From NCBI GenBank assembly GCA_030431255.1, contig JAUIJL010000022.1, positions 1 to 64,000 on the forward strand: a stretch of DNA of 64,000 bases, written 5' to 3'. The translations under genes and the position numbers were made by a program. Below the pieces are notes generated by a model that saw nothing but the letters and a program-made list of their open reading frames with translations, had not been told where the DNA came from and did not search any database. The DNA comes from Thermoanaerobaculia bacterium (lineage in GTDB: Bacteria > Acidobacteriota > Thermoanaerobaculia > Multivoradales > J023). Below, piece by piece: positions 1 through 64,000 of this stretch; within the stretch, counting starts at the first letter, position 1; each line of letters starts with the position of its first letter.

Positions 1-34
1 ATCTTTCGGAAAACCCTTTCATAGGAGGATTGCC

Positions 35-991
35 ATGGGTAGAGAGCTTCGATTCGTTCCCCCCAACAGCCTGCAGCACGTCACCGACGTCACCTTTCAA
101 AACCGCCACTTCTTGCGTCCCTCCAAGGAAGTCAACGAGAGGCTCCTCGGTGTGATCGGACGGGCGCAGAAAAAGTACGAGATGGTGATCCACGGTGTGG
201 CCGTGGCCTCCACCCACTGGCATTTTCTTCTGCGTCCCCGGGACGCCGCCCACCTCTCGTCCTTCATGTGCTTTGTAAAGACCAATGTTTCCAAAGAGAT
301 CGGCAACAAGCTCCTGGGATGGGATGGCCCCTTCTTCGACGGTCGATACCACTCGACGACCGTCTCCGAAGAGGAGATCGATCAAGTGGGAGTGCTTCGT
401 TACCTACTCGCCCATGGTCCAAAGGAGCTCTTGGTGGATACCGTCGCGGAGTGGCCCGGCGTCCACAGCGCCATGGCGACGATCGAAGGCGAGGACATGG
501 TCGGGAAGTGGCTCGATCGAACGTCCGAATACAACTTTCGAGCCCGAAACACAGAGCCGGTCGACCCTGAAGCGTTTGCCACCGAGGAGCGCGTCGTGAT
601 TTCACCGTTGCCTTGTTGGCAACACGTGCCGGAGGCGCAGTGGCGCCGAGCGGTGGCGGGTTTGGTGGAAGACATCGATCGGGAGGCGGCAGTGATCCGA
701 CGAGACCAGGAGAAGTCGAGCCTCGGCGTGGCGAAGATCTTGACCGTGGATCCAAAGAGTCGTCCGGATCATGTCGAAAAGTCTCCAAAGCCAAGATTTC
801 ACGCCCGAAATACAGCTGTTTATCAAGCGATGCTGGAGGTCTGGCGCGAGATCATCCGTTCATTCCGCGAGGCTTCGGAACTGCTGCGGTCCGGGCTCCG
901 AAACGCGGCCTTTCCCGAGGGGACCTTCCCTCCCGGATTGCCGTTCGTGCCGTTCAGCTCAGAGACGATTTGGGAGTCGAGCCCGAGCTGA
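35..991 (+). CDS. IS200-like / REP-associated tyrosine transposase (Y1_Tnp)
   Basis: This is a single-strand HUH-type transposase of the IS200/REP-associated (RAYT) group, which nicks and rejoins DNA at small hairpins. The N-terminal half carries the HUH motif as His61-Trp-His63 (STHWHF), and Tyr123 in the following helix (LRYLLAHGP) sits where the family's catalytic tyrosine is expected. The 318-residue length is on the long side; the last 130 residues are an unassigned basic tail. A perfect AGGAGG at 23-28 fixes the ATG. No partner gene or IS200-type left and right ends are obvious. The patch downstream at 1206-1350 holds copies of a GGTGCCAGGCAC palindrome, the kind of short repeat such enzymes are associated with, so it is better read as a RAYT than an autonomous insertion sequence. 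Which repeat it acts on is an inference. Confidence 0.85.
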   Translation: MGRELRFVPPNSLQHVTDVTFQNRHFLRPSKEVNERLLGVIGRAQKKYEMVIHGVAVASTHWHFLLRPRDAAHLSSFMCFVKTNVSKEIGNKLLGWDGPFFDGRYHSTTVSEEEIDQVGVLRYLLAHGPKELLVDTVAEWPGVHSAMATIEGEDMVGKWLDRTSEYNFRARNTEPVDPEAFATEERVVISPLPCWQHVPEAQWRRAVAGLVEDIDREAAVIRRDQEKSSLGVAKILTVDPKSRPDHVEKSPKPRFHARNTAVYQAMLEVWREIIRSFREASELLRSGLRNAAFPEGTFPPGLPFVPFSSETIWESSPS

Positions 992-1317
992 CAACCCTGA
1001 GGCCTAGGGATCGGTGGGCTCCACCGGAAGAGCTCGATCTGGCCTGCAACTCTATTGCTCCCTGCTCTTTGATATCCGGGGAAGTCGTCGGGCCGCAGGT
1101 CAGACTGGGGGGAGGTGCGTCTATGCCAGTCAGAAGAGCCTTCAATTCGAAATTGTTCTACCTGTGCTCTCATCCGGACCACGAAGATGCCCTCTCGTCT
1201 TAAGCGCCCCTGGCACTTCCTAGAGGAAAAACTATTGTCTCGAAGCGTTCTGATCCATCCGGTGCCAGGAATTTCGTCGAGTTGGCATTTCGTCGAGTTG
1301 TCTCGAAGCGTTCCAAG
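992..1317. other. Non-coding stretch with REP-like repeats
   Basis: This stretch lies between the transposase and the convergent kinase gene. Its first 200 bases show no convincing gene. The rest holds the repeat patch described separately. No T-run terminator is visible. Confidence 0.6.
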
Positions 1318-1350
1318 TCAATTGGTGCCAGGCACTTCGTCGAGTTGTTG
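1206..1350. repeat. REP-like repeat patch (GGTGCCAGGCAC and TTCGTCGAGTTG units)
   Basis: The palindromic core GGTGCCAGGCAC is perfect at 1324-1335, with degenerate copies at 1211 (TGGCAC) and 1261 (GGTGCCAGG). The 12-mer TTCGTCGAGTTG follows three times (1273, 1288, 1337), and TCTCGAAGCGTTC occurs twice (1238, 1301). The units are ordered alike, so this looks like a partly decayed tandem array rather than chance. The last copy runs into the neighbouring kinase gene and encodes its final residues and stop codon. Confidence 0.75.
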
Positions 1351-3687
1351 AAAGAGGGGGTCCAAAGCGCTCGGATCGGACAGCTTTTCCCTCAGCTCCA
1401 ACAAAGCCGAACGCGCCTCTTCCATTCGCCCCAAACCGATCAGAACCCGCGCATGGTGATACGCCGCGGTTTGTGTGCCCGTCACCAAGGTTCTCAACGA
1501 AGGCTCCAGAGCTCGGCGGTAGTGGTCCTCAGCCCGATCCGGATCGTCACTCCGTTGACACGCCTCCGCCGCGCGCAATCGAGTGATCACCAAACCCAGG
1601 TTGAACAGCACATTTTCCGAGTTGCCCGCCACCAGCTTCTCCGACTCCCGAATGCTCCGGTCATAGATCTCCAGGGCCTTCTCAACATCACCCCGGTGGT
1701 CGGCCAACGCCCCGAGACGACGCAGGGTGACAGGCACGAAAGTCGGTGAGCGGGAATGGGCCACCGAGCCGATTTCAAAAGAGCGACGATAATGGGGATC
1801 CGCCTCATCCACCCGCCCCAGGCTGAACAGAAAATCCCCGAGATCCTGATGCGCGATCGCCACCCAATAGGATTTCTCGCCCAAACCCGCCCGAGCATCG
1901 TCGAGCGAGGCCTTCAACATAGCCTCGGCCCCTTCCAGGTCTCCGTGCGCTCGACGAATCCTGGACAGGAGCTGCCGACAATCGATCATCGGCACCACAT
2001 CCCTCACCGGTTGGGTTTCAAAGATCCCGAGCGCTTCCCGAACCCGCTGCTCAGCCGCCTCCAATTGCCCTTCTATGGTCAGAGCTCCCGCCACATCCAA
2101 CAAGGCGCGAGCCCGCAAAGGATGATCGCGACGCAGGCTGCTGTCGCTTCGCTTCAGGGCTTCTTTTTGTTGCTCAGCCGCCTCGGCACTCAGGGTCATC
2201 GACTCCAAAAGGTCCCCCAGGGCCAACATCGACTCCAAGGTCTGGGGATGATTGGGGCCCAGGTGAGATTCCGCCAAGCTGAGACTCTTCTCCAAAGATT
2301 CTCGGGCCTTGGACACCAAACCCAGACGTTTGTAGATGCCGCCCGTGGTCCTGAACAGTCTGACCTGAGCGTCCGCATCCTGCTCCAAATCCTGGTCGAT
2401 ACGCAGAATCGCCTCGTCGAGAATCTCCTTGGCCGTCACACTGCTACCCAGGTTGCTGTTGCGGTCCACCACGTCGAACGTGTCGATCAAGAAATCCAGC
2501 ATGCGATGGGCTCGGGCGTTCTCCGTGCGTGCGCGATCGCGCTCCAACGCCGCCTTGCTCGCCTGCTCCGACACCAGCCAAGTCGAGCCCGCCAACGTTA
2601 CGAGCAATATCGCCAAGGCGCCGATCCCAAGACGATGTCGCCGCAGAAACTTTCCCGCCACATAGGGGATTGAATCCCGGGTGGCGGACACCGGCCTGCC
2701 TGCCGACAGATGGCTGAGATCCTGTTGGAGCGCCTCCACCGAGCTGTAACGCTTCGAGGGCTCCTCGCGAAGGGCCTTGAGCACGATGTTGTCGAGGTCG
2801 CCGCGCAAAAGCCTTCGCCCCCGCCTCAGCTCGCGATCGACAAGGCCGATGCGCTCCGCCACCATGGCCGTGCTCGGCCGTTTCGGACGGGTGCTGCTCA
2901 GCACCCGATCCATTTCCACGGCCGATGTCGACTTATAAGAAAACGGCAAGGACCCAGTGATCAGCTCGTAGAGCAACACCCCCAGGGAAAACACATCCGA
3001 GGAAGTGCCCACCGGCAGGCCCCGAATCTGCTCGGGTGAGGCGTAACGAGGGGTCATCGGTCGAACCCCGGTCTGCGTGTCGTCGACCGGCAAGGGGAAG
3101 GTGCCGGGATCCAACAGCTTGGCAATGCCGAAATCCAACAGCTTCGGCTCGCCGTCGGAGCCGACCAGAATATTGCTCGGTTTGAGATCTCGGTGGATCA
3201 CCAAATGCTGATGAGCATGACGAACCGCGGAGCAGACCTTCTGGAAAAGCTCCAGCCGACGGCCCATCGACAACCTATGGTCCCGACAATAGCGATCGAT
3301 CGGCACACCGCCGACATATTCCAGGACCAAATAGGGACGACCGTCCGGCAAGGTTCCGGCGTCGTACATGCGGGCGATATTCGGATGATCGAGACTGGCG
3401 AGGATTTGACGCTCAGCCCGGAACCTTCGAATCACCGCCCGACCTTCGACCCCGGCACGAATGATCTTGATCGCCGCTCGGCGCTCGTATTCTTGATCAT
3501 CGCGCTCGGCAAGGTAGACCGTGCCCATGCCCCCAACCCCCAGGGGCTCGATCAGACGCCAGGGACCGATGTGTGATGGCGGGGGAGACACCGGCATCAC
3601 CGAGTCTTGCTCCCGATCCACCAACGTTTCGGTCAACAAGCTGTCCGAAGTAGGCGTCGGCAAGCCGGGGTCGGTCGGGGTGCTCAT
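1318..3687 (-). CDS. Membrane Ser/Thr protein kinase with C-terminal TPR region
   Basis: PknB-type kinase of 789 residues. A Pro/Thr-rich leader is followed by the kinase domain at about 41-330: glycine loop GVGGMG (50-55), Lys74, HRDLKPSN (165-172) and DFG (185-187). A single membrane segment at about 353-373 puts the kinase inside the cell and the TPR region (about 420-770) on the other face. All catalytic residues are present, so it should be active. The start follows a GGAG at suitable distance. The last residues (DEVPGTN) and the TGA are written by a copy of the GGTGCCAGGCAC repeat, so the original C-terminus may have been longer or different. Substrates cannot be read from the sequence. 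No operon partner is apparent; the S9 peptidase gene upstream is on the same strand, 118 bp away. Confidence 0.93.
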   Translation of the reverse strand: MSTPTDPGLPTPTSDSLLTETLVDREQDSVMPVSPPPSHIGPWRLIEPLGVGGMGTVYLAERDDQEYERRAAIKIIRAGVEGRAVIRRFRAERQILASLDHPNIARMYDAGTLPDGRPYLVLEYVGGVPIDRYCRDHRLSMGRRLELFQKVCSAVRHAHQHLVIHRDLKPSNILVGSDGEPKLLDFGIAKLLDPGTFPLPVDDTQTGVRPMTPRYASPEQIRGLPVGTSSDVFSLGVLLYELITGSLPFSYKSTSAVEMDRVLSSTRPKRPSTAMVAERIGLVDRELRRGRRLLRGDLDNIVLKALREEPSKRYSSVEALQQDLSHLSAGRPVSATRDSIPYVAGKFLRRHRLGIGALAILLVTLAGSTWLVSEQASKAALERDRARTENARAHRMLDFLIDTFDVVDRNSNLGSSVTAKEILDEAILRIDQDLEQDADAQVRLFRTTGGIYKRLGLVSKARESLEKSLSLAESHLGPNHPQTLESMLALGDLLESMTLSAEAAEQQKEALKRSDSSLRRDHPLRARALLDVAGALTIEGQLEAAEQRVREALGIFETQPVRDVVPMIDCRQLLSRIRRAHGDLEGAEAMLKASLDDARAGLGEKSYWVAIAHQDLGDFLFSLGRVDEADPHYRRSFEIGSVAHSRSPTFVPVTLRRLGALADHRGDVEKALEIYDRSIRESEKLVAGNSENVLFNLGLVITRLRAAEACQRSDDPDRAEDHYRRALEPSLRTLVTGTQTAAYHHARVLIGLGRMEEARSALLELREKLSDPSALDPLFQQLDEVPGTN

Positions 3688-3805
3688 GGTACGTCTCCGA
3701 TTCCTCCGCTAGCTGTGATCGATGGCGCCGCCTCTAAAACCGGGCTCTAGGACGGCTACCGTTCGCCCAAAGGGTCCAAGGCGGGCCGTCCAGGGCTCCC
3801 TGAGG

Positions 3806-6535
3806 TCACCCCTTGGGCTCCTCGTCGCCTCCCCACAGATGCTCCCAGGCCTCCGGCTGATCCTTGAGCCAACGATCGAACCATGCGATCACGGTTTGTG
3901 CCCACAGCTTGCGCTTCGGGTAGGTGAGAATGGTGTGGTTTTCACCACCGATTTCGATCAGCTCCACCTCTTTACCCAAGAGCTTCAGAGCCGTATACAT
4001 CTGATGGCTCTCGACCGGCGGCACATTGGTATCGGCGTCACCGTGCAGCAAGAGCAGGGGGGTTTGAATCTTGTCGGCCGAGTACAGCGGGCTCTGGTCC
4101 ACATAGAGCTCACGGTTGTTCCACGGCATGCTCTCCGCCGAGGCCGCCGCGCTGTATAGGAATCCCCACCAACCCTTGCCCCAATAGCTGGCCAAATTCG
4201 AGATCCCGGCGTGGGAAATGGCAGCGGAGAAAATATCCGTGCGGGTTTGTAGGTACATAGTCATGAACCCGCCGTAAGAAGCGCCTAGGCAACCGACCCT
4301 CTCGGGATCGAGATATTCGGATTCGGCCAACAGCTTGCGGGTGCCCTCGATGATCTCGTCGGCGGTCCGGCGTCCCCACGCGTTGACGTGACGCGCTGAG
4401 AATTCCTGACCAAAACCGATTGCGCCGCTGGGCTGAGGGACGTAAACCACATAGTCGCGGGCGGCCCACAGCTCCTTTGGATACCGACCGCCGAACGTTC
4501 GGTCGACCGGTACGGTGCCGCCGTAGTAATAAACCAACAGGGGGTATGTCCGGCCGGCATCGAAATTCGGCGGATAGTAAACGCGGCCCAAGATCTCGTC
4601 CCCGGCGGCGGAGGTGAAGGTCCAAGGCTTCACCTCTCCGAATTGGACATCTTGCATCCGCTCCGCCGAAGGATCCACCAGCAGCTCGGGCGAGGCATTG
4701 GTGTCGGTGCCTTGGACGAATACCGCGTAGGGTCGATTGGGCGACGAGCCGACATAGGCCAAGCGGCCGGCGGCAACCGTCGGCTCCGAGAGGGTATCGG
4801 TGGCGGAGGGCAGCTCGACGAACGTGCCGTCACCTTGCGGATCGAATCGGTACATTCTGCTCCAGGTGCGATCCTGGGCCTCGAAGTAGATCAAACCGTC
4901 ATCCCGCGACCAGGTCGCTCCCAGAATCGCCGGATCGAAATCCCGGGTAAGGGCACGGACCGCTGCGGGATCTTCAACAGGCATCAAATAGGCCTGGGTG
5001 TCGTATTCATTGGCGATCGTGTGGGGCTCGGACGCATTGCCCAGCTCACCGAACAACAGCGGGCTGCCGGTCACCAACAGGGTCTTGCCGTCCGGCGAGT
5101 AGGTGGCGGCTCCGAACCACTTGAAGGTCGACAACAACCGCTGCTCCAAGGAGCCCAAATCGACCTCCAAAAGCTCGGTGGTGAAATAGGGTCGCTCCGT
5201 GCTGCCGTAAAGGGTTCGGCTCAACACCATCGCCCCGCCATCGAATCGGATGTCCAAAAGCGTCACGGACTGCCCTCCGACGGTCAATCGGCGCCGCTTT
5301 CCGGACGGGTCGATGAAAACGAAATATGAGGCGTCCCGCCAGCCGGCCCATCGATCGGGCAAGGCTCGATAGCGTTTGAACCCACGCTCATCGGCCTCGG
5401 CCGGCTGTCCGATCTCGGCAATCCAACCGGAGCCGTCGGGCATGGCGGTCAGCGCCCGCAGATGCTCGATCGGCTCCGTCACTTTTTGCTGGGCGCCGCC
5501 GAGCAAACGGGAAAGGTAAAGGACGGCGGCCTCGTCGTTCGTCTTCGAAGGTAGAGAGTAGAAAAGGGTCGGCTCGTCTTGCTCCGGCAGCCAGCCGAAG
5601 TTGGACTCCTCACCGCGCAGAGAACGGACGATCTCCCCGTTCTGCACATCGATGATGTCGATCCACTGCTCCCGATGCTCCGCGGGAACCGCCGGCCGGG
5701 ATCCCGCCATCGCCAGCCAACGGCCGTCGGGAGAGAGCTCCAATCTGGAATAACGGTCCACGTCCAATAGATCGTCGAGGGACAGCCCTCGAGCCGCGAT
5801 CCTGCCGGTCCGAATAGAGCTCTTGAGCGGCCTCTCAGCAGAGCTTGCAGAAGTGCCTGGCACCTCGATCTGCACCTCGATCTGCGCTGTAGAAATGCCT
5901 GGCACCTCGATCTGAGCGCGGATCGACCAAGATTCGGCGCCCGGCTCGGCCAAGGTCTTGACCACCAACCAATAGCTACCCGCTTCGAGCTGCAGATCGG
6001 CCTTTGCTGCGGGATCCTCCTTCTTCTCCGCGAGGTCCGTCCGCGCGGCCACCTCGGCCCCGTCGACAAAGACCTTGAAACGCTGATCGCCGGTCACCTT
6101 CAAGGTGGCGTGGAGGAATCGATCGGTTTGGATACGGGTCGCCATCCATGCCACGCGCGCGGTGTCGGCATCCGGGCTCAGGGCGACCGTGGGACCATCG
6201 ACCGGATGCCAATTCAAGTCGCCCGTCCCCGATATCTTGCCGTCGCCGGACAGATTCAGATCTGAAATCGGCAGGCTCGGCTCGGCGAGCAACTGAGCGT
6301 AGTCGATCTCATCCCCAGCTTCCGCTCCTCCCAGGGCCGGCAACCGTTGGTCCAAAGGACCGGCGACCCACCATTGCGAAACGGCGACACTGTAGACAGT
6401 GTCCTCTTGCTTCCCGCCGCTCTTGTCCTTCGAGGCGGCGGCGTCTGCCACGGCACCATCGGACGCCCACATCACAAAAAAAAGACTCGAAAGGAAAGCG
6501 ATGAAATAAGGAGAGCGAAAGGGTCGGTCAAACAT
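3806..6535 (-). CDS. Exported S9-family (prolyl oligopeptidase-type) peptidase
   Basis: A 909-residue secreted serine peptidase with a signal peptide in about residues 1-30. A long N-terminal region (30-230) precedes a beta-propeller (about 245-640), and the C-terminal alpha/beta-hydrolase domain carries Ser753 (GASYGG), Asp835 (HGDAD) and His867 (GENH), the expected triad order. The family cleaves oligopeptides or dipeptides after Pro, Ala or acidic residues; this specificity is not readable here. AGGAG with a 6 nt spacer before ATG supports the start. Residues about 208-229 repeat QIEVPG and coincide with two copies of the GGTGCCAGGCAC palindrome, so they look like a repeat insertion between the N-terminal region and the propeller, where a linker can tolerate it. 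Confidence 0.92.
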   Translation of the reverse strand: MFDRPFRSPYFIAFLSSLFFVMWASDGAVADAAASKDKSGGKQEDTVYSVAVSQWWVAGPLDQRLPALGGAEAGDEIDYAQLLAEPSLPISDLNLSGDGKISGTGDLNWHPVDGPTVALSPDADTARVAWMATRIQTDRFLHATLKVTGDQRFKVFVDGAEVAARTDLAEKKEDPAAKADLQLEAGSYWLVVKTLAEPGAESWSIRAQIEVPGISTAQIEVQIEVPGTSASSAERPLKSSIRTGRIAARGLSLDDLLDVDRYSRLELSPDGRWLAMAGSRPAVPAEHREQWIDIIDVQNGEIVRSLRGEESNFGWLPEQDEPTLFYSLPSKTNDEAAVLYLSRLLGGAQQKVTEPIEHLRALTAMPDGSGWIAEIGQPAEADERGFKRYRALPDRWAGWRDASYFVFIDPSGKRRRLTVGGQSVTLLDIRFDGGAMVLSRTLYGSTERPYFTTELLEVDLGSLEQRLLSTFKWFGAATYSPDGKTLLVTGSPLLFGELGNASEPHTIANEYDTQAYLMPVEDPAAVRALTRDFDPAILGATWSRDDGLIYFEAQDRTWSRMYRFDPQGDGTFVELPSATDTLSEPTVAAGRLAYVGSSPNRPYAVFVQGTDTNASPELLVDPSAERMQDVQFGEVKPWTFTSAAGDEILGRVYYPPNFDAGRTYPLLVYYYGGTVPVDRTFGGRYPKELWAARDYVVYVPQPSGAIGFGQEFSARHVNAWGRRTADEIIEGTRKLLAESEYLDPERVGCLGASYGGFMTMYLQTRTDIFSAAISHAGISNLASYWGKGWWGFLYSAAASAESMPWNNRELYVDQSPLYSADKIQTPLLLLHGDADTNVPPVESHQMYTALKLLGKEVELIEIGGENHTILTYPKRKLWAQTVIAWFDRWLKDQPEAWEHLWGGDEEPKG
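5851..5912. repeat. In-frame REP-like insertion inside the S9 peptidase gene
   Basis: Two copies of the GGTGCCAGGCA(C/T)T core (5853-5864 and 5895-5906) plus three copies of CACCTCGATCTG make an imperfect tandem array inside a coding region. It reads without stops as QIEVPGIS, QIEV and QIEVPGTS, and the reading frame is kept on both sides. Confidence 0.75.
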
Positions 6536-6730
6536 TCGGAGCTCCTGGAAAAGGGGTAGTGGCTTTCGGAGAGCAGTCCTTGGGCCCAGCGGACGGGGAG
6601 GCGGGCCGAGTCGCCCACGCCGCAGATCGAATTTCGGTTAAGTGACGACCGGGCTAGGACTTAGTCGAGCCCGGCACGCGGTCTCTAGTGTGGCTGAGTC
6701 GGAGCCGGTCGTCCAGGACGCGTTTCCAGA

Positions 6731-6739
6731 TGTTATGCT
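6731..6739 (+). promoter_or_regulatory. Possible extended -10 (TGTTATGCT) upstream of the serine hydrolase
   Basis: TGn-TATGCT matches the extended -10 form, and the same TATGCT hexamer serves the tRNA promoter in this window. No good -35 is visible. A competing start signal (TACGAT, 5 nt before the ATG) lies at 6822-6827. Confidence 0.3.
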
Positions 6740-6832
6740 CCCGTCGCGGTGCTCGGCTCTCGATCGCCGAGCCCACTCCCCCAAAGCTACTCAAATTCCC
6801 CACGTCAATTCCCCTACGTCTTACGATTTACG

Positions 6833-8008
6833 ATGGACCTATCCCGCACTCGATCCGTCGCTCTATCGGGCATCGATCAAGGCCTCCACAAAGGGGCTCA
6901 AATCTACGTCTCCCGCGGAGCCGGCGGCACCGTGCCCTTCGACTCCGCGGACTTGGTGGTCGGAGAACGGGCCGACGGCCTGCCCATGGAGACGGACACC
7001 CTCAACATCTGGCTCTCTTCCACCAAACCGGTGACCGCGGTCGCATTTGCGCTCCTCTGGCAACGGGGCGAGTGTGAGCTAGACGATAAAGTCGCCCGAT
7101 TCGTGCCCGAATTCGGTACCCAGGGCAAAGGCGAGATTAGCCTCCGCCACATCCTCACCCACACCGGCGGCATTCGCATGCTCAACATCGGCTGGCCGGA
7201 GGCTTCCTGGCAAGAAATCATCGACACCATCTGTCGACATCGCCCCGAGCCCCGTTGGATTCCTGGGGAAAAAGCCGGCTACCACATGGCGTCGAGCTGG
7301 TTCATGCTCGGAGAGGTGGTGTCGCGGATCGCCGACGAGCCGTTTGATCGCTTCGTCCGGCGGGAGGTCCTCGAGCCGTGCGGCATGAGCGATTCCTGGA
7401 TCGGCATGCCCGAAGACCGATTCAAAACCTATGGTGATCGCGTCGGTCACATGTACGGTACCGAGAAGGGCCAGAGCATTCTGCGTCGCTGGCATGAAGC
7501 TCCATCGGTGGTCGCCTGCTCCCCCGGCGGTAACGGACGTGGGCCGATTCGTGAGCTGGGCAAATTTTACGAGATGCTTCTACGTAAGGGCGTCACCGCG
7601 GACGGCCGTCGTCTCCTGACCCCCCAAACCGTGGAGGCCTTGACCACCCCCCATCGGGTGGGCATGCGCGATCAGACCTTTAAACAAAAGCTGGATTGGG
7701 GACTGGGTTTCATCGTCGACTCCAAACACTACGGCGAGCAGCTCGTGGCCTACGGTTACGGCGCCTCGGCTTCCCGTCGAACCTTCGGGCACAGCGGATT
7801 CCAATCATCCACCGGCTTCGCCGATCCGAAATACGATCTGGTGGTGACCATGGTCGCCAATGGTCAGCCGGGCGAGCCCACCCACACCCGCCGCTTCAAA
7901 GAGCTGGCGGAAGCCGTCTACGCGGATCTCGGCCTCGACGCCGAGCCCCAATCCAACCCATCATCCACCCGCTCTTCCAACGGGCCTTCCGACGGGAAGC
8001 CCCACTAA
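6833..8008 (+). CDS. Beta-lactamase-family serine hydrolase (class C / S12 type)
   Basis: A 391-residue penicillin-recognising-fold serine hydrolase, the group that includes EstB-like esterases, DD-peptidases and class C beta-lactamases. The motifs are SxxK at Ser62-Lys65 (LSSTK), Tyr150 in place of the YxN tyrosine, and HSG at 320-322 replacing KTG. HxG is more typical of esterases or peptidases than of true beta-lactamases. There is no signal peptide, so it is probably cytoplasmic. The ATG at 6833 is preferred over an in-frame GTG at 6749, because homology-like sequence begins there and the 28 extra residues are low-complexity. No ribosome-binding site is seen, and a TACGAT box lies 5 nt before the ATG, which would give a nearly leaderless mRNA. 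The antiporter gene follows after 12 bp, suggesting co-transcription. Confidence 0.85.
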   Translation: MDLSRTRSVALSGIDQGLHKGAQIYVSRGAGGTVPFDSADLVVGERADGLPMETDTLNIWLSSTKPVTAVAFALLWQRGECELDDKVARFVPEFGTQGKGEISLRHILTHTGGIRMLNIGWPEASWQEIIDTICRHRPEPRWIPGEKAGYHMASSWFMLGEVVSRIADEPFDRFVRREVLEPCGMSDSWIGMPEDRFKTYGDRVGHMYGTEKGQSILRRWHEAPSVVACSPGGNGRGPIRELGKFYEMLLRKGVTADGRRLLTPQTVEALTTPHRVGMRDQTFKQKLDWGLGFIVDSKHYGEQLVAYGYGASASRRTFGHSGFQSSTGFADPKYDLVVTMVANGQPGEPTHTRRFKELAEAVYADLGLDAEPQSNPSSTRSSNGPSDGKPH

Positions 8009-8020
8009 AGGGAGCCTGCG

Positions 8021-8950
8021 TTGCTCATATCCTTTCTCCTCGTCGCGCTCGGAATCGTCCTGCTGTTTTACGGCGGCGAGCTCCTGGTGAACAACGCCAA
8101 GAAGCTCGCCTTTCATTTCGGCATGAGCCCGATGGCCATCGGCTTGACCGTGGTGGCCTTCGCCACCTCGGCGCCGGAGCTCGCCGCGGCCATCGCCGCC
8201 AACCTCAAAGGCTCGCCGGACCTGGCGGTGGGCAATGCGGTGGGCTCCAACATCGCTAATATCGGTCTCATTCTGGGGATCACAGCGCTCTTTTTCGCCT
8301 TACCCGCTACCGGACGCTTTCTCCGCCGTGAAATGGCGTTCATGGTCTTCGTGACGGTCCTCGCCTATCCCTTGATGTTGACCAGCCTGAGCCTGGAACG
8401 ACTGGAAGGTCTCTTCCTCTTCGCCATTCTCGCCGTGTTTCTCTGGTTCCTATTGCGCGACCCCGAGCATCAGCTCGACTTCGACGATGGAATCGAAGAC
8501 GCCCCGGTCTGGAAATCCGCCCTCGGCGTGGCCTTCGGGGTAGCTCTGCTCGTCGGTGGCGCTCAGGCTTTGGTGATCGGCGCCAGCGATGTGGCCCGAT
8601 CCGTCGGCATCTCCGAGCGGGTGATCGGGTTGACCCTAGTGGCTATCGGCACCAGCCTGCCGGAGCTCGCCGCCAGCTTGGTGGCCGGGCGCAAAGGCGA
8701 AACCGATATCATCATGGGCAACATCATCGGCTCCAACATCTTCAATCTTCTGTGCATCTTAGGGATCACCTCGGTGGTGTCTCCCCTACGAGTAGCGCCC
8801 GAGATCATGAGCCTCGACTATTGGGTCATGCTCGGCCTGAGCGTGCTGTTGATGATCTTCTTGGGACTCACGGGCCGTCTCTACCGCGCGGAGGCTTGCC
8901 TGCTGTTGGCCGCGTATATCGGCTACTCCGTTTATCTCTTCATGGCCTGA
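8021..8950 (+). CDS. yrbG: Calcium/sodium antiporter (CaCA family, YrbG type)
   Basis: A 309-residue inner-membrane cation exchanger with about ten hydrophobic segments arranged as two inverted halves. Each half carries the alpha-repeat signature: GNAVGSNIANIG near 71-82 and GNIIGSNIFNLL near 233-244, with matching ATSAPELA (48-55) and GTSLPELA segments that hold the ion-binding acidic residues. This is close to the length of the E. coli protein. The likely start is TTG at 8021, preceded by GGGAG; the first transmembrane helix begins immediately. It exchanges Ca2+ for Na+ or H+; the exact ions are known for the family only. Confidence 0.92.
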   Translation: MLISFLLVALGIVLLFYGGELLVNNAKKLAFHFGMSPMAIGLTVVAFATSAPELAAAIAANLKGSPDLAVGNAVGSNIANIGLILGITALFFALPATGRFLRREMAFMVFVTVLAYPLMLTSLSLERLEGLFLFAILAVFLWFLLRDPEHQLDFDDGIEDAPVWKSALGVAFGVALLVGGAQALVIGASDVARSVGISERVIGLTLVAIGTSLPELAASLVAGRKGETDIIMGNIIGSNIFNLLCILGITSVVSPLRVAPEIMSLDYWVMLGLSVLLMIFLGLTGRLYRAEACLLLAAYIGYSVYLFMA

Positions 8951-8967
8951 GCCACATACAAGACGAG

Positions 8968-9543
8968 ATGATCTACAAAGACTCCGCCGAAGCCGCATCT
9001 GGAACACCCCGTATCTTCACGGTCGGGCATTCCAACAAGCCGGTGGAGCTGCTGATCGCCAAGCTCGAAGCCTTTCAGATTCGGGTCTTGGTCGACGTTC
9101 GCCGCTACCCGTCCTCGAAGCGCTATCCCCAATACAACCGTCCAGCCCTGGCAGTATCCCTTCAGCTCCAAGGTATCGCCTACATCCACGAAATCGATCT
9201 CGGAGGACATCGCGAGCCCACGCCGGTTTCCCCGAACGGCGGGCTCAAGAACCCGGGATTTCAGGGATACGCCGATCACATGGCCACCGAGGATTTCCGT
9301 CTCGCCTTCGAGCGAATCAAAGCCGCAGCCAAGAAAGTGCCCCTGGCCATCATGTGCGCCGAAGCGGACCCCGCCCACTGCCATCGGCTTTTCCTCAGCG
9401 ACGCCTTGACCGTCGACGGCTTCGAGGTCGTGCACGTGCTCAAACCCGACGAAACCCGGATCCACCGGCTCAGCCCGGAAGCCCGGATTGAGGACGGCGT
9501 GCTGACCTACCCGCTGGACGGCGGCCAAGGCTCTCTTTTCTAG
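8968..9543 (+). CDS. DUF488 family protein
   Basis: A 191-residue DUF488 domain protein. Recognisable blocks are FTVGHSN near the start, LVDVRRYPSSKRYPQYN, EIDLGGHR and the Cys/His block CAEADPAHCHR near the C-terminus. The family is soluble and widespread, and its biochemical role is not established; some members sit with DNA-repair or antibiotic-response genes. The ATG at 8968 gives a normal-length domain; the open frame extends upstream into the antiporter gene but without similarity. The gene follows the antiporter stop by 17 bp on the same strand, so it is probably in the same transcript. Confidence 0.85.
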   Translation: MIYKDSAEAASGTPRIFTVGHSNKPVELLIAKLEAFQIRVLVDVRRYPSSKRYPQYNRPALAVSLQLQGIAYIHEIDLGGHREPTPVSPNGGLKNPGFQGYADHMATEDFRLAFERIKAAAKKVPLAIMCAEADPAHCHRLFLSDALTVDGFEVVHVLKPDETRIHRLSPEARIEDGVLTYPLDGGQGSLF

Positions 9544-9567
9544 CGAGGTCCTCTTTCGATACCGCGG

Positions 9568-10581
9568 TCATACCTCCGATTTCGGCAAACGCACCGTCAG
9601 GGCGGCGCCGGTGGGCTCGCGATTGCTCGCCGACACGGAGCCTTCGTGGCGCTCGACGATCTCTTTGACGATCGCCAGGCCGAGCCCGGAGCCGGGGAAG
9701 GATTCGGTGAGGTTGCCGCGATAGAAACGGTCGAAGACCATCTCCAGATCCGAGGCTGGGAAGCCCGGGCCGTCGTCCTGGACCCGCAGCTCGAAATGGG
9801 AAGGCGTCTCGGCCAATGAAACCCAGACGGTGCAGCCCCCGGGCACGTAGCGCACGGCGTTGGTCAGCAGGTTTTCCAACACTTGCTCCATGCGGCGTCC
9901 GTCCGCCTCGACCCAAGCGGAGCCCAGGATGCCGTCGTCGATCAGGCGCAGGTCGACCTTCGAAAATTTGGGTTGGAAGCGCTCCAAAATATGACGACAC
10001 AGCGCGGCCCAATCCAAGAGCTCCGTGCGCAAGCGGATCTTGCCGGACTCCAGCCGCACCATCTCGAAGAGATCCTCGATCAGCAGCTCCATGCGCCGAG
10101 ATTCTTCTTGGATATTGACCAAGAAGTCGCCTTGCTCGGCCTCGCTGATCGGCACATCCGGATCTTGGAGGGTTTCGGTATAACCCCGAATCGAAGTCAG
10201 AGGGGTGGCCAGCTCGTGGGTGATGTCGGCCAAAAGCCGCCAACGTTGGGTGTCGAGGGCTCGGACCCGCTCGCGGGCTTCGAGCAGAGATTCGGCCATG
10301 TGGTTGAGACCTTCCCCCAACCGACCCAGCTCGTCGTCCCCCGGATCCTCGATCCGCGCTTCCAGATCCCGGCGGGCCAGTCGGCGGGCGAGGCTTTCGA
10401 AGCCGCGGATTCGCCGAGCCAAAAAGGCGAGCCAAACCCAAGCACAGCCGAGGCACGCCAGGGCGACTCCCCAAGGGGGCAAGAACAACGCCGTGGCAAA
10501 AGCGGGCACCAACGCCGACAGCAGGCTCAAATACAGGCTCCAGGCGGGGCGTCGCGAGGTTTCAACGCCGGAAGCGCTCAT
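9568..10581 (-). CDS. Two-component sensor histidine kinase
   Basis: A 337-residue membrane histidine kinase. Two hydrophobic segments (about 15-33 and 36-55) are separated by only a few residues, so there is almost no periplasmic sensor and the stimulus is probably membrane-linked or intracellular. A HAMP-like region follows (55-108), then the phosphoacceptor His122 in DITHELATPL, and an HATPase domain with N box (LENLLTNAVRY), G1 (DDGPGF), F box (FDRFYRG) and G2 (GSGLGLAI). The gene overlaps the upstream response-regulator gene by 4 bp (ATGA), so the two are translationally coupled partners. Confidence 0.94.
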   Translation of the reverse strand: MSASGVETSRRPAWSLYLSLLSALVPAFATALFLPPWGVALACLGCAWVWLAFLARRIRGFESLARRLARRDLEARIEDPGDDELGRLGEGLNHMAESLLEARERVRALDTQRWRLLADITHELATPLTSIRGYTETLQDPDVPISEAEQGDFLVNIQEESRRMELLIEDLFEMVRLESGKIRLRTELLDWAALCRHILERFQPKFSKVDLRLIDDGILGSAWVEADGRRMEQVLENLLTNAVRYVPGGCTVWVSLAETPSHFELRVQDDGPGFPASDLEMVFDRFYRGNLTESFPGSGLGLAIVKEIVERHEGSVSASNREPTGAALTVRLPKSEV

Positions 10582-11294
10582 GGATCTTCACCCCCGCCCT
10601 CTGAATCCGGGTGCTCGTTGAATCGATAACCCGCACCCCAAACCGTCTGTAAATAGCGAGGCGAGGAAGGCTCCGGCTCCAATTTGCGACGGAGCCGGCT
10701 GACCAAGCTGTCGATGGAGCGCTCGTCCACCACCCGCCCTTCGCCCCAAACTTGATCCATCAACGCCTCGCGGCTGAACACACGTCCGGGACGGGCGGCG
10801 AGGAAGGCCAGCAGATCGAATTCCAGGGTGGTGACCTCCACCTCTTGGTTCTTGAGGGTGACCCGCCGTCGCGCGCCGTCGATCTCCAGCTCTCCCCGTC
10901 GCAGGATTTGCTCGTCACCGACCGTGGCGCCGGACGATCGACGGAGCAAGGCGCGCACCCTGGCCACCAGCTCGCGGGTTCCGAAGGGTTTGGTGAGATA
11001 GTCGTCGGCGCCGATCTCAAAACCCAGGACTTTGTCGGTTTCCGTATTGCGGGCGGTCAACAACAGCACCGGCGTGGCATGGCGACGGCGCAAGCGCCGG
11101 AGCACCTCGAGGCCGTCCACACCCGGCAACATGACGTCGAGCACCACCAACGAAGGCGCGTGTTTCGACACCGCTTGCTCGGCTTCGTCCCCACGGAAAA
11201 CGGAAACCGTTTTGAAACCCGAGGCTTCCAAATTCTTGGCCACCAAGGCGGCGATACGCCGGTCGTCTTCGACGATCAAAACCGTTGGGCTCAT
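10578..11294 (-). CDS. OmpR-family response regulator
   Basis: A 238-residue transcriptional regulator. The receiver domain (1-120) has the acidic pair Glu9-Asp10-Asp11, phosphorylated Asp53 (VLDVMLPG), Thr80 and Lys102 (LTKPF). The winged-helix DNA-binding domain (about 135-232) has the usual R-x-x-LMD-x-VWG and ends RYLQTVWGAGYRF. GGAGG upstream supports the ATG. It is the cognate partner of the overlapping histidine kinase; its targets are unknown. Confidence 0.95.
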   Translation of the reverse strand: MSPTVLIVEDDRRIAALVAKNLEASGFKTVSVFRGDEAEQAVSKHAPSLVVLDVMLPGVDGLEVLRRLRRRHATPVLLLTARNTETDKVLGFEIGADDYLTKPFGTRELVARVRALLRRSSGATVGDEQILRRGELEIDGARRRVTLKNQEVEVTTLEFDLLAFLAARPGRVFSREALMDQVWGEGRVVDERSIDSLVSRLRRKLEPEPSSPRYLQTVWGAGYRFNEHPDSEGGGEDP

Positions 11295-11336
11295 GGGTTG
11301 GCTTCACCTCCAAACCGAGGGTGCGCAGGGACCGAT

Positions 11337-12203
11337 TCAGGCCTCTGCGAGGGTCGCGGCATGCAAGGCGTCGGCGAAACGCCCGGCGGCCGCCGGATCG
11401 TAGCGCAGATAGAGGGACGGCTCGATCAGCTCCACCTCCATCAAAAGCCAACGGCCCTGGTGACGCACGAAATCGATCCGGGCATAGAGGGGCGCCGGCT
11501 CGAGCGCGACCAAGACTTTCTTCCCTTCGACCAACAGCTCGTCGGGCGTCTCGATGGCTCGAATCGAACCCCCGAATTCCTCCTGAACCCGGAAATCGCC
11601 CTCCTTGGGGGACTTGAGAGTCGTGTGGCTGATGGAGCCGCCGAAGAAGAACATGGAGATCTCCCCTTCATCGACGATCGAGCGGATGAAGGGCTGGGCC
11701 ATCAGATCACGTCCCACGAAACGCTGAGAAATCTCTTCCAGGGTTTGACGCGAGGTGGAGGCCGAAATCCGATAGGTATCCCGAGCGCTGGCGCTGACCA
11801 AGGGTTTGACCACCAGCTCACCGAATCGCTGCCTCCACGCCTCGAGCTGTTGAATAGGTGCGCCGTTCGCCCAAACCGTCGGCACCACCGGCAGCCCTCG
11901 ATCCGCCAAATCCCGTAAATAGGTCTTGGTGAGATTCCACCGGATCAGCTCCAGGGGATTTTCGAGCCGGGTCCCGGAGCGATCGATGGCTTCTAGAGCC
12001 TTCAAAAAACCCTCGGGATCGTCCGTGTAGTCCCACGTGGTGCGCACGACCACGAGCTCGAAAGCACCCCAATCCACGCCGGTAGCGCGCCACGGCAGGC
12101 TCTCCACGCGCCAGCCGAGCCGCTCCAGCGGCCCGTTCAGCAAATCGTCGTCGAAGATATATCCCTCTAGATTTTCCGTGGTCAAAAAAGCGCAGGTGGG
12201 CAT
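11337..12203 (-). CDS. ATP-grasp enzyme (glutathione-synthetase / RimK-like fold)
   Basis: A 288-residue ATP-grasp ligase-type protein. An N-terminal pre-ATP-grasp region contains RTTWDY (near 54-59), followed by a lysine-rich nucleotide-binding region (LVVKPLVSASARDTYR) and the metal-binding end (RWLLMEVELIEPSLYL). This pattern resembles the group containing the cycloserine synthetase DcsG and uncharacterised glutathione-synthetase-like proteins, which join a carboxylate to an amine or thiol using ATP. The substrate cannot be told. A GGAGG lies in the 3' end of the upstream PIG-L gene with only 6 bp between the two genes, so they are likely one operon. Confidence 0.82.
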   Translation of the reverse strand: MPTCAFLTTENLEGYIFDDDLLNGPLERLGWRVESLPWRATGVDWGAFELVVVRTTWDYTDDPEGFLKALEAIDRSGTRLENPLELIRWNLTKTYLRDLADRGLPVVPTVWANGAPIQQLEAWRQRFGELVVKPLVSASARDTYRISASTSRQTLEEISQRFVGRDLMAQPFIRSIVDEGEISMFFFGGSISHTTLKSPKEGDFRVQEEFGGSIRAIETPDELLVEGKKVLVALEPAPLYARIDFVRHQGRWLLMEVELIEPSLYLRYDPAAAGRFADALHAATLAEA

Positions 12204-12209
12204 GGACGA

Positions 12210-14966
12210 TCAGCCTCCAGAACGGCGGGACAACAAGTTGACGAAGAGACGATAAGCGCCTGGCACCCCAGCGGGGAGCTGTCGAAAGAAGGCTAGGCCG
12301 GTGTAGATGTACCGGCCCTGCCCCAGCTCGGCCACCAGCAAAACCCCTCTCTTCTCTTCCCCTCCCGGGTCGCCGATCGGGTCGGACATGGCCAAGAGCG
12401 GGGTCCATTCCGGACCCCAGGTGCCGGCGAAGTAGAGACCCCGCTCCTGCACCCAGCCCTGCCAATCCGCCTCCGCAATGGCGTTGGGGGATCGCAGCAA
12501 GGGATGACTCGCGTCCAAAAGACGCACCTCCGCGGTTTCGTCTGTCACCCGATCGTGGGGACGTCGGATGTCGAGCTCGAAGGGGGCGAATCCCCCTTGG
12601 ACGAATTGGTACTGCTGGTATTGCACCAACACCGTGCCCCCCGAACGGGCAAATGCCAACAACCGATCGTTGGCTTTGGCCAGGGTCGGCTCGATTTCAA
12701 ACGCGCGGCTGCCGATGACCACCGCGTCGAACCGCTGCAAGTCTTCGAGCAGCAGCTGCTCCGCGGTGACCAGCTCCAAGGGCAGGCCGATCTCCAACAA
12801 CATCTCGGGCACCCGATCCGACGCGCCGCGCACATAGGCCACCCGCCGCAGCTCGGGCAAACGAATCGGCGCTGCGCGGACGGTCACCCTGGCCGTGCGC
12901 GGTAGCGCGGTTGGACGGATGTGCTCGTATTCAATCCGTTGCAGGGAACGTCCCTCGGAGCCGTCGACGGAGATCGACAGCGGATAAGTGCCTGGCACCA
13001 AATCCGACGGCGGTTGGACCCGGAGCTCCAACCCCATGCGTTGCCCGCGGGGACCGTTGAGCTCGAAGGGCACGGGCGCCGGCGCGGTCCAACCCGGAGG
13101 GGTCTGCACCTTCAGATGACCGCTCATCCCGGCCTCTTGATGGCGGACGAGATCCACTTTCAGAAGGATCGTGTCGACCGCTTTGCCGGCGGCCACGGGT
13201 CGAACCACGAGCTTGCGATCCAGGCTAACTTCCAGGGGAGGCACCACCTGCAAGGGTCGGCGGACCTCGCCCAAGGCCTGATCCCGGTAGCGAAATACGA
13301 CTTCCCGATGCCACTCCATGGGAGCGCCCTCCAGGACACCGCGAAAGCGCAGGCTCAAGGGCGGCGGCCCAAAGGGTCGGGTATGTAGGCCGAGCTGGTC
13401 TTCCGGCCAGTGGTAGAGGTCGCCGTTTTTGGGCTCAAGGAGAAAATAGGGCACCGACAGCTCGGCGGACTCCGCCACTCGCACCGTCAAGATGCTTTCG
13501 TCCGTCACCTCGACCTTGAACCGTCCCTCGGCGGGCTCCGCGGGTCGCCTCGACACGATCTGCCAGCCATCCGAGTCCGGCAGCTCGGGACCCAGTAGCT
13601 CGACTTGCAGGTCCTCGACCTCGAATCCTCCGCTGCTCCAAAATAGGGAGCGGACATCGATGGTTTCTCCCGGCACTAAGCGATCCCGATCGGTGACGAC
13701 ATCGACCACAAATCCCGCCGCCGCCGACAGACCTCGGCGAGCCACGGCCAGCTTTTCGCTCACGAGCTCGTGCACCATGGCCCGGCGCTCTTCGAGATCG
13801 GCGTCTCCCGGAGCGACGGCACCTGCGGCGGTTTGGTCGCGCAGACGGCTCAAGAGGCCGACGATTTCCACCAAAGCCGGCACGGCGGTCTCCAGGCGAG
13901 CCGCCACCAGAGTGGACCGGGCTTCAACAGCCAGCTTCGAGACTCGCCCTAAGCCTTCTTCCACCACCAGGCCCAGCTCTCGACCTTCGGAGCTTTCGAG
14001 CAGAGGCGCGGCGATGGCCGCTAGGCGGGTGTCGGATTCACCGAATAGGTCGGTGGGCGGCTCGCCCGAGATCCCGCCCTGCCAAATCAAGCCGGCGACC
14101 GCGTCGCCCGGGGGCTGCTCGAATCCCATATCTTGGCAACGGTGACGGCTGCGGCTCTCGAGCGCCGTTTGGAACGTGGAGCGGCCGGTGATCGGATCCA
14201 CCCTGCCGAGATCGAGCTCCAAGGTCGCGGCGGTGGGATTCCACCAGCTCGCCCGATAGAAGCTGTCCGCCCGCCAGGGCAAGGACGGATCCTCGGACAT
14301 TTCCTGAAACAGCTGCTCCGCCACCACCGCCGACGCCTGATGCTGACCGTGACCGGCTCGCGCGGTGGGTGGAAAGACCGCCACCACCACTTGAGGTTTG
14401 AACCGCCTGAACACTTTCCGCGCGTCCTGCATGAGGATGTTTCGGGGCCAACGCTCGAAGGTCTCGTCCAAGGATCGGGTGTAGCCGAAATCAAAGGCGC
14501 GGGTGAAATATTGTCGGGCGCCGTCGACCCGGCGAGCGGATTCGAGCTCCCGGGAGCGCAACAACCCCAAACCCTCGCCCAGCTCGGAGCCGATCAGATT
14601 CTGGCCGCCATCGCCCCGGGAGAGCGACAAATAGGCGGCCTCGCCCCCCAGGGAGGCCACGTGGGCGAGCACAAAGGTGTCTTCGTCGTCCGGGTGGGCG
14701 GCGATCATCAGCAATCGACGATGGCTCGACAGCCGAGACAGGGCGCGATCGACCGCCCGAATGCCGCCGGTGCTCGCGGAGCTCAGCGCATCCAAATCCG
14801 ATGGTGTCTCCAAGTCCGATGGAAGCTCGAGTTTATCGCCGACCGAAGGGCCGGCAGCTAAAGCCGGAGAAGCAACGCCCGGTAGCCATAAGCCGAGGAT
14901 CGAAATCCCAGCGAGAGCGGCTAGGAAGGGTCGAAACAAGTGGGTTTGTAACCAGAATGGGTGCAT
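12210..14966 (-). CDS. Secreted PIG-L family deacetylase, large multidomain
   Basis: A 918-residue exported protein with a hydrophobic leader at about 15-38. The PIG-L/LmbE deacetylase domain (about 80-290) shows the zinc motif AHPDDE (90-95) and a second His pair, GHGQH (205-209). PIG-L enzymes remove N-acetyl groups from amino-sugar conjugates. The remaining 600 residues look like beta-sandwich modules followed by a class-I glutamine-amidotransferase-like Rossmann region near 720-900 (FDAVVIGSRAFE, SGGTVLVQYQQ), an architecture seen in secreted PIG-L proteins. The substrate is unknown. TAGAAT lies 6 nt before the ATG and no ribosome-binding site is seen, so the mRNA may be leaderless. Two VPG(T/A)Y spots coincide with GGTGCCAGGC(A/G)CTTAT repeat cores. 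Confidence 0.85.
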   Translation of the reverse strand: MHPFWLQTHLFRPFLAALAGISILGLWLPGVASPALAAGPSVGDKLELPSDLETPSDLDALSSASTGGIRAVDRALSRLSSHRRLLMIAAHPDDEDTFVLAHVASLGGEAAYLSLSRGDGGQNLIGSELGEGLGLLRSRELESARRVDGARQYFTRAFDFGYTRSLDETFERWPRNILMQDARKVFRRFKPQVVVAVFPPTARAGHGQHQASAVVAEQLFQEMSEDPSLPWRADSFYRASWWNPTAATLELDLGRVDPITGRSTFQTALESRSRHRCQDMGFEQPPGDAVAGLIWQGGISGEPPTDLFGESDTRLAAIAAPLLESSEGRELGLVVEEGLGRVSKLAVEARSTLVAARLETAVPALVEIVGLLSRLRDQTAAGAVAPGDADLEERRAMVHELVSEKLAVARRGLSAAAGFVVDVVTDRDRLVPGETIDVRSLFWSSGGFEVEDLQVELLGPELPDSDGWQIVSRRPAEPAEGRFKVEVTDESILTVRVAESAELSVPYFLLEPKNGDLYHWPEDQLGLHTRPFGPPPLSLRFRGVLEGAPMEWHREVVFRYRDQALGEVRRPLQVVPPLEVSLDRKLVVRPVAAGKAVDTILLKVDLVRHQEAGMSGHLKVQTPPGWTAPAPVPFELNGPRGQRMGLELRVQPPSDLVPGTYPLSISVDGSEGRSLQRIEYEHIRPTALPRTARVTVRAAPIRLPELRRVAYVRGASDRVPEMLLEIGLPLELVTAEQLLLEDLQRFDAVVIGSRAFEIEPTLAKANDRLLAFARSGGTVLVQYQQYQFVQGGFAPFELDIRRPHDRVTDETAEVRLLDASHPLLRSPNAIAEADWQGWVQERGLYFAGTWGPEWTPLLAMSDPIGDPGGEEKRGVLLVAELGQGRYIYTGLAFFRQLPAGVPGAYRLFVNLLSRRSGG
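12256..12267. repeat. GGTGCCAGGCGC repeat core inside the PIG-L gene
   Basis: This one-mismatch copy of the palindrome is read on the minus strand as VPGAY. It could be an ordinary coding coincidence. Confidence 0.4.
12989..13000. repeat. GGTGCCAGGCAC repeat core inside the PIG-L gene
   Basis: This perfect copy of the palindrome is read as VPGTY and shares the flanking CTTAT with the copy at 12256. VPGTY also occurs naturally in beta-sandwich domains, so domestication versus coincidence is open. Confidence 0.45.
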
Positions 14967-14972
14967 GGCGCG

Positions 14973-14978
14973 ATTCTA
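14973..14978 (-). promoter_or_regulatory. TAGAAT -10 box 6 nt before the PIG-L start codon
   Basis: On the minus strand, TAGAAT is separated from the ATG at 14966 by CGCGCC. A transcript starting 6-7 nt after this box would begin at the start codon. Confidence 0.45.
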
Positions 14979-15099
14979 CGCCCGACTTCCCAACCGTGCT
15001 ATCCTCCAGCCATAGTCCACTCGCCGGGAGGGACCAGAGGGCCCCGGATGGAGAACCGTTCCACCACCCTCCGCACGGCGAAGCGTGAGGTTTGCTGAG

Positions 15100-15663
15100 A
15101 TGACCGATCAAGTGCACGACGGCTGGTATTGCGCCGATGCAGATGCACAAGGCTTTGTTTCCTACGACTATATTCGCCGCGAAGCCAACCGGCTGAGCCT
15201 GGAGGACTTCGAAAGGAGCTTTCCGGTTCCTGCCCTCATGGTGGTTTACCGCGGCGTCGACCAAGCCGAAAGCGAAGGCATGGATCCGGGACAGTCCGGC
15301 GTCCAGCTACTGACCATGTCGGTGAAAAGCGCCTCGATATTGCGCTATTTGAGCCGCGTCGCCTTCGTGTGCAAACGGCCGGGCAATCCTTACGCGCACC
15401 TTATTTCCGTCGGCCGATCCGCCAACAACGACATCAGTGTGGGTGTCGATTCGGTCTCCAAAGTGCACGGATATTTGGTGCGGGAAGACGGTCGGTGGCG
15501 ATTTACCGATCACGGCTCCACCAACGGCTCGCGCATCAACGGCCATGATTTGGTGCCGAAAGAAAAGTACACCCTCAAAGATCGTGACGTCCTGCAGCTC
15601 GGCCTCGAGGTGATGTTCGAGTTCATGGACCCCGCCTCCCTCTATCGCAAAGCTCGTTCCTGA
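15100..15663 (+). CDS. FHA-domain protein
   Basis: A 187-residue soluble protein with a C-terminal forkhead-associated domain at about 100-180: GRSANND, SKVHGYL and GSTNGSRING are the phosphothreonine-recognition loops. The N-terminal 95 residues are unassigned. FHA domains bind phosphothreonine, so it is a plausible target or adaptor for the Ser/Thr kinases encoded elsewhere in this window. ATG at 15100 is preferred to an in-frame GTG at 15085; neither has a strong ribosome-binding site. It is divergent from the PIG-L gene. Confidence 0.85.
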   Translation: MTDQVHDGWYCADADAQGFVSYDYIRREANRLSLEDFERSFPVPALMVVYRGVDQAESEGMDPGQSGVQLLTMSVKSASILRYLSRVAFVCKRPGNPYAHLISVGRSANNDISVGVDSVSKVHGYLVREDGRWRFTDHGSTNGSRINGHDLVPKEKYTLKDRDVLQLGLEVMFEFMDPASLYRKARS

Positions 15664-15849
15664 CCAGCCCCCCCTCGACCGCAATCAGCCCTAACCTCCC
15701 GCCTTCGGCCGTTCCCTGCTCGGGGCTCTGGGTCCAGCAGAGGAATGGCAACAACTTTGGTGTAGAATACAGGGCATATATTCGCTACGGGACATCGCGG
15801 ACCGACGATTTCGCGAAACCCGAGCGGACGGGCCGAGGGGGAGGATCCG

Positions 15850-16029
15850 ATGCCACAGCTCCATTTTTACGTTCCGCGTGAAATCGCCGAAGAAATCAAA
15901 CGTCGGGCCGAGCTGCGCGGCATCACGCTATCCCGCTATGTGGCCGAGCTGGTCCAACAAGAGATGGGTAGTGGCTGGCCCGAAGGATGGTTTGACGAGG
16001 TGGCCGGCGGCTGGAACGAGCCGAGCTGA
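15850..16029 (+). CDS. Small antitoxin-like protein, VapB partner of the PIN toxin
   Basis: A 59-residue open frame whose product begins MPQLHFYVPREIAEEI, with RAELRGITLSRYVAELV next: a short strand followed by two helices, as in ribbon-helix-helix antitoxins. A strong GGGGGAGG precedes the ATG by a normal spacing. It ends 11 bp before the PIN-domain gene, the classic antitoxin-first order. The Trp-rich C-terminus (GWPEGWFDEVAGGW) is likely the toxin-binding tail. It would neutralise the toxin and autorepress the promoter; this is inferred from position and fold, as the sequence itself is too short for sure assignment. Confidence 0.75.
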   Translation: MPQLHFYVPREIAEEIKRRAELRGITLSRYVAELVQQEMGSGWPEGWFDEVAGGWNEPS

Positions 16030-16040
16030 GGAAGACTCCC

Positions 16041-16436
16041 ATGTACTTACTCGACTCCGGAAGCTGCTTTGCCCTGCTCAAAGGCTCAGAGCCGATTCAA
16101 TACCGCCTCTCCAACCAAGAGCCGGCCGGGGTTCGGCTCTCCGCTCTGGTCAAGGCCGAGCTGCTGGAAGCCGCCCGCGCCGCGGACGACGTCGCTCATC
16201 ATCTCGAGCTCTTGCAGCGCTTTTTCGAGCCGTTCGGCAGCCTGGTTTTCGATGATCGGTGTGCGGAACAATACGCTGTGTTGATGGCCCAGCAACCCCC
16301 TGACTCCGGCCTCAGCGCCACGGACCTGATGGTCGCGGCCACCGCCCTGGCCCACGACTTGACGTTGGTCACCCCGAGATCCGGGGAATTCTCCACCGTC
16401 GCCGGTCTGCCGGTAGAGGATTGGACCCGAGACTGA
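16041..16436 (+). CDS. PIN-domain ribonuclease toxin (VapC-like)
   Basis: A 131-residue PIN domain. It has the expected acidic residues Asp5 (YLLDSGS), Glu40 (VKAELLEAAR) and Asp95 (SATDLMVAATAL), the C-terminal LTLVT, and the terminal VEDW signature of the FitB/VapC group. Two usual residues differ: the Asn after the first Asp is Ser6, and the VTRN asparagine is replaced in VTPRSGEF. VapC toxins cut tRNA or rRNA; catalysis may be weakened here. It forms a module with the antitoxin-like gene just upstream, preceded by GAGGAAG. Confidence 0.85.
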   Translation: MYLLDSGSCFALLKGSEPIQYRLSNQEPAGVRLSALVKAELLEAARAADDVAHHLELLQRFFEPFGSLVFDDRCAEQYAVLMAQQPPDSGLSATDLMVAATALAHDLTLVTPRSGEFSTVAGLPVEDWTRD

Positions 16437-16505
16437 TCCCCGGCTGCCGGCCGAATACGCCGGCGGCCTTCCTGAAACTTTCATTGAGCTTCGAGGACTT
16501 CAGAT

Positions 16506-17024
16506 ATGCGCGCACAGAAAACGAATCGAGCCGTCGGTACCAAAATCCCCCAACATCTGCTGGCAGCCGCCATGATGCTCTGCTTTGCCTGGGCCGGCTC
16601 CTCGGCTCTGTGGGCCGAGGGCCCCACTTCCTACGGCGAAGGAGTGACCGAAGAGGGCAGCACCTCAATCGCCGAGATCTTGGCCAGCCCCGACGATTTT
16701 GAGGGCAAGGAAGTGCAAGTCGCCGGCAAGGTCACGGACGTCTGCCCGAAAAAAGGATGCTGGATGGAGCTGCGGGACGAAACCGATGCGTCCCTACGGG
16801 TGAAGGTGCAGGACGATGTGATCGTTTTTCCCGCCGACGCCAAGGGCAAGCTCGCCAAAGCCCGGGGCAAGGTGGAGATCCTGAACATGGACCGCGAGAA
16901 ATACCTGGGCTGGATGCAGCATTTGGCGGAGGAACGCGGTGAGACCTTCGACGAATCGACCCTGGGAGACGGGCCCTATCGCATCGTGCAGCTGGCCGGC
17001 TCGGGAGCCCAAATCAGCCACTAG
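16506..17024 (+). CDS. DUF4920 domain protein, exported
   Basis: A 172-residue protein with a cleavable signal (hydrophobic stretch about 18-36, ending ALWAEG). The DUF4920 domain follows, recognised by VAGKVTDVCPKKGCWM (the CPKKGCW box near 85) and REKYLGWMQHLAEERGE in the C-terminal half. The domain resembles small OB-fold proteins and the paired cysteines suggest a metal or redox role, but the function is unknown. Its last 11 bp overlap the convergent phosphatase gene. Confidence 0.85.
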   Translation: MRAQKTNRAVGTKIPQHLLAAAMMLCFAWAGSSALWAEGPTSYGEGVTEEGSTSIAEILASPDDFEGKEVQVAGKVTDVCPKKGCWMELRDETDASLRVKVQDDVIVFPADAKGKLAKARGKVEILNMDREKYLGWMQHLAEERGETFDESTLGDGPYRIVQLAGSGAQISH

Positions 17025-17508
17025 CCGTAGCGTCCGAGGCCAGCTCGATGATCCTGTCCAGGCCCTCGTCCAACAGCTGGTCGACCTCTCGGATCATTTG
17101 CTCGAAAAACGTTGCCGGCCCGCCGTACGGGTCGGCGATATCGCTCGTTTTGCCCGCCATCTCCGCCAATCGATGAACCCGTCCACAGGACGGTGGATGC
17201 AGGCGGCACAAGATGTCCACGTGGGTTTGCTCCATGCACAGCACCAGCGACGATGCCTCGAGCATCTGGGCGGTGGTGGCGCTGGAACGGCTCTCGGAGA
17301 TGTCGAGCCCTCGAGCGGCCATCCGGGCGGCGCTCTCCGCCGCCGGCGGCCACCCCTCCACCCCCATGGTGCCCGACGAGTGAACCTGCCAGCTCGACAG
17401 ACCGCGCCCTGCCAGCTTTTCGCGCAATAACGCTTCCACCACCGGCGATCGGCAGATATTGGCGGTACAAACCACCAAAATAGAACGGTTATATGGAGTA
17501 TCGCTCAT
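17014..17508 (-). CDS. Low-molecular-weight protein-tyrosine phosphatase
   Basis: A 164-residue LMW-PTP with the P-loop Cys14-x5-Arg20-Ser (CTANICRS, with Ala where Gly is usual) and the general acid Asp126 in DPYGG. In Gram-negative exopolysaccharide systems the homologue Wzb dephosphorylates the chain-length kinase Wzc; a Wzc-like kinase is encoded 9 kb away at 26251, so such a link is possible but not shown. It is the only gene on its strand between convergent and codirectional neighbours; the D-Ala-D-Ala carboxypeptidase gene lies upstream. Confidence 0.92.
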   Translation of the reverse strand: MSDTPYNRSILVVCTANICRSPVVEALLREKLAGRGLSSWQVHSSGTMGVEGWPPAAESAARMAARGLDISESRSSATTAQMLEASSLVLCMEQTHVDILCRLHPPSCGRVHRLAEMAGKTSDIADPYGGPATFFEQMIREVDQLLDEGLDRIIELASDATASG

Positions 17509-17596
17509 GGCTCAGACAGGCTCGGCCGGCTGCGACCGGGCAGGTCGCCGAGCGGTGTTCAGCTCCAAACATGTGGGAGTCCTCCGCAGAAGGATA

Positions 17597-19042
17597 TCAG
17601 GGCAGAGCGACGGCGGCTCGCACACTGGCAACCAGCTCCCGCCGTAGGGCTGGTCGAGGGTCGGTCCGATGACCGAGAAAACAAGCAAATTCCACCACCG
17701 CCGGTGAGCCCAGGCCCGCGTATCCGGCCAAGGCCAGGACGTGGCGAAGCGTTCCGGTTTTCGCCACCATGCCCCTGGGGAGTGCGGGCCAAGCCTCCAG
17801 GGTCCCTTCCTTGGATCCGGCGAAGGAATCGATCCAGACCTTGGACCATCCTTGCCGACGGCTCCACCGCAGCACCTGGACCACCGCCCTGGGAGCAATC
17901 AGGTTGTAGGGTGAGATCCCAGAGCCGTCGTCGAGCTGAAAGGCCCCCTCGTCGACCCCTACGGTTTCGGTCAAGAACGCGGCGATTTGGTCGAGACCGC
18001 TATCCGCCCGTCCTTCGCCCGTGGTGGCCAGCGCGATCTGGCGCACCAACATTTCAGCGTACCAATTCGAGCTCTCCTGCAAGATGGGAGGAAGCCATTG
18101 AAGCAGGGGCGGGCTGCTCCAGGATGCCAGCGGAGTGGTGCTCCGACCTGGAGGCGCCACATGACGTCGCACCGTCACCCCGCCTTCCACCCGAATTCCG
18201 GCCGCCTTCAGCTCGGCCAGAATCACCTCGCCGGCGTAAAGCTCGCCGTCGGGAACCGCCAGGCTTAGACGGTAGGGGGGCTCGGTGATCGGATACTCCC
18301 CTCGCAAGTTGAGGGTCATGCTGTGCCAGACCGGCTGAAAATCAACCGTGCCCCGGCCGTCGCGCTCGGCCGCCGCGGTGGTCATGCGGTTGGTCCAAAC
18401 CAAGCTGTCGGGAACTTTGTCGGAATGCTGCGGACGGGCGATCGCCGGCGCCCCCACCGTTTTCCCCGGCGCGATGTAGACCTCCAAAGCTCCCTCATCA
18501 ACCGCCAACGCCGCGGTGGGAGCGGCGAATCCAAACGCCACCTCGTTGATGGCGCGGACGGCGGGGAAAGGTCGACCCGGGAAATGGCTCGCGTCGATGA
18601 CCAGATCTCCTTGGACCCTCGTCAATCCCTTCTTTTTCAGCTGCCGAATGAGATCGTGAATGGGCTTTCGGGGGTCCTGGGCATGGAAGCGCTGGTTCCA
18701 GGTGGGGTCTCCGCCACCAACCCAAACCAAATTCCCGATCAAAACGCCGCTCCGGAGCTCGCCTTCGGCCACCACCCGGGTGACGGCGCGGTAATCCGGA
18801 CCGAGGTGGTGCATGGCCGCCGCCGACACCAAGACCTTCAACACCGACGCCGGCGTCATCAGACGGTCTCCGTGAAGATCGGTGAGCACGCCCGCGTCCG
18901 AGGCGGCAAAGCAGCCTTCGATCCCTCTTTCCGCCTTCGTGCCCGGCCCTTCGGCCTCGCCCGGAGCTGCTGCCGGCCCCAGTGTCAGAAGCGCCAGGAG
19001 CCCGATAGCCGAGGCCGACACCCGGCTCGAAACCGGTCTCAC
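17597..19042 (-). CDS. dacB: D-alanyl-D-alanine carboxypeptidase/endopeptidase (PBP4, S13 family)
   Basis: A 481-residue periplasmic penicillin-binding protein that trims peptidoglycan stem peptides. A signal peptide (about 1-28) is followed by SxxK at Ser66-Lys69 (ASVLK), SxN near 324 (ESSNWYAE) and KTG near 426 (VAKTGTLRH). The large insertion between the first two motifs is the S13 hallmark. It starts with GTG overlapping the metF stop by 4 bp (GTGA), so it is translationally coupled to metF although the functions are unrelated. Confidence 0.93.
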   Translation of the reverse strand: MRPVSSRVSASAIGLLALLTLGPAAAPGEAEGPGTKAERGIEGCFAASDAGVLTDLHGDRLMTPASVLKVLVSAAAMHHLGPDYRAVTRVVAEGELRSGVLIGNLVWVGGGDPTWNQRFHAQDPRKPIHDLIRQLKKKGLTRVQGDLVIDASHFPGRPFPAVRAINEVAFGFAAPTAALAVDEGALEVYIAPGKTVGAPAIARPQHSDKVPDSLVWTNRMTTAAAERDGRGTVDFQPVWHSMTLNLRGEYPITEPPYRLSLAVPDGELYAGEVILAELKAAGIRVEGGVTVRRHVAPPGRSTTPLASWSSPPLLQWLPPILQESSNWYAEMLVRQIALATTGEGRADSGLDQIAAFLTETVGVDEGAFQLDDGSGISPYNLIAPRAVVQVLRWSRRQGWSKVWIDSFAGSKEGTLEAWPALPRGMVAKTGTLRHVLALAGYAGLGSPAVVEFACFLGHRTDPRPALRRELVASVRAAVALP

Positions 19043-19989
19043 AGCTTGAGACGAGGAAGCAACGAGTTGATCGCCTTCGGGCTTTGCATGATGTAGAAGT
19101 GCACGGAAGGCACCCCCTTATCCACCAGCTCCTGGGCCTGGGCGAGGGCCCATTCCACGCCGATGTCCTGGACTCGCTCCTTCTTGGCCTTCTCGATTTC
19201 GTCCGCCAGCGCCGGCGGGATTTCGCAGTGGAAGGTTCGCGGAATGCTGCGCAAATGGCGTTTGGTGGTCAGGATCTTGAGCCCGGGAATGATCGGCACC
19301 TCAATGCCCACCTCGCGGCATTTCTCCACGTATTCGAAGAAGTAGCGATTGTCGAAGAACATCTGGGTCACGATGTAGTCGGCACCGGCGTCGACCTTCT
19401 TCTTCGCCCAGCGAATATCGGAATCCAAATTGGGAGCCTCGAAATGTTTCTCCGGATATCCCGCCGCGCCGACGCAGAAGCTGGTTGGGTCCGCATCCAA
19501 GAGATCCTCTTCCAAATATTGGCCATGGTTCATATCCGAGATCTGCTGGATCAGCTCCGCCGCGCTCGCGTTGCGGGTTCGCCCGTGATCCAGGGGTTTT
19601 CGGTAGCCGGAATCGTCACCGCGAATCGCCAACACGTTGTCGATGCCCAGATACCGTAGCTCGATCAGAAAGTCTTCGGTTTCCTGGCGCGTGAAGCCTT
19701 GGCACAACACGTGGGGCACCGCGTCGATCTGATATTTGTTCTGCATCAGAGCGCAAACCCCCAAGGTCCCGGGCCGCTTTCGTTTCACCCGACGACGGAT
19801 GCCCTGGGGCGTCTCCTCATACATGACCTCGGCGGCATGGCTAGTGATATCGATGAACGGGGGTCGGTGTTGGACCAGGCTTTCAATCAGCCCGAGAAGC
19901 TGTTTCAGGTCCCCCCCGCGCAACGGCGGGATGATCTCGAAGCTGATCAATGGCTGGTCGGCCTTTTCCAGATGCTCGGTAACTTTCAT
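19039..19989 (-). CDS. metF: 5,10-methylenetetrahydrofolate reductase
   Basis: A 316-residue FAD enzyme that reduces 5,10-methylene-THF to 5-methyl-THF for methionine synthesis. It matches the bacterial MetF pattern through SFEIIPP near residue 16, the DITSHAAEV block, GIDNVLAIRGDD, the substrate region AGADYIVTQMFFDNRYF and IPGLKILT. Its length is normal for a bacterial enzyme without the eukaryotic regulatory domain. The first gene of a two-gene unit with dacB. Confidence 0.95.
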   Translation of the reverse strand: MKVTEHLEKADQPLISFEIIPPLRGGDLKQLLGLIESLVQHRPPFIDITSHAAEVMYEETPQGIRRRVKRKRPGTLGVCALMQNKYQIDAVPHVLCQGFTRQETEDFLIELRYLGIDNVLAIRGDDSGYRKPLDHGRTRNASAAELIQQISDMNHGQYLEEDLLDADPTSFCVGAAGYPEKHFEAPNLDSDIRWAKKKVDAGADYIVTQMFFDNRYFFEYVEKCREVGIEVPIIPGLKILTTKRHLRSIPRTFHCEIPPALADEIEKAKKERVQDIGVEWALAQAQELVDKGVPSVHFYIMQSPKAINSLLPRLKL

Positions 19990-20066
19990 ATCGTCTCGAT
20001 TCTCTTGATTTGCCGATGCCGGCGATTCTAGCCCGCGGAAGCCGTTAGCCCGACCCAGGCCGAAGA

Positions 20067-20471
20067 TTACTCACTCGAGGCCAGGCTCCAAAGCCACCAC
20101 GCCAAGATGCCCACGCCGTCGGCCACCACATCCCAGAAATCCGCCGAGCGCCCTGGGACGGCCGTCTGGCAAAGCTCCGTCAGCCCGGCCATGGCCAGAC
20201 CCAAGGCCCAAGTCAGCCCGACCGCGCTCGAAGGGCTAAGCCGATGACGAAAAAAGCGATGCAGAAAATAGCTTTCCAATGCGAAGAGCGCACCGTGCAC
20301 CACCTTATCGACTCCTTCTGGTAGCAGATGATTCAAGGGCCCCGGAGGTCCATCGGGAGGGGGCGGGATCAACAGCGCGGCCCACAGGACTCCGGTGAAA
20401 AGCAGAAGATTCCGCAGATCTCTGAAAGCTGCCTTTCGGTTGTGCTTGCTCGTGATGTCAAAAGGCTCCAT
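20067..20471 (-). CDS. VanZ-like membrane protein
   Basis: A 134-residue membrane protein with about four helices. The VanZ-family landmarks are DKVVHGALFALESYFL and LTELCQTAVPGRSADFWDVVADGVG, the conserved end in which a Gly-Arg-Ser/Asp-Asp motif closes the domain. The start at 20471 (MEPFDITSK) is chosen because the open frame upstream overlaps the divergent gene and has no domain similarity. VanZ proteins affect teicoplanin resistance or, in Gram-negatives, often sit in exopolysaccharide or exosortase loci; the position beside the polysaccharide region fits the latter. Confidence 0.82.
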   Translation of the reverse strand: MEPFDITSKHNRKAAFRDLRNLLLFTGVLWAALLIPPPPDGPPGPLNHLLPEGVDKVVHGALFALESYFLHRFFRHRLSPSSAVGLTWALGLAMAGLTELCQTAVPGRSADFWDVVADGVGILAWWLWSLASSE

Positions 20472-20597
20472 GAAACAGATGTGCTCCCGCGGCCGCCAAA
20501 GGGCAGGGATGGCTCGGCTAAAAGCCCTGCCGATCGTGCGTTGGCATACTATAGTCGCTCCTCCAGACCATCTGTCACGGAATCGTCGAAGAGAAAA

Positions 20598-22304
20598 ATG
20601 CAAGAGAGCCGGCAAATCCCCCGCGTGTCCTCTCCGAAGCTCCAACAGCTCGTCCAACGGACCCCGGAGCTTTGGCAGGTCGTCGTTGCGTTGTCGTTGG
20701 TCGGTGCTTTCCTAGCTCTCGCCTCGGCGTCTTCCTGGGCCCACAATCGCCGTGACCTTTTGGACCATTTGCGCCGAGCCGGCATCGACGGGAGCCATCC
20801 ATCGGCCCTGGTTCGGGTGGAGCGAGAAGGGACCGCTCATCACAGCCGCTTGCTCACCGCCCGAAGCCTGATCTACGACTCCCTGGCCCGCTTGTGGCAG
20901 CAGTCGGATGACGTCGACCCGGAGCAGCTCCAGCGGGAGATCTTGGATCGTCTGCCGATCGCGAGATCGTTGGCGACCTCGGCCCTGGACAGCGACCCGG
21001 GCTCTTGGCAGGCGCTGATGCTGATCGGTGCCTCCACCTATTTGGAGCGCTCCCTAAACCGTGATCGGCGCCTCTACACCGAAGCCGCGGCTTGGGAAAT
21101 CCCCTTGAGCAAAGCCACGGAACGCGCGGCGGGCCATCCCGAGCCACGCCGACTGCTCGCCACGGCCTATTTGGAAACTTGGTTCGGCCTTTCCGACAGC
21201 AAACAGGCGATCGCCAAGGATTTGCTGGCTCAGGTCTTTCGCGACGACCTGCGGGCCTTCGAAGCTCTCTTGCCCGCCTGGCTCGGCCTACGCCTGAGCC
21301 CGGAGGAGACCTTCTCCGTGGTGCCCGAGAACGCCGGCGCTTGGCGAATCTTGGAAAAAGGCTACGAAGAACAGAAGCGGTGGGGCATGTTTTTGACCGT
21401 GCATGGGCGTTATTTGGACGCGCTGGAGAGCCAGCTCGAAGCCCAGCGACAAAACGCCGAGCAGCGGGTGAGATTGGGCGATTTCTTCCACGGTCGCTCC
21501 CGTTATTTGCAGGTCATTGCGGGCGCCCCGCCTTCCCAACGATTCGCGCCCTTGGTGAACCGAGTGCTCGAGGCCTACCCCCCCGGCCTCCACGGCCACA
21601 GCATTCTCGGCCCGCTCCGGGCGTGGCTGGATTGGGCGATCGAGCAGGGTCAGCTGGGCCGCAAGCCCATTCCCCCCGCCCAGCTGCGACAGCTGATCGA
21701 CGCGGTCGGCGAGCTGCCACACGCCAAGGCGGCCTTGGCATCCAGCTTGGCTGAAGACTTCTATCAAGCCGAGCGATTCGAGAAGCTCGCCCAACCTTTG
21801 TCCCAAGAGGAGTGGGCCCCGTATCTGGTGGTCAAAGCCCGCGCCTCCTTGGCCGAGAACGACCTAGCCGGCGCCAACGAGGCCCTGTCCCTGGTGGTCG
21901 GCGACTACCGACGTCACCCCAGTTATTTGCTGACCGAGCTCGAAGCCGCTCGGGCTTCCGGAGACAGCGTGCGGCTGGACATCGTCAGGGCGGCAATCAC
22001 CCAAACCGCGAGCCGGCGCTGGAGCTCAGCCCAATGGCAGCGGACCTCCAAGTCGTTCCTAGAGATTCTGCCCGCGCAATCCTCACCAGGTTTCGCCTTT
22101 GAGGTGCCCAAGGCACCCACGGGAGGAGCGGTGATCGAGGTCTTCCTGAATGGCCGGGCCGTGATCACCTCCCCGGTCTACCGGGGTGACGTGGTGCGAG
22201 TGCCCGTCGCGATCCCCGCGGACGAGGCCCACCGAATAGAAATCCGTTTCGTCGCCGGCGGCACCATCCAACCCGGGGATTTATGGCTTTTGGACGAGAA
22301 TTGA
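20598..22304 (+). CDS. Membrane-anchored protein of unknown function in the exopolysaccharide region
   Basis: A 568-residue protein without a recognised family. One membrane segment near 24-45 (VVVALSLVGAFLALASA) is followed by a long alpha-helical, TPR-like region to about 480. The last 70 residues (VFLNGRAVITSPVYRGDVVRVPV, DLWLLDEN) look like a beta-sandwich. The start at 20598 follows GAAGAGAAAA; an upstream-extended frame would overlap the divergent VanZ-like gene. Its stop lies 1 bp before the stop of the convergent polymerase/ligase gene. A scaffold role in polysaccharide assembly is possible from position only. Confidence 0.7.
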   Translation: MQESRQIPRVSSPKLQQLVQRTPELWQVVVALSLVGAFLALASASSWAHNRRDLLDHLRRAGIDGSHPSALVRVEREGTAHHSRLLTARSLIYDSLARLWQQSDDVDPEQLQREILDRLPIARSLATSALDSDPGSWQALMLIGASTYLERSLNRDRRLYTEAAAWEIPLSKATERAAGHPEPRRLLATAYLETWFGLSDSKQAIAKDLLAQVFRDDLRAFEALLPAWLGLRLSPEETFSVVPENAGAWRILEKGYEEQKRWGMFLTVHGRYLDALESQLEAQRQNAEQRVRLGDFFHGRSRYLQVIAGAPPSQRFAPLVNRVLEAYPPGLHGHSILGPLRAWLDWAIEQGQLGRKPIPPAQLRQLIDAVGELPHAKAALASSLAEDFYQAERFEKLAQPLSQEEWAPYLVVKARASLAENDLAGANEALSLVVGDYRRHPSYLLTELEAARASGDSVRLDIVRAAITQTASRRWSSAQWQRTSKSFLEILPAQSSPGFAFEVPKAPTGGAVIEVFLNGRAVITSPVYRGDVVRVPVAIPADEAHRIEIRFVAGGTIQPGDLWLLDEN

Positions 22305-22305
22305 C

Positions 22306-23799
22306 CTAGTCGCTGGAGGCATTCCTCGGCTCGGCCGAGACTTCGGGGTCGAGGAAGACGGTTTGGGATTCCCGTTTTTGGCGCACCAATTCCGGCGTGC
22401 CGCACGCCAACCCCACCAGCATGGCCAGGGTGAATGCATTGGCGGGCATGGTGAGAGAGAATTCCACCAACGAGTGCAACAGCGCCGTGCCGCAGGCACC
22501 GAATGCCGCCAAAGCCAGCATGCGGTCCTCGGACCGCCGGCCCTTGCGCAACACGGTCCAGAGCCTGGCGGCGATGGCGATCATCGCCCAACCGAGGAGC
22601 AGCAGCGCGGGCAGACCGGCGGTGATCGCCAGCTCGAGAATGTCGGAGTGGGCGTGACGCCAGGATCCGGGCAAGCTTTGGGGTTGCACCAGGGGAAACG
22701 CCTGGCGAAAAGTCCCCAATCCGGTGCCGACCACCGGCGACCAGCTGATCAGCTCCAGGCTCTCCCACCAGACCTGAAAGCGGGCATTCCAGGTGATGTC
22801 GTAGGCGGACGTCTCCACCAGACGGCCTACGCCTTTATCCCAGCCGAGCATGCGGACGGCCCCCAGACCGAGGGCCAACAGACCCACGCCGACGCCCGCC
22901 AGCTGCCAGCGACGGTAGCGCAGGGCCAAGACCCCGCCTTGGATCGCCAATCCGCCCACCACCGCCACAAGCCCGGCCCGGGATCCGGAAAAGGCCAAGG
23001 CCGCGAAACAGAAGGAGAAAGTCGCCAAGGGAACCACGAATTGGATCAAACGATCCTCGGCTTCCAGCTTGGAGTCCAGGGCCCGACGCAACCCCCACCA
23101 CAGCCAGGCGGCGGCACAGCACACGGCCATGCCGAGGTAGAAGGCGAAGTGGTCCGCGTTGACGAACGTGCCCCTCAAGCGCGAGGCATCCCCGGGCATC
23201 TCCAGGCCCCAAATCATCGGGTCACGGGTCAGCCATTTGTCCGCCCCGTAGAGGATTTGGGACAACACGCCGATCATCAAGCCGAGGGTCAACAGGCGTC
23301 GCGCCGGGCGCTCGGAAGCCTGTAGACAAGCCGCCATCAGGCAAGCAGCGATGGCGAAGAGGTGTAACGCGGTCGAACGGGTGACCGCGGGGGCCAACGA
23401 CAGGGGAGCCCAGCTCGGGGCGTTATGGCCCTGGATCTCTGCGGCTTCGACCCACAATCGGTGGATCGAAGGGCTGAGCAGCTCGGCCAACACCGAGGGC
23501 CACGGCAACGATTGAACGATGCCGAGCAGGCCGAGGATGAGCAACGCCAGCAGGGGAGCTCGGATGGTGCTCAGAGGCGCGAGGCGACGTTTGATCACCA
23601 TCGAAATCGCCAAACCGATAAAGGCCGCGATCTGCAAAGCGGCACGGTCCCGGGGCAGCACACCCGCATAGGGCAACGGCGCTGACACGACGATCGCCAG
23701 CAAGACCAGAGTCGCGAGGGTCGACCCGGGCTCGGAATGTCGTATCATCCCCACACGATTGGAGAACCAGCGGGAGACTTTCTTGGGCAGCCGGCTCAT
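22306..23799 (-). CDS. O-antigen ligase / Wzy-type polymerase family membrane protein
   Basis: A 497-residue polytopic protein with about twelve hydrophobic segments. The Wzy_C-type signature is FSGSRAGLVAVVGG followed, after a large loop, by VVGTGLGTFRQAFP and HAHSDILELAITAGLPALLLLGW. Such enzymes polymerise or ligate lipid-linked sugar repeats on the periplasmic face. ATG at 23799 is preferred over one 36 nt upstream because GGAGGT stands 8 nt before it. It is divergent from the export genes beginning at 23907, so one intergenic region of about 100 bp may drive both halves of the locus. Confidence 0.88.
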   Translation of the reverse strand: MSRLPKKVSRWFSNRVGMIRHSEPGSTLATLVLLAIVVSAPLPYAGVLPRDRAALQIAAFIGLAISMVIKRRLAPLSTIRAPLLALLILGLLGIVQSLPWPSVLAELLSPSIHRLWVEAAEIQGHNAPSWAPLSLAPAVTRSTALHLFAIAACLMAACLQASERPARRLLTLGLMIGVLSQILYGADKWLTRDPMIWGLEMPGDASRLRGTFVNADHFAFYLGMAVCCAAAWLWWGLRRALDSKLEAEDRLIQFVVPLATFSFCFAALAFSGSRAGLVAVVGGLAIQGGVLALRYRRWQLAGVGVGLLALGLGAVRMLGWDKGVGRLVETSAYDITWNARFQVWWESLELISWSPVVGTGLGTFRQAFPLVQPQSLPGSWRHAHSDILELAITAGLPALLLLGWAMIAIAARLWTVLRKGRRSEDRMLALAAFGACGTALLHSLVEFSLTMPANAFTLAMLVGLACGTPELVRQKRESQTVFLDPEVSAEPRNASSD

Positions 23800-23906
23800 C
23801 GCCCCGGACCTCCACCAAGGCGTCCAAGAGGACATCCAGATGGGGCAGGGCGCGGAAAAACGGTCAAGAGCTCAGCGTGGAATAGGGCCATATGCGAGGA
23901 GAATGG

Positions 23907-25253
23907 ATGACAGCTCGGAGGCGTGAGAACAAGATCAAATCAGGGGCTGCGAGATCCCTGGCCGGGACGCTCTTCACCGCGGTGTCGGTTTTGCTTTGGA
24001 TCGGCGGGGGGGCTCTCAGCGCTGAGGCACAGTATAACTCTCCGGTAGGAAAGGAAGCGAATGCCTCGATCCCCTCGAAAGAGTCCTTCGACGAATCCTA
24101 CGACGAGGCTCGCTGGTCGGCGGGCCCCTTCCGCGTCCAGCCCTGGATCGGTTTGCGCGACGCCTCCTTCGTCACCATCCAAACCGTCAACGACGACGGC
24201 TCGATCGACGAGAGCGACGACTTCACCGCCACCGCCGGCGCGGGATTTCGGGCCTATGCCAGAAACAGCCCCAAGCTGGTGCTCGCCATCCACGCCTTGC
24301 CCGAATACACCTGGTGGCAAGACAACGACGACAAAAGCGGAGTCAACGGCCGCTACGGCGCCGGCCTCTTCGGTTTCTTCAACCGCTTGAAGCTGGAGGC
24401 CTCGGTTCGGCGGACGGAGCGCCAAGACATTTTCTCCACCGAGGTCCAGCAGCTGACCACCGTGGAAGAGGACCTCGCCCGGGTGGGCTTCGAGGTCGAG
24501 GTGGCCCGGGGTGTCGATGTCTGGGCGCGAGCCCGGTCGAAGGAATACGGCAACAACGAAGACGATTTGGCGATCTTCCGGGTCTTGAATCGCTCCGAGG
24601 ACGACGTGGCGATCGGCGCCCGGCTGAGGTCGCGGCAGGGCTACCGCTTGGGACTCGGCTTCAAGGATCTCTCCGCGGACTTCGACCCAGGCTCGCGAAA
24701 TCTGTCGAACGAAGGTACCGCCGTGATGCTCGAGCTCGGCTTTGAATCCGGACGATTCGGGCTCACGGGCGATCTCGAAAAAGTCGAGCTCGAGCCCGTC
24801 GAAGGGTCCATTCTAGAAGAGCTCGACGAGGTAGTCGGGCGTATCGAGCTGTCCTGGGAGGCCTCTAGACGGGTCGAGATGCTGCTCTTCGGCCACCGAG
24901 ACTTGACGTATTCGGTGTCGTCCACCCAATCCCACGTGGTCAGCCAACGCACGGGATTCACCACCCGCTTGAAGGGTAGCCGTGGTTACGTGGACTTCAC
25001 CTATGCCACCGGCGAGGATCAATACGAAGCCTTGGGCGACGTGGCCAACCGCACCGACGACGTCACCGAGCTCCGGGCCGCCCTGCGCTTGCCGGTCGGC
25101 AACCTATTCAGTGTCACCTTCTACGGCACCTCCCTCGACTACGATTCCAACATCGAGGGATTGGACCGAGAATTTTCCACCTACGGCGTGGCCGTGGATC
25201 TCGGCAGGCTAGCTCGTCGGCTGAGCCTGGGAGAAGCGGAAGGGGTTTGGTGA
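23907..25253 (+). CDS. Outer-membrane beta-barrel protein of the exopolysaccharide locus
   Basis: A 448-residue exported protein. A signal segment lies around residues 17-42 (LFTAVSVLLWIGGGALSAEAQ), then an acidic linker, then alternating hydrophobic/polar strands to the C-terminus, typical of an outer-membrane barrel (for example GRYGAGLFGFFNRLKLEASV, RFGLTGDLEKVEL). Barrels of this kind sit next to Wza-like and Wzc-like genes in exosortase-type and similar polysaccharide loci. The start at 23907 is chosen because AGGAG at 23896 is 6 nt before it; an ATG at 23892 lies upstream of that site. The role in polysaccharide release or anchoring is inferred from context. Confidence 0.8.
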   Translation: MTARRRENKIKSGAARSLAGTLFTAVSVLLWIGGGALSAEAQYNSPVGKEANASIPSKESFDESYDEARWSAGPFRVQPWIGLRDASFVTIQTVNDDGSIDESDDFTATAGAGFRAYARNSPKLVLAIHALPEYTWWQDNDDKSGVNGRYGAGLFGFFNRLKLEASVRRTERQDIFSTEVQQLTTVEEDLARVGFEVEVARGVDVWARARSKEYGNNEDDLAIFRVLNRSEDDVAIGARLRSRQGYRLGLGFKDLSADFDPGSRNLSNEGTAVMLELGFESGRFGLTGDLEKVELEPVEGSILEELDEVVGRIELSWEASRRVEMLLFGHRDLTYSVSSTQSHVVSQRTGFTTRLKGSRGYVDFTYATGEDQYEALGDVANRTDDVTELRAALRLPVGNLFSVTFYGTSLDYDSNIEGLDREFSTYGVAVDLGRLARRLSLGEAEGVW

Positions 25254-25327
25254 CGAAAGACCGCGTCACAGATTGAGCCCAAAAGGCCCAAATCGCCGAC
25301 GGCGTGGCGTTTAAGCCTGAGCTGGTA

Positions 25328-25333
25328 TAGCCT
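25328..25333 (+). promoter_or_regulatory. TAGCCT -10-like box 6 nt before the export gene start
   Basis: TAGCCT is followed by six nucleotides and the ATG at 25340, with no Shine-Dalgarno sequence. It fits a TANNNT leaderless promoter pattern. Confidence 0.35.
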
Positions 25334-25339
25334 TTAGCC

Positions 25340-26251
25340 ATGGGCTCACGACATCTCTCTACCCGAAAATTACCTGCGGCGATCCCCACGGCGTTGCTTC
25401 TCAGCATCCTGATCCCGATCTCCGAGCTCGGCCCGATGGCGGCCTTCGCGCAATCCTCTTCCGATGACTCTCAAGCGATGGCGTCAGCCCTCGGCTCCTA
25501 CCGGATCGGCCCCCGAGATCGCTTGACCATTCGGGTCCAGGAGCTGCCTAATCTCGATAGCGAGCAACAAGTCGCCGACGACGGCACCATCACCCTCAGC
25601 ATCGTCGGTAGCATCGAGGTCCGAGGGTTGACCGAAGCGGAGCTGGCGGAGCGGATTCGCGAAAAGCTGCTGGCCGAAGGTATGCGCCGGGCCACGGTCA
25701 CCGCCACCGTGAACGAATATCGATCCCAACCCGTCTCCGTGCTGGGGGCGGTCACCCGCCCCGGCAACCACGTCATCCCCGGCCGCTCCACATTGATCGA
25801 CGTCCTGCTCGACGCCGGCGGCATGACCGAGCAGGCCGGCTCGAAGATCCTCGTCCGTCGTCGGGCCGCCAACGGCCTGAGCGACCAGGTTGAGATCCAA
25901 ACCGACGATCTCTTTTTGGCCGGCGACCCCAAGGTGAATCTGCCTATCTATGCCGGGGATCTGATCCATGTGCTGCCGGTCCAAGAAATCTCGATCCATT
26001 TCCTCGGCGAGGTGGCCACGGCCGGCACCTTGACCTTCCGCGACAACAAACGGGTGACCCTGCTCACCGCCATCGCCCGCGCCGGAGGGCTGACCGAAAC
26101 CGCCTCGAATAAGTTGGTGATCAAACGCGAAGACGACAGCGGCCAACGATTCGAGATCGATGTCGACTACCGCAAGCTGCTGAACGGCAAGATCCCCGAT
26201 GTCGAGCTTCAAGACGGGGATTTGATCGTTGTGAAAGAGTCTTTCTTCTGA
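25340..26251 (+). CDS. Polysaccharide export protein (Wza-like, SLBB domains)
   Basis: A 303-residue exported protein with a signal region (about 12-37). A polysaccharide-export domain follows (IGPRDRLTIRVQE near 56-68; VADDGTITLSIVGSIEVRGLTEAEL), and then two SLBB folds (QPVSVLGAVTRPGNH and SIHFLGEVATAGTLTF). Members form the outer-membrane polysaccharide channel; this version lacks an obvious lipobox cysteine. The stop overlaps the ATG of the tyrosine kinase gene (TGATG), so export channel and kinase are made together, as expected for physically interacting Wza and Wzc. Confidence 0.92.
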   Translation: MGSRHLSTRKLPAAIPTALLLSILIPISELGPMAAFAQSSSDDSQAMASALGSYRIGPRDRLTIRVQELPNLDSEQQVADDGTITLSIVGSIEVRGLTEAELAERIREKLLAEGMRRATVTATVNEYRSQPVSVLGAVTRPGNHVIPGRSTLIDVLLDAGGMTEQAGSKILVRRRAANGLSDQVEIQTDDLFLAGDPKVNLPIYAGDLIHVLPVQEISIHFLGEVATAGTLTFRDNKRVTLLTAIARAGGLTETASNKLVIKREDDSGQRFEIDVDYRKLLNGKIPDVELQDGDLIVVKESFF

Positions 26252-28563
26252 TGGCCAACCGATCCCAAGATCCATTTCAAGACCTGGTCAGCTCCGGTGG
26301 CTCGGCTCCCGATGTCGGAGCCGAGGCCATCGATCTGACCAAATATTTATCCGCCATCCGGCGACGCTGGCTGCTGCTGCTGGCCTGTTGCTTAATCGCC
26401 GGCACTTACGCGGTGCTCCGCTACTCCCTGACCGAAAAAATCTACCGCGCGACCACCACCATCCAAATCGAGCGCAAACGCTTGTCGTTGCTCGCCTTGG
26501 GTCAAGCCGGCTGGCTCGAAGACTGGTGGAACCTCGAGTATTACCCGACCCAATATCGCTTGCTGCGCAGCCGTGGCATGGCGGAGCGGGTGGTGCTCAA
26601 TTTACGCCTGCACGAAGATCCAACCTTCAATAGCCGGGCCGCGGGCCTGACCTCCACCGATCCGGAAGACAACGCCGATTCCACGGCCCAGCTGGCCCAG
26701 TTGGCGGAGCGCGTGCAGCGAGGCCTATCCGTCAGCCCGATCAAAGAGACCCAGCTCGTGGAGCTGTCCTACGTGTCCAGCTCTCCGGAGCTGGCGGCGC
26801 GGATCGCCAACGGTTATGCCGACGTGTTCATCGAATGGGGCATTGAAAATCGAGCGTCGACGGTCGGCAAGGCGTCGAGCTTTCTCTCCGCCCAAATCGG
26901 CACCCTGCGCAACGAAATCGAAGAGCGACAAAAGCAGCTCAACGCCAACACCAGCGAAGGCGACTTCGCGCTCGATCCCGGTGGCGAGGCGTTGATCGAA
27001 CGTCGGCAAACCCTGGAAAAACAGTACAACCAGGTGATGGCCGATCGCATCAGCAAAGAAGCCACCTACCGAGAGATTCAGCAACAGCCCGCCAGCAGCT
27101 TGCCGCAATCGGAGTCCAGCACCCTCGTCAGCGACTTGAAAGCGGAGGTCATTCTGCTCGAGAGCGAATACGGCACCAAGCTCGACACCTACACCCCGGA
27201 ATGGCCGGAGATGGTCAAGCTGAAACAGACCATCAACGATAAGAAGTCGCAGCTCAGACAGCTCTTGGACGAGGTCTACCGGGAGCAGGTCGGTCAGGCC
27301 TACGCCGCGCTGCAAAAGGCTCGTCGTGAGGAAGAGACCCTCGAGTCCGAGCTCCAGACCCTGGCCGCGGACGCCCGCCTGCAGAATTCTTCCGCCCTGG
27401 ACTACATCAACAAGCAAACCTACATCAACACGCGCAAAGAGCTCTTGGCCGAGCTGGTCAAACGTCAGTCGGAGACCGAGGTCGCGTCTCGGGTGCAAAC
27501 CTCCCAAGAGTCCAACGTCCGCATTGTGGACCGAGCCATCGTGCCGGCCATGCCGTTTTCTCCTTACCTCCAGGCCGACCTGACCAAAGCCCTGCTGCTC
27601 GGTTTGATGATGGGCGTCGGTTTTGTGGTGCTCCTGGAGTACCTGGATCGAACGGTGAAAACCCCAGAAGAGCTCGAGGGATTGTTGGGCATCCCCACGT
27701 TGGCGGTGATTCCCGACATGGACGAAAGCCGGCGCGGCTCGGGATTGCGCGTTCGCTACGGGCGCAGCGCTTACAACTATAACTACAACTACGGTTATGG
27801 TTACGGCTACGGGGGCCGCAAGGAAAAGAGCAAGGCCAACGGGGACAGCGAGCATCGCATCGAGCTTTTGCCGCACCACAGCCCGCGTTTGGCGGTGAGC
27901 GAGGCCTATCGGTCCTTGCGCACCGCGCTTCTGCTGTCGACCGCCGGCGACCTGAATATGGTCGCCCTGACCTCCGCCGAGCCCGGCGAAGGCAAGACCG
28001 CGACCACCACCAATCTGGCCGTGGTCATGGCCCAGCTGGGTCGCCGCGTGTTGGTGGTCGATTGCGACCTCCGCCGGCCGCGCATGCACAAGGTCTTCAA
28101 GATCTCCAACCGAATGGGCTTGGTCAACTACCTGACGGCCAACGTGGAGCTCGACAGCCTCTTCTTCGAAACCGAAGCGCCGAATCTCTGGATTTGCCCG
28201 TCGGGCCCGATCCCGCCGAATCCCTCTGAGCTGTTGGCCAGCGATCGGATGAAAGAGCTGTTGGCGAATCTGCGTCAACGTTTCGATTTCATCCTGATCG
28301 ACACGCCACCCATTTTGCCCGTGGCCGACGCCATCATTTTGGGCACCATGGCCGATGGCGTGATCATCTGCGCCCGCTCCGGCGCCCTGCTGCGCGAGGA
28401 CGCCAAGTTCTGTCGCGAGCGCATGGGTTATTCGGACATGAGAATCATCGGCTCGGTGCTCAATCGCTACAGCACCTCCAAGGGCGGATACCAACGTAAA
28501 TACCGCTACTACGGAGTTTACGAGGAAGCACAGCCCGGTGCTAAGCGCAATAGCGCTGCTTGA
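26251..28563 (+). CDS. Wzc-like chain-length determinant / tyrosine autokinase
   Basis: A 770-residue inner-membrane polysaccharide co-polymerase. The Wzz domain and first membrane helix lie at about 30-70 (LLLLACCLIAGTYAVLRY), a periplasmic coiled-coil region at 200-430, and the second membrane helix near 445-470. The cytoplasmic BY-kinase domain has Walker A SAEPGEGKT (about 574-582), Walker A' VLVVDCDLRRPR and Walker B FILIDTPP. The C-terminus has a tyrosine cluster (YQRKYRYYGVYEE) for autophosphorylation. Unusually, a second tyrosine-rich stretch (YNYNYNYGYGYGYGG, about 508-522) separates the membrane part from the kinase. Kinase phosphorylation state controls chain length or export. Confidence 0.93.
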   Translation: MANRSQDPFQDLVSSGGSAPDVGAEAIDLTKYLSAIRRRWLLLLACCLIAGTYAVLRYSLTEKIYRATTTIQIERKRLSLLALGQAGWLEDWWNLEYYPTQYRLLRSRGMAERVVLNLRLHEDPTFNSRAAGLTSTDPEDNADSTAQLAQLAERVQRGLSVSPIKETQLVELSYVSSSPELAARIANGYADVFIEWGIENRASTVGKASSFLSAQIGTLRNEIEERQKQLNANTSEGDFALDPGGEALIERRQTLEKQYNQVMADRISKEATYREIQQQPASSLPQSESSTLVSDLKAEVILLESEYGTKLDTYTPEWPEMVKLKQTINDKKSQLRQLLDEVYREQVGQAYAALQKARREEETLESELQTLAADARLQNSSALDYINKQTYINTRKELLAELVKRQSETEVASRVQTSQESNVRIVDRAIVPAMPFSPYLQADLTKALLLGLMMGVGFVVLLEYLDRTVKTPEELEGLLGIPTLAVIPDMDESRRGSGLRVRYGRSAYNYNYNYGYGYGYGGRKEKSKANGDSEHRIELLPHHSPRLAVSEAYRSLRTALLLSTAGDLNMVALTSAEPGEGKTATTTNLAVVMAQLGRRVLVVDCDLRRPRMHKVFKISNRMGLVNYLTANVELDSLFFETEAPNLWICPSGPIPPNPSELLASDRMKELLANLRQRFDFILIDTPPILPVADAIILGTMADGVIICARSGALLREDAKFCRERMGYSDMRIIGSVLNRYSTSKGGYQRKYRYYGVYEEAQPGAKRNSAA

Positions 28564-29399
28564 TCGTCACGATCGTGATCGACCTGCATTGCCACCTCTT
28601 GCCGGGAGTCGACGATGGCGCGAACGACCTCGCTCAGGCCGTGCGCATGTGCGAGATCGCCCATCGCGACGGATGTCGAGCCATGGTGGCGACCCCACAT
28701 CTGCGCCATGAACGTTACGAAAACGCGGATCGGCGCCTGCTCGAGCAAGCCCATCGCGGGCTGTGCGAAGAAGTCCACCGTCGTTTCGGTGACGAGCTCA
28801 AAGTGTTTCTCGGCGGTGAGATCGCCGTCCACTCCCAGAGCCTCGCGGAGATCGACGCTCTGCCGGCTAGCAGCTTGCTGCCCCTCGCGGGATCCCGCTA
28901 CTTGCTCCTGGAGCTGAGCACCCACGACCTCGGGCCCGATCCGGTCGAGATGGTTTACGAGCTGGGCCTGGCCGGTTGGCGGCCGATCATCGCCCATCCC
29001 GAACGGATCTCCTGGTTGGTGTCCGACTCCGGTCTGCTGGCGGCGATCGTCGACCACGGAGGTCTGCTGCAGCTCACGGCCATGAGCTTGACCGGCGCAT
29101 TCGGGCCCGCGATTCAAAACGCCGCCGATCACATGATGGACCAGGGCTGGGTGCGATTCGTTTGCAGCGATGCCCACGACGAACGGATTCGTCCGCCGGG
29201 CCTTTCCGCGGCTCGACGACGGGTGACCAAAGAGTGGGGAAGGTCGGTCGCGCAAGCGATTTTCGAACGCCACCCACGGGCGGTTTTGGAAGATCGCCCT
29301 TTGGAACCGACTCCGCTGCCGGAAGCGCGTCCAGCTTCCCCCGCCGGCTCAAAAACCCAGGGTTGGGTGGCGAGGCTCAAGCGCTTGACGTCCCGCTGA
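28560..29399 (+). CDS. PHP-domain tyrosine phosphatase (CpsB/CapC family)
   Basis: A 279-residue metal-dependent phosphatase of the polymerase-and-histidinol-phosphatase fold. It carries IDLHCHLLPGVDDGAND at the N-terminus (metal-binding His-x-His), TPHLRHERY, the GEIAVHS region and the C-terminal CSDAHDE metal site. Homologues remove phosphate from the cognate tyrosine kinase, here the Wzc-like protein whose gene overlaps it. TTG at 28560 overlaps the kinase stop; GTG at 28575 (giving MIDLHCH) is equally likely. The PHP-type enzyme is the usual Gram-positive partner, while a Wzb-like LMW-PTP also exists in this window. About 45 C-terminal residues are basic and unassigned. Confidence 0.9.
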   Translation: MIVTIVIDLHCHLLPGVDDGANDLAQAVRMCEIAHRDGCRAMVATPHLRHERYENADRRLLEQAHRGLCEEVHRRFGDELKVFLGGEIAVHSQSLAEIDALPASSLLPLAGSRYLLLELSTHDLGPDPVEMVYELGLAGWRPIIAHPERISWLVSDSGLLAAIVDHGGLLQLTAMSLTGAFGPAIQNAADHMMDQGWVRFVCSDAHDERIRPPGLSAARRRVTKEWGRSVAQAIFERHPRAVLEDRPLEPTPLPEARPASPAGSKTQGWVARLKRLTSR

Positions 29400-29434
29400 G
29401 TCTCCAAGGTCGAGCTTCCGAGCACTGCTTGTAA

Positions 29435-29440
29435 TAAGCT
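29435..29440 (+). promoter_or_regulatory. TAAGCT -10-like box 6 nt before the TPR gene start
   Basis: TAAGCT is followed by CTGCCC and the ATG at 29447, with no Shine-Dalgarno sequence. This is the same geometry as at 14973, 25328 and 59726. Confidence 0.35.
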
Positions 29441-29446
29441 CTGCCC

Positions 29447-30832
29447 ATGAACGGTTCTTCATCACATTGCCATGCCACCTTCCAAATCCTCAAAAATGCC
29501 GAGACTGGACGGAAGCTGGCCCTGGCCTTGGGCTGTTTGCTCGCGGTGTCGGGGCCTCTCGCGGCTCAGGAGCTCGACGTCTTCCACGAGCGCCTCTACC
29601 AAGACGCCGTCAGGTCCGCCTCTCAAAGCCGACACCAAGAGGCGATCAAGGATTTTCGTCTGGCGTGTTTCGGTATGTTGGAAAAGACGGATCGGCTCGG
29701 CGATTGCTTGGCGCGTTTGGCCATCGAGGAGGCGGAGGCGGGTGAGCATGACGACTTCTTGGCGACCGTCACCCGCTTGATGGATGTCGAGCGCCGCTTC
29801 CAGGGATATAGTCGTTCCGCTCTCCCCCAAGCGCAGAAGCTCCGTTTTGAGACACGCTTAGAAGAGCTCGCTCCCCTGGAGATCTACACCAACATCCCCG
29901 CTTTCAAAGCACAGGCGGAAGCTCGCAGGGCTTCCCAGCTCCGCTTGCAGCCCGCGGACGAGCGGCAGAAAGCTCTCGATCGATGGATTGCCCAGGAGCC
30001 TCGAAATCCGCTGTGGCGCATCTTGCGCGGCGAGCTGATGTTGGAGCAAGGCCGCGCGGTGGAAGCGGCGGAAATTGCCGACCGCCTTTCCACGTCTCAC
30101 CCGAGCCATCCGGGAACCGCTTGCTTTCGCGGCCGAGCTCAAGCGGCCGTCGGCGCTTGCGGCCCGAGCACCCTCGAAGATCTCTCCCGCTGCTCCGCCG
30201 GCGATACGGTGGAGGCCGCCCGGGAAGCGAGCTTGAGGTGCCATGTCCAGAATCAGGATTGGGCCGCCGCGGACGGGGTGCTGGCCACCATGAGCGAAGC
30301 ACAAAAACAGCAGCGTTCAATTCGCGATTTGGCCAAGGACGTCCGCAAGAAGCGCCGCAACCCACCGGCATCGATCCCCCAAAGTGAGCCTAGCGTGCCG
30401 GAGCCCCAACAAGTCGCCGCCCAGGAATCCGCGGTGAGCAGCGGCAGTGGCTCGGGCCCGGGTCCCGAGGAGCAAGAGGTGCTGGATTCCGGATGGAACA
30501 TCTTGCGATCCGACGCCCGGGACCGTTTCGAGGACACCTATGACTCCGTCCGGTCCTTGGCGAATCGCCACCCCGCCTGGGCGGAAGCCCAGCATCTGGC
30601 GGCCGAGCTGGCGTATCGTCTTTCCCTCTGGGACGACGCGGTCAGCTATTTTCAGCGGGCCGAAAAAATCGTCTCCACAAAACCCGATTTACAATTCTAT
30701 TTGGCGGTCGCCCTCTACAAATCCGGTGATCAGCAGGGGGCTGCGGCCATGCTCGACCAATGTGAGCCCCACATCCAGAGCTCGGACTTCGTGCAATTCT
30801 GGGTGGCGAGAATCCGCGATGAGCAAAACTAG
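29447..30832 (+). CDS. Exported TPR-repeat protein
   Basis: A 461-residue protein with an N-terminal hydrophobic signal (about 22-40, GRKLALALGCLLAVSGPLAAQE). Helical repeat regions follow (45-290), then a Pro/Ser/Gly-rich linker (about 300-345: PASIPQSEPSVPEPQQ, SGSGSGPGPEE) and a second TPR block to the end. It probably works in the periplasm as a protein-interaction scaffold. It lies immediately after the polysaccharide kinase/phosphatase genes and may belong to the same system. No catalytic motif is seen. Confidence 0.75.
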   Translation: MNGSSSHCHATFQILKNAETGRKLALALGCLLAVSGPLAAQELDVFHERLYQDAVRSASQSRHQEAIKDFRLACFGMLEKTDRLGDCLARLAIEEAEAGEHDDFLATVTRLMDVERRFQGYSRSALPQAQKLRFETRLEELAPLEIYTNIPAFKAQAEARRASQLRLQPADERQKALDRWIAQEPRNPLWRILRGELMLEQGRAVEAAEIADRLSTSHPSHPGTACFRGRAQAAVGACGPSTLEDLSRCSAGDTVEAAREASLRCHVQNQDWAAADGVLATMSEAQKQQRSIRDLAKDVRKKRRNPPASIPQSEPSVPEPQQVAAQESAVSSGSGSGPGPEEQEVLDSGWNILRSDARDRFEDTYDSVRSLANRHPAWAEAQHLAAELAYRLSLWDDAVSYFQRAEKIVSTKPDLQFYLAVALYKSGDQQGAAAMLDQCEPHIQSSDFVQFWVARIRDEQN

Positions 30833-30890
30833 CCCGGTTCGAAACCAGCTCAGCCAACCTGACCAGTCATCTTGTTGAAAGCGCAGCTGT

Positions 30891-30919
30891 TTGCAGCGGA
30901 AGCCCTCTTGCTCTACACT
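30891..30919 (+). promoter_or_regulatory. Candidate promoter upstream of the gene at 30959
   Basis: TTGCAG (30891-30896) and TACACT (30914-30919) are 17 bp apart. Each hexamer matches the consensus only partly. The leader would be about 33 nt and contains CAGGAG before the ATG. Confidence 0.35.
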
Positions 30920-30958
30920 TATGACCACGTCTAAGCAAAAAGCCCCCAGGAGACTAAA

Positions 30959-31852
30959 ATGCGTTTGGGAAGTTTGATCCTGATAGTCGCCTTAGCGCCG
31001 GCGACCTTCACCACCGCGGCAGCTCAGGAGCCGATTCGAATCGAGGCCGAGCAAGTGGAGTGTCTTCCTGTGGGCGATAACGGTGTCGCTTACACCTCGG
31101 TGGAAAACAACGTCGCCGACACCGAGGTTCGCCTCTACTTCCGACGGATGCACGACGCGGTCGAAGACCTCTACTACGTGCGCATGAAGCCGGACGGCGA
31201 CGGCCGCTATTGGGGAGTCTTCCCCAAGGCTGAAGATCGTGAGCTGCAACGCCACGACATTGAAGAGCGTCGCCAAGAAGCTCAGTCCGAATACGATTGG
31301 GCCCAGTGGTGGCGGGAAAAGGATGGTTCTGAGGACCGTAATCCGAATAACGACCTCGACCAAGATATGATCCGAGAGCGCGCCAGCCAAGGCAAGCTGG
31401 AGTCCCGCGACTGGCTCGGCGAAATGGACGACGCCACCTTCCAAGATTGGCTCGAGCAACTCGAAAACGAGCCCACGGAATACTTCACCTCGGTCCACGA
31501 TCACACCGGCTCCCGTGTCGCCAAATCGAAAACGCGGGTGGCCGAGGTGCGGGACAACTGCCGGGTTGAGCTGGACGATCGCCAGCTCGGAGAAGCCGCC
31601 AACCTCACCGTCGGTGAAACCGCTTATTGGCAGAAAGGCGAGGAGCTCTTCCACTGGCTGTGCGATGGCATCGTTTCCCGTATCGACCCGCTACGGGTTC
31701 TGCGCGGTGACGACGCTTGCCGAGCCTGCGTCATCGCTTGGTGGAAACGCCCGGGAGTGCTGATCCCCACCGCCGGCGTGATCGGCGTGGGCACCACCGT
31801 CGTCTTGGTCGACGAAGACGATCCGCCGCCGGTTTCTCCGTCCGAGCCCTGA
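30959..31852 (+). CDS. Exported protein of unknown function with C-terminal membrane anchor
   Basis: A 297-residue protein without a recognised family. It has a signal peptide (about 1-21, ending TTAAAQ). An acidic mixed region follows (20-220) with several conserved-looking cysteines (ECLPVG, DNCRVEL, WLCDGIV, CRACVIAWW), and then a glycine/valine hydrophobic segment near 264-285 (GVLIPTAGVIGVGTTVVLV) that would anchor the C-terminus. The tail DEDDPPPVSPSEP is acidic and proline-rich. CAGGAG 7 nt before the ATG supports the start, and a strong terminator follows the stop, so it is a single-gene transcript. Confidence 0.72.
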   Translation: MRLGSLILIVALAPATFTTAAAQEPIRIEAEQVECLPVGDNGVAYTSVENNVADTEVRLYFRRMHDAVEDLYYVRMKPDGDGRYWGVFPKAEDRELQRHDIEERRQEAQSEYDWAQWWREKDGSEDRNPNNDLDQDMIRERASQGKLESRDWLGEMDDATFQDWLEQLENEPTEYFTSVHDHTGSRVAKSKTRVAEVRDNCRVELDDRQLGEAANLTVGETAYWQKGEELFHWLCDGIVSRIDPLRVLRGDDACRACVIAWWKRPGVLIPTAGVIGVGTTVVLVDEDDPPPVSPSEP

Positions 31853-31876
31853 GCCCGAGCCCTGAGCCGGGTCGAA
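31849..31876. repeat. Direct 13-bp repeat that duplicates a stop codon
   Basis: CGAGCCCTGAGCC occurs twice end to end at the 3' end of the gene at 30959, so the reading frame meets one TGA and a second copy follows. Confidence 0.55.
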
Positions 31877-31881
31877 AGCAA

Positions 31882-31907
31882 AAACCTCCCGAGTCGGGAG
31901 GTTTTTT
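31882..31907 (+). terminator. Rho-independent terminator
   Basis: Perfect stem AACCTCCCG / CGGGAGGTT with a 3-nt loop followed by six T. It closes the transcript of the gene at 30959 and could also serve the convergent gene ending at 31936, since the upstream arm is preceded by a run of A. Confidence 0.92.
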
Positions 31908-31935
31908 CATGCCCGTTGAACCGAGCTCGGACTCC

Positions 31936-33552
31936 CTACGCCGGTGTCTCCATGCCCGTGGCGGTGTCCGCGACGGATGGGCTTACCGGCGAGGAGTCGT
32001 CGACTTTGCCGTGGCGCAGCCGATACCACATCCGTTCGAGCTCGATTTTCAGCCAGATGGAGAGAGCCGTGGCGATCGGCCGAACCGCAGCTGCGGGGCC
32101 GGTTTTGAATGCTTTCGACAAATGGCGGCGGCCGACATTCGCTCGCCCATAGGTACCGGCGCGTCGACGGAATCGGGCGAGTTTCAGCAAACGCTGATTG
32201 AACCACCGCATGGAGTGATGGGCGACCTTAGAGGGCGGGATGTTGCCGAACATCGGATTGGTCAACGAGGAGAGATCCCGCTCGATCGACGAAACCACCG
32301 CCGCGTAATAGAGACCGGTATCCATGAGGAATGCGCAACGGGTCAGCTCGGCATCCCCCAAGATCTCGTATTTTCCGTCGTAAAGGGCTCCCCACCATTG
32401 ATGGTAAGACACCTCGAAATCCTTGTTGTGGCGGGCGATCTCACGCACCAGCTCGGTTTCGTCGATCCCCGGATCGCCCAGGTCCCGCTCCAGCAGCTCC
32501 AAGGTGGAGTAGATGGAAATAGCCGCGTGATCCAGGCCCGGGCTGTAATACGGGTCGATAAACGACGCGGCGTCCCCAACCAGCGCCCAGCCCAAATCCA
32601 TGTACTTTTCTGAGCGATAGGGTAGGTGGCGGAGGGCCATGAAATCGTCGTCCAGGACGGCCTCGGCCACCAACTGCCGCAATCCCGGGCGCGATCGCAC
32701 GAAGCGCTCGTATTGCTCCTTCACCGTCTTGCCGGCAGGCAGCTCGAAGAGATCTTTGTTGTACACGACGCCGATCGACGTGTTGCCGTTGGCCAGGGGG
32801 ATGACCCAGCACCACCAGCCATAGCCGCAGAAATGGTTGGTGGCCAAACGCCGTGAAGCCACGATCGGCGGTAATAGAGGAGATCGCGCGTCCGCCCCGG
32901 AGAGCTGAATGTCGTCGAGATCGGCAACCCCGGTCCATCGACCCCAGACCGCGGCGGTGGGGTGAGCTTCCGTCCGGTGATGGAGGCCGAGCTTGCGGGC
33001 CAGGAAGGCCTGACGCCCGGAAGCGTCCACCACCCAACGGGTCGTGACCTGGCGCTGCTCCGAGCCGTGCTCGACGGTGACCCGGTGACAAGGCCAATCG
33101 AAATCCACCGCTTTCACCTTGCCCGGCCGCCAAACTTCCGCGCCTTCGGCTTCCACCCGCTCCAGCAGGTGCTGGTCGAGGGTGGGACGATCCAATTGAA
33201 AGGAGGGTAGCGCGGGCATTTCCGCGGGCCCCACCTCGGTCATCTCATGCAAGGACCGGTCGTCGGAGTCCGTGAACCAATAGCGCAGACCGTGTTTCGG
33301 CAAATGCTCACGGGAGAGGTGGTCGTAAAGACCGAGGATGCGGTGCAGGAAAAGGGCCGAGACCTCCACGGTGGCCTCACCCACCTTGCGCTCGAAGAGC
33401 GAGGATCGCTCGACCATCAACACCCGCAGCTCGGGCGATCGGCGGCGTAGCAACAGCCCTAGGGAAGCGCCACAGAACGCGCCTCCGACAATCACCACAT
33501 CGTAATCGGTTTGGGCGCTTTGGCGGCTCCCCACTTGTTTCTCAGGATTCAT
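31936..33552 (-). CDS. Flavin-dependent halogenase-like FAD oxidoreductase
   Basis: A 538-residue FAD protein. A dinucleotide fold opens near residue 18 (VVIVGGAFCGAS, a variant of GxGxxG). Lys86 sits in the block ILGLYDHLSREHLPKHGLRYWF, where flavin-dependent halogenases have their catalytic lysine. The GWxWxIP signature appears as GWWCWVIP (244-251), and the FAD-binding GDAASFIDPYYSPGLDHA follows. These are the features of tryptophan- or phenol-halogenases and some related dehalogenases. The C-terminal 130 residues are positively charged. No flavin reductase or biosynthetic partner is adjacent, so the substrate is unknown. It could also be a geranylgeranyl-reductase-like enzyme. Confidence 0.78.
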   Translation of the reverse strand: MNPEKQVGSRQSAQTDYDVVIVGGAFCGASLGLLLRRRSPELRVLMVERSSLFERKVGEATVEVSALFLHRILGLYDHLSREHLPKHGLRYWFTDSDDRSLHEMTEVGPAEMPALPSFQLDRPTLDQHLLERVEAEGAEVWRPGKVKAVDFDWPCHRVTVEHGSEQRQVTTRWVVDASGRQAFLARKLGLHHRTEAHPTAAVWGRWTGVADLDDIQLSGADARSPLLPPIVASRRLATNHFCGYGWWCWVIPLANGNTSIGVVYNKDLFELPAGKTVKEQYERFVRSRPGLRQLVAEAVLDDDFMALRHLPYRSEKYMDLGWALVGDAASFIDPYYSPGLDHAAISIYSTLELLERDLGDPGIDETELVREIARHNKDFEVSYHQWWGALYDGKYEILGDAELTRCAFLMDTGLYYAAVVSSIERDLSSLTNPMFGNIPPSKVAHHSMRWFNQRLLKLARFRRRAGTYGRANVGRRHLSKAFKTGPAAAVRPIATALSIWLKIELERMWYRLRHGKVDDSSPVSPSVADTATGMETPA

Positions 33553-33766
33553 CTTTCTCAGTATTCGTCGGCGTTTTCGAGCTCAGTCTATCCACGGCCA
33601 CACCGGCGGGCAAGCCGAGCCCACGTCTAGGCCGTAAAGTGAGATACTTCGGAGCGGCTCGAATCTTCCCAGGGATTTTTTAATCTTTGACAGCGGCCCG
33701 ATCATCCTACGTGCCCACAGACGCGCCCTATCTAACCTTTCGCGGGCCGTCGATGCTCCGATCCAA

Positions 33767-35713
33767 ATGACTTCACAAAAACTCGATTCCATCACCCCCG
33801 CGCTCGCCTACCGCCTCAGCGGTGAGGTCGAGGGGGAGCTCCGCACATTCCAGCTCACCTCAAACACCACCTGCATCGGCTCCCACAAAGAGAACGACTT
33901 GGTGCTGAGGGTCGCCGGGGTGTCGAGGCGGCATGTGGTGCTCAATCAGGTGGACGGCAAGCTCTGGGTAGAGGATCGAGGCAGCAAAAACGGCACCTGG
34001 ATCAACGGCTATCGAGTCACCCGCGCACCCATGGAGGTGGGTGACGAGCTCAGTGTGGGCTCCGTGGCCTTGCGTCTCGAGGACGCCCATCCGCAGGACG
34101 CCTGCCTGGCCCTCAGCTTCTCGACCGAGGACCGGGAAACCTTGCCCTGGACCCGCTCCGGCCGCGACCTTCGGGAAACCGATCTGCTGCACGACGAAAG
34201 CGCCGTCATGTCGCCCTTGCTGCGTTGTCTGGAGGCCCTGGTGGAAGCCCTCACCAGCACCCACGCAAGCCGATGGGTCGACGCCTTGGACGTCTTGTTG
34301 GAGCACCTGGGTTGTTCCGGGGCAGCAGTCCTGTCGTGGCGTCAAGAGCAGGAGCCGACCTTGCTCGCCCTAACCGGCGACCTCGACGTGATCCGTGGCG
34401 CCCTCGATCACCATGCTCTCGATCTACGCCGTGCTCGCGACCGATCCTTGAGCCTCGGCGCGTGGCAGCATGAGGTGCTCGGCGGCGGACCGGTGGCCGG
34501 CAGACCGGTGGCCGGCATTCAACCCCTGAGCCGTGACGAAGCCGGTGCCTTGGTGCTCACCGGGGATTTCCCGGAACGGGCCACCTGCGGCCCATTGTTG
34601 CGGTTCGTCGGTCTTCTGCTCGTGCACCTCGGCCCCTTGAGCATTGCCGAGCCGATCGAGGAGCGGCAGCGGTCGGCGGTCAGGCTGAGCTTTCCCGAAG
34701 GCCATGTGGCGGGGAGGTCCTCGGCCATCGAGCTGCTCTATCGAGAGATGGAGACCGTCTGCAGCGGCTCCTATCCGATTTTGATCCTGGGCGAGACGGG
34801 CAGTGGCAAAGAGATGATCTCTCGGACCCTGCACCGCTCCTCCCCGCGCAACGAGAAACCCTTTGTGGCGGTAAATTGCGCCGCTATCCCCGCGGACATG
34901 ATCGAGGCTGAAATGTTCGGTGTCGCGCGCGGAGCGGCCACGGGAGTGTCACACCGTCCTGGCTGCTTCTCACGGGCCGACGGCGGCACCCTCTTCCTGG
35001 ACGAGGTGGGCGAGCTGCATCCGGATCTCCAAGCCAAGCTGTTGCGAGCGCTGGAATACGGTGAGGTTCAGCCGGTGGGCGGCAAGGTGCTGAAGGTGGA
35101 CGTGCGGGTGATCTCGGCCACCAATGTGGATTTGGAGCAACGGATCAAAGACGGCGGCTTTCGCGCCGACCTCTATTATCGATTGGCCGCTTCGGTGATC
35201 CAAATCCCGCCCCTGCGTCAACGCCGGGACGACCTCCCGATCCTGATTCAACATTTCGTCGAGCGATTCGCCGCCGAGCTCGACTTGCAGGTCCGAGGGG
35301 TCACCCAGCGGGCTTTCGATTTGCTGCTCGACTATCCCTGGCCCGGCAACGTTCGCGAGCTCCAGCACGAGCTCCGTCGGGCAGTCCAGAAAATGACCCC
35401 TCAGCAGGCCCTCGACTCCTCGCTCCTGAGCGACAAAATCCTACACACCGGACAACCCCCGATCACCTCGGACCTCGCGATGGGTGACGAGCCCGTGGAA
35501 CCGACCCCGACCCATCCGCCGGAAGATCCCTCGACCGGCGACACCGGAGAGCCCGCAACTCTGGTGCTCAAAGACCGGGTGGCCGTGGTCGAGCGGCAAG
35601 TGATCTCGGAAGCCCTGAGCAAAGCCGGAGGCAATAAAACCCTTGCCGCCCAATTGCTGCAAATCTCCCGCAACACCCTCGCCACCAAAATGGCCCAATA
35701 CGATCTGAGCTAA
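33767..35713 (+). CDS. FHA - AAA+ - Fis regulator (sigma-54 activator-like)
   Basis: A 648-residue regulator. The FHA domain is at about 20-100 (VSRRHVVLNQ, RGSKNGTWING); a middle GAF-like region covers about 130-300. The AAA+ domain follows, with Walker A GETGSGKE (342-349), Walker B TLFLDEVGEL, the R-finger region and SATNVDLEQR. A C-terminal Fis-type helix-turn-helix (NKTLAAQLLQISRNTLATKM) ends the protein. The sigma-54-contacting GAFTGA loop is changed to GAATGV (389-394). The architecture suggests phosphothreonine-dependent control of transcription, possibly by the kinases in this window. A TTGACA hexamer at 33687 lies in the 214 bp upstream region without a clear -10. Confidence 0.9.
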   Translation: MTSQKLDSITPALAYRLSGEVEGELRTFQLTSNTTCIGSHKENDLVLRVAGVSRRHVVLNQVDGKLWVEDRGSKNGTWINGYRVTRAPMEVGDELSVGSVALRLEDAHPQDACLALSFSTEDRETLPWTRSGRDLRETDLLHDESAVMSPLLRCLEALVEALTSTHASRWVDALDVLLEHLGCSGAAVLSWRQEQEPTLLALTGDLDVIRGALDHHALDLRRARDRSLSLGAWQHEVLGGGPVAGRPVAGIQPLSRDEAGALVLTGDFPERATCGPLLRFVGLLLVHLGPLSIAEPIEERQRSAVRLSFPEGHVAGRSSAIELLYREMETVCSGSYPILILGETGSGKEMISRTLHRSSPRNEKPFVAVNCAAIPADMIEAEMFGVARGAATGVSHRPGCFSRADGGTLFLDEVGELHPDLQAKLLRALEYGEVQPVGGKVLKVDVRVISATNVDLEQRIKDGGFRADLYYRLAASVIQIPPLRQRRDDLPILIQHFVERFAAELDLQVRGVTQRAFDLLLDYPWPGNVRELQHELRRAVQKMTPQQALDSSLLSDKILHTGQPPITSDLAMGDEPVEPTPTHPPEDPSTGDTGEPATLVLKDRVAVVERQVISEALSKAGGNKTLAAQLLQISRNTLATKMAQYDLS

Positions 35714-35747
35714 CGGGCCGCCAGACACGATCTCTCGACTGGTCGAC

Positions 35748-35787
35748 GCCCATTCGACCCGCGGGTCGGCGATTGGGCTCTTTTTTT
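35748..35787 (+). terminator. Rho-independent terminator
   Basis: A long inverted repeat, GCCCATT...ATTGGGC around CGACCCGCGGGTCG, is followed by seven T. It ends the FHA-AAA-Fis gene transcript. Confidence 0.85.
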
Positions 35788-35874
35788 CGATTACATGGGA
35801 AAGGCAGATCTCCCTGCTAGGTTCAGCTCTACCTCTGCTGTCCGAGAACCTAGCCAAGAACCGAGGAGATCCCC

Positions 35875-36207
35875 ATGCCGACACTTTCCATGCCGTTCCG
35901 TCGCCAAAGCCACGCCGTCCGGTCCGAACGAGAGGCTTCGCCCAAACATCGACGTCGATCGGAAGGATTTCCGTCGAGCCTTCATCTACGGGCTTGGGTG
36001 TGCTTGTTGGTCCTCAGTCTGATGATCACGGCCCCGGCCTTCGGCTTGCCCTTCGACGGAATTGGGCAAACGACCCTTAAACAGGCAGCCATCGGCCTCT
36101 GGGAAGCCTTGGTGAGCTGGGTGGACGGAATCGTCGACGTGCTCGCCGAAGTGCCCGAGCCCGGCGAAACCCACGACATGGGTTTCGAGATCGAGCCCAA
36201 CGGCTAG
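35875..36207 (+). CDS. Small single-pass membrane or exported protein, unknown
   Basis: A 110-residue protein with no recognised family. Residues 1-37 are strongly basic (RRQSHAVRSEREASPKHRRR), followed by a hydrophobic segment (about 40-56, WVCLLVLSLMITAPAFG) and an acidic C-terminus. GAGGAGATCCCC before the ATG is a good ribosome-binding site, which supports its being translated. It may be an exported peptide or a membrane-anchored small protein. Confidence 0.65.
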   Translation: MPTLSMPFRRQSHAVRSEREASPKHRRRSEGFPSSLHLRAWVCLLVLSLMITAPAFGLPFDGIGQTTLKQAAIGLWEALVSWVDGIVDVLAEVPEPGETHDMGFEIEPNG

Positions 36208-36213
36208 TCCGGC

Positions 36214-37218
36214 TCAACCCACCGCTTGGTGAAGCTCGTCGGTCACCTCGGACAATAGATCTTGGGTGACTGACCTGGACCGAGCAGCGCCCAGGAAGCG
36301 CAAAAGGGCTGCTCGGGCCACCTCCGGCAAACGGGTCTTGCTCAAGAGCGGGAACAGCAAACCCGCGATGCGCATCACCTCGTCGTCGTCATGGTCGGCC
36401 ACGGCGCACTCCGCCAAATGCAAGAGGCAGAGCATTTGCTCCGGCAGGGCCTGGAGCTCGCCGAAGCCTCGATAAGCCCGCCACAGGTCCTCGATCCCTA
36501 GGTGTCGCCTGCCGAAACGGATCGCCGCCACCGCCGCCACCGCTTCGAGCTGCAAGAGGCCGTGGCGCTCGGGCCGTTGGCGGTGCAGACGCCTGGCACG
36601 CTCCAGCCAGCGCAAGCCCGCCTGCTCCTCGTCGGGGGTCGTGGCGACCCGCAGCCGGTAATAGGCCATGTTGTGGACCGCGGCCAAATAGCTTCGAGGA
36701 TCTTGCCGCTCGTCGATCTGCGCCAAGCATCGCTCCAGAATGGCGATCGCTCCCTCGAAATCGCCGCTGCGGGCGAAGATCAAGGCCCGGTCCACCCAAG
36801 CGGAGCCCACGGACTGCTCGTCGTTCTCACCCTCGTAAATGCGCAACGCATCCCGGCTCAAGGCCAGAGCCTCGGCGAATCGCTTTTGACTGCAACGCAC
36901 ATAGGAAGCCCTTTGGGCCAACCGTGCCCACGTTTTCGGCTCAATAGCTTTTTTGGGCGCCGCCTGCAGAAATGAAATCGCCAGGTTGACGGCGTTCTCC
37001 GAGCGCTGAAGATCTCCCACGGCCCGATAGGCGCTGGCCATGACCGACCAGGCGTCCGCTTGCAGCTGCAGCCAACGGAAGGACCCGGGAGGCCCGGACT
37101 CCATGCCCGCGGCGGCCTCACAGGCTTCACGCGCCCGAGCCAAGGCCTGGCCCGGATCCCGGAAGCGTAGCTCGTCGGCGGCCTCGACCAGTTGACGACA
37201 GTCTTCGGGGGTCAACAT
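36214..37218 (-). CDS. TPR-like protein coupled to an HTH regulator
   Basis: A 334-residue all-helical protein with TPR-like repeats (ALARAREACEAAAG, ALSRDALRIYEGE, GDFEGAIAILERCLAQ). The start at 37218 (MLTPEDC) stands directly after the stop of the HTH gene, 1 bp away; a longer frame would overlap that gene without similarity. HTH-plus-TPR pairs are repeated in Acidobacteriota genomes, where the TPR protein is assumed to bind a partner for a transcription factor. No enzymatic motif is seen. The product is likely cytoplasmic, as there is no signal sequence. Confidence 0.72.
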   Translation of the reverse strand: MLTPEDCRQLVEAADELRFRDPGQALARAREACEAAAGMESGPPGSFRWLQLQADAWSVMASAYRAVGDLQRSENAVNLAISFLQAAPKKAIEPKTWARLAQRASYVRCSQKRFAEALALSRDALRIYEGENDEQSVGSAWVDRALIFARSGDFEGAIAILERCLAQIDERQDPRSYLAAVHNMAYYRLRVATTPDEEQAGLRWLERARRLHRQRPERHGLLQLEAVAAVAAIRFGRRHLGIEDLWRAYRGFGELQALPEQMLCLLHLAECAVADHDDDEVMRIAGLLFPLLSKTRLPEVARAALLRFLGAARSRSVTQDLLSEVTDELHQAVG

Positions 37219-37219
37219 G

Positions 37220-37678
37220 TCAGTCTTCTGAGGTCTCAGCCACGTCGAACAACACCAACCCTCGTTTCTCGAGCTGATGGACCGCGGCCTCACACCGGTC
37301 GAGCCGTCGCCGAATCTGCTCGAGCATCTCGCTCTTGTCCCGATAGATTTTTCCGACCCAGCGATCCAAGTCCTCGGCCAGCGGCTCGGAGTGCCCTCCG
37401 AAATCCGCCAGCGACGGCGGAATACCGCCGGCAGCGGGGCGACGATAGACGCGCGAGAAGAACGCTCCCGGGTCTTCGTCCAGGGCATTCAGAATCGCCA
37501 GCACGTGGCGGACCTTCAGGTCGAGATTTTGCCCCAAGAGCTGGGAGAGATATCCTTTGGAAAAACCCGCAAGCTTCTCCACTTGCCGCTGGCTGAGGTC
37601 GGATAGGCGAACCAATCGCCGGATCTCCTCTAAAAGGGGCTGAACCTCCACGGTCCAAAGCTGTTTGGAAGGGCTCAC
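37220..37678 (-). CDS. Helix-turn-helix (XRE-like) regulator
   Basis: A 152-residue protein whose N-terminal half is a XRE-type helix-turn-helix (about 15-75: SQRQVEKLAGFSKGYLSQLL with LKVRHVLAILNAL). The C-terminal half is a helical tail ending VDRC-type charged segments (IRRRLDRCEAAVHQLEKRG), likely for dimerisation. It starts with GTG at 37678 with GGAG upstream. It is coupled to the TPR gene downstream, with 1 bp between stop and start. Its own promoter region of 135 bp is shared with the divergent YceI-fusion gene. Confidence 0.82.
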   Translation of the reverse strand: MSPSKQLWTVEVQPLLEEIRRLVRLSDLSQRQVEKLAGFSKGYLSQLLGQNLDLKVRHVLAILNALDEDPGAFFSRVYRRPAAGGIPPSLADFGGHSEPLAEDLDRWVGKIYRDKSEMLEQIRRRLDRCEAAVHQLEKRGLVLFDVAETSED

Positions 37679-37813
37679 AGGTGCTCCGTGCTTGTGCTTT
37701 TAAGACTTCTAGCGAAATCAACGAGCTTGGTTTACAAAGATCTTACAACCACTGAGGGCGATTTGACGTAACAATATTCGTCGAAACGGAAAATAACCCA
37801 TGAGCCAAATCCC

Positions 37814-39298
37814 ATGAAGCGTATACCCAACCCCAAACGCGCGCTCTCGACCGGCCGGGTCGCCGCCGCGCTCTTCGCCCTTCTGTTTGCGGGCTCTCTC
37901 GCCGCGGAGACGGAGCCTTCGCGGGAGTCCCTGGTAATCTTCACCCAGCCCGACGCCGAGAGCCCGATCTCACGGCATTTCGAGGCCGAGCTCTTGCCCG
38001 AGCTCAAGGCGACCGCTGAGCAGCTCGGCGTGCCACTCAAGATTCTCGACGCTCGCAAAGGCGCCCCTGAAGAGGTACGCATCACCCCGCTGCTGATCCA
38101 CCAAAGCCCCAACGGCCGATCCTTCTTCCAAGGGCGCTACGCCGACCCCGGCAAGGTCGCCCACTTCGTGCGCACCAGCCGCGCCGTGCCGGCCACCTCC
38201 GAGGTGTTGACCAAAACAGATATCGCGGTCTGGAGCCAGGGCCGAAGCCGGGTGTACTCGCCGTTGAAAATCACCGACTTGGCCGGCGAGCTCCCCCAGA
38301 GCTTCGATGCCGAGGCGTTCAAGCAACGAGCAACCCAGGCCATGGCCTCGGGATTTGAGCATTTCACGTGGGTCGATCGCATCGAGCTCGGTCCGACGGA
38401 TCGCGCCTTCTACATGGATCTCTATCCGTATCGGTCCGAGGGTGGCAAGCTCTTCATCTCCTTGGCCCTGTTCTCCCAATTCAATTGCATCGACCCTGTG
38501 TTCACCCAATTCGACGATCCGGTCAGCGGTAGCTTCGACCGGCTGGACGAGGTCTTCGCCCGGGCCGGTCGTCGTCTGGAGCAAGCGGTCGCTCAACAAG
38601 TCCAAGGATCGGAGATCGGCGACGGTTTCGACCCGATCCCCGAATCGGTGGCCGTGGCTTCCTGGCCATCCCTGGGTTTGGAGCTGCCGGAGCGGTCCAC
38701 CGCCGCTGACTCAGCTGCGGCCGTCGGCTCGATCGAGGATCTACCGCGGGCTTGGCGCATTGCGCCGGCGGAAAAGAACGAGCCCCGTCTCATCTTTCGA
38801 TTCCCCGCTCCCCTCGAACGCTACTCCGGTGAGGTGGGAGAGCTCGCGGGCTCCCTGACCCTGGGAGACGGGAGCTCCCTGCAAGGCGCCGAAGGTTGGA
38901 TTCGGGCCGACACCGGCTCGGTGACCATGGGGGAGCCGTCCCTAGACCAGGCTATCCATAAAAAGATGATCCATGTCGCCCGCTTTCCGGAGTCTCGGTT
39001 CACTTTGAAAGAGGTGATGCCGGAAACCGAGAACCTGGCTTTCGGGCGCGCTGCCCGGCTACAGGCCACCGGCACCTTCGAGCTGATGGGCCAAAAGGTC
39101 GACCTCCAGGTCCGTGGTGACGTGGAGCCCGTATTCACGGAAGCGGGCGAGCCGCGCCTGAGGGTTCGCGCCGCTTTTGAGATTCGATTGGCATCACCGT
39201 TCGGCATTGCGGGTCCGGACGGTCCGGCCCCCGCCAACGACACCCTAAAGCTCTATCTCGACTTCATGATGGAGGAAGATCCAGCGGCCTCAGCTTGA
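37814..39298 (+). CDS. YceI-like lipocalin-type domain fused to a thioredoxin-like domain
   Basis: A 494-residue exported protein with a signal peptide (about 1-31). The N-terminal part (35-125: ESLVIFTQPDAESPISRHFEAELLPELKA) looks like a thioredoxin fold without a CxxC pair, so it is probably not redox-active. The C-terminal part (about 320-485) has YceI features: GWIRADTGSVTMGEPSLDQAIHKKMIHVARFPESRFTLKEV. YceI proteins bind isoprenoid-type lipids. The following gene is a free-standing YceI protein 77 bp downstream, so the two are probably one unit. No substrate can be named. Confidence 0.78.
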   Translation: MKRIPNPKRALSTGRVAAALFALLFAGSLAAETEPSRESLVIFTQPDAESPISRHFEAELLPELKATAEQLGVPLKILDARKGAPEEVRITPLLIHQSPNGRSFFQGRYADPGKVAHFVRTSRAVPATSEVLTKTDIAVWSQGRSRVYSPLKITDLAGELPQSFDAEAFKQRATQAMASGFEHFTWVDRIELGPTDRAFYMDLYPYRSEGGKLFISLALFSQFNCIDPVFTQFDDPVSGSFDRLDEVFARAGRRLEQAVAQQVQGSEIGDGFDPIPESVAVASWPSLGLELPERSTAADSAAAVGSIEDLPRAWRIAPAEKNEPRLIFRFPAPLERYSGEVGELAGSLTLGDGSSLQGAEGWIRADTGSVTMGEPSLDQAIHKKMIHVARFPESRFTLKEVMPETENLAFGRAARLQATGTFELMGQKVDLQVRGDVEPVFTEAGEPRLRVRAAFEIRLASPFGIAGPDGPAPANDTLKLYLDFMMEEDPAASA

Positions 39299-39375
39299 GC
39301 CGTCGATCCGAGCCTCCGCGCCGCCTTACGTTTCAACTTTTGCCTCACGTTCGTCTTTAAACAAGGAGAAGAAAT

Positions 39376-39945
39376 ATGTCGAAAGTCATTCGCCGTTCCG
39401 CCCTATTCCTCGCTCTCATGGCTGCCGCCGCTCTGTGCTTTGCCCCGCTGACGATAGCCGGCGATGCCGAGGCCCCGGGAACGTTGTCGTTCAAAGCCAG
39501 CAACAAAATGTACTCCGCCGACGGTAGTTTCGAGAAATGGCATTTCACCAAGGTCGATATTCCGGAAGGTGACTTGGAGAAAGGCACTGCCGAATTTGAG
39601 GTCGACCTGGCTTCCGTCTCGGAGAAAACCGAGGCCCTGGCGGATCACCTGCGCCAAGCCGACTTCTTCCACGTCGCCAAATTCACCACCGCCACGGTCA
39701 AGATTCACGGCGTGAAGAAGACCGGCGACAACGCCTACGACGCCACCGCGACCGTCGATTTCCACGGCTTCACCAATGATGTGCCAGTGCAATTCACGGT
39801 GGTTGGCGAGTCTCCGCTGCAGATCGAGGGCACGGCTACCATGCAGCGCACCGCGTTCGGCATCGGCGGTGAGTACGATCCCTCCAACGAGCGTTCGATC
39901 ACCGATGACGTGAGCATCTCCTTGAGCGCCACCCTGCCCAACTGA
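39376..39945 (+). CDS. YceI family protein
   Basis: A 189-residue exported protein with a signal peptide (about 1-27, ending TIAG) and a single YceI domain. The domain has LSFKASNKMYSADGSFEKWHF, the middle DLASVSEKTEALADHLRQADFFHVAKF and the conserved TATVDFHGFTNDVPVQF. It lies in the periplasm and binds a polyprenyl- or fatty-acid-like ligand by family knowledge. A strong AAGGAG precedes the ATG. It is probably co-transcribed with the YceI fusion gene upstream. Confidence 0.9.
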   Translation: MSKVIRRSALFLALMAAAALCFAPLTIAGDAEAPGTLSFKASNKMYSADGSFEKWHFTKVDIPEGDLEKGTAEFEVDLASVSEKTEALADHLRQADFFHVAKFTTATVKIHGVKKTGDNAYDATATVDFHGFTNDVPVQFTVVGESPLQIEGTATMQRTAFGIGGEYDPSNERSITDDVSISLSATLPN

Positions 39946-40266
39946 GCCTGAGCCTGACATCCCGGCTCAATTCGACCCGCCCGTCGTTGCGCTTCGGCCC
40001 GGCCCGGGCGGGTTTGCTTTTGCCTGGACGAGTGCGTGGCCCAGGATTGGGCAGCCCAGCCGGAGGTCGTCTTCTATCCTGGACGATCCGTCCTAAATGG
40101 AAGGCTCTCGCCTCGGCCGAGGTTACAGCCCGCCACTGAAATCTTGTTAAGATCTGCTGGTTCAAATCTTGCTTGAACCCGTGTAGGGCAGCCCAATATC
40201 TTGAACCTTTTTCTGGACCCGATCAGCAACCCCTCACGCAACGCTGCCCCTTCAGGAGGTGCTCGA
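39946..40266. other. Non-coding stretch
   Basis: It contains the terminator listed at 39975. The remaining 245 bp show no gene; CTTGAACC occurs twice (40173, 40202) but no clear promoter boxes with proper spacing were found. Confidence 0.5.
39975..40021 (+). terminator. Likely Rho-independent terminator
   Basis: Stem ACCCGCCCG / CGGGCGGGT encloses a 21-nt GC-rich loop and is followed by a T-rich run interrupted by GC. It ends the YceI transcript. Confidence 0.65.
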
Positions 40267-40662
40267 ATGAGCAAAAAGCACTCAGCCAATCCATTTCTCA
40301 TCTCGCTCTTGGCAGTGGTCCTCGGCGTCTTGGCAATGCCCGCCCTGGCCCAAACCCAAGGGAGCAGCAGCGCCGGTCAAACTACCAGCCAAAGCGCCCG
40401 CGCCTTAAGGGCTCCGCAGCCGGTGGACGAGTTGGTCGTGACGGCCGTCGATGTGGATCAGGCAAAGATTAAGCTCCGCCACAATCGGCAGGGCTGGGAG
40501 CATTGGTTCGAGCTCAACGACGACACGGTGATTCGCAGCGAGGCCGACAAGAAGCAGCTCCTCCAACTGGACGAGGTCAAAGCCGGTGATCGGGCCGAAG
40601 TCTACGTAGCCCGAAAGCTGCTCGGCGGCAGAACCGTCTATCTCACCGTCGACAACACCTGA
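40267..40662 (+). CDS. Small exported protein, unknown
   Basis: A 131-residue protein with a cleavable signal (about 9-29, LISLLAVVLGVLAMPALAQ) and a small beta-rich domain (VDELVVTAVDVDQAKIKLRH, GDRAEVYVARKLLGGRTVYLTV). The end resembles small OB-like or DUF5666-type exported proteins, a weak similarity. AGGAGG at 40255 places the start at 40267, not at an upstream ATG. The next gene starts 6 bp after its stop. Confidence 0.7.
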   Translation: MSKKHSANPFLISLLAVVLGVLAMPALAQTQGSSSAGQTTSQSARALRAPQPVDELVVTAVDVDQAKIKLRHNRQGWEHWFELNDDTVIRSEADKKQLLQLDEVKAGDRAEVYVARKLLGGRTVYLTVDNT

Positions 40663-40668
40663 TCGCCC

Positions 40669-41256
40669 ATGACCGATAGAGCCCTGAACGACGAGCAGAC
40701 GGTTCGTCTCAACGACGAGCAGACGGTTCGTTTAGAGTCTTTGCGCGGGGATTTGGCAGCGTTGCGGTCCAACGCGGACGCCGGTATTCCGATCCCCGAG
40801 ATCTCCGACGAGCTCCTCCGTTGCCTGGTCCGCCAGGGCTCTCCCCATGCCACTCTGCCGAGCCGATTCTTGGCCCGCTGCGGTTTCGAGCTCCACGCTA
40901 CGGATGAGCTGAGCACCGACGAGCAACTTTCTTCCGAGCTGTGGAAGCTGATTTGGATCATGGCCCTGTTGCGTCTCTTTCTCGAGCAGACGGATCACCT
41001 CAGTGATCGTGACCTCTATCGCTTTCTGACGGAAGACGCCTTGCTCCAACCCACGGTCTTCGTGCCCGGGGAGCACAACCCGCCGTTTTACACCATCGAT
41101 CCCTTGGGCGCCGGCAGCTCCGACGACCACCGTCTGCTGCTCACCTACTACGGCGACACCCTCGATCCAGAGCTGAAAAGCGACCTTCAGGCGGAATTCC
41201 CTGAGCCGATCACGCCCAAGCCCAGACCTTTCGACCGCGACCGCTTTCTGCCCTGA
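40669..41256 (+). CDS. Conserved-looking cytoplasmic protein, unknown
   Basis: A 195-residue helical protein without a recognised family. Residues 6-21 (LNDEQTVR) are exactly duplicated. The middle (LWKLIWIMALLRLFLEQT) is a hydrophobic helix and the C-terminal half is Asp/Pro-rich. No signal peptide is seen. It follows the exported protein gene by 6 bp on the same strand, so the two may be co-transcribed, and ends 13 bp before the convergent methyltransferase gene. Confidence 0.68.
   Translation: MTDRALNDEQTVRLNDEQTVRLESLRGDLAALRSNADAGIPIPEISDELLRCLVRQGSPHATLPSRFLARCGFELHATDELSTDEQLSSELWKLIWIMALLRLFLEQTDHLSDRDLYRFLTEDALLQPTVFVPGEHNPPFYTIDPLGAGSSDDHRLLLTYYGDTLDPELKSDLQAEFPEPITPKPRPFDRDRFLP
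40684..40731. repeat. 24-bp tandem duplication at the 5' end of a gene
   Basis: CT(G/C)AACGACGAGCAGACGG and its continuation occur twice head to tail with a single mismatch, encoding LNDEQTVR twice. It looks like a recent slippage duplication. Confidence 0.8.
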
Positions 41257-41269
41257 TCACGGTGCCAGA

Positions 41270-42187
41270 TCACGGCGGAGCCGGAATCGCCGACAAGACG
41301 AGCCGCACCGGCTCCAACGACAAGCTGTTGCCCACCAACCGCCACGCGTTCTTAAGCGGCATGTCCTCTGGTAGGGCAAAGTCGTCCGGGAATCCCAACA
41401 AGGTGAGGATCTCGCGAGGAGAGAACCTTCGGGCGCCGTCCTCCGTGGCGAGCAGTGAGCCACTTCGCACATGGGAACGACCGTAAGCTGAGGTAAAACA
41501 TCGGGTCTGGGCCGCGGGATCTCGACGATCGACTAGATGCAGAGCACCCCGATACTGCCTCAGGACTCGGGGATCCACGGCCAGCTGGAGCCGTTCGGCG
41601 CCGCCCGACGGCTCGGCCGGCCCCGATATCAGCTGGTCCAGGGTTCTCGCAGTCGAGATCGGCCGGCCGGGATCGACCAGCCCATCACGAGCCGCCAGCG
41701 CGTAATAGCGGGGCCGACGATTCGGCACCCCGAAATCGCTGGGGCAGAGAGACCATTCCAAAAACGACGAATAGCCACTTCTTTCCAGAATCTGGAGCAA
41801 GCGGTCACGGGCCTGTGAGGTCTCGAATCCCACCACATTTTCCATGGCGAAATATCGGGGTCGAACCTCGCCCAACTTTTCGAGCAGGGCCAAGAAGGTT
41901 TTGGCGCGGGGATCCTCGAGATCCAAGCGTCGGCCTCGGCGGGTAAAGGGCTGGCAAGGGGGCGAGGCCCACCAGAGATCGGCGGAGAAGGCTTGCAGCT
42001 GGGGAATCGGCAGGGATTCCAAGGACTTGGTCGAAGTGCGGTGCCGAAAATTGAGACGGTAGACGGCCAACGCCAAGGCGTTGATATCCACCGCCGCGAC
42101 CACTTTCCATCGAGAAGAGCCGGCGGTGGCAGCCGCGAAGCCGCCGATGCCGCAATAGAGCTCGAGGGCCCGCAACGGCTCGGTCAT
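41270..42187 (-). CDS. DNMT2-like cytosine-5 methyltransferase, probably tRNA-directed
   Basis: A 305-residue C5-methyltransferase. Motif I is YCGIGGF (11-17), motif IV PPCQPFTRRG with catalytic Cys78, motif VI ENV (116-118), motif VIII RRPRYY and motif X ending LVGNS (284-288). The specific features match the DNMT2/TRDMT1 group: the ENV motif, DPRAKTFLALLEKL, ENVVGFETSQARDRLL and the family-diagnostic CFT motif (CFTSAYGR, 230-237) followed by SGSLL. DNMT2 methylates C38 of tRNA (Asp in eukaryotes, Glu in the known Geobacter homologue). There is no restriction enzyme, Vsr or specificity gene next to it, and its target-recognition region is minimal. The N-terminal extension to 42217 is repeat DNA, so ATG at 42187 is used. 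Confidence 0.88.
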   Translation of the reverse strand: MTEPLRALELYCGIGGFAAATAGSSRWKVVAAVDINALALAVYRLNFRHRTSTKSLESLPIPQLQAFSADLWWASPPCQPFTRRGRRLDLEDPRAKTFLALLEKLGEVRPRYFAMENVVGFETSQARDRLLQILERSGYSSFLEWSLCPSDFGVPNRRPRYYALAARDGLVDPGRPISTARTLDQLISGPAEPSGGAERLQLAVDPRVLRQYRGALHLVDRRDPAAQTRCFTSAYGRSHVRSGSLLATEDGARRFSPREILTLLGFPDDFALPEDMPLKNAWRLVGNSLSLEPVRLVLSAIPAPP

Positions 42188-42198
42188 GGCAATCGGAG

Positions 42199-42264
42199 CA
42201 AGGTCAGGCGGACCCAAGGTCAGGTCAGAGCAAGGTCAGGTCAGAGCCAAGGTCAGGTCAGACC
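42199..42264. repeat. Four tandem 16-17-bp repeats between two genes
   Basis: CAAGGTCAGGTCAGAG(C) occurs four times head to tail with a few mismatches (first copy CAAGGTCAGGCGGACC). It spans the 5' end of the DNMT2-like gene's upstream region and the last codons and stop of the ferredoxin-NADP reductase gene. Confidence 0.85.
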
Positions 42265-43185
42265 CAGGGCCTGGCGCATCTCCGCCTTCATGCGATCACG
42301 GAGCTCGGTGTCGTCGGGGTCGATCACCGGCGTGTTGTCGTATTGCTCGTAGAACAACGACGCCGGGACGTCGTCGGGCACCTCGAGGTCCCGGCGCAGC
42401 TTGCGGTTATCGCCGACGAATCCCCGCGACACCGTGCGCGCGATGGTCTCTCCAATGGTGCCTTGGAGACCGCAGATGAAGATGACGCCACGCTCCGAGG
42501 TCAGCTCGCCCGGACCGAAACCGAGGCGGCTCTCGAGCTCAATGAATCGGTCGGGCAGGAAGTAGTCTTCCACTCGACCTTTGTCCCCCTCCCATTCGGG
42601 GGCGGATTGGGGCCGGCTGATGCTGGCGAAATAATGCAGGCCGTTGCTTTTGCACAGGGCCTCCATCTCTTCTCGATACCCCAGATCCGCCGGATAGGAA
42701 GCACCGTGCAGCACGCAATATGAGCTGAGGTCGACGTCGGGATTACGCAGCATCTCGCTGCGGATCATGCTCACGAACGGTGCCATGCCCGTTCCCGCGG
42801 CCACGAAGATCTTCAATCTCGGATCGCCGTCACCAATGGCTTCGGGAATGGTGAATCGACCCACGGCTTTGGCGCGCATGAACATGCGATCGCCTTCCTT
42901 CGCCTTCCAAATCAGATGGGTCAACGGATTATCCGATTCCGGCCAGTTGACGTACCGGATGTAGAACTCCAGGACATCACCTTCCTCAGGAGCGGACACG
43001 ATGGACATCGGTCGGCGCACTGAGCCGAGCTCCGGCTTCTCCTCATTGTTCATGCCCAGAGTCACGTACTGACCCGGAATGAAGCTTGAAACCGGATCGT
43101 CCGATTTGATTTTGAAGATGGCCAGAGCCGAGGTGAGATCTTCTCGGCCTACCAAGGTCGCGTTGTACTCCAGAGGTTTCGCCAT
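42253..43185 (-). CDS. Ferredoxin--NADP reductase
   Basis: A 310-residue FAD enzyme that shuttles electrons between ferredoxin/flavodoxin and NADP(H). The FAD motif RRPMSIVS (near 58-65), the NADP-binding FVAAGTGMAPF (about 127-137) and the second NADP motif FICGLQGTIGET are present. The final residues (ALGLT) and the TGA come from the tandem repeat downstream. A perfect TATAAT lies 9 nt upstream of the ATG, so the 5' leader is only a few bases. Confidence 0.9.
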   Translation of the reverse strand: MAKPLEYNATLVGREDLTSALAIFKIKSDDPVSSFIPGQYVTLGMNNEEKPELGSVRRPMSIVSAPEEGDVLEFYIRYVNWPESDNPLTHLIWKAKEGDRMFMRAKAVGRFTIPEAIGDGDPRLKIFVAAGTGMAPFVSMIRSEMLRNPDVDLSSYCVLHGASYPADLGYREEMEALCKSNGLHYFASISRPQSAPEWEGDKGRVEDYFLPDRFIELESRLGFGPGELTSERGVIFICGLQGTIGETIARTVSRGFVGDNRKLRRDLEVPDDVPASLFYEQYDNTPVIDPDDTELRDRMKAEMRQALGLT

Positions 43186-43194
43186 GATGCGCGC

Positions 43195-43200
43195 ATTATA
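43195..43200 (-). promoter_or_regulatory. TATAAT -10 box of the ferredoxin-NADP reductase gene
   Basis: A consensus TATAAT on the minus strand sits 9 nt before the start codon. No matching -35 was found. Confidence 0.5.
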
Positions 43201-43268
43201 ACCGCCCTATGCCTCCCTGAGCTTGCCGAGGAGCGATTCTCCTGGTTAAATTCCTTTGACGGAGAACT

Positions 43269-44036
43269 TTGAGGAACCAAAACTTGACCAACCTATCTGC
43301 CTCCGACGACCGTCTGTCCGTGCTCAGGCAGGTAGACCTATTCTCCGACCTCGGCGAGCAGGAGCTGCAGAAGCTTCAATCCCACTTCGTCGAGCAATCC
43401 GTACCCAGCCACACCAGCATCTACCACCACGGTGACCCCTCGGACAGCTTCTACGTGATCCGATCCGGATCCGTGGCGGTCTATCGCGACGAGGTCGGCA
43501 AACCCGTGCAGCTGCAGGCCCGTTTCGGCCCCGGCGATTTCTTTGGAGAAACCGGCCTCTTCGACGGTTTTCAACGCTCCGCTTCCGCGCGCGCCAGCGA
43601 GCCGTGCCGCTTGCTGACGATTCACAAAGATCGATTGCTGGCTTTCCTCGATCACCACCCCGAGGTCTTGATCAAGCTGCAGATCGCCGCGGCTCGCCGC
43701 CACACCCTCAACGTCGCCGCGGCCCTGGACCTGGGCATCCGCAACGAGGTGAGGATTCGCCTGGACCGAGTGGTCACCTTGGAGACCTCGCTCGGGCAGA
43801 GCTTGACCGTGCGGCTCGAAAATCTCAGCCTGGGCGGTATGTGCTTGCGCGGAGTGCCTCCATCTTGGACCAAGGGGCGGGAGCTGAGCTTTGAGCTGAG
43901 CTACGGCGAAGAGAGCCTGGCAGTGCGCGGAACGATCAGCTGGCGGGAGCCCGAAACCGCGGGTTTGGCCTTCGCCGAGACCGGCCCCGAGCACGACGCC
44001 GACGTCCAAAACATGCTGCGTCGGCTGTTGGCTTAA
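43269..44036 (+). CDS. Cyclic-nucleotide-binding-like domain fused to PilZ
   Basis: A 255-residue cytoplasmic protein. The N-terminal cNMP-binding-fold region (about 10-130) has GDPSDSFYVIRSGSVAVYRDE and GDFFGETGLFDGFQRSASARA. The C-terminal PilZ-like region has NEVRIRLDR and LENLSLGGMCLRG. PilZ domains bind c-di-GMP. There is no HTH, so it acts as an effector protein rather than a transcription factor. GGAGAAC or GAGGAACC precedes the candidate TTG starts at 43269 and 43284. Confidence 0.82.
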   Translation: MRNQNLTNLSASDDRLSVLRQVDLFSDLGEQELQKLQSHFVEQSVPSHTSIYHHGDPSDSFYVIRSGSVAVYRDEVGKPVQLQARFGPGDFFGETGLFDGFQRSASARASEPCRLLTIHKDRLLAFLDHHPEVLIKLQIAAARRHTLNVAAALDLGIRNEVRIRLDRVVTLETSLGQSLTVRLENLSLGGMCLRGVPPSWTKGRELSFELSYGEESLAVRGTISWREPETAGLAFAETGPEHDADVQNMLRRLLA

Positions 44037-44040
44037 GAGA

Positions 44041-44146
44041 GGGAAGGGCGATCACAAGGATCGCCCCCTACCTTCGAATTCCGGTCTGCGTAGGCGCGAA
44101 TCTCGTATTCGCCCAGAGGGAAAGGCGATCACAAGGATCGCCCCTA
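44041..44146. repeat. REP-like hairpin cluster between convergent genes
   Basis: Three small palindromes lie in a row: GGGCGATC-ACAAG-GATCGCCC (44046-44066), GCGAAT-CTCGT-ATTCGC (44096-44112) and GGCGATC-ACAAG-GATCGCC (44124-44142). The outer two are direct copies within a repeated GGGAA(A/G)GG context. The stop codon TAG of the esterase gene at 44144-44146 lies at the edge of the last copy. The hairpins could also act as a two-way terminator. Confidence 0.85.
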
Positions 44147-45283
44147 CTCGTAGACCATCCAAAGGGGGCCGGGGAAAAGCCACGACAGGCCGACCCGCAA
44201 GCGGTCGCGCCAATTGACCCAATTGTGCCCGTCCCGCGCTTCGACGTATTTCACGTCCATGCCCGTGGCTTGGAGCAGCGGCACCATGGAGCGGTTCTCG
44301 TAGATCAGGGTTTCGTAGGTGCCACAGCTGACGAAGACCCGTTCGCTGGGCCGCCCCGGTGCCTTGCGGAACGCGTTGACGAATTTGACCACGGGATCGA
44401 ACGCGGGCCCGCGCGGATTGGAGCCGATATCGGTGAAGGCGAAGGATCCGGATTGCAATAGCAACCGACCGTAGAAGCCCGGGTATCGCCAAGCGGTTGA
44501 TAGGCTAGCGACGCCACCGAAGCTCGCGCCCATAAGACCGCGATAAGCCGCTTCCGAGCGTAGGGGCCAGTCCTTCTCCAAGACCGGCACCACCTCCTCG
44601 GTGATGTGCTTGGCATGTTTCGGATTGTCGGGGTACTCCGTCAACCGCTCATTGGCATTGGTCAGAGCGACGATCATCGGCGCCACTTCGAGCCGGTGGA
44701 TCAAATTGTCGAAAACCGTTTTGACGTCGGAAAAGCGCAGATAGTCGTGGCCGTCGTGCACCACCAGCAGGGGATACCGACGATTGCGCCGGAAACGTGC
44801 GGGCAGGTAGAGCACCACGTGGCGCTCTTGGTTGAAGACCTCGCTCTGCACGGACACCCGCACCAAATCACCGGGACGGGCCTCTGAATCCGGCAAGGTC
44901 CACTCGGGGCGTCCGCTGCCGACGGTTCTTACCACCGAGTTCGCGCCGAAGGGATCCCTGGCCCGTTCATGGTTGAGCGGATCGAGGATCCAACGGTGCT
45001 CCGAGCCGCGGATGACGTTGAGCTTGTATTGCAGGGTCGACTGGGGCGGCAGCTCCAGCACCAAATAGAAGAAGTCCGTGTCCTCGGCGCGCTCGAAGGG
45101 CTGGGAGGTTTCGAGCCCATAGATGAAATGCTGGAGCAAGACCCCGTCGGCCTCGCCTCGATAGACGAACGTCACCGAGGTGTCTTCCACCAGCGGAAAC
45201 GTGGGGTTCTCTTCCATGAAGGTGTCGATGGCTTCTTTCGACGGCTTGCCGTCCGCCAACAGCTTGTGAATCTTGAGGGTCAT
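44144..45283 (-). CDS. Esterase (Fes/EstD-type alpha/beta hydrolase) with N-terminal CBM-like domain
   Basis: A 379-residue protein. An N-terminal beta-sandwich-like domain (about 25-150, containing VTFVYRGEADGVLLQHF and LELPPQSTLQYKLN) is followed by an esterase domain with GASFGG (Ser near 272), HDGHDYL and the C-terminal DGHNWVNW, where the catalytic His lies. This is the layout of ferric-enterobactin esterase and similar enzymes. There is no signal peptide, so it is cytoplasmic. The ATG overlaps the stop of the S51-like gene by 4 bp, so it is the second gene of that unit. Confidence 0.82.
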   Translation of the reverse strand: MTLKIHKLLADGKPSKEAIDTFMEENPTFPLVEDTSVTFVYRGEADGVLLQHFIYGLETSQPFERAEDTDFFYLVLELPPQSTLQYKLNVIRGSEHRWILDPLNHERARDPFGANSVVRTVGSGRPEWTLPDSEARPGDLVRVSVQSEVFNQERHVVLYLPARFRRNRRYPLLVVHDGHDYLRFSDVKTVFDNLIHRLEVAPMIVALTNANERLTEYPDNPKHAKHITEEVVPVLEKDWPLRSEAAYRGLMGASFGGVASLSTAWRYPGFYGRLLLQSGSFAFTDIGSNPRGPAFDPVVKFVNAFRKAPGRPSERVFVSCGTYETLIYENRSMVPLLQATGMDVKYVEARDGHNWVNWRDRLRVGLSWLFPGPLWMVYE

Positions 45284-46218
45284 AGGCCGTCTCCCAGGGG
45301 TACGACCCGACCGGAGGCCGTCAGCTCCAAGGAGCCCGCCCCAGGCTCCCAGCCTACCCCCAGGGCGGCCCGCCGAACGGACATCTTTTCGTCTAAAGGC
45401 ACGCAAGTATCCGGCGAGAATCGACGGGCGAAGAGCGCCACCCGCACGGGGTCTTCCAACCGAAGGCGGCGCTTGGCGTGGGGCAGGGGGATCAACCCTC
45501 GGTAGAGACCCAGGCCTACATCGAGCACTTCCGGGTTGCCCGCGCCTTGGGGGGGCGAGTCGTGGAAGAGCACGATCCTCTCCGCGAGGGCCATCGCCCC
45601 GGCGGACCAAGCCAGGACCGGTTTTTCGCGGATCATGTCGGCAACGCCGAAAAGGCGCATCCGATTGAGCAACACTGCCACATGCCCTCCGGCGATCAAT
45701 ACCGCCGAGCTCTGATCCACGATCTCCCGCAGCTCCGACAAATGATCGGCCACGGAAGCCCGTCGGGTCGGCCGCCATTGACGCTCGAAGCCCTCGTGCA
45801 CCTCGGCCATCCGCATCAGGTGCTCACGGTCCAACAGTCGGATGGCCTCGATCGCCGAATCCCGTTCCCAATCCAAGAGCTCCGGATTGCCACCCCGACG
45901 CATCAGCTCGCGGGCCGGCTCCAACACAAAATCGAGCCGATATCGATACAGTTGTTGAATGGCTTGGAGGCGGTCCTGGCGTGCCCGGTGAGCCGCGAAC
46001 AGCTCGGGATCGGAGGAGAAGACTTGCTCGGCTCTGCTGTGGAGACAAAGGTTGGACAGCGGCCGATCCAAATGCTTCTGGAGCTCTTCGTCTTCCCGCT
46101 CCCGCTCTTGCCAACCAGCAGTGATCACCGCGACCCCGCCGCTGAGCCCCAGGCGATCGAGCTCAGGCCGCAGAATCGGATGGAGTCGTTGCGGTCCGAA
46201 TAGAATCATGCTTTCCAT
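45280..46218 (-). CDS. Peptidase S51 / cyanophycinase-like protein
   Basis: A 312-residue protein of the class-I glutamine-amidotransferase-like fold. The nucleophile elbow is AWSAGAMAL (Ser near 214), preceded by VLIAGGHVAVLLNRM. S51 family members are dipeptidase E or cyanophycinase; the present one has a longer N-terminal region and the substrate is unknown. ATG at 46218 (MESMILFG) is preferred over an in-frame upstream start. It is coupled to the esterase gene by a 4-bp overlap. Confidence 0.75.
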   Translation of the reverse strand: MESMILFGPQRLHPILRPELDRLGLSGGVAVITAGWQEREREDEELQKHLDRPLSNLCLHSRAEQVFSSDPELFAAHRARQDRLQAIQQLYRYRLDFVLEPARELMRRGGNPELLDWERDSAIEAIRLLDREHLMRMAEVHEGFERQWRPTRRASVADHLSELREIVDQSSAVLIAGGHVAVLLNRMRLFGVADMIREKPVLAWSAGAMALAERIVLFHDSPPQGAGNPEVLDVGLGLYRGLIPLPHAKRRLRLEDPVRVALFARRFSPDTCVPLDEKMSVRRAALGVGWEPGAGSLELTASGRVVPLGDGL

Positions 46219-46263
46219 GAGTCGGTCATTATCCCGAAATCCCGGCGGTCGACCAAGCACTAG

Positions 46264-47604
46264 GTGATAAATTTGACGGTTGCCCTGAAATCCCTACGCG
46301 ACGCCACTTTCCCCCCAATGGAGCACCCACCGGGAATCCGGCTTGCTCAGGTGTCCGGTTTGACCTACCGCTCGACCCGTTGGAGCCCACAGCACCTGGG
46401 CCGATTGATGGAGATCCTGGAATCCGGCGCCGAGGGGTTGCGCGGCCTGACGACGCGCCGGTTGAAAGTCGCTTGGTCGTCTACCGTAGAGGCATTCGCC
46501 GAGCCGACACCGGGCTCCCCCGAAGACCAGCTGCGCGAGACCTTGACTCGCACCACGGGTCTTTCCAGGGCCGGATTGAACGCCGCCCTCGGCTATGTCT
46601 TTCGCGGGGTCTCGACCCGCGGCGCTCTCGATCTCCTGGCCACCGTTTCGCCGGCGGAGCAGGGCGCTGCCGGCCCCCGGCCGGCGGTGGCGATCATGTC
46701 TTCCAATCTACCGGGGCTCGCGGTCCAAAGCCTTTTGCCCGTCCTCGCGTTGCGCCGACCCGTGGTGATCAAATCCGCCTCCTCTGAGCCGTTCTTTACC
46801 CCCGCTTTCATCGCCGCCCTGGGAGAGCGGGAGCCGGTGCTGAGGCAATGCCTGGCGGCCATTTGCTTCGCCGGAGGCAGCCCGGACTTGGAGCAGAGCC
46901 TTTTTGAGCGAGCCGGCAAAGTCGTGGCCTACGGAGGGGAGGAAACCGCTCGGGATCTGGCCCGCCTCGGCCCCAAGCTGATCATGCACGGGCCCAAGAT
47001 CAGTCTCGCCGTGCTCGACGCCGAAGCCCTCTCAGGCCCTGACGACAGAGCGGAGGAGGTGGCGGAAGGGTTGGCGCGCGACATCGCCCTCTTCGACCAA
47101 CGGGGTTGCCTTTCCATCCAGGCTATCTTCGTGATCGGCGCCGACGCGTCGGCCGCGTCTTGCCGACTGGTGGAGATGTTGGGCCGCCGGCTCGACGCCT
47201 ATGGTCACCTTTGGCCACCGGGTCCACAAAACCGCGCGACCGCCGGTGCGATTCGCCAATGGCGGGACGAGGCGGTGATGAGCGGCTTGCGCATGTCGGC
47301 CCTGGCGTTTGCTTCCGGCACCGTCATCGTGGCCGACGAGCCCGTGCTTCGCCCTTCCCCCGGTGGCCGAGCCGTGCGCATCCATCCCGTGACCTCAGGC
47401 GCCCAGGTCCTGGACATATTGGAGCCGTGGCGAGGCCGAATTCAGGGGGTGGCGGTGGCCGGCGAAAGGTCGATGGCTTTGGAAGAGCCTTTTCGCGACC
47501 TCGGCGTCAGCCGCTTGGCCCCTCCCGGATCCTTACAACATCCGGATATGTCGACCTGGCACAACGGCGGTCTCGCTCCCCTGGACGCCTTCCGTGACCC
47601 CTAG
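46264..47604 (+). CDS. LuxC-like acyl-CoA reductase
   Basis: A 446-residue protein of the acyl-CoA reductase (LuxC) and aldehyde-dehydrogenase superfamily. The Cys near 282 in FDQRGCLSIQAIFV is the expected acyl-enzyme nucleophile, and MSSNLPGLAVQSLLPVLALRRPVVIKSAS is the NADPH-binding start. In luminous bacteria LuxC reduces fatty acyl groups to aldehydes; here no luxD, luxE or luxAB partner is nearby. GTG at 46264 or ATG at 46318 could be the start, neither with a good ribosome-binding site. It is divergent from the S51-like gene. Confidence 0.78.
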   Translation: MINLTVALKSLRDATFPPMEHPPGIRLAQVSGLTYRSTRWSPQHLGRLMEILESGAEGLRGLTTRRLKVAWSSTVEAFAEPTPGSPEDQLRETLTRTTGLSRAGLNAALGYVFRGVSTRGALDLLATVSPAEQGAAGPRPAVAIMSSNLPGLAVQSLLPVLALRRPVVIKSASSEPFFTPAFIAALGEREPVLRQCLAAICFAGGSPDLEQSLFERAGKVVAYGGEETARDLARLGPKLIMHGPKISLAVLDAEALSGPDDRAEEVAEGLARDIALFDQRGCLSIQAIFVIGADASAASCRLVEMLGRRLDAYGHLWPPGPQNRATAGAIRQWRDEAVMSGLRMSALAFASGTVIVADEPVLRPSPGGRAVRIHPVTSGAQVLDILEPWRGRIQGVAVAGERSMALEEPFRDLGVSRLAPPGSLQHPDMSTWHNGGLAPLDAFRDP

Positions 47605-47679
47605 CGGCTCGATAAGATCAACCCACAAGCATCGCTCCCGGCGAGTCGATCCGGGGCGATCATTTCGTGGAGAACGACA

Positions 47680-48210
47680 ATGAAGCTCAAGCTGCCGCCC
47701 TTGGTTTCGATGCTCCTGGTTTCGATGCTCCTATGGGTCGCTTGTGATCGACCCCTTTGGTACGTCGAGGTGACCAAGGACACCCTGCACGAAAAGATGT
47801 CCCTCTACCCCAATGATGAAGCCGTCTCCTGGTGGTATACCGGAGACGACGGCACCTTTCGGTATTTCGTGATGAAAAAGGAGGGGACTTGGCCGGACGA
47901 CGGTTATAAGGTGCCCGAAGAGACCCTCGACTTTATCCGGGATAAAGAGTTCGATATTGAGCACGGCAGCGGCAGGGATCGGTGGAAACGGGTCAGCCGA
48001 AAAGATTTCACCGTCAAAGGCTCGTTGTTGCAGCAGACCATCGCCATCCCCAACAAGGTCAGAGGCCGGCTCGAAGGGCTGACCCAGGATGGGTCGGACT
48101 CGAGCGAGGACGACTCGAGCGAAGACGACTTCGAGGACGACTACGAAGACGACTCGGAGGACGACTACGAAGACGACTCGGAAGACGATTCGGAGGACGA
48201 CTATGAGTGA
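47680..48210 (+). CDS. Putative lipoprotein with acidic repetitive C-terminus
   Basis: A 176-residue exported protein. The leader ends LWVAC, a lipobox with Trp instead of Leu at -3, so Cys22 is a possible lipidation site. The middle (30-130) is a small mixed domain without family match. The last 40 residues are SEDD/YEDD repeats encoded by imperfect DNA repeats (48105-48205). GTGGAGAACGAC before ATG gives a normal ribosome-binding site. Its 3' end overlaps the start of the sigma factor gene by 8 bp, so the two proteins are co-translated. Confidence 0.72.
   Translation: MKLKLPPLVSMLLVSMLLWVACDRPLWYVEVTKDTLHEKMSLYPNDEAVSWWYTGDDGTFRYFVMKKEGTWPDDGYKVPEETLDFIRDKEFDIEHGSGRDRWKRVSRKDFTVKGSLLQQTIAIPNKVRGRLEGLTQDGSDSSEDDSSEDDFEDDYEDDSEDDYEDDSEDDSEDDYE
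47702..47731. repeat. Perfect 15-bp tandem duplication in a signal peptide
   Basis: TGGTTTCGATGCTCC occurs twice head to tail, encoding VSMLL twice in the hydrophobic core of the lipoprotein leader. Confidence 0.85.
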
Positions 48211-48811
48211 TCAGCCCGCCGCTGCCTCCGAAGGAGAGGACCACAACGCCGACAGCCCGGGGGAAGTCACCCGATTGCTGTCGGATTGGTCGGACGGCGA
48301 CTCCGCGGCCTTCGAAAGCCTGCTTCCCTTGGTGTACAACGAGCTGAAGAGCTTGGCTTCGAGCTACCTGCGGCGAGAGCGCTCCGGCCACACCCTACAA
48401 CCCACTGCTTTGGTGAACGAAGCCTTCTTGCGCTTGGTGGGCAGCAACGCGGATCGTATTAGAACCCGCTCCCACTTCTTCGGCATCGCCGCACGGGTCA
48501 TGCGTCAAGTCCTGGTGGACTATGCGCGCACGTCGAGCGCCCAGAAACGCATTGCGCCCGACGCCAAAATCACCCTGGAGGACGGTGGCGCCGCACAGAT
48601 TGCCCCCGGTATCGACCTATTGGAAGTCCACGACGCCCTCAACCGCTTGGCCGAGCTCAATCCCCGCCACGCGCAGGTTGTGGAGCTTCGATATTTCGGC
48701 GGCTTGAGCCGTGAGCAGGTGGCGGAAACTCTCGGCATCTCCTTGACCACCGTCGAGCGGGATTGGAAAGTCGCGCGTCTTTGGCTGCGATCCAAGATGT
48801 CGGAGTCCTAA
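48203..48811 (+). CDS. ECF-type RNA polymerase sigma factor (TIGR02999-like)
   Basis: A 202-residue sigma factor. It has region 2 (LLSDWSDGDSAAFESLLPLVYNELKSLASSYLR, HTLQPTALVNEAFLRL) and region 4 (LSREQVAETLGISLTTVERDWKVARLWLRSKM). This subgroup of ECF factors is typical of Acidobacteriota and Planctomycetota and is usually next to a Ser/Thr kinase gene, as here. ATG at 48203 gives MSDQPAAA; a longer frame reads through the repeats of the lipoprotein gene and is not credible. It is translationally coupled to the lipoprotein gene, with an 8-bp overlap. Confidence 0.92.
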   Translation: MSDQPAAASEGEDHNADSPGEVTRLLSDWSDGDSAAFESLLPLVYNELKSLASSYLRRERSGHTLQPTALVNEAFLRLVGSNADRIRTRSHFFGIAARVMRQVLVDYARTSSAQKRIAPDAKITLEDGGAAQIAPGIDLLEVHDALNRLAELNPRHAQVVELRYFGGLSREQVAETLGISLTTVERDWKVARLWLRSKMSES

Positions 48812-48846
48812 CCCTGGACTCTCATACAACTGTTCGTGAGCGCGCT

Positions 48847-51003
48847 TTGACTTCAACGGAAAGAGAGCTGGGCCGGGCGTCACGAGGCGATGGATTGGGC
48901 GACTCGAAACCCGAAGAGATCGGCCCCTATCGGGTGATCGAGCGCCTCGGAAGCGGCGGCATGGGCGCGGTATTCCTGGCCGAGCAAACCGAGCCCGTGC
49001 AACGGTTGGTCGCGGTTAAGATCATGCGCTCGATCTTCGCCGACCTCGAAGCCAAGGCCCGCTTCGGAGCCGAGCGGCAGGCCATGGCCCGCCTCCAACA
49101 CCCCAACATCGCCCAGATCTTCGCTGCCGATTCCACCGACGAAGGACACCCCTACTTCGTCATGGAGCATGTGAAAGGCGAGCAGATCGTTCGCTATTGC
49201 GATCACAAGCGGCTGCCCATCAAAGATCGCCTGTTGCTCTTCTGTGACGTGTGCTCGGGAGCCCAGCACGCCCACCAAAAAGGCATCATTCACCGCGACC
49301 TCAAACCATCGAATATTTTGGTGGCGGAGATCGAGGGACGGCCGGTGCCGAAGATCATCGATTTCGGCATCGCCAAAGCTTTGGATCGGCCGCTGGCCGA
49401 GGACGCGGTGGTCACCGGTGATCGGCTGATCGGCACCCCGGCTTATCTTTCGCCCGAAGCGGCCAATCTCGCCGGAGATCCACTCGATTTGGATACCCGA
49501 TCCGACGTTTTCTCCCTGGGCATCTTGCTCTACGAGCTGCTGGTGGGACATCGGCCGTTCGACGACGAAAATACGAATCTCTTCCAGGTCTTGCAGCGGA
49601 TTGCCGTCGAAGAGCCGACAGGACCGAGCACCCGTTGGAGCGATCTAGACGTCGACACCCGCGACGTGATCGCCCAACAACGCCACCTCGAGCCCGCCGC
49701 TCTGCACAAAAGTCTGCGGGGTGATCTCGATTGGATCGTGCTCAAGGCCATCGCCAGGGATCGTGATCAACGGTACCCATCCACCGCCGCGCTGGCCGCC
49801 GACATCCAACGCTATCTGCGCCATGAGCCGGTAGAGGCCAGCCCGCCTTCCAATCTGTATCGCTTCCAGAAATTCGTTCGCCGCCGCCTGGGCGCGGTGA
49901 TTTCCGCAGCGGTCGTGGTTCTGGCCCTGGTGATCGGCTTCGCCGCCCGGACCCTCGAGGCCGAGCGCGCCAACCGGGAAGCGGCCGCGGCGATCGAAGC
50001 CCGTCGACAGACCGAGGTGGCGCTCGAAGAAGCGGAGCAAGCACGATCGGAAGCCGCGGAAGTCTCGAAGTTCTTGATCGATTTATTCAGCGTCTCCGAC
50101 CCTGGAGAGGCCCGGGGCAACACGGTGACGGCCCGCGAGCTGCTCGACAACGCCTCCCGGGAAATTCGCCGAGATCTCGCCGATCAGCCCCTCGTCCGCG
50201 CCCGATTCATGCAGACCATGGCGGAGGTCTACCGCAAGCTCGGCCTCTACGAAAAAGCGGCCCCCCTTTTTGATCAAGCGCTGGCGGACCGCAAGGCCAA
50301 CCTGCCGCCGGACCACCTCGACATCGCCCTGTCCCTCAACGGCAAAGCCGCCTTGCTCGCCGCCCTTGGGGATTCCGAAGCGGCCCTGCCACTATTTGTC
50401 GAGGCGTTGGATATCCGGCAGCGGGCTTTGGGGCCCGACGACCCCAGATTGGCTCCGAGCCTCAGCAATTTAGGCAATCTCTATACGGACTTGGAGCGCC
50501 CTGAACAGGCAGAGCCGTTGCTGGTGCGGGCCGTTGAGCTTGCCGAGCACTACCAGGGCCCCCAACGGCAGGCCGTGCTCGTGGCCTACAACAATTTGGG
50601 CTCCTACTACCTCGACCAGGGCCAGCTCGACAAAGCACAGCCGCTGCTCCAGACCTTTGTCGATCAACAGCGGGCCGCCGTCGGCTCAGACCACCCGTGG
50701 GTGGCGTTCGGATTGGAAAATCTGGGCGAGATCCGCTTCCAGCTCCAAGACCCAGACGGGGCTCTCACCTATTACGACGAAGCCTTGTCGATTCTCGAAA
50801 AGGTCTACGGTGCCGAGCATCCGGAATTCGGCTTCTGCCTGGCCAAGCTCGGCCTGATTTACACCAGCAAGGGCGACCGCCCCCGGGCCGAGGACCATTT
50901 TCAACGGGCCCTCGAGATCCACCGAGCAGTGCTACCCGAAGACCATCCGTACGTGATCGAAGCGGCCGAGGGATTGGCGGCCCTCGGCACGGCCGGCAGC
51001 TGA
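48847..51003 (+). CDS. Ser/Thr protein kinase with TPR tail
   Basis: A kinase of 718 residues from TTG at 48847 (or 746 from a TTG at 48763, which overlaps the sigma factor gene); neither start has a clear ribosome-binding site. The kinase domain has GSGGMGAVF, VAVKIM, HRDLKPSN, DFG and SPEA. A membrane segment follows (about 357-378 counted from 48847), then TPR units, several of the 42-residue type (LAPSLSNLGNLYTDLERPEQAEPLL). It lies 35 bp after the sigma gene, which suggests that kinase and sigma factor work together. The kinase region faces the cytoplasm and the TPR region the periplasm, as in the kinase at 1318. Confidence 0.92.
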   Translation: MTSTERELGRASRGDGLGDSKPEEIGPYRVIERLGSGGMGAVFLAEQTEPVQRLVAVKIMRSIFADLEAKARFGAERQAMARLQHPNIAQIFAADSTDEGHPYFVMEHVKGEQIVRYCDHKRLPIKDRLLLFCDVCSGAQHAHQKGIIHRDLKPSNILVAEIEGRPVPKIIDFGIAKALDRPLAEDAVVTGDRLIGTPAYLSPEAANLAGDPLDLDTRSDVFSLGILLYELLVGHRPFDDENTNLFQVLQRIAVEEPTGPSTRWSDLDVDTRDVIAQQRHLEPAALHKSLRGDLDWIVLKAIARDRDQRYPSTAALAADIQRYLRHEPVEASPPSNLYRFQKFVRRRLGAVISAAVVVLALVIGFAARTLEAERANREAAAAIEARRQTEVALEEAEQARSEAAEVSKFLIDLFSVSDPGEARGNTVTARELLDNASREIRRDLADQPLVRARFMQTMAEVYRKLGLYEKAAPLFDQALADRKANLPPDHLDIALSLNGKAALLAALGDSEAALPLFVEALDIRQRALGPDDPRLAPSLSNLGNLYTDLERPEQAEPLLVRAVELAEHYQGPQRQAVLVAYNNLGSYYLDQGQLDKAQPLLQTFVDQQRAAVGSDHPWVAFGLENLGEIRFQLQDPDGALTYYDEALSILEKVYGAEHPEFGFCLAKLGLIYTSKGDRPRAEDHFQRALEIHRAVLPEDHPYVIEAAEGLAALGTAGS

Positions 51004-51144
51004 GCCCCGCTCGATTTGGAAAGGCCTTCGTCAAGCCGACGACATTTCGGATAATCTCGGGCCTCGGATCGCCCGGCGCCGGCCGTCCGCCGTCACCCAC
51101 CTCGAGTCCAGCCCGAATGATTCAGCCTTGGAGGCCGTCACCTC

Positions 51145-52758
51145 ATGCCACGCCCGATGAAATCTCGTCTCTTTTCGATCGCTCTCCTCGCCCTAGCGGG
51201 ATTTGCCGTTTTCATCGGCGCCGCGATGCTCTACGACCGTCTCAGCCGGCCTCACATGGATTTCGAGCCCAATGACCAGCCCTCCGCCTTGGACGACGCC
51301 GACATCCAATGGCCGGAAAGGATCTTGGAATCGAGCCCCGAGCTCGAAACCGACCCCCAAGGCACCGTCTCGACTGAAGGCACCGTGTCCTCCGCCGATT
51401 TGGTCATCGCCAGCTGTGGATCTCTGAGCGACGACCGCCTGCCGGAGCGATGGATGGTGATCGGCTGGGACGGGGCGGATTGGCAGCTCATTTTGCCTTT
51501 GCTGCAAGAGGGCAAGCTGCCGAATTTGGAGCGGCTCATGCGCGGCGGCTCCTACGGCACCCTCGCCAGCATCGTGCCGACCATCTCTCCCGCCATCTGG
51601 ACCACCGTCGCCACCGGCACCACCCCGGGCGAGCACGGCATTTTGCACTTCTACAATCAGCAACCCCTGCTCGCGCGCTGGTGGAATCGGCTGCGCCATC
51701 TCGGCGAGCTGGAGCGTAGGCTCTACACCAACGCCGATCGACAGCGCCACGCTATTTGGAATTTGGCCACCGAGCACGACCGCGATGTCTTGGTGGTGGG
51801 CTACCACAACACCTTTCCCGTGGAGCAGGTCAAGGGTTTGATGGTGTCCAATTACCTGGTGCAGGATTCGGTGGCTCAAACCATGCACATGGAAGCGGGG
51901 GACGAAGAAAACGATTTGGCGTCGAGCTTGGTCTATCCGCTCGAGCACCTCGGGCGGGTGCTCGACATCCAAAAAGAAACCAATAGCCGGATCCCGGAGA
52001 TCGTGCAGCGCTTTGCCGATATTCCGGACGAGGAGCTGACGGAATTCCTCCGAGACTCTCGCCGCATCGATCCGGAGCGGGATCAAAAACCCTATTTCCT
52101 CGTCCACGCCTGGCTCTTCGACCAAATCGTGGCCGAGGTGGCTGACGCCTTCTTGGGCGAGACCTCTCCCGATTTGGCCATGGTGCACTTTCAAGGGGTC
52201 GATTGGGCGGCCCACCGATTCCTTTACTACCATTCGCCGGAGCTATACGCGGACATGGATTGGTCGGAGGAAACCCGAGCTCGGCTGGACGCCGAGAAGG
52301 CCCGCTATCAGGACACGGTGTCCGCGTTTTACGTCTATTTGGACGAGTGGCTGGGACGCCTGCTGACCCACCGCGACGATCGCACGGGTGTGCTCTTGAT
52401 GAGCGACCACGGTTTCGCGGCCGAGGCCGATCCGGACATCAACGGTGGTCACGACCACGCCCCTCCGGGCATGATCGTGCTCAACGGCCCGGGCATACGT
52501 CGTGATCACAAGCTCACCGGCGCCGACATCTACGACGTCTTGCCGACCCTGGTGACCGGTCTCGGCTTGCCGCTGGCGAAGGACCTCAAAGGCGATCCCT
52601 TGGTCGATGCGTTCTGCCCGGACGCCCTCGCCGCCGCCTCCACCGAAACCGTGGACACCTACAGCTCCGGCGAGCGTTTCATCCCCGAGATTTCTCGGCC
52701 CGCGGATCTCGACCGGGAGCTGCTGCAGCAGATGAAATCCCTGGGTTATATCCAATAA
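51145..52758 (+). CDS. Alkaline-phosphatase-fold phosphodiesterase / nucleotide pyrophosphatase
   Basis: A 537-residue membrane-anchored enzyme. A single N-terminal hydrophobic segment (about 9-28) is followed by an acidic linker. The metal-binding start is GWDGADW with Asp109, and the nucleophile region is SPAIWTTVATG, with Thr153 or Thr154. MSDHGF and GGHDHAPPG close the active site. This is the type I phosphodiesterase/nucleotide pyrophosphatase layout, which hydrolyses phosphodiester or phosphonate substrates outside the membrane. The substrate cannot be told. It is convergent with the TonB-like gene, 9 bp between stops. Confidence 0.88.
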   Translation: MPRPMKSRLFSIALLALAGFAVFIGAAMLYDRLSRPHMDFEPNDQPSALDDADIQWPERILESSPELETDPQGTVSTEGTVSSADLVIASCGSLSDDRLPERWMVIGWDGADWQLILPLLQEGKLPNLERLMRGGSYGTLASIVPTISPAIWTTVATGTTPGEHGILHFYNQQPLLARWWNRLRHLGELERRLYTNADRQRHAIWNLATEHDRDVLVVGYHNTFPVEQVKGLMVSNYLVQDSVAQTMHMEAGDEENDLASSLVYPLEHLGRVLDIQKETNSRIPEIVQRFADIPDEELTEFLRDSRRIDPERDQKPYFLVHAWLFDQIVAEVADAFLGETSPDLAMVHFQGVDWAAHRFLYYHSPELYADMDWSEETRARLDAEKARYQDTVSAFYVYLDEWLGRLLTHRDDRTGVLLMSDHGFAAEADPDINGGHDHAPPGMIVLNGPGIRRDHKLTGADIYDVLPTLVTGLGLPLAKDLKGDPLVDAFCPDALAAASTETVDTYSSGERFIPEISRPADLDRELLQQMKSLGYIQ

Positions 52759-52767
52759 CGGACCAGC

Positions 52768-53370
52768 TTATTCGCGTTTGCCGGAGCTTCTCAACGCGTA
52801 GTGCAGCTCCAGGCGGAGCACCACGGGCACGGCGTTGCCGGCCTGCTCCGCCGGCTTGAGCTCCCACAGCCACAAGGATTCGATCGCCGAGCGCATCAAA
52901 TCCCCGCCGATCAAGGATTTCGGGCAAACCCCAGCGACTTTGCCGTCGTCCTTGATCAGGATCTCGAAGAGCACGTATCCCTCGACCTGATTCATGCGGG
53001 CCTCGGCGTGGTAGTCCGGCAGAATCCTCGTCCGTACTACCGGCAGCTCGATGGAGTCGTCGATTTGCAGGAAGCGGGGACCGGCGGGATTGGAGGCTAC
53101 CGAGTCGAAGCTCTCACAGGCTTGTTGAGTGGCGGCGCGGTCGGCGTCGGTGATCTCCACCGTGACGTCACTGAAGAATTGCCCCTGTTGAGGACGATTG
53201 CGATAGTGACGCACGCCGTTGATGCGTTCGGACAGGTGCGGCACCAAGGATTCAGCCGAGGCGTCGGGCGAGGAACCGTCGGGCGGCGGGCTCGAGCCGA
53301 ACAAGGGTGAGTTACAAAGGGGCATGATCAGGCCGAGGGCCAACGTCAGAGCAAGGAATCGACTTCGCAT
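52768..53370 (-). CDS. TonB C-terminal-domain protein, exported
   Basis: A 200-residue protein with a signal segment (about 1-26) and a C-terminal TonB-like domain: GYVLFEILIKDDGKVAGVCPKS, MRSAIESLWLWELKPAEQAGNAVPVVLRLEL. These residues match the TonB_C pattern (EhIkxDGxV ... P). No long proline-rich membrane-anchored region is present, so it is not a classical energy transducer. Its role is unknown. It is separated by 106 bp from the methyltransferase gene. Confidence 0.85.
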   Translation of the reverse strand: MRSRFLALTLALGLIMPLCNSPLFGSSPPPDGSSPDASAESLVPHLSERINGVRHYRNRPQQGQFFSDVTVEITDADRAATQQACESFDSVASNPAGPRFLQIDDSIELPVVRTRILPDYHAEARMNQVEGYVLFEILIKDDGKVAGVCPKSLIGGDLMRSAIESLWLWELKPAEQAGNAVPVVLRLELHYALRSSGKRE

Positions 53371-53476
53371 CGCAGGATTCTCGGGGCAGATTCGTAGAGG
53401 CCATTCCCATGACCTCTATTTCAACGGCTCGGCCTGGAAACAAACCAGGCTTTACCTCTCATTCGTGAGGCAAAGT

Positions 53477-54139
53477 CTAACTCTGGCCCGGACTTTTTTC
53501 CAACACCCAGGTGGTCATACAGCGTAACCCTTGCACCTGGGTGGTCTTGATCGGGTCCAATAGCCGGCCGGACAGTCGCCGGGTTTCCAAAAACAACTGC
53601 TCCAGGGTCACCAAATATCGTTCGGCGCCGTCAGGCTGCACAAAACGTCCGCCGCCCTTGGCCACCACCTCCCGTTCTAAGCCGATATTCGACGCCAAAC
53701 GCACGAATAACAAGCCTCCCGGGACGAGCAGCCGCCAAGCTCCGTCGAGCTGAGCCCGGAAGCTCTCGTGGTCCTCGGCAAAATGCAGCACCGCATTGCA
53801 GATCACCGCGTCCGCGCAGGCTTCCTCGAACGGCGCCTGCTCCAAGGAACCGATCCGAAACGCGTCGGCGGGCAAGTGGGGAGCCAATCGGGAGGCCATC
53901 CCCTGCACGGCCGCAATCGCCTCCGGATTCGGATCGAAACCCATCACCGCGTATCCGGCGCCCATGAAGTAGACCAAATTGCGACCGCCACCACAGCCGG
54001 CATCGAGAATTTTCGAGCCCGGCGGCAGCCGCCCCTTCTGCAGCTGATCGAAGAGGTAGATGTCGATATTTCCCAAGAGCTCCAGCAAAAGACCGGGCTC
54101 CAAGCCGCTCAAACGATCAGGCCCCATGGAGCTCGTCAA
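53477..54139 (-). CDS. Class I SAM-dependent methyltransferase
   Basis: A 220-residue methyltransferase. Motif I is ILDAGCGGGRN (44-54), motif II FDPNP, and motif IV ICNAVLHFAEDHESF. The C-terminal block ends MTTWVLEKSPG. The substrate is unknown. ATG at 54139 overlaps the stop of the HerA-like gene by 4 bp, so the two are coupled. Confidence 0.9.
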   Translation of the reverse strand: MTSSMGPDRLSGLEPGLLLELLGNIDIYLFDQLQKGRLPPGSKILDAGCGGGRNLVYFMGAGYAVMGFDPNPEAIAAVQGMASRLAPHLPADAFRIGSLEQAPFEEACADAVICNAVLHFAEDHESFRAQLDGAWRLLVPGGLLFVRLASNIGLEREVVAKGGGRFVQPDGAERYLVTLEQLFLETRRLSGRLLDPIKTTQVQGLRCMTTWVLEKSPGQS

Positions 54140-56580
54140 TCCTCGACGGGTTGCCAGGCGAGGGCGACCAGGCGCACGTCCACGTCCGTCCGCCGCGGTT
54201 TCAGCTCGAAGGTCTCCAGCTCCTCGAGCTGGGGATCGAATCGGGTTTCAAGATCCGCGACCTCGTTCTGTAGCTCTTGCTCCAGGTCGGCAAATTGCTC
54301 TTGCAAAAGCTCCAAGCTCTCCTCGGCGCGGTCCACGTCCTGCCCCTCTTTCATGGTCCGGCTGAAGCTTCGGGCCGTGGTCGAGGCTCGACGCATGGAT
54401 TTGCGACCGAAAAAAGCCCCGAGAAGGGTGGTGCCCACATTGACCACCGCCTGAAGCTTCTGGTCTCTGCTCTGCTGACGCTCCTTTTCCACCTTCTGCT
54501 CGGCCCGCAACAGGCGACCGCGCAGGGTATCGAAGCGGCGGTCGTATTTCTTGCGGACTTTTTCCACCTCGAGGTCACGCTGCTCACGGGCGACGTCCGC
54601 CAAACGGATCCGAAACGCCCGCTCACTTTCCCCCGGCTCGGCGATCAGATCGAAGGTCGGGCTGCGGAGCAGCGGCCATCGACGCTCACGGTAGAGCATG
54701 TCCGCGAAGGATTTGGTGTAGGACTTGAACGCTTTCTCACCGGCCGCTTCCGAGGGCAGCTCGCCGAAAGTGGCCTGTGGCGCCGGCTTCCGCTCGAGGT
54801 CGTCCTCCTCGAGCTCCAGAAGCTCCGCTCGCGACCAATCCACGTCTCCGTCTCGGTCCAGCTCGGCCAAAAACAGCACTTCCTCCTCCGCTTCCAGGCC
54901 TTTTCGGCCGTCGACGAAATGCACTCTGGCTTCACCGATCAAGGCGGGCTCGTAGCGCACTCCGTCTCCGCCTCGATCGTTCACGGGCAAGAAGCGCTGG
55001 TCGATCTCCGCCGGCAGCATCGGACGGTCGCCGCCGCCGGTGGTCGAGCCCGAAGCTTTTCGCCGCGGGCCGGCCTTGATGCCGGTGCGCTTCGTGGAAT
55101 CACCTTCCGATGAGCCGGCGTGTTCTGCGGAGTCGGCCGCCGCCGCGGAAGCTTCCCGACGGTCGGCCATCAAGGTCTTGATCTGGCTGCGGGTCAGCGG
55201 GCCGCGCAAATAAGACAGAGCCCAGCGGACCCGGAACAGCACCGGGGCGTTTTCGTGCACGTTGTGCAATAGGAAGACCCGTTTATCCAAACCCGAGATC
55301 AAATGCTCGAGCTGTCGCTTGCTCAGGCCGGCCTCGGTGGAAAGCAGGCCGTCCATGACCCGTTCCTTGTCCCGCTCGGTTTGCAATCTGCCCAGAAGCC
55401 AGGTGCCGATATTCGACAGCGCCTTGTAGTCCAGATCCACCGGATTTTGGGTGGCGAGCACGAGGCCGACGCCGAAGGCCCGGGCCTGTTTGAGCAAGGT
55501 CAGCATGGGCGTCTTCGAGGGAGGATTGCCGATCGGTGGCAGGTAGCCGAAGACCTCGTCCATATAAACGATGGCCCGCAGGCTGGAGGTGCCGGCTTGG
55601 GTCCGCATCCAGCTCAAGACCTGATTCATCAGCATGGAGACGAAGAACATCCGCTCCGCATCCGACAAATGGGCGATCGATACCACGCTGACCCGAGGCT
55701 TGCCCCGAGGGTCGTAGAGCAAGTTGTCCACATCCAAAGGCTCACCGCTCATCCAGCTCTGGAAAGTCGGCGACGCCAGGAGATTGTTCAAGCTCATGGC
55801 CAGCTCGAACCGATCTTTCGACGGATAGAAGGAGTCCAGGGGAAAGACCCCGACTTTGTCGAATGGCGGATCCTGGATGCCCATGATCAGGCCGGCCAAG
55901 TCCAGGTCCCGCCCCTCCGACCAAGCGTGATGGAGCACGTTGGAGAGCAGAATGGCCTCGCGGCTTTGAATCGGGTCGGCGTCGATGCCCAGCAGCGACA
56001 ACAGGCTGACCGCGGTGGAGGCGATCCTCTGCTGCAAGAGGTCCGAATCTTCCAAGATCTCGGCCGGTGGCGCGCTGAAGGAGGACAGGATCGAAATCGG
56101 CAGACCGGCCTCGCTGCCCGGCGTGTAAATGGCCAGGTCCACGGTCTCGCGCAACCGGCCGATGCGGCTTCCGTCCTGATCCCACTTGGCCAAACCGGAT
56201 CGCCACAGCTCGGCTTGGGAGTCGGCGAAGTCCTCGACCGTCTGGCCCGCTCGGCTCGCTTGACCGGGATCCACCCAAGGTTTGAAGTCTTGCCCGCTGA
56301 GCTCGGGGAAGGTGAGCAGCAAATTGCCCAGGTCACCCTTGACGTCGATCGCGATGGCCGGAACGCCGTCGATCGCGGCTTCTTCCAACAAGCTCAAGCA
56401 CAAACCGGTCTTTCCACTACCGGTCATGCCCACGCACACCGCATGGGTGGTCAAGTCTTTGGAATCGTAGAGCAGAGGCGCGCTCTGCACCTCGCCGTCG
56501 GCGGGGTCGACCTCACGACCCAGATAGAAGGCACCGAGCTTTTCGTAGGCATCGACTTTCGAGCTCACGGGATCCTCCAT
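54136..56580 (-). CDS. HerA-like ATPase with C-terminal coiled coil
   Basis: An 814-residue P-loop protein of the HerA/FtsK superfamily. Walker A is GMTGSGKT (51-58), the Walker B DE lies in VYMDEVFGYLP near 340, and NPVDLDYKALSNIGTWLLGRLQTERD resembles the sensor region. The last 200 residues form a coiled coil (DLEVEKVRKKYDRRFDTLRGRLLRAEQKVEKE, LQEQFADLEQELQ). HerA proteins are hexameric DNA translocases; this variant lacks a NurA nuclease neighbour. ATG at 56580 (MEDPVSSK) is chosen; the upstream frame has no support. Coupled to a methyltransferase gene, it could belong to a DNA-modification or cell-envelope process, which is unproved. Confidence 0.88.
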   Translation of the reverse strand: MEDPVSSKVDAYEKLGAFYLGREVDPADGEVQSAPLLYDSKDLTTHAVCVGMTGSGKTGLCLSLLEEAAIDGVPAIAIDVKGDLGNLLLTFPELSGQDFKPWVDPGQASRAGQTVEDFADSQAELWRSGLAKWDQDGSRIGRLRETVDLAIYTPGSEAGLPISILSSFSAPPAEILEDSDLLQQRIASTAVSLLSLLGIDADPIQSREAILLSNVLHHAWSEGRDLDLAGLIMGIQDPPFDKVGVFPLDSFYPSKDRFELAMSLNNLLASPTFQSWMSGEPLDVDNLLYDPRGKPRVSVVSIAHLSDAERMFFVSMLMNQVLSWMRTQAGTSSLRAIVYMDEVFGYLPPIGNPPSKTPMLTLLKQARAFGVGLVLATQNPVDLDYKALSNIGTWLLGRLQTERDKERVMDGLLSTEAGLSKRQLEHLISGLDKRVFLLHNVHENAPVLFRVRWALSYLRGPLTRSQIKTLMADRREASAAAADSAEHAGSSEGDSTKRTGIKAGPRRKASGSTTGGGDRPMLPAEIDQRFLPVNDRGGDGVRYEPALIGEARVHFVDGRKGLEAEEEVLFLAELDRDGDVDWSRAELLELEEDDLERKPAPQATFGELPSEAAGEKAFKSYTKSFADMLYRERRWPLLRSPTFDLIAEPGESERAFRIRLADVAREQRDLEVEKVRKKYDRRFDTLRGRLLRAEQKVEKERQQSRDQKLQAVVNVGTTLLGAFFGRKSMRRASTTARSFSRTMKEGQDVDRAEESLELLQEQFADLEQELQNEVADLETRFDPQLEELETFELKPRRTDVDVRLVALAWQPVED

Positions 56581-56940
56581 GAAAGGCGGTTCTCGAGGGG
56601 GACAAGAAAGCGGAATCTTAACCCGGTTTCTCCATCTTCCTGTTGTCGCGAGCGCCTGAGGTCCAGCGATCGCCTTGAGCGCCTCCCAGCCGGCACACAT
56701 CATGCTTATACATATTGATATGACAGCAAGTGGCGGAATCGGCTGCCAAAATGGCCGTCCTGGACTCCAACCGATCGGGAAATTTCGCCTTGCCGGTAAA
56801 ACCGCCCTGTTTTCCCCATCGGTCGGAGGATAGAATTACACCGCCCTTAACACCAAGTAGCTTCAAAAAACCGGTTGGTCGCGCCGTGAGCACGCTTCTT
56901 CAAAGCTCCGACGGCGGGCTACCACAGGAGGATTCTGAAC
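56581..56940. other. Divergent promoter region, AT-rich patch with inverted repeat
   Basis: Around 56704-56724 lies the most AT-rich patch, with the inverted repeat CATATTGATATG (56711-56722), a candidate operator. TAGAAT at 56831 with a poor -35 may serve the LysM gene. Nothing else is seen. Confidence 0.4.
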
Positions 56941-57444
56941 ATGGGTCTGATGAGCTTTGTAAAGTCGGCTGGTAAAGCGCTGTTCGGCAACGACGAGGAA
57001 GAGAAGAAGATCGAGCAGGAAGTCCAAGCACAGGCCGATGCTCAGCGGGAAAAGCTCGACAAGCTGAAGAAGGCGCGCGCCATCCGCAACCGGATTCAGG
57101 AACAAGGACTGAAAGTCGAGGGCCTCGAGGTCAAGGTCGCCGGCGAGTCGGTGATCCTGAAGGGCAAAGTCGACACCCAGGAGACCGCCGAGAAAGTCGC
57201 TTTGACCGCCGGCAACCTCAAAGGCATCGACGTGGTCGACAACCGTCTCGAGGTCGAGAACCCCGAGCCCGAGGCCACTTTCTACACGGTGGTCAGCGGT
57301 GACACCCTGTCGAAAATCGCCAAAGAGCACTACGGCAACGCCGGCAAATACCCGGTGATCTTCGAGGCCAACAAACCGATGTTGAAGGACCCCGACAAGA
57401 TCTACCCGGGTCAGGTGCTTCGCATCCCGGCCATCGAGAGCTGA
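56941..57444 (+). CDS. BON-LysM protein (Kbp/YgaU-like)
   Basis: A 167-residue protein with an N-terminal charged helical part (about 15-50), a BON domain (55-105, LKVEGLEVKVAGESVILKGKVD) and a C-terminal LysM domain (TVVSGDTLSKIAKEHYGNA). E. coli Kbp, of the same layout and similar length, is a cytoplasmic potassium-binding protein. There is no signal peptide here either. AGGAGG at 56926-56931 supports the ATG. Confidence 0.88.
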   Translation: MGLMSFVKSAGKALFGNDEEEKKIEQEVQAQADAQREKLDKLKKARAIRNRIQEQGLKVEGLEVKVAGESVILKGKVDTQETAEKVALTAGNLKGIDVVDNRLEVENPEPEATFYTVVSGDTLSKIAKEHYGNAGKYPVIFEANKPMLKDPDKIYPGQVLRIPAIES

Positions 57445-57492
57445 TCGAGGTTTCATCCGACCGCTCGAGCCGACCCGTCCGTCGGTGAAAGA

Positions 57493-57516
57493 AGCCGCCC
57501 TCGGGCGGCTTTTTTC
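57493..57516 (+). terminator. Rho-independent terminator
   Basis: Perfect 8-bp stem AGCCGCCC / GGGCGGCT with a 2-nt loop followed by T-rich sequence. It ends the Kbp-like transcript before the tRNA genes. Confidence 0.9.
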
Positions 57517-57588
57517 ATTCGACACTCTGTTTCGCGTCAGTCCCGGGATAAGATACCGCCTGAAGGTTTCACCGCGTTGAGGTGATCG

Positions 57589-57617
57589 TTGACAGCCCAC
57601 AGGCTCTAGCTTATGCT
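57589..57617 (+). promoter_or_regulatory. Strong promoter of the tRNA gene cluster
   Basis: A perfect TTGACA (57589-57594) and TATGCT (57612-57617) are 17 bp apart, with a GC-rich discriminator, the classical stringently controlled tRNA promoter shape. Confidence 0.8.
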
Positions 57618-57636
57618 TCGCGCTCGCGTTTTCGGG

Positions 57637-57710
<74 letters not shown>

Positions 57711-57762
57711 TATAGACGCCCGACGCGCGACACCAAGATCCATCGAGGCGATCCGTTTTCGG

Positions 57763-57836
57763 CTGCCTGTAGCTCAGTTGGATAGAGCGGCGGCCTTCTA
57801 AGCCGCGGGTCGGGGGTTCGAATCCCTCCAGGCAGG
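57763..57836 (+). tRNA. tRNA-Arg(TCT)
   Basis: Acceptor CTGCCTG / CAGGCAG, anticodon stem GCGGC / GCCGC with loop CTTCTAA (anticodon TCT) and T-arm GGGGG-TTCGAAT-CCCTC with one G-U pair. The terminal CCA is not encoded. Confidence 0.97.
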
Positions 57837-57900
57837 CCAACCTGGGGCAGATCCACTGCCGTCGGACGTCCACAGATCGGTGTCATGGCACAAACTCGAT

Positions 57901-57977
57901 GCGCCCGTAGCTCAGCTGGATAGAGCGACGGCCTCCGGAGCCGTAGGTCAGGGGTTCGAATCCCTTCGGGCGCACCA
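57901..57977 (+). tRNA. tRNA-Arg(CCG)
   Basis: Acceptor GCGCCCG / CGGGCGC, anticodon stem ACGGC / GCCGT with loop CTCCGGA (anticodon CCG) and T-arm GGGGTTCGAATCCC. The 3' CCA (57975-57977) is encoded, unlike in the two upstream tRNAs. Confidence 0.97.
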
Positions 57978-58025
57978 CTCCATTCTTCCCCACCAATTCA
58001 CCGTCGTAGGCAGCCTGAAACGAGC

Positions 58026-58904
58026 TCAGCTCCAGGGGAACTCCGCCTGATCCCAAGGATCCTCAGGCTCTTCCAGCGTCCCGTCGCCACCTCCCACCAC
58101 CTCGTGACCGGAAATCGGCAGGCGAAAGTGGTTGGGCTCGTGGGGCGCGACTCCCGGCTCCGCCGCCTCGGCGCTCTTCGGTACCAAACCTTCCAAGCTC
58201 GCGTCCAAAAGCGGTCCCGGCCTCGAATAGGCCACCCGCACGGCTTCCGCCGAGGAGACGGCCGGAAGCGCGAAAGTGGTCCCCGGCCCCTTGTTGGACG
58301 GATCAATCGAAAAGTCCGTGCGTTCCTCGGCCCAGGCATAAACCGCCGGCCAATCCCGAGCCGATACGGGCTCGGCCAACGGTAGGATCACCCGAAATTT
58401 CGGGGTCTCGGGGCTGTGAGACCAAGTCGTGTGCAAAATATGGAAGTACTCGGCCCACAGCTCGCCGGCCTGGCGAATGGTGGCTCCGGCGTCGTAATCG
58501 AGCACCAGAGCCGACAGATGCACCACGTTTTCGCTGCCCCGGCGACTGTCGGGGGGATAGTGGGTCGGTGACCACAGACGCAGGTCTTTCTTCACCGCCG
58601 AGGTGATTTCTTTGCGCAAATGGTGCAGCTCGCGCTCGGCACCCTGTCGACCGTCGCCACCTTCCAGCTCCGCTTTCTGCCCAGCCTTCGACAAGCGGCT
58701 CCAATACTTGCCCGGCACGTAGCGGTCTTCCTGCCAAGCCGACCACGCTTGCTCCAACCGCTCGAGCTCCCGCTCCATGAGCGGTCGAGCCTTGGGTTTC
58801 ACCAAGAAGTGGGTCAAACCCCAGATCAACCGCTCCAGGCTGACCACATCTCGATTGGGTCGGGTATCGAACACCCGCTGAAAAGTCGTAACGGCGAATC
58901 GCAT
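58026..58904 (-). CDS. Archaeo-eukaryotic primase (AEP)-like domain protein
   Basis: A 292-residue protein. The AEP/primase-polymerase motifs appear in order: DxD as LDYD (Asp136, Asp138), SxH-type WSHS (Ser162, His163) followed by KFRVILPL, and the third acidic residue Asp201 in FSIDPSNK. Prokaryotic AEPs of this type occur in phages, plasmids and repair systems, usually fused to a helicase; this one has no helicase domain and no helicase gene beside it. The N-terminal 125 residues are charged and helical. GGAG upstream supports the ATG. It is convergent with the tRNA array, 49 bp away, a common integration site, but no integrase or attachment repeat is seen. Confidence 0.78.
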
Positions 58905-59109
58905 GACGCTCCAAACATCGCCCTAAGATGGTCGATCTCCAATTATCGCTCGAACGGCGATCCGGTGTGGAAATCCCTTCGCCGGCTCGCGCTTTGAATC
59001 TACCCGCGCCCTTCACTCGTATTTCACAACAACGCATTCCAATGCTCATCACATGATCGGCGAGCCGACTTCACGATATACTTCCAGCGAATATCCTGAG
59101 GAGAATGCC

Positions 59110-59709
59110 ATGTCCCCCGATGCGAGATCCGTCTCCAATCGTCCGGCCTCATCGCCGAAGATGGCGCCCCGGCGCACGGGGAAAGGGCTTCTCAGCTTAG
59201 AGAGCTTGTCCCCGACCTATGCCGACAGGTCCTCCACCAAGCTCCGGGTCAAGACTTCGCAAATCCAAGAGCTGCGGTATTTGGCGGACATCACCTACCC
59301 TTTCGAGGCGTGCGGCATGTTGATCGGCAAGATGCACGCTCAAAACGTCGAGGTCTCCGCGGTGCTGCAAGCCCACAACCTGAGCGAAAACGGGACCCGT
59401 GACCGCTACGTCCTGGATCCGGAAGACTTCTTGACCGCCGAGCAATGTGCACGCTCACAGCAGATGGAAATCGTCGGCATCTGGCACAGCCACCCGAACC
59501 ATCCGGCGGAGCCCTCCACCCGCGACCTCGAATCCGCCTGGCACGGCTATTCTTACGTCATCGTTTCGGTCGACGCCCTCGGCGACACCGTGGTGCGATC
59601 CTGGCGTCTGCGAGGCAGCCGCTTGGTCGCGGAGCAAATCGAGGTGGTGGCAACCGGCGACCATCCCGTCTTCGGCCCCGGGCCTACAGAGCCGACACAG
59701 CTCGAATAA
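59110..59709 (+). CDS. JAMM-type metallopeptidase (M67 family, Mec-like)
   Basis: A 199-residue Zn protease of the MPN/JAMM fold. Glu66 (YPFEACGM) and HxH...SxxD (His126, His128, Ser136, Asp139 in HSHPNHPAEPSTRD) are intact. The N-terminal 45 residues are unassigned. Mec proteins cleave isopeptide or thiocarboxylate-linked amino acids from ubiquitin-like sulfur carriers such as CysO. AGGAG before ATG supports the start. It precedes a rhodanese-ThiF gene by 28 bp, so the pair is likely one operon for sulfur transfer. Confidence 0.88.
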   Translation: MSPDARSVSNRPASSPKMAPRRTGKGLLSLESLSPTYADRSSTKLRVKTSQIQELRYLADITYPFEACGMLIGKMHAQNVEVSAVLQAHNLSENGTRDRYVLDPEDFLTAEQCARSQQMEIVGIWHSHPNHPAEPSTRDLESAWHGYSYVIVSVDALGDTVVRSWRLRGSRLVAEQIEVVATGDHPVFGPGPTEPTQLE

Positions 59710-59725
59710 GTCACAGCCGGGGCGA

Positions 59726-59731
59726 TAAGAT
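59726..59731 (+). promoter_or_regulatory. TAAGAT -10-like box 6 nt before the rhodanese-ThiF start
   Basis: TAAGAT is followed by GACCCC and the ATG at 59738, with no Shine-Dalgarno sequence. This is the same geometry as at 14973, 25328 and 29435. Confidence 0.35.
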
Positions 59732-59737
59732 GACCCC

Positions 59738-60916
59738 ATGAGCGCCAAGCAAAAGCGGCTCGACGAGCTGCGTCGCACCCTGACGGAAATCTCCCCCCGA
59801 GCGGCCTTCGAAGCCATGGATTCGGGCGCGGTGTTGGTGGATATTCGCGAAGCCGACGAGGTCGCCCAGGGCAGCCCACGGCATGCGCACCGAATTGTCA
59901 GAGGATTTCTGGAGCTGCAAATCGAGGACCGGGTGCCCGATCTCGGGCATCCCGTGATGCTGATGTGCGCCGGAGGGGCTCGCTCGCTCTTCGCCACCCG
60001 CGATTTATTGGACATGGGTTATTCGAACGTCAGCTCGGTGGCCGGTGGGTTCACCGCTTGGAAGGCCGAGGAGCTACCGACCGAAGTTCCCCGCACCCTC
60101 TCGGACGCCGACCGCGGCCGTTACAGCCGCCACCTTCTGATCCCCGAGGTGGGGGAGGTCGGCCAGCTCAAATTGCTCGAATCCAAAGTGCTTTTAGTCG
60201 GAGCCGGCGGCCTCGGCTCGCCCGCGGCTTTTTACCTCGCCGCCGCGGGGGTCGGAACCCTCGGCATCGTCGACGACGACGTGGTCGAGCGGTCCAATTT
60301 GCAGCGCCAAATCCTGCACACGGACGACCGGGTCGGCACCTCGAAAGCCGCCTCCGCTCAGGCCACCCTGAGCGCCTTGAATCCGCACATCCACATCGTG
60401 CCGATTACCGAGAGGTTGACCGCCTCCAACGCTGAAGCTCTGCTCAGAGATTTCGATCTGGTGGTCGACGGCTCGGACAACTTCGCGACCCGGTACTTGA
60501 TCAACGACGTTTGCCTCCGGCTCGGGAAAGCCAATGTCCACGGGTCGATTTTCCGATTCGAGGGCCAAGTCTCGGTCTTCTGGCCCGGTCGACCACAGAC
60601 CGCCGAGTCGGAAGACCGGAGCCCTTGCTATCGATGCCTCTTTCCCGAGGCGCCGCCACCCGAGCTCGCCCCGTCGTGCGCCGAGGCCGGGGTGCTGGGG
60701 GTGCTGCCGGGAGTGATCGGCACCTTACAAGCCATTGAGACGATCAAGCTTCTGCTCGGCATCGGCCGACCCTTGATCGGCCGCTTGTTGGTTTATGACG
60801 CCCTGCAACAACAATTTATGGAGCTGGCCGCCCAGCGGAACCCCCAATGCCCGTCATGTGGTCGACCCGCTGAAGAGATTCGCCTCCATGACCAACAAAA
60901 CGCCTGCGCCGTATGA
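59738..60916 (+). CDS. Rhodanese-ThiF/MoeB fusion (sulfur-carrier adenylyltransferase)
   Basis: A 392-residue E1-like protein. The N-terminal rhodanese domain (10-115) carries the active loop CAGGARS with Cys77. The ThiF/MoeB domain follows, with GAGGLGSP (155-162), the ATP-binding region and the zinc cysteines CYRC and CPSC. It adenylates the C-terminus of a ThiS/MoaD/CysO-type sulfur carrier and transfers sulfur to it. In MoeZ the rhodanese is C-terminal; here it is N-terminal. No carrier gene is seen nearby, so it may be encoded elsewhere. The start has no Shine-Dalgarno sequence. Confidence 0.9.
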   Translation: MSAKQKRLDELRRTLTEISPRAAFEAMDSGAVLVDIREADEVAQGSPRHAHRIVRGFLELQIEDRVPDLGHPVMLMCAGGARSLFATRDLLDMGYSNVSSVAGGFTAWKAEELPTEVPRTLSDADRGRYSRHLLIPEVGEVGQLKLLESKVLLVGAGGLGSPAAFYLAAAGVGTLGIVDDDVVERSNLQRQILHTDDRVGTSKAASAQATLSALNPHIHIVPITERLTASNAEALLRDFDLVVDGSDNFATRYLINDVCLRLGKANVHGSIFRFEGQVSVFWPGRPQTAESEDRSPCYRCLFPEAPPPELAPSCAEAGVLGVLPGVIGTLQAIETIKLLLGIGRPLIGRLLVYDALQQQFMELAAQRNPQCPSCGRPAEEIRLHDQQNACAV

Positions 60917-61108
60917 CTTCCTTGCATTCGGAAGGCGCCGAGAACCGCCCTTCCGCAGGACTCAGACTTGAGCCCAGCCCCCAGAGGAGATACCATCTAC
61001 CGTTCGCAGATTGAGGAACGCGCTCGCGTGCCTTCCTGCACCTCGGCCCCCGTAACTCAACCGACGTCGACTGACGCTCCGAGCCCATCGGCTGCGACGA
61101 CGAGATGT

Positions 61109-61117
61109 TGATATAAT
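61109..61117 (+). promoter_or_regulatory. Extended -10 promoter (TGATATAAT) of the macro-domain gene
   Basis: TGn-TATAAT is a perfect extended -10. No good -35 is present, as is usual for this promoter type. The leader is about 40 nt with TTTTTGGAGATCG before the ATG. Confidence 0.6.
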
Positions 61118-61161
61118 CAGCGCATCCTAGATTCAGGCTGTTTTTTGGAGATCGACCCAAG

Positions 61162-61704
61162 ATGGAACGGAGAAAACTGTCTATCCAGCTGGAAGGGACA
61201 CAGTTGGAGCTCATTGAAGGTGATATCACCGACCTAGAGGTGGAAGCCATCGTCAATGCCGCCAATGAGGATCTTCAGCTCGGCTCAGGGGTCGCAGGGG
61301 CGATCTTGGAAAAGGGTGGACCTTCCATCCAGGAGGAGTGCAACCGCATCGGCGGCACTCCCGTCGGCACCGCAGTCTTGACCGGCAGCGGCAACCTCAA
61401 AGCCGACCACGTCATCCACGCCGTGGGCCCGCGCATGGGTGAAGGCGAAGAAGATCGCAAGCTTCAATCCGCCATTCGAGCGTCTCTTGCCTTGGCGGAT
61501 CGTCACGGTTTGAAATCGATAGCGCTGCCGGCTCTGTCCACCGGCAACTTCGGATTTCCCATGGACCGCTGCGCTCGCATCCTGTTGACCGAGGTCTATC
61601 GATACCTGCAGGGTGGCACGAAGATCGAAAGAGTCGTCATCAGCCTTTGGGACGACGCCACGTTCGAGATCTTCAAACGCGAGCTCCGACGCGGCTTCAG
61701 GTGA
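61162..61704 (+). CDS. Macro-domain protein (ADP-ribose/O-acetyl-ADP-ribose processing)
   Basis: A 180-residue single macro domain. It has the ADP-ribose binding pattern: IEGDITDLEVEAIVNAANEDLQLGSGVAGAI (with NAAN), GTAVLTGSGNLKADHVIHAVGP and ALSTGNFGFP. Such enzymes remove ADP-ribose from proteins or nucleic acids or hydrolyse O-acetyl-ADP-ribose. The protein is cytoplasmic. GGAG supports the ATG. It is a separate transcript from the ThiF gene. Confidence 0.92.
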   Translation: MERRKLSIQLEGTQLELIEGDITDLEVEAIVNAANEDLQLGSGVAGAILEKGGPSIQEECNRIGGTPVGTAVLTGSGNLKADHVIHAVGPRMGEGEEDRKLQSAIRASLALADRHGLKSIALPALSTGNFGFPMDRCARILLTEVYRYLQGGTKIERVVISLWDDATFEIFKRELRRGFR

Positions 61705-61724
61705 TCCCCTAAGATGGTGATCCC

Positions 61725-63260
61725 CTAAGATTCGGAAGGGCTGAACGACTCGCAGGCCTCCAAGGCGGGAACCAGCTCAGCGCGAAAATCCTCGACATCG
61801 TCATAACGGTGGGCCGGCGCTTTAGCCAGGGCTTTGCCGAGCACATCACCGACCCGCGCCTGGGCCACGGTATGCACTTCAATGCTGTAAGGCTGGGTGG
61901 CGACGGCCTGCAGCATCTTCCCGAGATTTGGAGCGAAAAACGGCAGCCGACCGGTCAAAGCCTCACTGAGGATCGCTCCCAGGGCAAAGATATCCGTCCG
62001 GTGATCCACGGTCTCCGCGGCCAGCTGCTCGGGAGACATATACGACAAGGTTCCGATCACCATGCCGGCCGCGGTCAGCGCCGGCTGAGAGCCGGTATCC
62101 CTGAGCTTCGCCAGCCCGAAATCGAGCAATTTGATGCGCTCCTGGCCGACTTCTCCGGAAACCATCATGTTGTCCGGCTTGAGGTCCCGATGGATGATGC
62201 CTTTTTGATGGGCGCAGTGGACCCCTGAAAGAATTTGCTCAGCCCATCCGGCGAGCCGCCGGGGCTCGATCGGCGCTTCCTGATCGAGAATCGCCCGCAA
62301 GGTGCGCCCTTGCACGTATTCCATGGCCATGTAGGCGCCCTGACGCCCCAGGCTGCCGGACCCCAGCACCTGGGTCACGCTCGGATGGTCGATTTCTTGA
62401 CCCACTCGCGTCTCATTGGCGAATCGTCCCAGGGAGATATGATCACCTCCGGTCAGAATCTTGACCGCCACCGTGTTGCGGGTAGTTTGGTCGACGGCAC
62501 GATAAACCGCCCCCATCCCCCCGCGACCGAGCTTCTGCTCCAAGAGGTAACGACCGTCGACCAATCGGTCGATCAAAATCGTCGGCTCGAGCTCGGTGTC
62601 GTCCTCGGTGCAGAAGAAGACCTCCCGACCGAAACACCGGTGGCAAGCCGGGCACTCCTTCAACCAATTCCCTTGCCCCTGCTCCGTGCGCAATTTGAGC
62701 TTCAGAGCCTCGACTCTTTCGGAATAGCAGGTGGCCATGCGATCACACAGGCTCATCAGCAAATCCCGCTGAACCGCGGTCAAATTGCCTTCCCGCCGGC
62801 CGACCAAGAGCAGGCCGACGAGGCGTCTACCCGCCTTATGGGAGCATATAGGCACCACCCACTCCGCGCCCCAGCTGCGCAGCCATTGGCGCTCGTCGAC
62901 GGAGAGGTCTCGCAGCCCTCCCAGGCTTTGGGGCTCCGACCACTTCCTACCCATCTCAGGCATTCGGAAGCCATCGGGCAGCAGGGTCGGCGGAGACAGC
63001 GGGTGTTGTGACGACCAGCTGAGACGAAGACGCTCGGACCGGCGAACAAAGAGATGTAGGACCGTGGGATCCAGGGCGCCGAGAAGACCCGCTCCGAAGC
63101 TCTTGCACAGATCCTCGATGCTGTGGCAGTTCTGGAGGTCGTCGAGAAGGTCGAGCAGCACGCGCTCTTGTTTGTGATCTTCGGGGTGGAATAGACGCAG
63201 CATCAGATCGCTGATTCTGCCGCGACGCCCTCCTGCCGCCTCCGATGGCTCGCCGGGCAT
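61725..63260 (-). CDS. GAF-domain Ser/Thr protein kinase
   Basis: A soluble 511-residue kinase from ATG at 63260 (a GTG 6 nt upstream is possible). The N-terminal GAF-like region (about 30-190) contains the sensor-type block WVVPICSHKAGRRLVGLLLVGRR. A zinc-ribbon pair follows (CPACHRC, FFCTED near 205-220) and then the kinase domain (GRGGMGAVY, VAVKIL, HRDLKPDN, DFG, SPEQ). There is no membrane segment. The SRPBCC gene lies immediately upstream, with a 4-bp overlap if the GTG is used. The GAF may bind a small molecule to control the kinase. Confidence 0.88.
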   Translation of the reverse strand: MPGEPSEAAGGRRGRISDLMLRLFHPEDHKQERVLLDLLDDLQNCHSIEDLCKSFGAGLLGALDPTVLHLFVRRSERLRLSWSSQHPLSPPTLLPDGFRMPEMGRKWSEPQSLGGLRDLSVDERQWLRSWGAEWVVPICSHKAGRRLVGLLLVGRREGNLTAVQRDLLMSLCDRMATCYSERVEALKLKLRTEQGQGNWLKECPACHRCFGREVFFCTEDDTELEPTILIDRLVDGRYLLEQKLGRGGMGAVYRAVDQTTRNTVAVKILTGGDHISLGRFANETRVGQEIDHPSVTQVLGSGSLGRQGAYMAMEYVQGRTLRAILDQEAPIEPRRLAGWAEQILSGVHCAHQKGIIHRDLKPDNMMVSGEVGQERIKLLDFGLAKLRDTGSQPALTAAGMVIGTLSYMSPEQLAAETVDHRTDIFALGAILSEALTGRLPFFAPNLGKMLQAVATQPYSIEVHTVAQARVGDVLGKALAKAPAHRYDDVEDFRAELVPALEACESFSPSES

Positions 63261-63262
63261 GA

Positions 63263-63703
63263 TCACGCCATCCGTTCTGCGATTTTCTTGAGGTCCTTCA
63301 GCTGGTTCTCGAAGGTGAGCCGAACCAACATGCTACGACCCGTCAGCCGGACGAAGAAGCTCCCTGGGCCCTCGTAAACCAGCTGAAGACGCACCTCGGT
63401 CCCTTTCGGTTTCTTGTTGAGATACCAGACACAGGTCCCCTGACTGAAACCACCTCGGTGGGTCATGCTCAGGGTGCGCTCTTCAGTATAGAGATCGATC
63501 ACCGGAAAGTAGCTGCCGGCGCTCTGCCCGGGTTTGAGCACCATCTCGAGCTGGGTCCCCTCCCGGGGCGCGCGTCCTTCCTTGTATTGCACCGCCTCGC
63601 AGTCACGCCACCACTTCGGCCACGACACGGGATTGCCCAGCAAGCTCCAGACCACTTCCGGTGAAGCCAAGATCAATTTCGAGAGATTTAGCTCGATGCC
63701 CAT
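63263..63703 (-). CDS. SRPBCC/polyketide-cyclase-like protein
   Basis: A 146-residue small ligand-binding-fold protein. It has IELNLSKLILASPEVVWSLLGNPVSWPKWW at the start and FENQLKDLKKIAERM at the end, the two helices and cap of the START-like fold. No catalytic assignment is possible. It precedes the GAF-kinase gene, with coupling at the stop/start region, so it may provide a ligand sensor for it. Confidence 0.82.
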   Translation of the reverse strand: MGIELNLSKLILASPEVVWSLLGNPVSWPKWWRDCEAVQYKEGRAPREGTQLEMVLKPGQSAGSYFPVIDLYTEERTLSMTHRGGFSQGTCVWYLNKKPKGTEVRLQLVYEGPGSFFVRLTGRSMLVRLTFENQLKDLKKIAERMA

Positions 63704-63753
63704 CGAGGGCCCCCTTTATTCATGGCACCGGGTCTTCATATGCTTCTCGGTCT

Positions 63754-64000
63754 TCACGGCACAAGGTAAACGCTGGCGCGAATTTGTAATCGGATCCGCG
63801 GCTCGAAGCCACTGCCGAATAGGGTGAACGCGCTATTCGATGCCAAGACCGGCAAAACGATCCACCCATCGAAGCTGTCCCCCGCGCCGTAGGGAGGAAC
63901 CACGGGTTCGATTTCGGCCAATTTGACCCAATGTTCCTCCTCCGGATCAAAGGACGCACGGAGCTCCGCATAGGCTCGATCGAGGTCCAACACCCGCTTG
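63754..64000 (-). CDS. Partial unknown gene, cut by the window edge
   Basis: The open frame continues beyond position 64000 and ends at 63754. The visible C-terminal residues include RAYAELRASFDPEEEHW and GDSFDGWIVLPVLASNSAFTLFG. No family is recognised. It may belong to the SRPBCC-kinase group, since it is on the same strand. Confidence 0.6.
   Translation of the reverse strand, partial: KRVLDLDRAYAELRASFDPEEEHWVKLAEIEPVVPPYGAGDSFDGWIVLPVLASNSAFTLFGSGFEPRIRLQIRASVYLVP

Follow-up and report, generated by a model that had tools for sequence, protein, structure and literature searches.

A chromosomal DNMT2-family cytosine methyltransferase in an Acidobacteriota genome, its bacterial relatives and its candidate tRNA substrates

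The gene at positions 41270-42187 (minus strand) is real and intact and encodes a genuine member of the DNMT2 family of C5-cytosine methyltransferases, a protein of 305 aa referred to here as P0001. It lies within a window of 64,000 nucleotides, the whole stretch of DNA that was analysed, and belongs to a host genome (G000) of 10.2 Mb that is 98.8% complete. P0001 is probably a chromosomal, vertically kept bacterial DNMT2 of the TRDMT1 type, whose most likely activity would be the formation of m5C38 in tRNA, with tRNA-Asp(GUC) as the best candidate substrate.

Gene structure and sequence motifs

The reading frame begins with an ATG at 42187, and an in-frame TTG is present 30 bases upstream of it. 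Inspection of the sequence and of its alignment columns places motif IV (SPPCQPFTRR) at residues 75-84 (41936-41965, minus strand), bearing the catalytic Cys78 and a DNMT2-type proline at residue 80, and motif VI (ENV) at residues 116-118 (41834-41842, minus strand). The DNMT2-type motif CFTSAYGRS, adopted as a family criterion from PMC3227630, spans residues 230-238 (41474-41500, minus strand). The motifs quoted in the initial annotation, namely ENV, the DPRAKTFLALLEKL block (residues 92-105), CFTSAYGR (residues 230-237) and SGSLL (residues 242-246), are thus all present in this reading frame.

Not all of these motifs are equally informative. The catalytic residues are common to all of the aligned groups, DNMT2 and DNA enzymes alike, and M.HhaI and the other DNA C5-methyltransferases share with P0001 the fold and the catalytic Cys, Glu and Arg. 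The initial annotation had treated the whole set as DNMT2 hallmarks, and this stood for the F and T of the CFT motif, found in 52 and 54 of the 54 local-type DNMT2 rows and in only 1 and 3 of the 18 DNA enzymes, respectively. It did not stand for the Glu of ENV, present in 18 of 18 DNA enzymes, or the Arg of the DPR block, present in 16 of the 18, neither of which is specific for DNMT2. The C of CFT is retained in 45 of the 54 local-type rows and replaced by T in 8. A further distinction is provided by the proline two residues after the catalytic Cys, which is invariant in the bacterial (54/54 local-type and 11/11 sister-type rows) and eukaryotic (4/4) DNMT2s and is lacking, as is the CF(T) motif, from most of the DNA enzymes (proline in 3/18).

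The sister group is typified by the DNMT2s of a family (f38) termed here Holophaga-type, a name that is a guess. These proteins fall in the same clade as P0001 relative to the DNA enzymes and bear the same catalytic residues and proline, but differ in carrying CFI in place of CFT in all 11 aligned rows; the CFT motif is broken as well in the DNMT2 of Dictyostelium (PMC12405889). They also differ in the residues that follow the catalytic Cys, where a second cysteine stands four residues past the catalytic one (L029, L030 and L045-L069) in the form of PFCR in 26 of the 27 loci and PTCR in the remaining one (L066).

Family assignment

Phylogeny, sequence and predicted fold all assign P0001 to the DNMT2 family, and the identity first proposed from motifs is thereby borne out. 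General profile libraries place the protein broadly, with Pfam returning the single family PF00145 (118.6 bits; cut-off 22) and NCBIfam the broad dcm superfamily alone, barely over its cut-off (102.4 bits against 100.65). A search of PDB chains ranks human DNMT2 first (167 and 166 bits), followed by the Spodoptera (140), S. pombe (130) and Entamoeba (90.7) enzymes, and M.HhaI appears only after five distinct DNMT2 chains, at no more than 57.6 bits. A profile built from 11 bacterial homologues leaves this order unchanged, with DNMT2 chains at 247 to 187 bits and the next at 121. Among the fetched loci, the DNMT2 types score at least 251 bits and all others at most 102.

The AlphaFold model of P0001, computed from an alignment of 60 rows, has a pLDDT of 96.4. 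Foldseek places DNMT2 chains at ranks 1-9 and M.HhaI next, and in structural alignment by VIA-align DNMT2 entries reach Z scores of 35.1, 32.9, 32.7, 32.2 and 31.1, only slightly ahead of M.HhaI at 30.6. Over the aligned fold P0001 is 30-36% identical to human DNMT2/TRDMT1 (PDB 1g55 and 9hgm). Human C79, E119, R160 and R162 correspond in the alignment to C78, E116, R158 and R160 of P0001, and P81, the CFT motif, R84, R95, K367 and R371 are likewise matched, whereas K122, R275, R289 and K295 are missing and the stretch between motif VIII and CFT is shorter.

Phylogeny, which the initial annotation had named as one check on its proposal, groups P0001 with the eukaryotic DNMT2s and away from the DNA enzymes, M.HhaI included. 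In the first tree (87 rows), 54 local-type, 11 sister-type and four eukaryotic DNMT2s are split from 18 DNA enzymes with support of 100/99. The DNA side of this tree is comprised of 17 of the 46 available DNA-type loci together with M.HhaI, while three fragments of less than 260 aa, duplicates and 16 of the 27 Holophaga-type loci are omitted from its DNMT2 side. The second tree (81 rows), which omits ten near-copies and two long-branched loci (L033 and L083), splits 47, 8 and 4 DNMT2-type rows from 22 DNA enzymes at 100/100. It includes six added plasmid or phage DNA enzymes, two of which have an annotated restriction gene as neighbour: L195 is an annotated HindV methylase next to its restriction gene, and L190 adjoins an annotated restriction endonuclease. 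Grouping of P0001 with restriction-linked enzymes, these two included, was not found in this tree. Neither bootstrap had converged completely, the four eukaryotic sequences in both were taken from PDB alignments, and the Geobacter protein is in neither.

These results bear directly on the proposal that P0001 is an orphan DNA C5-cytosine methyltransferase which merely resembles DNMT2 and sets a mark for gene regulation or anti-restriction. The catalytic motifs are identical in kind, the modelled fold also fits M.HhaI, the NCBIfam dcm model matches, and 53 PADLOC models match P0001, the best being those of type II methyltransferases at 113 bits along almost its full length. Furthermore, the DNMT2 family is thought to have descended from DNA enzymes (PMC3227630), and the abstract of PMC5456315 names bacterial DNMT2 a DNA methyltransferase, whereas its text gives tRNA-Glu as the Geobacter substrate. 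Against such an identity stand the separation of P0001 from both sets of 18 and 22 DNA enzymes at or near full support, and the genome itself, which apart from P0001 holds two further full-length C5 enzymes (L001 and L002), which the tree puts with the DNA enzymes, as well as a partial match at another place. The absence of a restriction, Vsr or specificity gene nearby, already remarked on in the initial annotation, holds for the 18 neighbours scanned (8 with Pfam and PADLOC, and 10 more with Pfam, the latter lying between 28.5 and 56.7 kb; together these make up part of the open reading frames of the window). Searches of plasmid, phage and viral collections likewise turned up no close copy. 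The plasmid collection gave no match at 1e-25, the 15 best rows listed from each of the plasmid and phage collections are 25-28% identical, and 36 viral loci are 23-33% identical at no more than 102 bits, in the range of the DNA enzymes. An orphan DNA enzyme is accordingly regarded as unlikely, albeit the most serious of the alternatives. Since P0001 is itself matched by the dcm model, some proteins recorded as bacterial DNA methyltransferases may in fact be tRNA methyltransferases.

Candidate tRNA substrates

By virtue of its family, tRNA rather than DNA is a reasonable substrate to propose for P0001. Seven characterized DNMT2 members, the Geobacter enzyme among them, are reported to methylate tRNA, and the reported site of action is C38 (PMC5372726). 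By analogy with the family, P0001 would flip cytosine 38 out of the tRNA anticodon loop, Cys78 would attack C6 of this base with the help of Glu116, and a methyl group from S-adenosylmethionine would be passed to C5 to yield m5C38.

Human DNMT2 reads an anticodon loop of the form C32-U-N-N-C-A-C38 (PMC9976931). The host genome gives 45 tRNA matches with Rfam; the 44 distinct gene sequences that were read include four with C38 and three with the full loop, namely those for Asp(GUC), Glu(CUC) and Val(UAC). Because the host tRNA-Glu(UUC) has A38, tRNA-Asp would be the most likely target, with tRNA-Glu(CUC) and tRNA-Val(UAC) as lesser candidates. A known bacterial counterpart for comparison, Dnmt2 of Geobacter sulfurreducens (GSU0227), is a tRNA-Glu methylase (PMC5456315; the cytosine 28 printed there for its target is taken here for a slip). 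Of the two host versions of that target, tRNA-Glu(UUC) has A38 and tRNA-Glu(CUC) has C38. With A38 in tRNA-Glu(UUC) of the host and of 45 of the 46 genomes read, the substrate of P0001 is presumably not simply that of the Geobacter enzyme.

The tRNAs of relatives give no signal of covariation between C38 and presence of the DNMT2 gene, be it in tRNA-Asp, tRNA-Glu(UUC) or tRNA-Glu(CUC). The tRNA-Asp loop, read in the 30 best loci from the 59 genomes searched, is CTGTCAC in 10 of 10 genomes with the gene and 20 of 20 without, and this constancy offers no covariation to favour a tRNA substrate. Similarly, tRNA-Glu(UUC) has A38 in 17 of 18 genomes with the gene (the exception, G027, has C38) and 28 of 28 without, and tRNA-Glu(CUC) has C38 in 17 of 17 and 4 of 4, respectively.

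Eight basic residues of human DNMT2 matter for its activity on tRNA (PMC12405889), and of these tRNA-cleft residues P0001 retains the equivalents of four (R84, R95, K367 and R371). The Geobacter enzyme also lacks four, K122, R289 and K295 as in P0001 and, in addition, R371, yet methylates tRNA-Glu (PMC5456315); the losses in P0001 are therefore no strong evidence against tRNA.

They do, nonetheless, lend some weight to a different possibility, in which P0001 has the DNMT2 fold but acts mainly on an RNA site other than C38 of the three candidate tRNAs, such as another tRNA position, rRNA or another RNA altogether. Half of the human cleft residues are gone, substrate choice has demonstrably shifted in bacteria in the case of Geobacter (PMC5456315), and C38 does not covary with the gene. 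Three host tRNAs with the full human loop signature and the record of C38 as the DNMT2 site speak against it, and it is deemed improbable, somewhat more so than a DNA substrate.

With C38 of tRNA-Asp as the preferred target, a role may be sought in aminoacylation, as C38 is an AspRS identity element in bacterial tRNA-Asp (PMC4860778; PMC9976931), and the modification would likely serve to adjust finely how tRNA-Asp is charged or decodes, in concert with queuosine at position 34. The Dnmt2 of S. pombe is stimulated by queuosine (PMC5995894). The host encodes tgt (453 bits, over cut-off) and probably a GluQ-RS-like gene (259 bits, under the cut-off of 276.7), so that this loop may also be modified with queuosine or glutamyl-queuosine. 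As tgt is over cut-off in 55 of the 59 genomes, it does not discriminate between DNMT2 carriers and others. The GluQ-RS-like gene is found in 20 of the 59 genomes by our own split at 232 bits or more, with lower matches taken as GltX (9 of the 59 pass 276.7). DNMT2 is found in 23 and both genes in 11, with no association apparent by eye.

Distribution in bacteria

The initial annotation held bacterial homologues to be rare and named Geobacter as the known case, and this view is not sustained by the genomes searched, in several groups of which DNMT2 is common and far more widely spread than Geobacter. With P0001 as query, homologues of at least 172 bits occur in 23 of 59 genomes (its own and 58 relatives). 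Those of the 22 positive relatives are full-length and 40-58% identical, and the remaining matches, split pieces of the same genes aside, score no more than 62 bits. A family profile applied at 1e-30 finds members in 34 of 347 genomes of the host phylum, 28 of these in family f38, in 45 of 329 genomes of the phylum of a Proteobacteria-titled record and in 4 of 343 of the phylum of a Planctomycetales record. These are rough counts, as at most seven candidates were scored per genome and some positives are fragments. Motif inspection in these searches covered the positives for which a locus was taken, 30 of the 34 in the host phylum (one more had been fetched earlier) and 30 of the 45 genomes, and for the count within f38 two loci. 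Within f38 itself, DNMT2 is present in 64 of 77 genomes (41 of the 48 good genomes), and three genera (g142, g114 and g193) are wholly negative. In the order of the host, two relatives (L029 and L030, of f9) carry a Holophaga-type DNMT2 in place of the local type, which suggests either transfer or ancient paralogy.

This broad and intact bacterial family provides many new enzymes with which to test why DNMT2 exists, as well as material on the substrate shift between tRNA-Asp and tRNA-Glu and on m5C38 and queuosine outside of eukaryotes.

Origin of bacterial and eukaryotic DNMT2

In 2011 Geobacter was the only bacterial source of Dnmt2 on record, and the gene was suggested to have reached it from eukaryotes (PMC3227630). 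In the literature consulted, Geobacter is also the one bacterial case described with demonstrated action on tRNA. A literature search on Dnmt2 in Acidobacteria found no report. The 2011 proposal speaks for P0001 as an odd and recent arrival from a eukaryotic donor, considered here along with the notion that its gene is no longer active. Both are very improbable. The frame and catalytic residues are intact, homologues of 40-58% identity are present among the relatives, the gene upstream is unchanged in most of the DNMT2 loci of the host family, and the eukaryotic rows are not beside P0001 in either tree.

The eukaryotic rows instead adjoin the Holophaga-type group in the point estimates of both trees, at 97/81 in the first and, with weak support, within bacterial diversity in the second. 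The trees thus suggest a bacterial origin of eukaryotic DNMT2, although not significantly, as AU tests leave two alternatives standing: a clade made up of every bacterial row (p 0.359) and one that joins the 54 local-type rows to the eukaryotes (p 0.477). Given the breadth of bacterial DNMT2, a bacterial origin may be the simpler reading. More speculatively, DNMT2 could be an ancient bacterial family of tRNA modifiers that is widespread among Acidobacteriota and occurs in other phyla too, with eukaryotes having acquired theirs from bacteria near the Holophaga-type branch. In the present host lineage the enzyme would then methylate C38 of a tRNA-Asp that should also bear queuosine and, should the GluQ-RS-like gene be present, glutamyl-queuosine at position 34. 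This wider scenario is put forward tentatively, as a possibility that falls short of the probable. Transfer from bacteria to eukaryotes, if true, would reverse the published direction.

Genomic neighbourhood

Upstream of the DNMT2 gene, 65 bp before its ATG and on the same strand, lies a gene for a ferredoxin/flavin-type NAD(P)H oxidoreductase (42253-43185, minus strand), which is given as context only. Five of the seven DNMT2 loci in the host family have it at this place, as expected for vertical descent. More generally, with flanks of mostly 1.5 kb, neighbours are common to close relatives only and none is joint to different groups. A 16-bp tandem repeat (CAAGGTCAGGTCAGACC; 42196-42266), present in about four copies and again given as context, fills the gap from the end of the oxidoreductase gene to the start codon of the DNMT2 gene; a 15-base core of it was found nowhere else in the window with one mismatch allowed.

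On the other side, a 195-aa open reading frame (40669-41256, plus strand) converges with the DNMT2 gene at a distance of 13 bp; it contains a duplicated NDEQTVRL and has no match in Pfam, NCBIfam or PADLOC. A cyclic-nucleotide-binding and PilZ protein (43269-44036, plus strand) gives weak PADLOC matches to Pycsar (best 27.6 bits), which probably reflect the shared cyclic-nucleotide domain. Farther away is a cluster of three tRNA genes (57637-57977, plus strand) for Pro(UGG), Arg(UCU) and Arg(CCG), none with C38. A large protein encoded at 54136-56703 (minus strand) has a weak match to HerA helicase, and proteins of this type occur in some defence systems. Lastly, a small protein without a Pfam match (47680-48210, plus strand) bears a long, repetitive Asp/Glu-rich tail; in view of the effect of mouse DNMT2 on poly-Asp proteins (PMC4860778), it might be of use as a reporter.
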